From: Desulfobacterales bacterium | GTDB taxonomy: Bacteria; Desulfobacterota; Desulfobacteria; Desulfobacterales; Desulfosalsimonadaceae | NCBI GenBank assembly: GCA_018399455.1 | Contig: JAGYOT010000012.1 | Location: 1-12,908 of the forward strand | Direction of reading: 5' to 3' | DNA length: 12,908 bases | Shown here: one piece after another, positions 1 through 12,908 of the stretch | Numbering within the stretch: position 1 is the first letter of the stretch | Layout: each line of letters starts with the position of its first letter | Notes under the pieces: generated by a model | Told to the model about the DNA's origin: nothing | Database searches by the model: none | What the model saw: the letters and a program-made list of their open reading frames with translations, nothing else | Made by a program: the position numbers and the translations under genes

Positions 1-2242
1 CCGGCGAAACCACCATCCAGGACAGGGCCTTCATGTCCTTTTCCTCAAAACCGAGCTTTCGCATGTTCATCATGTATGTATGCGCAAAAGTCCGGAAAAC
101 ATAAAACATCCGGGCAACCTGGGCGGCCGGGTTGCTCCCTATGGCAAAATACGGAATGTTGCCCCGGTTATAGATGCCGTGGGAATCATCGGATACCTTT
201 TTGGCTTTCTCAAGCAGATCCTCCCGGGACACCTGCTTGTTTTCCGGCAGGGACCGTAGGCCGTTGTAGGCGGCCGTAATGGTAGCCACCCGGTTTAGCC
301 GCTCGGATTCGCCGAAGGTGAACATACCGACCTCAAGCGCCTTTTCCCACCCCCGGGAAAGTTTGGATTGAAGGATTGAAAAGGATTCCGCGTTAAACTG
401 CGGGTTGTCCCATCCATGGGATTTGATTTGATCAAACACCCACCGGTCCTCTTCGCTCAAATTTTTATAGTTTTCCGTCCGGAAAGCCTTGTACTTCTTA
501 ATGGCCCGGCCCAAATTGTCGGCCGACTTATGAAACGGGATGCCGACGCCGTGCATGGAGGCAGGCACCGAAGTAGCCAGGGCCGTCAAATTGACAAGAG
601 GCGCGGCAAACACCCGGAAGGCAAGATATTTTGCAACCGCCACACCCTTAATGGTGCCTATCACTTCATCGGCTAGTTCCCGGTTCCGGGTGTTTTCCTG
701 GACGTATGCCTTGGCCCACTTAAAAGCCTGGGGCTGCTCGCGCTGGTCAATCATCATTTCCTGGACCATGCCCCGGTAATTGGCGTATTCCCATCCCTTG
801 AGCTTTTGCAGTTCATTTTGCCTTTGTTCCAGGATGGCGGGATCTTCCTCGTTTTCGATCTCCGATTCCAAAGCCTTCGCCTGCTCGCGCTTTTCGGCCA
901 ACTCGTCCGGCCGGTTGTGCTTGGTAAAAAACTCCTTGTCGATAAACTCATTGTCCGGGTTGACCTGCTCGATAAAGTCCGCATATGTGCCGTTGAATTC
1001 CTGCACCTGCCGGAATTCCTGCCAGCTTACCAGCGTGCCGGTCATGGCGCGGAGCATTTTGTCAATCATCACCCGCTTGGCGTGGCCGCCGGACAGACTG
1101 CGAATGTATTTTGCAATGGCAATTTCCGGGTTTTCCTCGTATCCCTTATAATAATTATCGCCCCGGCGGGTCATGTGCGCCCGGCTGCCCCGCTCCCGGA
1201 TCACATTTGCAATCTGCTCGGACAGCGCGGAGGCGAAAATTTTCTCGGTCTGCTGCAGCATTTCATTGATGTCTGCCTCGACGCCGCCCTTCATGGCCTT
1301 ATCCGTCCTGTCCAGAGCAGCGTTGACAAGCTGCTGCGTTTTGACAAGCTCGCCTGCCATCTCAAAAACATCCTCGCCCAACTGCTTGCTCGGCCCGGTC
1401 TCAACCGAATAACCCTGCTTCCGCAGTTGAGCGGCCCGGTCATTCATGGACCCGCCAAATTTAAAGGTTTCCAGGATATTGTCGGCGCCCTCTTTGTAGG
1501 CGGTCAGAACGTATTTGCCCCGCTCGCGGATACGCGGGAAATAATAGCCCCGCATGTCGCCCATCATCGCCAGGGCTTCCTTCAGATCGACTTGCGCCGG
1601 CTGCCCGTCAACGACTGTATCCACCATCGGAAGCGTAACCCCTGATGCCTCGGCCCGTTCAATCATTTTCCGGTATTCAGCCATCAGCAAGTCAAAGCCT
1701 TTGTTCGTGGTTTTCCTGACCGCCATCACCGCGTTGACCTGCTCAGGCGTATAGCCGGCGTTTTTCATGTCCTGGGCCTCGGCCTTGAGCGCGGCCTCGA
1801 TTGCTTCCGTCTCGGTGGCAAAGGAATCAATCATATTATCGTTCGGATTATAAAGCTCAAACTGGCCTGCGGTCTCGTTCTCGCGCACCGTGTAACCCAC
1901 CTGATGCCGGTCCCGGTCAAGCAAATAATCCTGGAACTGTTTGAATTGCTGTTTACTGGCCTTCCTCAGATCCCTCATGGCCGTAACAACATTTGTGCCG
2001 TCCTCATGGTTCTCAAATTCAAAAACCTTACCGTGATAATTGTCCATGCGCTCCTGGGTCGCATCGAACAGATGTTTTACCGCGGGGATCTTCTCAGCAA
2101 AAAATGTAGGGATACTGACAACCAGATCCCGGAAGTAGCGCAGATCGGTCTTGCCCTCCCGGGTGAGCTTGACCGGAGACACAAACTCCTTTATGCGGCC
2201 AATGGCCTCAATGGAGTCTTGCCGAAGATTCTCAGTCGCCTG
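1..2242 (-). other. C-terminal helical region resembling LPD38/PLxRFG polyvalent-protein C-termini, partial
   Basis: Residues about 3556 to the window edge (4302). It is mostly helical, with recognisable blocks MRGYYFPRIRERGKYVLTA, FRVFAAPLVNLTALATSVPA, GMFTFGESERLNRVATITAA, RGNIPYFAIGSNPAAQVARM and FYVFRTFAHTYMMNMRKLG. The order 'GYYFPR..R.G.Y', 'NLT....P', 'E..NR..t...AY', 'R.....f..F..y....m..lG' is what I recall at the C-terminus of giant phage and element proteins annotated with large polyvalent-associated domain 38 or a PLxRFG tail. It is probably involved in packaging or delivery of the protein with DNA; this is inference. The PLxRFG element itself would lie past position 1. Confidence 0.65.
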
Positions 2243-5200
2243 CCGCTTCTTCTTCTTGTACTGGATATGCTGCTCGATTTCGACGGCGCTATCGTCAAAA
2301 ACCACATAATTGAAGGCTTCCCCCTCGTTGACGCCGGAGATAGAGCCGGTGGGATAACGGATGCCGTCGATGCCTTCTGACAACAAGTCCCTCGAAGCGT
2401 CTTGCTCGGAAGTGTCCAGCACCATTCCTCGGTATAGCTCCCGCCCGGTCGGGTCAGCCTTGGGATGAATGCTTTCAAGAGTGTCTTGCGGGAAAAAGTT
2501 TCGGAGAATCTCTTGAACCTGCGCCGATTGTTCAGATAAGGGCTTATCCCAATCCATCCAATTCACCTGATCCTTGCCTTTAAACAAGGTCACGCCATAC
2601 AGATTTCGTTTATGCGCATTCAACTCTTCCAGCATTTCGCGCCAGCCCTCGGCCTGACTTTCTCGGCCGTGCTTTTCCATGATCTCGATGTTTTCCTCGA
2701 TCATCATCTTGGCTTTGGCCGCGTCATAATCAGCCTCGCGTAACATCTGCATGGTGGCCGGGCTATATTCCGCGCCGGTCTCCGCGTAATGCTTGGCAAT
2801 CTCTTTCAGGTCGGTAAAGTAGAGGCCCCACCCAAAGGCTTGATTACCCTCACCGGTGCCGATCTTCTCCGTGCTGAATCGGTCTATTTCATGCGGGGAG
2901 CCGTGGAAAACGTGGAGTTTGTAAAGAGGGAGGTCTTGCTGCTGCCCGGCTATTCCTGTACCTTCGGGTACTCGCCGTTCTTTTTGGGCTTCTCCAGTTT
3001 CGGTCTTGGACAGGTAATTTGACAGTTCACGGTTGGATACGAACCCGTTTGTCGCTTTAAGCAGCCGATCAATATATCTTTCAATCGCCTGCCCCTCTTT
3101 TGCGGATTCGTATTTATAGGTTTCAATGGCCTCTCCTATTTGGTCGGCTATAACTGAGCGGATTTTAACAACTGACTCAGCCATATCAGCTTTTTTCTGC
3201 TTATTCAATGCCTGCCTGATGTCTTTAGCCGTTGCGGTGCCGTCGTCTATCTTTTGCAGCACGTCGCCCAGGGCCCCCTTGGCCGGTGCGGCCTCCGGGA
3301 ATTCAAGGATATTGCTGTATTTATCGGTCAATCGCTGATCAACAAGCCGGGCGGGGTCTTTGTATTCGGCCTCGGAGACCCTGCGGCTGTGCATAATATC
3401 CGGGTTCGCCCCATCAAACGCGCCGGTATTGAAGATGGATTTGATCTGTGTAGGCTCAAAGGCCACATAGCTGCCCGAATGATCTGCTTCAAAGCCTTCA
3501 ACTCCATCAAAGTCTGTTACATGGCCCCCAACGCGATCATCGTATAAATCCACATAAGCCGGATCTGTCTCGTTGGTTTCAAGTGAACGGTGCTGATCTA
3601 TTTTGACTTTGCCGGTCTGCTTGAGCGTCCTTTTTTGTTCAGCGGACAGCCGGACCGGTTTCTCGTGAATGTACCCGTCAAAGCCCTTTTCTTTTAACCT
3701 GTCCGTAATCGCCTCGGGCGTATATTCTTTGCCTTCCCTTGCTAACTGTTTTGTGGCCTCCGCAACGTCTTTTCTGGATGCCGGGTTTTGAATGGAAAGA
3801 TAAAAAGCCCGGGTTTCACTCCCAGGCGCATCGGGCCGGCCCCAAGGATGACGCCCGTGCATGTCTGCATCTTCCTGGTTCCCGGCAAACCAAAATCCCA
3901 TGACAGGAGCGTCAGGATCTTGCGGGTTGATTTTGCTCTTGTCAAATTCAGCGAATCCAGGCGTGGGGCTGCCATGATAAACCACCAGCGGTTCCCCCTT
4001 CTCATCAGCCACCTTGCTACCCTTAAACCACTTCCTGAAATTCGGGTTATCCGTGATCTTCTTAACGGCTTGCCGCAGACTAAAAGACGTGGGTTGAGCG
4101 AACTGATTGACTTGACCGGCGGCCGGGCTTCCCGTCCGGGCCAAGATAGACCGATCCGCCCCCTGCACATACCGAGCGCCCCGGGCAATCAACTGGCGAA
4201 GCTCGGCATTGCTCAAGTTCAAATCAATGCCGATCTTCCTTAACCCCTGCCGGATCATCCGGATTAATTTATCCAGGGTCCGGTCCTGGATGCCGTTCTC
4301 GGCCATGTGCGCAATGATTTCCCGCCCTGCCGTAATGCGGCCCTGCCGGGTCCGCAGGTCCAGGCCGTAGGCCCTGGCAATCCGTTCGGCCTCTTTGTGC
4401 TGAGAATGATAGACGTTCAAGAAAAGGTTGCCGGCCTTCTCCCGGGGAATGACCGCTTCAACACCATAATGGCCGAATACCTCATGGAGCATGGCGCTCT
4501 GCGCGTCCGTGGTGCTGGTAAGATTGTCGGCCACGAAATGAATCCTGCCCTGATGCCAGACGGCCACGACTTCGCCATGCGCCTGCTTGGCGGCAATGTC
4601 GCGTTGGATCACGCTCGGAAGCTCGGCCTCGGATTGGACAAACTCGACCGGGGGCGCATTGCGGAAGTTCTTAATTACAGGTTCAAGGTTTGCCCGGATG
4701 TCGGAGACAGGGGTGCCGGTGGGCCTGCCCCGCTTTTGAAACATGGGCATCCCTTCGGCCATGGCCTTCTCGCGCATTTTGTCGGTAATAGGCAGGGCGT
4801 GAACGGTGGTAAATTCACGTTGACCTTTTTTCTCTACGGTAATATTTTCAGCACGATCCGGTTCCTCTTTACGAATTCTTTCTAACGCTTGTTCAGCGGC
4901 CTTTTTTGTCGAATGCCCCTCAAGAGCAACCCCTGTCGCGGCCCTTAATATCCATTCTTCCGCTCCCTCAGTTAATCCTATTCTGCTCGTGCCAACCTTC
5001 GCCTTGCCCCACTTGCCTTTATTGAAAAACTTGTTGACCGTGGAGGGCAGCATTTTGTCGTAAAAGGCAATCATGCCATGACCGCCGACAGATAAGCCAC
5101 TCCCGGACAATTCGCCTTCGTCTTGCTGCATCATCTGGTTGGCAATTTCTTTTCCGAACACACTTTCAACTGTCTTGCCATTCAGCTCACCAATATTTGC

Positions 5201-8200
5201 GCCAGTGATGATTCCTTTATCCGCAATCGCTCCGTATGCAACAGTTTTGCCATCCTTTTCGGCGCTGAACTCTTTGGGAGCGTCTTTTTTTGCGGTGGAT
5301 GGTTGCCACCAAATTTCATCAACATTTTGCCGCAAGGTTTCTTGGTAGCGGTCGTTTTGCACTTCCCCCGGAGTCCATGCCAGCGTATCAAAGCCGTTTT
5401 CTGCGGCATAGCGCACCATGCGTTTCATAACGAGTTGCGGCCAGGTGGTCTTGAAGGGGGCGTCGGGGACGGCCCTGTCATTTACTCTGGCCCGCAGCAT
5501 TTCTTGGGCAGCTTGCCGTGTAAAGCCAATGCCCTCTTGTTCAACGCCCTCTGCTGTGGCGATAAACCGTTGCGCCCCAGAGACCCGGTTTCCCCTGTCC
5601 TCTACCTGGATAGCACTATCAGGCAGATTAAAAGTATACCCCTTCTTCCTGCCTTCCTGGTGCCAGTCACTCTGCACTTCCTCCAAAAACAGTACCCTTT
5701 CACCGTTCGGCCCGGTGCGCTCATTGAAGCGGACATGAGCGAGGACGTTTGGTTCATCCCAATGAGAGGAAGTATAATAGTCTCCGGCATCTGTTCCAGA
5801 ATGTTCTTCTTTGCTTGTTGCCCTTATTTTAACGGTGTCTGGCACATCCCCATTAAAATAATCGTCAAGCCAAGCCTGTATCTCTTTTTTGCTTGTTGAA
5901 TCTATATAAACATCGCCTGTTTCTGTATCTATCGCCTCATAAGCAATTTTACCTTGGACTGGCATTGTCACCAGCATTTCCCGGTAATTCTTGCCCCCAG
6001 GGAGCTGGTGTTGCCCAAACTTGGGCTGAATCCTGTTAAGAGGAATATCAGAGGCGGCTTTGTAAGCCTTATGACTTATTAGGCCGTCCTGTGAATAGTC
6101 AAAAAGTTCACTTTTATCAAGGGTATATGTGGTCCCATCTTGTCGCTGAAAGACATAAGTATGCAGACCATCCTCATCCACATAAGCGTCCACCATGCCT
6201 TCCGCTTTTGCAGCTTCGGGGATCTCTATACTGCCTCCCTTCTCAACCTCCCTTACCTCAAGCTGATTCGCCGCAAGATACTCCAGCACATCATTCTTGG
6301 AGACCTTGCCTTCCTGCTCGTTCAGCCAAGCCTCAAGCCCGGTCCAATCAATTTCATCCTGTTTAATACCCTGCGTTTTCTTGATCCGGGCAAGCAGGTC
6401 TTTAGCGGGCATGGCTTTAAAATCCATCTGTTCGACGGTGCGGGTGAGTTCGGAATAAAAGGGAGAACGGCGCTTATAGGCCACATTGTTTTCGCCCGGC
6501 AGGTCTATCCTGTCAAACTGCCGTTGGCTTCCGCCTGCCACGCCGACCTCCGGCCCTTTGTTAATTTCTGCGGCTGTCAGCCCCGCCTGAGCCCCTGCTT
6601 CCTGGTTGCCGGCATTGGTATTGCTCAGGGCAAGCAACTCAGAGTCAATTTCGCCAAGACGACGCCGAACCTCCTTTAATTCATCCGCCTGCTTGAATGG
6701 TTCTTTGGCAATCCTTTGGTATTCCTCTACGTCTTTCTCAAGTTTTGACAACTCCTTTTCAAACTTCTCCTGGTGGGACGCCCCGGTTTTTAAAATGCCA
6801 TTAAACGCTTTGGTCAGGTTTTGCTTTACTTTTTCAGGGTCCACACGGCCAAAACCAAAAGATTGTTCTTCAAAATCGCCCCGGACGTATCCCTCCATGC
6901 CAAGAGGCCCATTATGTCCGAACGCGATTTTCTCCTTGGGCTTTCTCGCCAGGGTAAATTTGTCAAAATTGGTGTCAGCCTGCACGGTAATAGTAAAATC
7001 CAAGCCGCCGGCCTTGGCTTTAAAGGTTTTGAGCAAATCATGCTTGGCGTCGTTTTCTTCCAACAATTTGCCGTACTGCTTCATGGTGAGGCCATGGATT
7101 TCATCTTCCAAATATTTTTGGAAGGCATCAATCTCAGCCTGTATCTTTTCGGCAAATTCCTTGCGGTCAAGGTTTTCCCCCTGGAACTCAATTTGGTCGA
7201 CCTTCAGGTCGGCAAAATTTGTGTCAAGGTGGGTTTTGAGTTTTTGCGCCCATTCAAGTTTTGATTTTACGCTATCTATTCGTTTGGGGATCAGATCTTT
7301 TTCCCGCCGGGCCTTGGAGACATTGCGGATATGGGCCTGCTGCGCCACACTTAATTCATGCTCTTTTGCCATCAATTCATTTTTCTCAAAAAGAAGCTGC
7401 CCGGCCTCCCCGGAGGTTGCTGCAGCAAACTCGGCAAAACTGGCCTGCTCTTCGGAGAAAGGATCATCAAAGGTCCGGCCGTCGATCTCGCCTTTCAAGA
7501 CCTGATCGGCAAACCGCTGTTTTTTCATCAGGCGGTTAAACAATACAGAGTCCAGAGTTTCTTTTGTGGCGTAATGGTAAATCTCAACCTCTTCGTTCTC
7601 ATTGCCCTGCCGGACAATCCGGCCGTCGCGCTGTTCAATATCCATGGGCCGGTCAGGAGGGTTCAGATGATGGGAGGCTTTCATCTTGGCGGCAATGTCC
7701 ACGCCCACCCCGAGCTTTTGCGTAGTGCCGATAATTACCCGAGCATCCCCGTTTCTGATTTGCTCCTTCATCCGTTCCTGCTTGGTCTCGCTGTTGCCGG
7801 CCTCAGCAAAAAGGACAACCTCGTTTCTCGGGATACCCTTTTCAACGAGCTTTTCCCGGATGTCCTTGTGGGCGTTAAATGTGGGATGCTTGGCATTGTC
7901 CTGAAAAATATCCAGGAACACAATTTGGGCGCTCCTGTCTTGCTCGGTGCGCTTCCATATATCATAGATATTGTCCACCGCCTTGCTGATCTTGCTATTG
8001 GGATCATTTTCAAATTGAGCCGGGTCCACCAATCGCAGATCAATGGCCGCCTTTTTTGCCTGACCATAAAGGAGAAGCGGGACATGCCGTTGATTTCGTT
8101 TTTCCTTGCCGGGCAGATCCTCCCATGCCTTCCATTGATCAAGAATATGCTGAATAAATCGGGTTTGTTCCTCGCTCTTTTCACAGACGACAATTGCCGG

Positions 8201-11200
8201 CTTCCCATCTTTAATGTCAGGCAGATCCAGGTTGGCGTCCTCGGTCAGCCGGATGTCAGCCCCGGAAAAGAACATGGTTAAAAGCTCCGGGCCGTTTACA
8301 TACTTGCCGAATCGCTGGACCTCTTTAAAGCCGGAAGCGGTCTCTTCAATACCTGTCGTGATTTCCCCAAAGGTGCTGGCGAAATCGTCAAACCGCTCAA
8401 CCCCGAACTCTTCCAGCAATTCCGGCCGGACATAACGGAGCATGGTCCAGAGCTCGGCCATGGTGTTTGAAATCGGGGTGCCGGTCGCCGTGATAACATT
8501 CTTACCCCCGGTCTTTGCCCGGACGTGCTCGCTTTTCAATATCAAGCTGGTACTGCGTTGGGAGGCCCCGCTGTCAATCCCCTTCACCTTGTCCATCTTG
8601 GTAAAGAATTCAGACCGCTTGTATGCGTGGGCCTCATCCACCAAAAGGGCGTCGATTCCCATATCTTCAAACAAAACGGCCTCGTCTCTACGGCGGTCCA
8701 AAAGCTTGTCGAGTTTTTGCCGGCGGTTTTCCTTTAGCCTCTCCAGGTCTTTAACCGTATAAGAATCCCGCCCCTCTTCTTCCACAGCCTCGGCTATGCC
8801 CTCGTCGATCATGTCAATTTGTTCCTCGACAAAAGCCCGTTCTCTGGCCGGGTCATTGGCAATGCCGTCAAAAAAGGATTGAGGCAATATAATGGCGTCC
8901 CAATCCCCGGTTGCCATGGAGACCAGTGTTTTCTTTCGCATCTTTGACGAACGCTGGCTATAATTGGGGACCAGCACTTTGGCCGATGGATACAGGGTTT
9001 TAAAAGACTTGGCGTATTGATCAATGGTTTGATTATGAGCGACGATCAGGGGCTTTTTCGCCGTGCCGATCCGCTTCATTTCCATGGCGGCCGTAATAAA
9101 AATAAAGGTCTTGCCGGTGCCAACTCCATAGCCCAACAAGGCGGATTCCTGAAGCGCCCGGGATACGGCTATTTTCTGGTGCGGCCGCAGTTTAATGGCG
9201 TGGGAGGCATTGGGGAAATATTCAATATTGGGTTCTGAATGAGTCCTTAAAACATGACCATTCTTTTCTTCATTATACACCTTGGCAAGCTCAGAACCCC
9301 ATTTTTCATGGGTTTTGGCCCAAGTGACAAACTCATTATCAATCTCTTTCATCTTTAATTGCGCCTCTTTGGAGGCGTCTTTGTCCTCTACCTTGCGCTC
9401 TCTCCCGGTAGCAGGGTCTCTTACGGTGTAGGTCGCCTTGGGCATTTTCATGTTCAATGCCTTATTGACCAGCTCATGCCCTAAGAAATATTGAGTGCCA
9501 AAAGTATCCTTATTTTTGGTATACTGCATGGGGTCGACATTGGGGGCAAGATCAACCGTCCACCGGGATGAAACATCTAAATAAGTGACTTGTGCCGGCA
9601 TTTCAAAAACTTCGGAAAAGAAATCTTCAACCACTTTGGGCGGAACCCAAGTGGACCCAAGCCGGAAGCTGATAAATTCAATATCCAAATCCTCGGGAAC
9701 AACCGCTTCCAGGGCTTCCACGTTTTTCTGATAATTCGGGTTCTCTTCGGCGGCCGCTTTTGCCACCGTCAGTTTTTTCTTTACATTGCCGGACAAATAC
9801 AAGTCCCTTTGCTCTATCATCCCGGAGTTTGGATTGATAAAGCCAAGGCCCTGTTCCACGATCTGCTTTTTGACTTCCTCGATGTTTTCCTTTCCGACAA
9901 GGGAAGCCACATAATGCGGCTGAATTTCGCCGCGGTACACAAGGGAAAGGTTGACTGCATCTTCAATGCTATCCGCAGCTTCGGGCTCGGTAAACGGATA
10001 AATGGTCCGGGTATGAAAAACAGGTGCTTTTTCATAGACCACACCCCGCTCGCTCTCTCCGTTCTTGTCGTCAAGCACTTTTTCTCTTTCCACTTCAAGC
10101 GCGTCAACAAGGGGGAAATCATTGTCCATTTTGCGAAGAAAGGAGCTGTTGGAATGGCCGAAAGCCTTATGCTTTTTGACATAGGCATCATATTGGTCAT
10201 TGAGATTTTTCTGAGCTTCCGCAATCTGCTCGTCCGTTGTCTCTTCGCTGTTCATCAGCCGGAAAAGATCATTCGTGGTCTCACGAATTTCAAAGTATGC
10301 CTCTAACTGTTCCTTTTTCTTTTTGCCTCCGACCTGCTTTTTCTCACCCTTGGAATCAATATAGAAGGGCTCTACCAGCCGGCCGTTGTCCACCAGATAA
10401 ATCTTGCCGTCCTCTTTTGTCAGAGTTCCTTCTTTGGCCCCCAATTCGGCAATCTTGACGGGTTCCAGGTGAGATATGTCTGTCCCCTCGCCGGCAATAT
10501 TCTCAGGGAATTGCTCGACTGCATCCTTTAGCTGTTTTTCAATATTGCCGGTTTCTTCCACGGTGTACTGATTGGGACCATACATAGAGCCGGTAAAGGC
10601 ATGTTTACCAAGGACCATTTCAGGGTTTTCATGGTAATAGGCGTTGACCTGATAAGCGCCCTGGTATTCTTTGAAAGCCTCGTTCAATTCTCTTTTGGCA
10701 ACGGCAATGTCGGCATCCATGGCCTCTAAAACCGTTTTCTTTTTGCCTGCTTTTTGGGCCTGCTTCTTTTGTTCCTGAAGCTCTTCTACCTTTTTAACCG
10801 CATTTAAATAATCCTGTTCCAGCTTGTTCATTTCCGGGGTGTCAAGCGGTTTGGTCAGGCGAATATCCTTGCCAACGCTGGCCTGATTGCTGTCTTTTTT
10901 ACGGAACACCAAAATGTCGGTCACAACTTCGGTGCCGGCATTTTCCTTAAAAGCTGTTTGGGGGAGTCGGATGCCGCCGATAAAGTCCGCCTTATCGCTC
11001 AAGTATTCGCGGACCTTGCCGTTTGTCTTGGCGTCCATCGTCCATGAAGAGGTGATTGCGGCCATAAGACCGCCCGGCTTTGTTGCGGAAAGGGACCGGG
11101 CAAGAAAATAATTGTGCAGTTTCCAGCCGGAATATTCCGGATGCCGTTTGTCGCTTATGGAAATGTCGGCAAAAGGCACATTGGTTATGGTTAGGTCAAT

Positions 11201-12908
11201 GGTGTTGTCCAGAATCCCCTTGGCTTTTTCAAAGGGTGTCACCTGCACATTGGCCTGGGGGTAGAGTTTTCTCAGAATTTCCCCGGACAGGGAATCTTTT
11301 TCAATTGCGTAAAGGGCCGACTTATCGGCTATGTTCTGCGGCATCAGACCAAAGAAATGGCCTACACCAGCGCCGGGCTCAAGGACGGTGCCGCCCTTAA
11401 AGCCCAATCGTTCGGCCAGATCCCACATAGAATCGATTACCGTGCGGGAGGTATAATGGGCGTTGATGGTAGACGCCTTGGCGCTTTTCCATTCCTCGTC
11501 TGTCATCAGGCCGTCAAGAGCCGGATGAAGTCTTTTCCCGTACTTCTTTTCCCAGGTCTGGTATTTTTTTAGATCATCTTCGCGGAAAAACTGCTCAGGC
11601 GTGTATTTGTCCTTGAAATTGCGAACATAGCGGTCAAACTCATCCAGAAACACCTTTTGGGAAAAGGCGCCCCATCCAACATATTTGGCAAGGATTTCTT
11701 TTTCTTCGGGGGTTGGGTTGCGATTTTCGGATTGGAGCTTCTTTAAAAGCTGGATGGCGTCAATGTTGGCGCGAATTTTTCCTTCCGCGCCTTTGGGGAC
11801 AATCACATCATCCGGCTCAATGACATGATTTTGTTCTTCCGGGCTTAACGGTTCTCCGGCGGGTTCTCCGCCCACCTCCGTATCCTGAGCTCCACTTTCT
11901 CCGGTAGCGGTTCCTGTTGCTCCCCGTCGGTCGGGCCGATTGCGCTTGTCACCATCTCCACGATCTGGTCTTGTGCCAGATCCGGGTTGTGCTGCAGCTT
12001 CGCCCGATACAGGACCGCCCTCTGGACCGCCCGTTTCATGTTCTGGAACAGCTTCTTCCGATTGCTTTTGAACAGTTCCGCTGTCCGCTTCGGCTCGTAC
12101 GTCAGCATCCAGTTCAGCCGGACGTTCCACCATTTCGTTTCCACCGGATTGAGCTTGATGTCCTCCGGCTTCTTCTGATTGAGTTCCTGAAGTGTCGGCT
12201 CTCTCATCGCCTTTTACCTCTCCCTCTACTTCTAAAGTACCAGCATCTTGAGTTTTGTCAAGCTGTTCCTCGGTTATATTCTCCGGGGCCGTCATGCCCT
12301 CGGAATTAAACCCAGGGTAATGGCGCACGGCCTCGTACCAGCTCCGCAAATAGGGCTTTACCGCATCCCCCAGGTCACTGATCATGGCTTTGGAATAGGC
12401 CCCAAAAGACCGGGCGCCGGCCTCAATGTGGTAGCCGGCAAGCTGGATGCCTGCCTGCACCATTTCCGGGTCCAGGCCCGTACTGACCTGACCGAGTTTT
12501 TTGCGGAGAAGCTCTCGGGCTTTGTCGGCGGCGTCTTTGGTAAAGACCTTGTTGTTTTCGCCGTAAGCGGATTTTTCGGGGGCCGCCTCTTCCTCGGATG
12601 CCGGCGCCTCGACCTTTTTAAAATCAGTCACATTAAAGGACAGGTTCCCTTTGCCCTCTAATTTGACCTTTTCGCCATTGGACCATGTAACCTTTAAGGG
12701 GTCTTTCCCATAAACATCCGTATCTCTTACAGCCTGGACGTAATCACCGGCCTCAATTTTGGGCGTTTCAGTTTCAGCCGGCGCCGCCTGCTCCTGTGCA
12801 GGCAACCCCGCCTTCGGATGCGGCAGTTTTTCCCCGCGTTCATTCGCAGCCCGGTTTTCTTCTCGCTTCACCTGCTCGTTATAATCCGGTGAAGCCAGCT
12901 TCTTTTCT
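1..12908 (-). CDS. Giant polyvalent protein (DNA methyltransferase, SNF2 helicase, metallopeptidase, two ADP-ribosyltransferases), partial at both ends
   Basis: One minus-strand frame is stop-free for 4302 codons (complete codons 12907 to 2), giving at least about 475 kDa of protein with neither end in view. Translated domains in order are a helical module, an N6-type DNA methyltransferase, an SNF2-family helicase, a phage HWDEPN module, a zincin metallopeptidase, two ART domains and a long helical C-terminal region. This architecture defines the polyvalent proteins of phages and conjugative elements; the methyltransferase-helicase half resembles phage P1 DarB, which travels with phage DNA and blocks type I restriction. 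A role as an injected or transferred protein protecting invading DNA and modifying host proteins is inferred. Codons are mixed, with CGG, GGC, CTG and AAG frequent, and the domain motifs follow in register throughout, so no frameshift is evident. The absence of any gene boundary over 12.9 kb is itself strong evidence, and the long opposite-strand frames are explained by it. Family is certain; host and exact role are not. Confidence 0.97.
545..661 (-). other. Hydrophobic segment in the C-terminal region
   Basis: Residues 4083-4121, from IGTIKGVAVAKYLAFRVFAA through PLVNLTALATSVPASMHGV, are almost free of acidic residues and strongly hydrophobic. They lie in an otherwise highly charged helical region. 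They could be a buried helix pair or a membrane-active segment; the single Arg and two Lys make a classical membrane helix uncertain. Confidence 0.4.
2243..2936 (-). other. ADP-ribosyltransferase domain 2 (ART-PolyVal type)
   Basis: Residues about 3324-3555. It opens LYKLHVFHGSPHEIDRFSTE with H3335, then IGTGEGNQAFGWGLYFTD (Y3363) and KEIAKHYAETG. The C-terminal part is ELYRGMVL, SEGIDGIRYPTGS and FNYVVFDDSAVEIEQHI. This FHGSPH.FDRFS.E.IGTGEG...(G/Y)GLYF signature is characteristic of phage-encoded ARTs. It is clearly distinct from domain 1: the second motif is GWGLYFTD rather than GFWFAGN, and the last motif is VEIE rather than TQIKS. The two were therefore probably acquired separately or diverged long ago. 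It ends in a lysine run encoded by four AAG codons (2257-2246). Confidence 0.85.
2937..3385 (-). other. Helical spacer between the two ADP-ribosyltransferase domains
   Basis: Residues about 3175-3323. It contains RLVDQRLTDKYSNILEFPEA, GALGDVLQKIDDGTATAKDI and IADQIGEAIETYKYESAKEG, followed by a polar linker (TETGEAQKERRVPEGTG). Helices are likely and no catalytic motif is seen. Related spacers often contain recurring polyvalent-associated helical modules, but I cannot name one. Confidence 0.5.
3386..4090 (-). other. ADP-ribosyltransferase domain 1 (ART-PolyVal type)
   Basis: Residues about 2940-3174. The N-terminal helix NPNFRKWFKGSKVADEKGEP precedes LVVYHGSP (H2978), the NAD-binding His strand of this ART family. 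GFWFAGNQEDADMHG fills the second motif. The C-terminal motif is VAFEPTQIKSIFNTGAFD and ends in NPDIMHS, with Q3154. It matches the widespread YHG...F.EFD...WF(S/A) and (E/D)P.QIKS...N.G.F...NPDI pattern. ARTs transfer ADP-ribose from NAD to protein or nucleic acid targets; host modification is inferred. The usual catalytic Glu is not obvious in the last motif, where Gln-Ile-Lys stands instead, as in many members with this signature. Confidence 0.82.
4154..4717 (-). other. Zinc metallopeptidase domain of the polyvalent-protein type
   Basis: Residues about 2731-2918. The key element is SAMLHEVFGHYGVEAV with H2808, E2809 and H2813. The spacing is HExxxH, one residue longer than the classic HExxH zincin motif, as in the HE..GHYGL motif of peptidases in phage polyvalent proteins. 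The probable third ligand region is GREIIAHMAENG, with E2863 and E2870 as candidates, in the place where the family has an E..A.(L/M)AE helix. The helical tail KLIRMIRQGLRKIGIDLNLS and NAELRQLIARGARY is also typical. Likely roles are processing of the giant protein or cleavage of a host protein after entry; both are inference. Confidence 0.82.
4742..6040 (-). other. Phage HWDEPN module with two lineage-specific insertions
   Basis: Residues about 2290-2723. Conserved blocks are QLPGGKNYREMLVTMP (Q2301), SSHWDEPNVLAHVRFNERTG (H2382, W2383), LFLEEVQSDWHQEGRKKG (W2415), PFKTTWPQLVMKRMVRYAAE followed by NGFDTLAWTPGEVQNDRY, GMIAFYDKMLP (Y2616) and the terminal VHALPITDKMREKAM and GMPMFQ (F2723). 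This block order is familiar from phage tail-associated and polyvalent proteins, where it often precedes peptidase or ART domains. A transferase-like or GNAT-like fold has a comparable layout, but I cannot assign a reaction. Two extra segments, at about 2317-2379 and 2651-2694, interrupt the usual order. Confidence 0.7.
5771..5959 (-). other. Inserted segment (module A) inside the HWDEPN module
   Basis: Residues about 2317-2379 separate NYREMLVTMP from SSHWDEPN, which are normally nearly adjacent. The segment contains GKIAYEAIDTETGDVYIDST and SKKEIQAWLDDYFNGDVPDT, suggesting a beta hairpin plus helix. Codon use differs from the flanks: ATA, ACA, TCA, AGG, GGA and GCA are common, consistent with later acquisition. 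Function unknown. Confidence 0.5.
6239..6466 (-). other. SPFYS helical module of phage polyvalent proteins
   Basis: Residues 2148-2223 start SPFYSELTRTVEQM, then MPAKDLLARI, TGLEAWLNEQEGKVSKNDVLEYLAANQLEVREVEKG. A module of the form SPFYS..E.....W.GL..WL...GKV.K.E.L.FL..N...V.EV recurs in large phage proteins, usually directly before the YR(E/G)..HWDEPNVLAH module, as it does here. It follows a short Gly/Ala-rich linker (about 6467-6607). It is helical with no catalytic residues that I can assign, and its function is unknown. Confidence 0.6.
6608..7477 (-). other. Helical and coiled-coil extension after the helicase
   Basis: Residues about 1811-2100. Long heptad-like stretches include LFEKNELMAKEHELSVAQQ and KFEKELSKLEKDVEEYQRI, ending RRRLGEIDSELLALSN (N2096). 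Between them is a short globular-looking part (LDFTITVQADTNFDKFTLAR, then MEGYVRGDFEEQSFGFGRV). An extension of this kind is usual after the helicase in this family. It probably acts as an arm or oligomerisation element; no catalytic motif is visible. Confidence 0.6.
7478..9205 (-). other. SNF2/SF2-family helicase domain (DarB-like)
   Basis: Residues about 1235-1810 carry a full helicase motif set. LRPHQ (1240-1244) precedes Walker A GVGTGKT (1261-1267). Walker B is DEAH (1424-1427) in LLVDEAHAYKR. Motif III is TATGTPISNTMAELWTM from T1473. The second RecA lobe has motif V IIGTTQKLGVGVDI (G1727) and motif VI QRDGRIVRQGN (1759-1769) with both expected arginines. All catalytic residues are intact, so an active ATP-driven DNA translocase is expected. 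The combination with the upstream methylase is the DarB arrangement, in which the pair blocks type I restriction. A charged helical insertion lies between Walker A and DEAH (about 1345-1415). Confidence 0.95.
9206..10889 (-). other. Connector between methyltransferase and helicase, with coiled coil and conserved YLSGN block
   Basis: Residues about 673-1234. A lysine/glutamate-rich coiled coil (PEMNKLEQDYLNAVKKVEEL through ADIAVAKRELNEAF) follows the methylase. Further on are LSLVYRGEIQPHYVASLVGK, the block LYLSGNVKKKL (L1038 at 9796) and FRLGSTWVPPKVVEDFF (W1087 at 9649-9647). The latter two match the conserved 'YLSGNVR.KL' and 'LGA.WIP...V..F' blocks that I recall in the same position of DarB-like and plasmid methylase-helicase proteins. 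They therefore belong to the conserved enzyme core rather than to a free linker. Their specific function is not known to me. Confidence 0.7.
10890..11785 (-). other. N6-adenine-type DNA methyltransferase domain (DarB-like)
   Basis: Residues about 375-672. The domain opens with the helix KYVGWGAF (GWGA at 411-414), matching the YVGWGG element that precedes the methylase in phage and plasmid methylase-helicase proteins. Motif I, the SAM-binding loop, is VLEPGAGVGHFF (508-519). The catalytic motif IV is DLTITNVPFAD with NVPF at 576-579, where classical N6 enzymes have (D/N)PP(Y/F). The Val variant is, as I recall it, usual in this family. Later blocks RSLSATKPGGLMAAITS and GTEVVTDILVFRKK are typical beta strands 5-7. 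Known relatives are thought to modify or shield incoming DNA against restriction; the target sequence cannot be read from here. The helicase that normally accompanies it follows in the same chain. Confidence 0.9.
11845..12207 (-). CDS. Nested 120-codon reading frame overprinted on the giant gene's linker (hypothetical protein)
   Basis: In the +1 frame relative to the giant gene an ATG at 12207-12205 opens 120 codons ending in TAA (11847-11845). An in-frame TAA sits two codons upstream (12216-12214), so this is a bounded frame, not a leftover of a longer one. A Shine-Dalgarno-like GGGAGAGG (12224-12217) lies 9 bases before the ATG. The predicted protein looks foldable: mildly basic, helix-prone, four tryptophans (W26, W27, W33, W112), with blocks such as ETKWWNVRLNWMLTYEPKR, KKLFQNMKRAVQRAVLYRAK and DLAQDQIVEMVTSAI. 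By hand count 95 of its 120 codons end in G or C (79%), while the giant frame over the same bases has about 35% and is low-complexity. I do not recognise its family. It may be an expressed nested gene, an engulfed former gene, or less likely a pair of compensating assembly errors. Confidence 0.5.
   Translation of the reverse strand: MREPTLQELNQKKPEDIKLNPVETKWWNVRLNWMLTYEPKRTAELFKSNRKKLFQNMKRAVQRAVLYRAKLQHNPDLAQDQIVEMVTSAIGPTDGEQQEPLPEKVELRIRRWAENPPENR
12208..12224 (-). promoter_or_regulatory. Shine-Dalgarno-like site for the nested frame
   Basis: Reading on the minus strand, GGGAGAGG (12224-12217) is followed by a 9-base spacer TAAAAGGCG and then ATG (12207-12205). The spacing is normal for bacterial ribosome binding and the upstream TAA in the same frame falls inside the spacer. 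In the giant frame these bases encode Glu, Gly, Glu and Val, so purine-rich sequence could occur by chance. No promoter for the nested frame was identified. Confidence 0.4.
12311..12553 (-). other. Conserved helical module of phage/plasmid polyvalent proteins
   Basis: Residues 119-199 begin NKVFTKDAADKARELLRKKL and continue through LDPEMVQAG, LAGYHIEAGARSFGAY, MISDLGDAVKPYLRSWYEAV. From memory, a nearly identical pattern (VFT.DAA..AR..L..KLGQ..G.DPE....G..LAGYHIE.GAR.F..Y...MI.DLGDAVKPYL.SWY) recurs in very large methylase/helicase proteins of mobile elements. It is all-helical by pattern and has no obvious catalytic residues. Its function is unknown to me; an adaptor or DNA-binding role is guesswork. 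It lies directly N-terminal of the disordered linker that contains the nested reading frame. Confidence 0.6.
12608..12757 (-). other. Possible small beta-rich (SH3-like) domain in the giant protein
   Basis: Residues about 51-100 alternate hydrophobic and charged positions: GDYVQAV, then LKVTWSNGEKVKLEGKG, then LSFNVTDFKKVE. The pattern suggests four or five short beta strands. They sit between two Pro/Ala/Glu-rich linkers, which argues for a separate folded unit. Small SH3-like domains are common beside DNA enzymes, but no diagnostic residue is visible and I do not recognise a specific family. The region N-terminal to it (12758-12907) is charged linker. Confidence 0.35.

Follow-up and report, generated by a model that had tools for sequence, protein, structure and literature searches.

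A conserved small gene, probably overprinted within the linker region of a DarB-like phage or prophage giant gene

DarB-like polyvalent proteins are encoded by Bcep22-like and related podoviruses (BcepIL02, JC1, PEp14, LASTA and Parlo), in which the giant gene is of the same type as the one described here and has the N-domain, the linker and enzyme modules as well. Small nested genes lie in the linkers of all five phages. In the phage record stretches that we examined, no CDS is annotated for the nested gene; phage PBC5 has a small gene inside orf33. Spanins encoded by Rz/Rz1 differ in protein and in function from the product of this nested gene. Like the nested gene, the embedded spanin genes are small phage genes lying wholly within another (PMC9144972), but in the present case a giant multidomain gene surrounds the small one, whose type varies with the enzyme encoded downstream. 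In the excerpts of the JC1 and Parlo papers at hand, the word "embedded" occurs once each, of spanin genes (JC1: PMC9144972). The JC1 paper also states that proteins of the virion were identified, among them the DarB-like one. In phage P1, iddB is likewise an annotated gene within a Dar-system gene, ddrB, but it lies on the opposite strand and showed no similarity. A small head protein of P1, Ulx, is tabulated as aiding DarB localization (PMC9024508). It is a possible functional analogue of the nested protein, although its gene is separate, past the 3' end of darB, and un-nested. An earlier note on the present DNA remarked that overprinted accessory genes inside polyvalent ORFs seemed to be undescribed, and within the limits of the literature searched we found no description of nested genes of this kind.

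The window, i.e. the whole stretch of 12,908 nucleotides that was analysed, contains one giant ORF (Table 1). Like DarB-like polyvalent proteins, its product combines a methylase, an SNF2-type helicase and ART domains in a single chain, the methylase being recognised by tblastn relatives and not by Pfam. The best tblastn rows for methylase and helicase, from plasmids and phages, showed about 29-35% identity. The window methylase was 59% identical to that of genome G572 over residues 1-333, and 44% identical over 568 columns by blastp. The domain upstream of the linker, here named the N-domain, had no Pfam match. Because none of 35 further genomes from the host family yielded a relative of the window methylase, and pattern scans of viral contigs and genome contigs confirmed none, the N-domain was taken as the search query.

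Table 1. Features of the window and the basis for each.
Feature	Position	Strand	Description and basis
Giant DarB-like polyvalent ORF	2..12907	minus	4,302 codons without stop, both ends off the contig; Pfam domains
N-domain, upstream of linker	12296..12565	minus	conserved; 87% identity across 90 aa with L010, a viral contig
Shine-Dalgarno (SD)-like GGGAGAGG	12217..12224	minus	9 bases 5' of nested ATG; sequence, SD control on related nested genes
TAA in nested frame	12214..12216	minus	two codons 5' of nested ATG
Low-complexity linker of giant protein	11831..12295	minus	covers nested gene; limits are the edges of the stretches used for neighbouring domains
Nested gene (probable)	11845..12207	minus	120 aa and stop, +1 frame inside giant ORF; ORF, composition, relatives nested alike
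Methylase region	10202..11830	minus	downstream of nested gene; tblastn relatives in plasmids and phages
SNF2-type helicase domain	8366..9148	minus	PF00176, 30.9 bits, cutoff 24.9
ART-PolyVal, best of two stretches	3428..4006	minus	PF18760, 88 bits for whole protein, cutoff 31.2

Read on the minus strand from 12224 to 11845, the sequence consists of GGGAGAGG (12224-12217), TAA AAG GCG (12216-12208), an ATG at 12207, 120 codons in all and a TAA ending at 11845. Since the first TAA lies two codons before the ATG, the nested frame is without continuation from the upstream domain. This confirms the frame with its own ATG, SD site and flanking stops, +1 in the giant ORF, that the earlier note had described without stating the strand. 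The note had left two options, a true nested gene riding in a polyvalent-protein gene or a small gene absorbed as linker. The first is supported by the layout in relatives, and we conclude that the frame is very probably a genuine and conserved gene, overprinted where a DarB-like giant gene of a phage or prophage encodes its linker.

When searched alone, the window protein had no match in Pfam (up to E 10), PHROG, viral contigs or phages. A homologue check on the 120-aa product, as the earlier note had proposed, found relatives in other genomes, some of them +1-nested alike. Two-sequence blastp gave 33% identity over 98 columns (E 7e-14) for the copy in G195 and 36% over 67 (E 1e-9) for that in G572. 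Both copies are +1-nested in a giant ORF just 5' of a methylase, with the SD sequences AGGAG and AAGGAG, and the linkers of both have the frame and its ATG. A third copy (G635) is +1-nested in a 230-codon remnant of a decayed giant gene, so that three other genomes keep the +1 nesting; two copies are free-standing (G586, G540) and one is truncated (G642). Sixteen invariant columns are common to the window protein and two highly diverged nested relatives. Weak matches in 15 genomes besides its own among 60 (E 0.009-0.85), in two plasmid records (E 0.2 and 0.3) and in G682, where the match lies inside a 323-codon ORF, were set aside.

Two larger nested families, A and B, occupy the same linker in many phages and prophages; the window protein alone showed nothing above shuffles against either. 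There are 93 loci in family A (88 unique nested sequences) and 36 in family B (34 unique), one of the latter in Skulduggery, a phage that infects Pseudomonas fluorescens SBW25. The counts of 93, 36 and 129 therefore contain repeats; some phages are also present both as a viral contig and as a named record. The sets were built without duplicates within L050-L183, truncated copies and L121-L124. Six loci (L024, L028, L034, L043-L045) were assigned to family A by position. A core A HMM built without them recovered five of the six (E 3e-4 to 0.014), whereas L034 scored only E 55. When loci were sought by the small proteins alone, 128 of 134 (111 of 117 distinct) were +1-nested in a long ORF, the queries being themselves nested copies and the window standing outside the count; L058, one of the six non-nested loci, is yet inside an open 245-codon frame. 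An SD match of at least 4 bases was found at 99% of the 129 nested starts compared with 37% of 2,580 control positions treated identically, and one of at least 5 bases at 64% compared with 10%. The start codon was ATG in 124 of the 129. Upstream, the N-domain was undetected in 30 of these loci at the cutoff used.

Not every linker carries a nested gene. The slot was filled by a +1-nested A or B gene in 26 of 39 loci (19 of 25 named, 7 of 14 viral), a count that takes in the position-assigned A loci except L034; PBC5 has a small gene in another frame relation, and 12 loci have none recognised. Nested-looking frames in L017, L022, L027, L034, L036, L037 and L038 had no relative among the loci compared, save identical L017 copies in L018 and L020. 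The A4 scan gave no contig beyond the four already in the set, and family A had no match in plasmids. P1 Ulx, DdrA, Hdf and IddB were rejected as homologues of families A and B when the HMMs of the two families were compared with P1 proteins.

In families A and B, substitution patterns indicate purifying selection on the nested frame, with changes concentrated at nested wobble positions. Among the pair entries of six identity bins, 116 of 116 in family A and 36 of 37 in family B were more alike in the nested frame than in the giant frame; pairs are independent within a bin, and sequences recur between bins. In the 0.8-0.9 bins, differences at nested positions 1, 2 and 3 numbered 157, 128 and 347 (A) and 60, 45 and 139 (B). 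Pairs with nested identity 0.75-0.985 and full stop-free flanks were also compared with the downstream giant flank. Per-site differences at positions 1, 2 and 3 were 0.066, 0.059 and 0.166 (nested) versus 0.076, 0.054 and 0.276 (flank) for 22 family A pairs, and 0.061, 0.051 and 0.124 versus 0.097, 0.084 and 0.231 for six family B pairs.

Both frames are maintained in families A and B. The giant frame is open over all 129 nested genes versus 28.1 expected from synonymous resampling, a count that is partly by construction, the unselected figure being the 128 of 134 above. By comparison, the corresponding second frame has stops in 7 of 7 free-standing copies (L162, L164, L166, L176, L179, L202 and L204; L058 and L205 were left out). 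For the window, a single copy, the probability of the giant frame staying open was 0.13 with pooled codon usage and 0.034 with its own.

The option of a small gene absorbed as linker has two parts. In the first, a once-separate gene was swallowed and is now untranslated in the window, which we consider improbable. It is disfavoured by the purifying selection and by the kept start and SD site in families A and B, and the window copy itself retains its SD, its ATG and an undisturbed 120-codon frame, besides the 16 invariant columns. In its favour, the substitution patterns, non-neutral as they are, come from families A and B, the window copy having no close DNA relative, and one copy of the window family lies inside a decayed giant gene; the free-standing relatives also make absorption plausible. 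The second part, absorption as history, may hold: since free-standing copies exist, a gene that was already there may later have been covered by the giant frame.

If the gene is live, its translation would most likely start internally on the giant mRNA, with ribosomes using the SD site of the nested gene. Programmed frameshifting, a slip from the giant into the +1 frame that yields a fusion of N-domain and small protein ending early, is very unlikely by comparison. In favour of a slip, the small frame of PBC5 shares the frame of the upstream domain and closes with a stop codon, but an indel or a mistake in an old record may account for this difference. Across 111 distinct loci, the stop-free stretch of the nested frame before the chosen start has a median length of 21 codons, but at most 10 codons are open in 37 of the 111, and two in the window. 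The prevalent ATG, the SD site in nearly every copy and the free-standing copies also argue against a slip.

Frame length proved a weaker argument than it appeared. When synonymous codons were redrawn for an unchanged giant protein, 54% of 5,000 draws contained a +1 run of 121 codons or more, and a longer one (158 codons, at 7773) lies elsewhere in the giant ORF. The nested length is unremarkable and is no argument against chance; it was dropped as evidence for a gene. A chance open frame in this Gly/Glu/Asp-rich linker is thus easy to produce by length, but we hold it to be highly improbable because of composition and homologues, the latter nested at the same place in other genomes. GC at codon positions 1/2/3 is 0.60/0.35/0.79 in the nested frame, 0.80/0.58/0.34 in the giant frame across the same bases and 0.59/0.37/0.59 in the entire giant frame. 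These values reproduce the hand-counted GC3 of 79% versus about 35%, and five stretches of the methylase region (0.54-0.60) bear out the 55% of an earlier sample. Over the linker, giant-frame GC3 is 0.347 versus 0.636 +/- 0.042 expected from synonymous redraws, about 7 s.d. lower, and the minimum of 5,000 draws was 0.496. The gene-like GC pattern is absent from the remaining off-frame ORFs on this strand that reach 90 aa, four in number. Least probable of all is an assembly error, in which paired indels mask the nested frame as the true giant frame: the contig comes from a draft genome of 651 contigs, but the nested frame is bounded by stops at either end and has a start of its own, and this arrangement is seen again in 111 distinct nested sequences as well as in complete phage genomes.

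Association and co-divergence show that in relatives the overprinted gene and the downstream enzyme module form one exchangeable cassette, since the nested type matches the enzyme and nested divergence tracks the enzyme, not the N-domain. A methylase lies downstream in 93 of 93 family A versus 0 of 36 family B loci, and the motif [GA]TGTGKT occurs within 500 codons downstream in 36 of 36 B versus 0 of 93 A. Nested divergence gave a partial rho of 0.81 with the downstream 400 codons (0 of 500 permutations) and of 0.14 with the N-domain (16 of 500) in 58 loci, leaving out loci without an N-domain match, the six position-assigned loci, short stretches and duplicates. This suggests that the nested gene travels with the downstream enzyme and perhaps works with it.

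Co-travel could also stem from recombination points alone, without function.

If overprinted and translated as we propose, the small protein would be made from the same mRNA as the giant protein, in its own dose. In relatives, the low-complexity linker is largely a read-out of the nested gene's second frame, which must mainly stay open. The most likely role of the nested protein would be that of a dedicated partner of the downstream methylase-helicase (an inhibitor, chaperone or virion-loading factor, as Ulx for DarB in P1), a reading we rate at slightly less than an even chance. More tentatively, polyvalent-protein linkers may be slots for overprinted partner genes, each enzyme module having its own small partner in the second frame just upstream; recombination in the linker would swap both and one mRNA would make both, a nested counterpart of a toxin-immunity or P1 Ulx-DarB pair and a reason why linkers look low-complexity. 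To our knowledge, the usual bacterial gene callers do not call a gene wholly inside another on the same strand. Standard annotation programs are described in one account as disallowing long overlaps outside viruses (PMC8665328). Translation would mean that the phage records examined lack a gene type present in scores of phages and prophages, that Dar-type anti-restriction giants have a further small component, that low-complexity linkers can be by-products of a second frame, and that overprinted genes move between genomes as cassettes with their enzymes.

The window protein is predicted to be all-helical (H21-37, H39-48, H50-73, H79-89 and H103-114; single-sequence model, mean pLDDT 66.7). Its five predicted helices may match those of family A in order and, roughly, in length, the five single-sequence models of the window protein having pLDDT of 47.5-66.7. 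Pfam TnpV (PF14198) was matched by 28 of 61 family A members at E<=0.01. Among ten proteins scanned singly, L183 passed the TnpV cutoff (35.5 versus 27 bits) and L119 fell just under it (26.7). The window protein has no Pfam match up to E 10, TnpV included. By homology through intermediates, which lacks significance when the window protein is taken singly, it is probably a divergent TnpV-like helical protein. The role of TnpV of Tn4451 in excision is called merely postulated in the source consulted (PMC3158075). A fold search of the PDB gave 0 of 20 matches at E<=0.001, and one of BFVD gave a single match, Q8W6J4 (E 5e-7), which we infer to be the PBC5 protein.

The 120-codon frame lies +1 to the giant DarB-like gene, within its linker. 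The layout proposed in the earlier note, a TAA two codons ahead of an ATG, a closing TAA and a Shine-Dalgarno (SD)-like site upstream, is all present, on the minus strand. GC by codon position runs 0.60/0.35/0.79 for the nested frame; across the same bases the giant frame gives 0.80/0.58/0.34 (entire giant gene, 0.59/0.37/0.59), in agreement with the GC3 of 79% and about 35% first claimed. The length of the nested ORF is not evidence, because a +1 run of equal length persists in 54% of draws with the linker's synonymous codons redrawn, and a longer one occurs elsewhere in the giant gene, at 7773. Unlike length, codon-position composition counts as evidence for the nested gene. Giant-frame GC3 over the linker was 0.347 versus 0.636 ± 0.042 expected (minimum of 5,000 draws, 0.496), and none of the window's four remaining off-frame ORFs on that strand (at least 90 aa) showed the gene-like GC pattern. 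From the window alone, the probability of the giant frame staying open was 0.13 or 0.034, depending on the codon usage applied.

Positions of the giant ORF, the nested gene and further +1 ORFs
Feature	Position	Strand	Basis
Giant ORF, stop-free	window, 12907 to 2	-	ORF reading
SD-like site GGGAGAGG	window, nine bases before ATG at 12207	-	sequence
Nested gene, 120 codons	window, ATG at 12207, TAA ending at 11845	-	ORF reading
Further +1 ORF	L017:3397-3801		
Further +1 ORF	L022:11445-11768		
Further +1 ORF	L038:4499-4855		
Further +1 ORF	L036:3878-4147		
Further +1 ORF	L027:3527-3787		

Besides its own match, the window protein had a single relative among 395 genomes of the phylum, a 121-aa protein in G195 (33% identity over 98 columns). 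The window methylase matched three other genomes among 291 of the order. In one, G572, a 125-aa protein is related to that of the window (36% over 67); the others, G652 and G503, have a short family A gene, the G503 protein being identical to that of locus L013. A second place in G572 had no intact linker. The small genes of G195 and G572 are each nested +1 in a giant ORF, immediately ahead of the methylase; both have an SD site and gene-like GC. With the G572 protein as query, 7 of the 291 genomes matched, the window's own genome and G572 among them: the G635 copy is nested +1 within a 230-codon remnant, those of G586 and G540 are free-standing and that of G642 is truncated; a match in G682 was set aside. 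The search for homologues suggested in the earlier note yielded relatives, nested alike in G195, G572 and G635. On sequence evidence, the window carries a nested gene that has its own initiation site and relatives nested in the same way. The G586 (whole) and G642 (start-truncated) copies, at L202 and L205 in two genomes of one genus, follow a 699-codon ORF resembling, by eye, a translation elongation factor, without a covering giant ORF.

The giant gene contains SNF2-type helicase and ART-PolyVal domains and a methylase region. The methylase region has relatives in plasmids and phages, several phage records calling theirs DarB-like antirestriction, and the N-domain directly upstream of the linker matches the 64-kb viral contig L010 with 87% identity over 90 aa; the window is therefore most likely a piece of a phage or prophage of DarB-like kind. 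Its methylase was absent from 35 other genomes searched in the host family.

The N-domain as bait recovered 14 viral loci, 38 phage records (RefSeq copies counted) and one plasmid record. The loci examined (L010-L048, without L049) comprised the 14 viral loci and 24 of the 39 records, together with Vibrio phage VvAW1, which a family A match had revealed. The linker held a +1-nested gene in 19 of the 25 named loci and 7 of the 14 viral loci, belonging either to family A (MNLNxWxxQARxHWKExxP..., which also has a Bcep22-like form and, in L010-L013, a short form) or to family B (MYQVPxxxWNxIA...). None was recognised in L014, L017-L020, L022, L023, L027, L034, L036, L037 and L038, some of which carry other candidate frames. 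The table lists additional +1 ORFs, of 87-135 aa and gene-like in codon GC, in or beyond other giant-gene linkers; three have an SD-like site. They had no relatives among the loci compared and may be more nested families or chance.

Small-protein queries alone, themselves nested copies, found 134 loci, 128 of them (111 of 117 distinct) +1-nested in an ORF exceeding 400 codons, counting phage PBC5 (L077), whose small frame is at the same time in phase with the upstream part. Among the other six, L058 lies in a 245-codon frame and L162, L164, L166, L176 and L179 are free-standing. The giant frame was open above 129/129 nested genes versus 28.1 expected by synonymous resampling, in loci picked partly for an open giant frame (unselected figure, 128/134). 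All seven free-standing copies tested had stops in the corresponding giant frame. By the same procedure, SD sites of at least 4 bases preceded 99% of nested starts versus 37% of controls, and of at least 5 bases 64% versus 10%.

Conservation in both frames, a check the earlier note had called for, was measured in families A and B, and the nested frame was constrained. Across six identity bins, nested identity exceeded giant-frame identity in 14/14, 14/14, 8/8, 16/16, 26/26 and 38/38 pairs of family A and 3/4, 5/5, 3/3, 6/6, 11/11 and 8/8 of family B. Nested position 2 (giant position 3) differed least in every bin, the opposite of the giant-only coding expectation. Among 22 pairs from family A, the per-site change at nested positions 1, 2 and 3 was 0.066, 0.059 and 0.166, versus 0.076, 0.054 and 0.276 in the downstream and 0.220, 0.196 and 0.352 in the upstream giant flank; in 6 family B pairs the rates were 0.061, 0.051 and 0.124, versus 0.097, 0.084 and 0.231 (downstream) and 0.126, 0.114 and 0.241 (upstream). 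By these rates the nested protein is therefore conserved about like the methylase side, with wobble positions slowed as dual coding predicts.

An N-domain HMM match lay upstream in 99 of 129 loci. A methylase lay downstream at all 93 family A loci and at none of the 36 of family B; a helicase-type motif, [GA]TGTGKT, within 500 codons downstream showed the opposite split (36/36 in B, 0/93 in A). The Klebsiella phages LASTA and ZX1 (both Lastavirus in their records) have N-domains at 88% identity, with no match between their nested genes or the next 500 codons. The window and L010, at 87% in the N-domain, show 35% identity over 312 columns downstream, with no direct match between nested proteins. 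In 58 family A loci, nested divergence follows that of the downstream enzyme (Spearman 0.84; partial 0.81, 0/500 permutations), whereas its correlation with the N-domain is slight (0.36; partial 0.14, 16/500).

Sequence comparison shows, for families A and B, selection on the nested protein and a giant frame held open above it; nested gene and downstream enzyme also move together as a cassette. Ribosomes would most likely start internally on the giant mRNA at the nested gene, and the small protein may be a partner of the downstream enzyme. P1 Ulx, listed as aiding DarB localization (PMC9024508), offers a functional analogy for a partner role, with no homology to families A or B detected. P1 iddB (L184:26577-26975), annotated on the opposite strand inside ddrB, another Dar-system gene, has no similarity to either family. 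In the open-access literature searched, including PMC9144972, PMC5512222, PMC9024508, PMC11879866, PMC6606913 and PMC3158075, no gene nested within a DarB-like or polyvalent gene is described, which within that scope is consistent with the earlier impression that such overprinting is undescribed.

The nested gene is given no CDS of its own in the 25 named stretches, the plasmid CDS table being declared incomplete; in the PBC5 record it is contained in orf33. There the family A frame (L025:3337-3645) continues the reading frame of the upstream domain and then stops, and the methylase frame is open across the entire stretch examined, a relation due either to a natural indel or to an old sequencing error. 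Within the 2,185-position PHROG phrog_938, labelled endolysin, the PEp14 nested protein aligns to positions 2084-2173. PBC5 orf33 (record 26155-32712) is of the same length as phrog_938, and the label therefore probably refers to a different region of the giant protein. For Pseudomonas phage Itty13 (L029), the record places both CDSs in this stretch of the giant gene on the strand opposite to the conserved protein.
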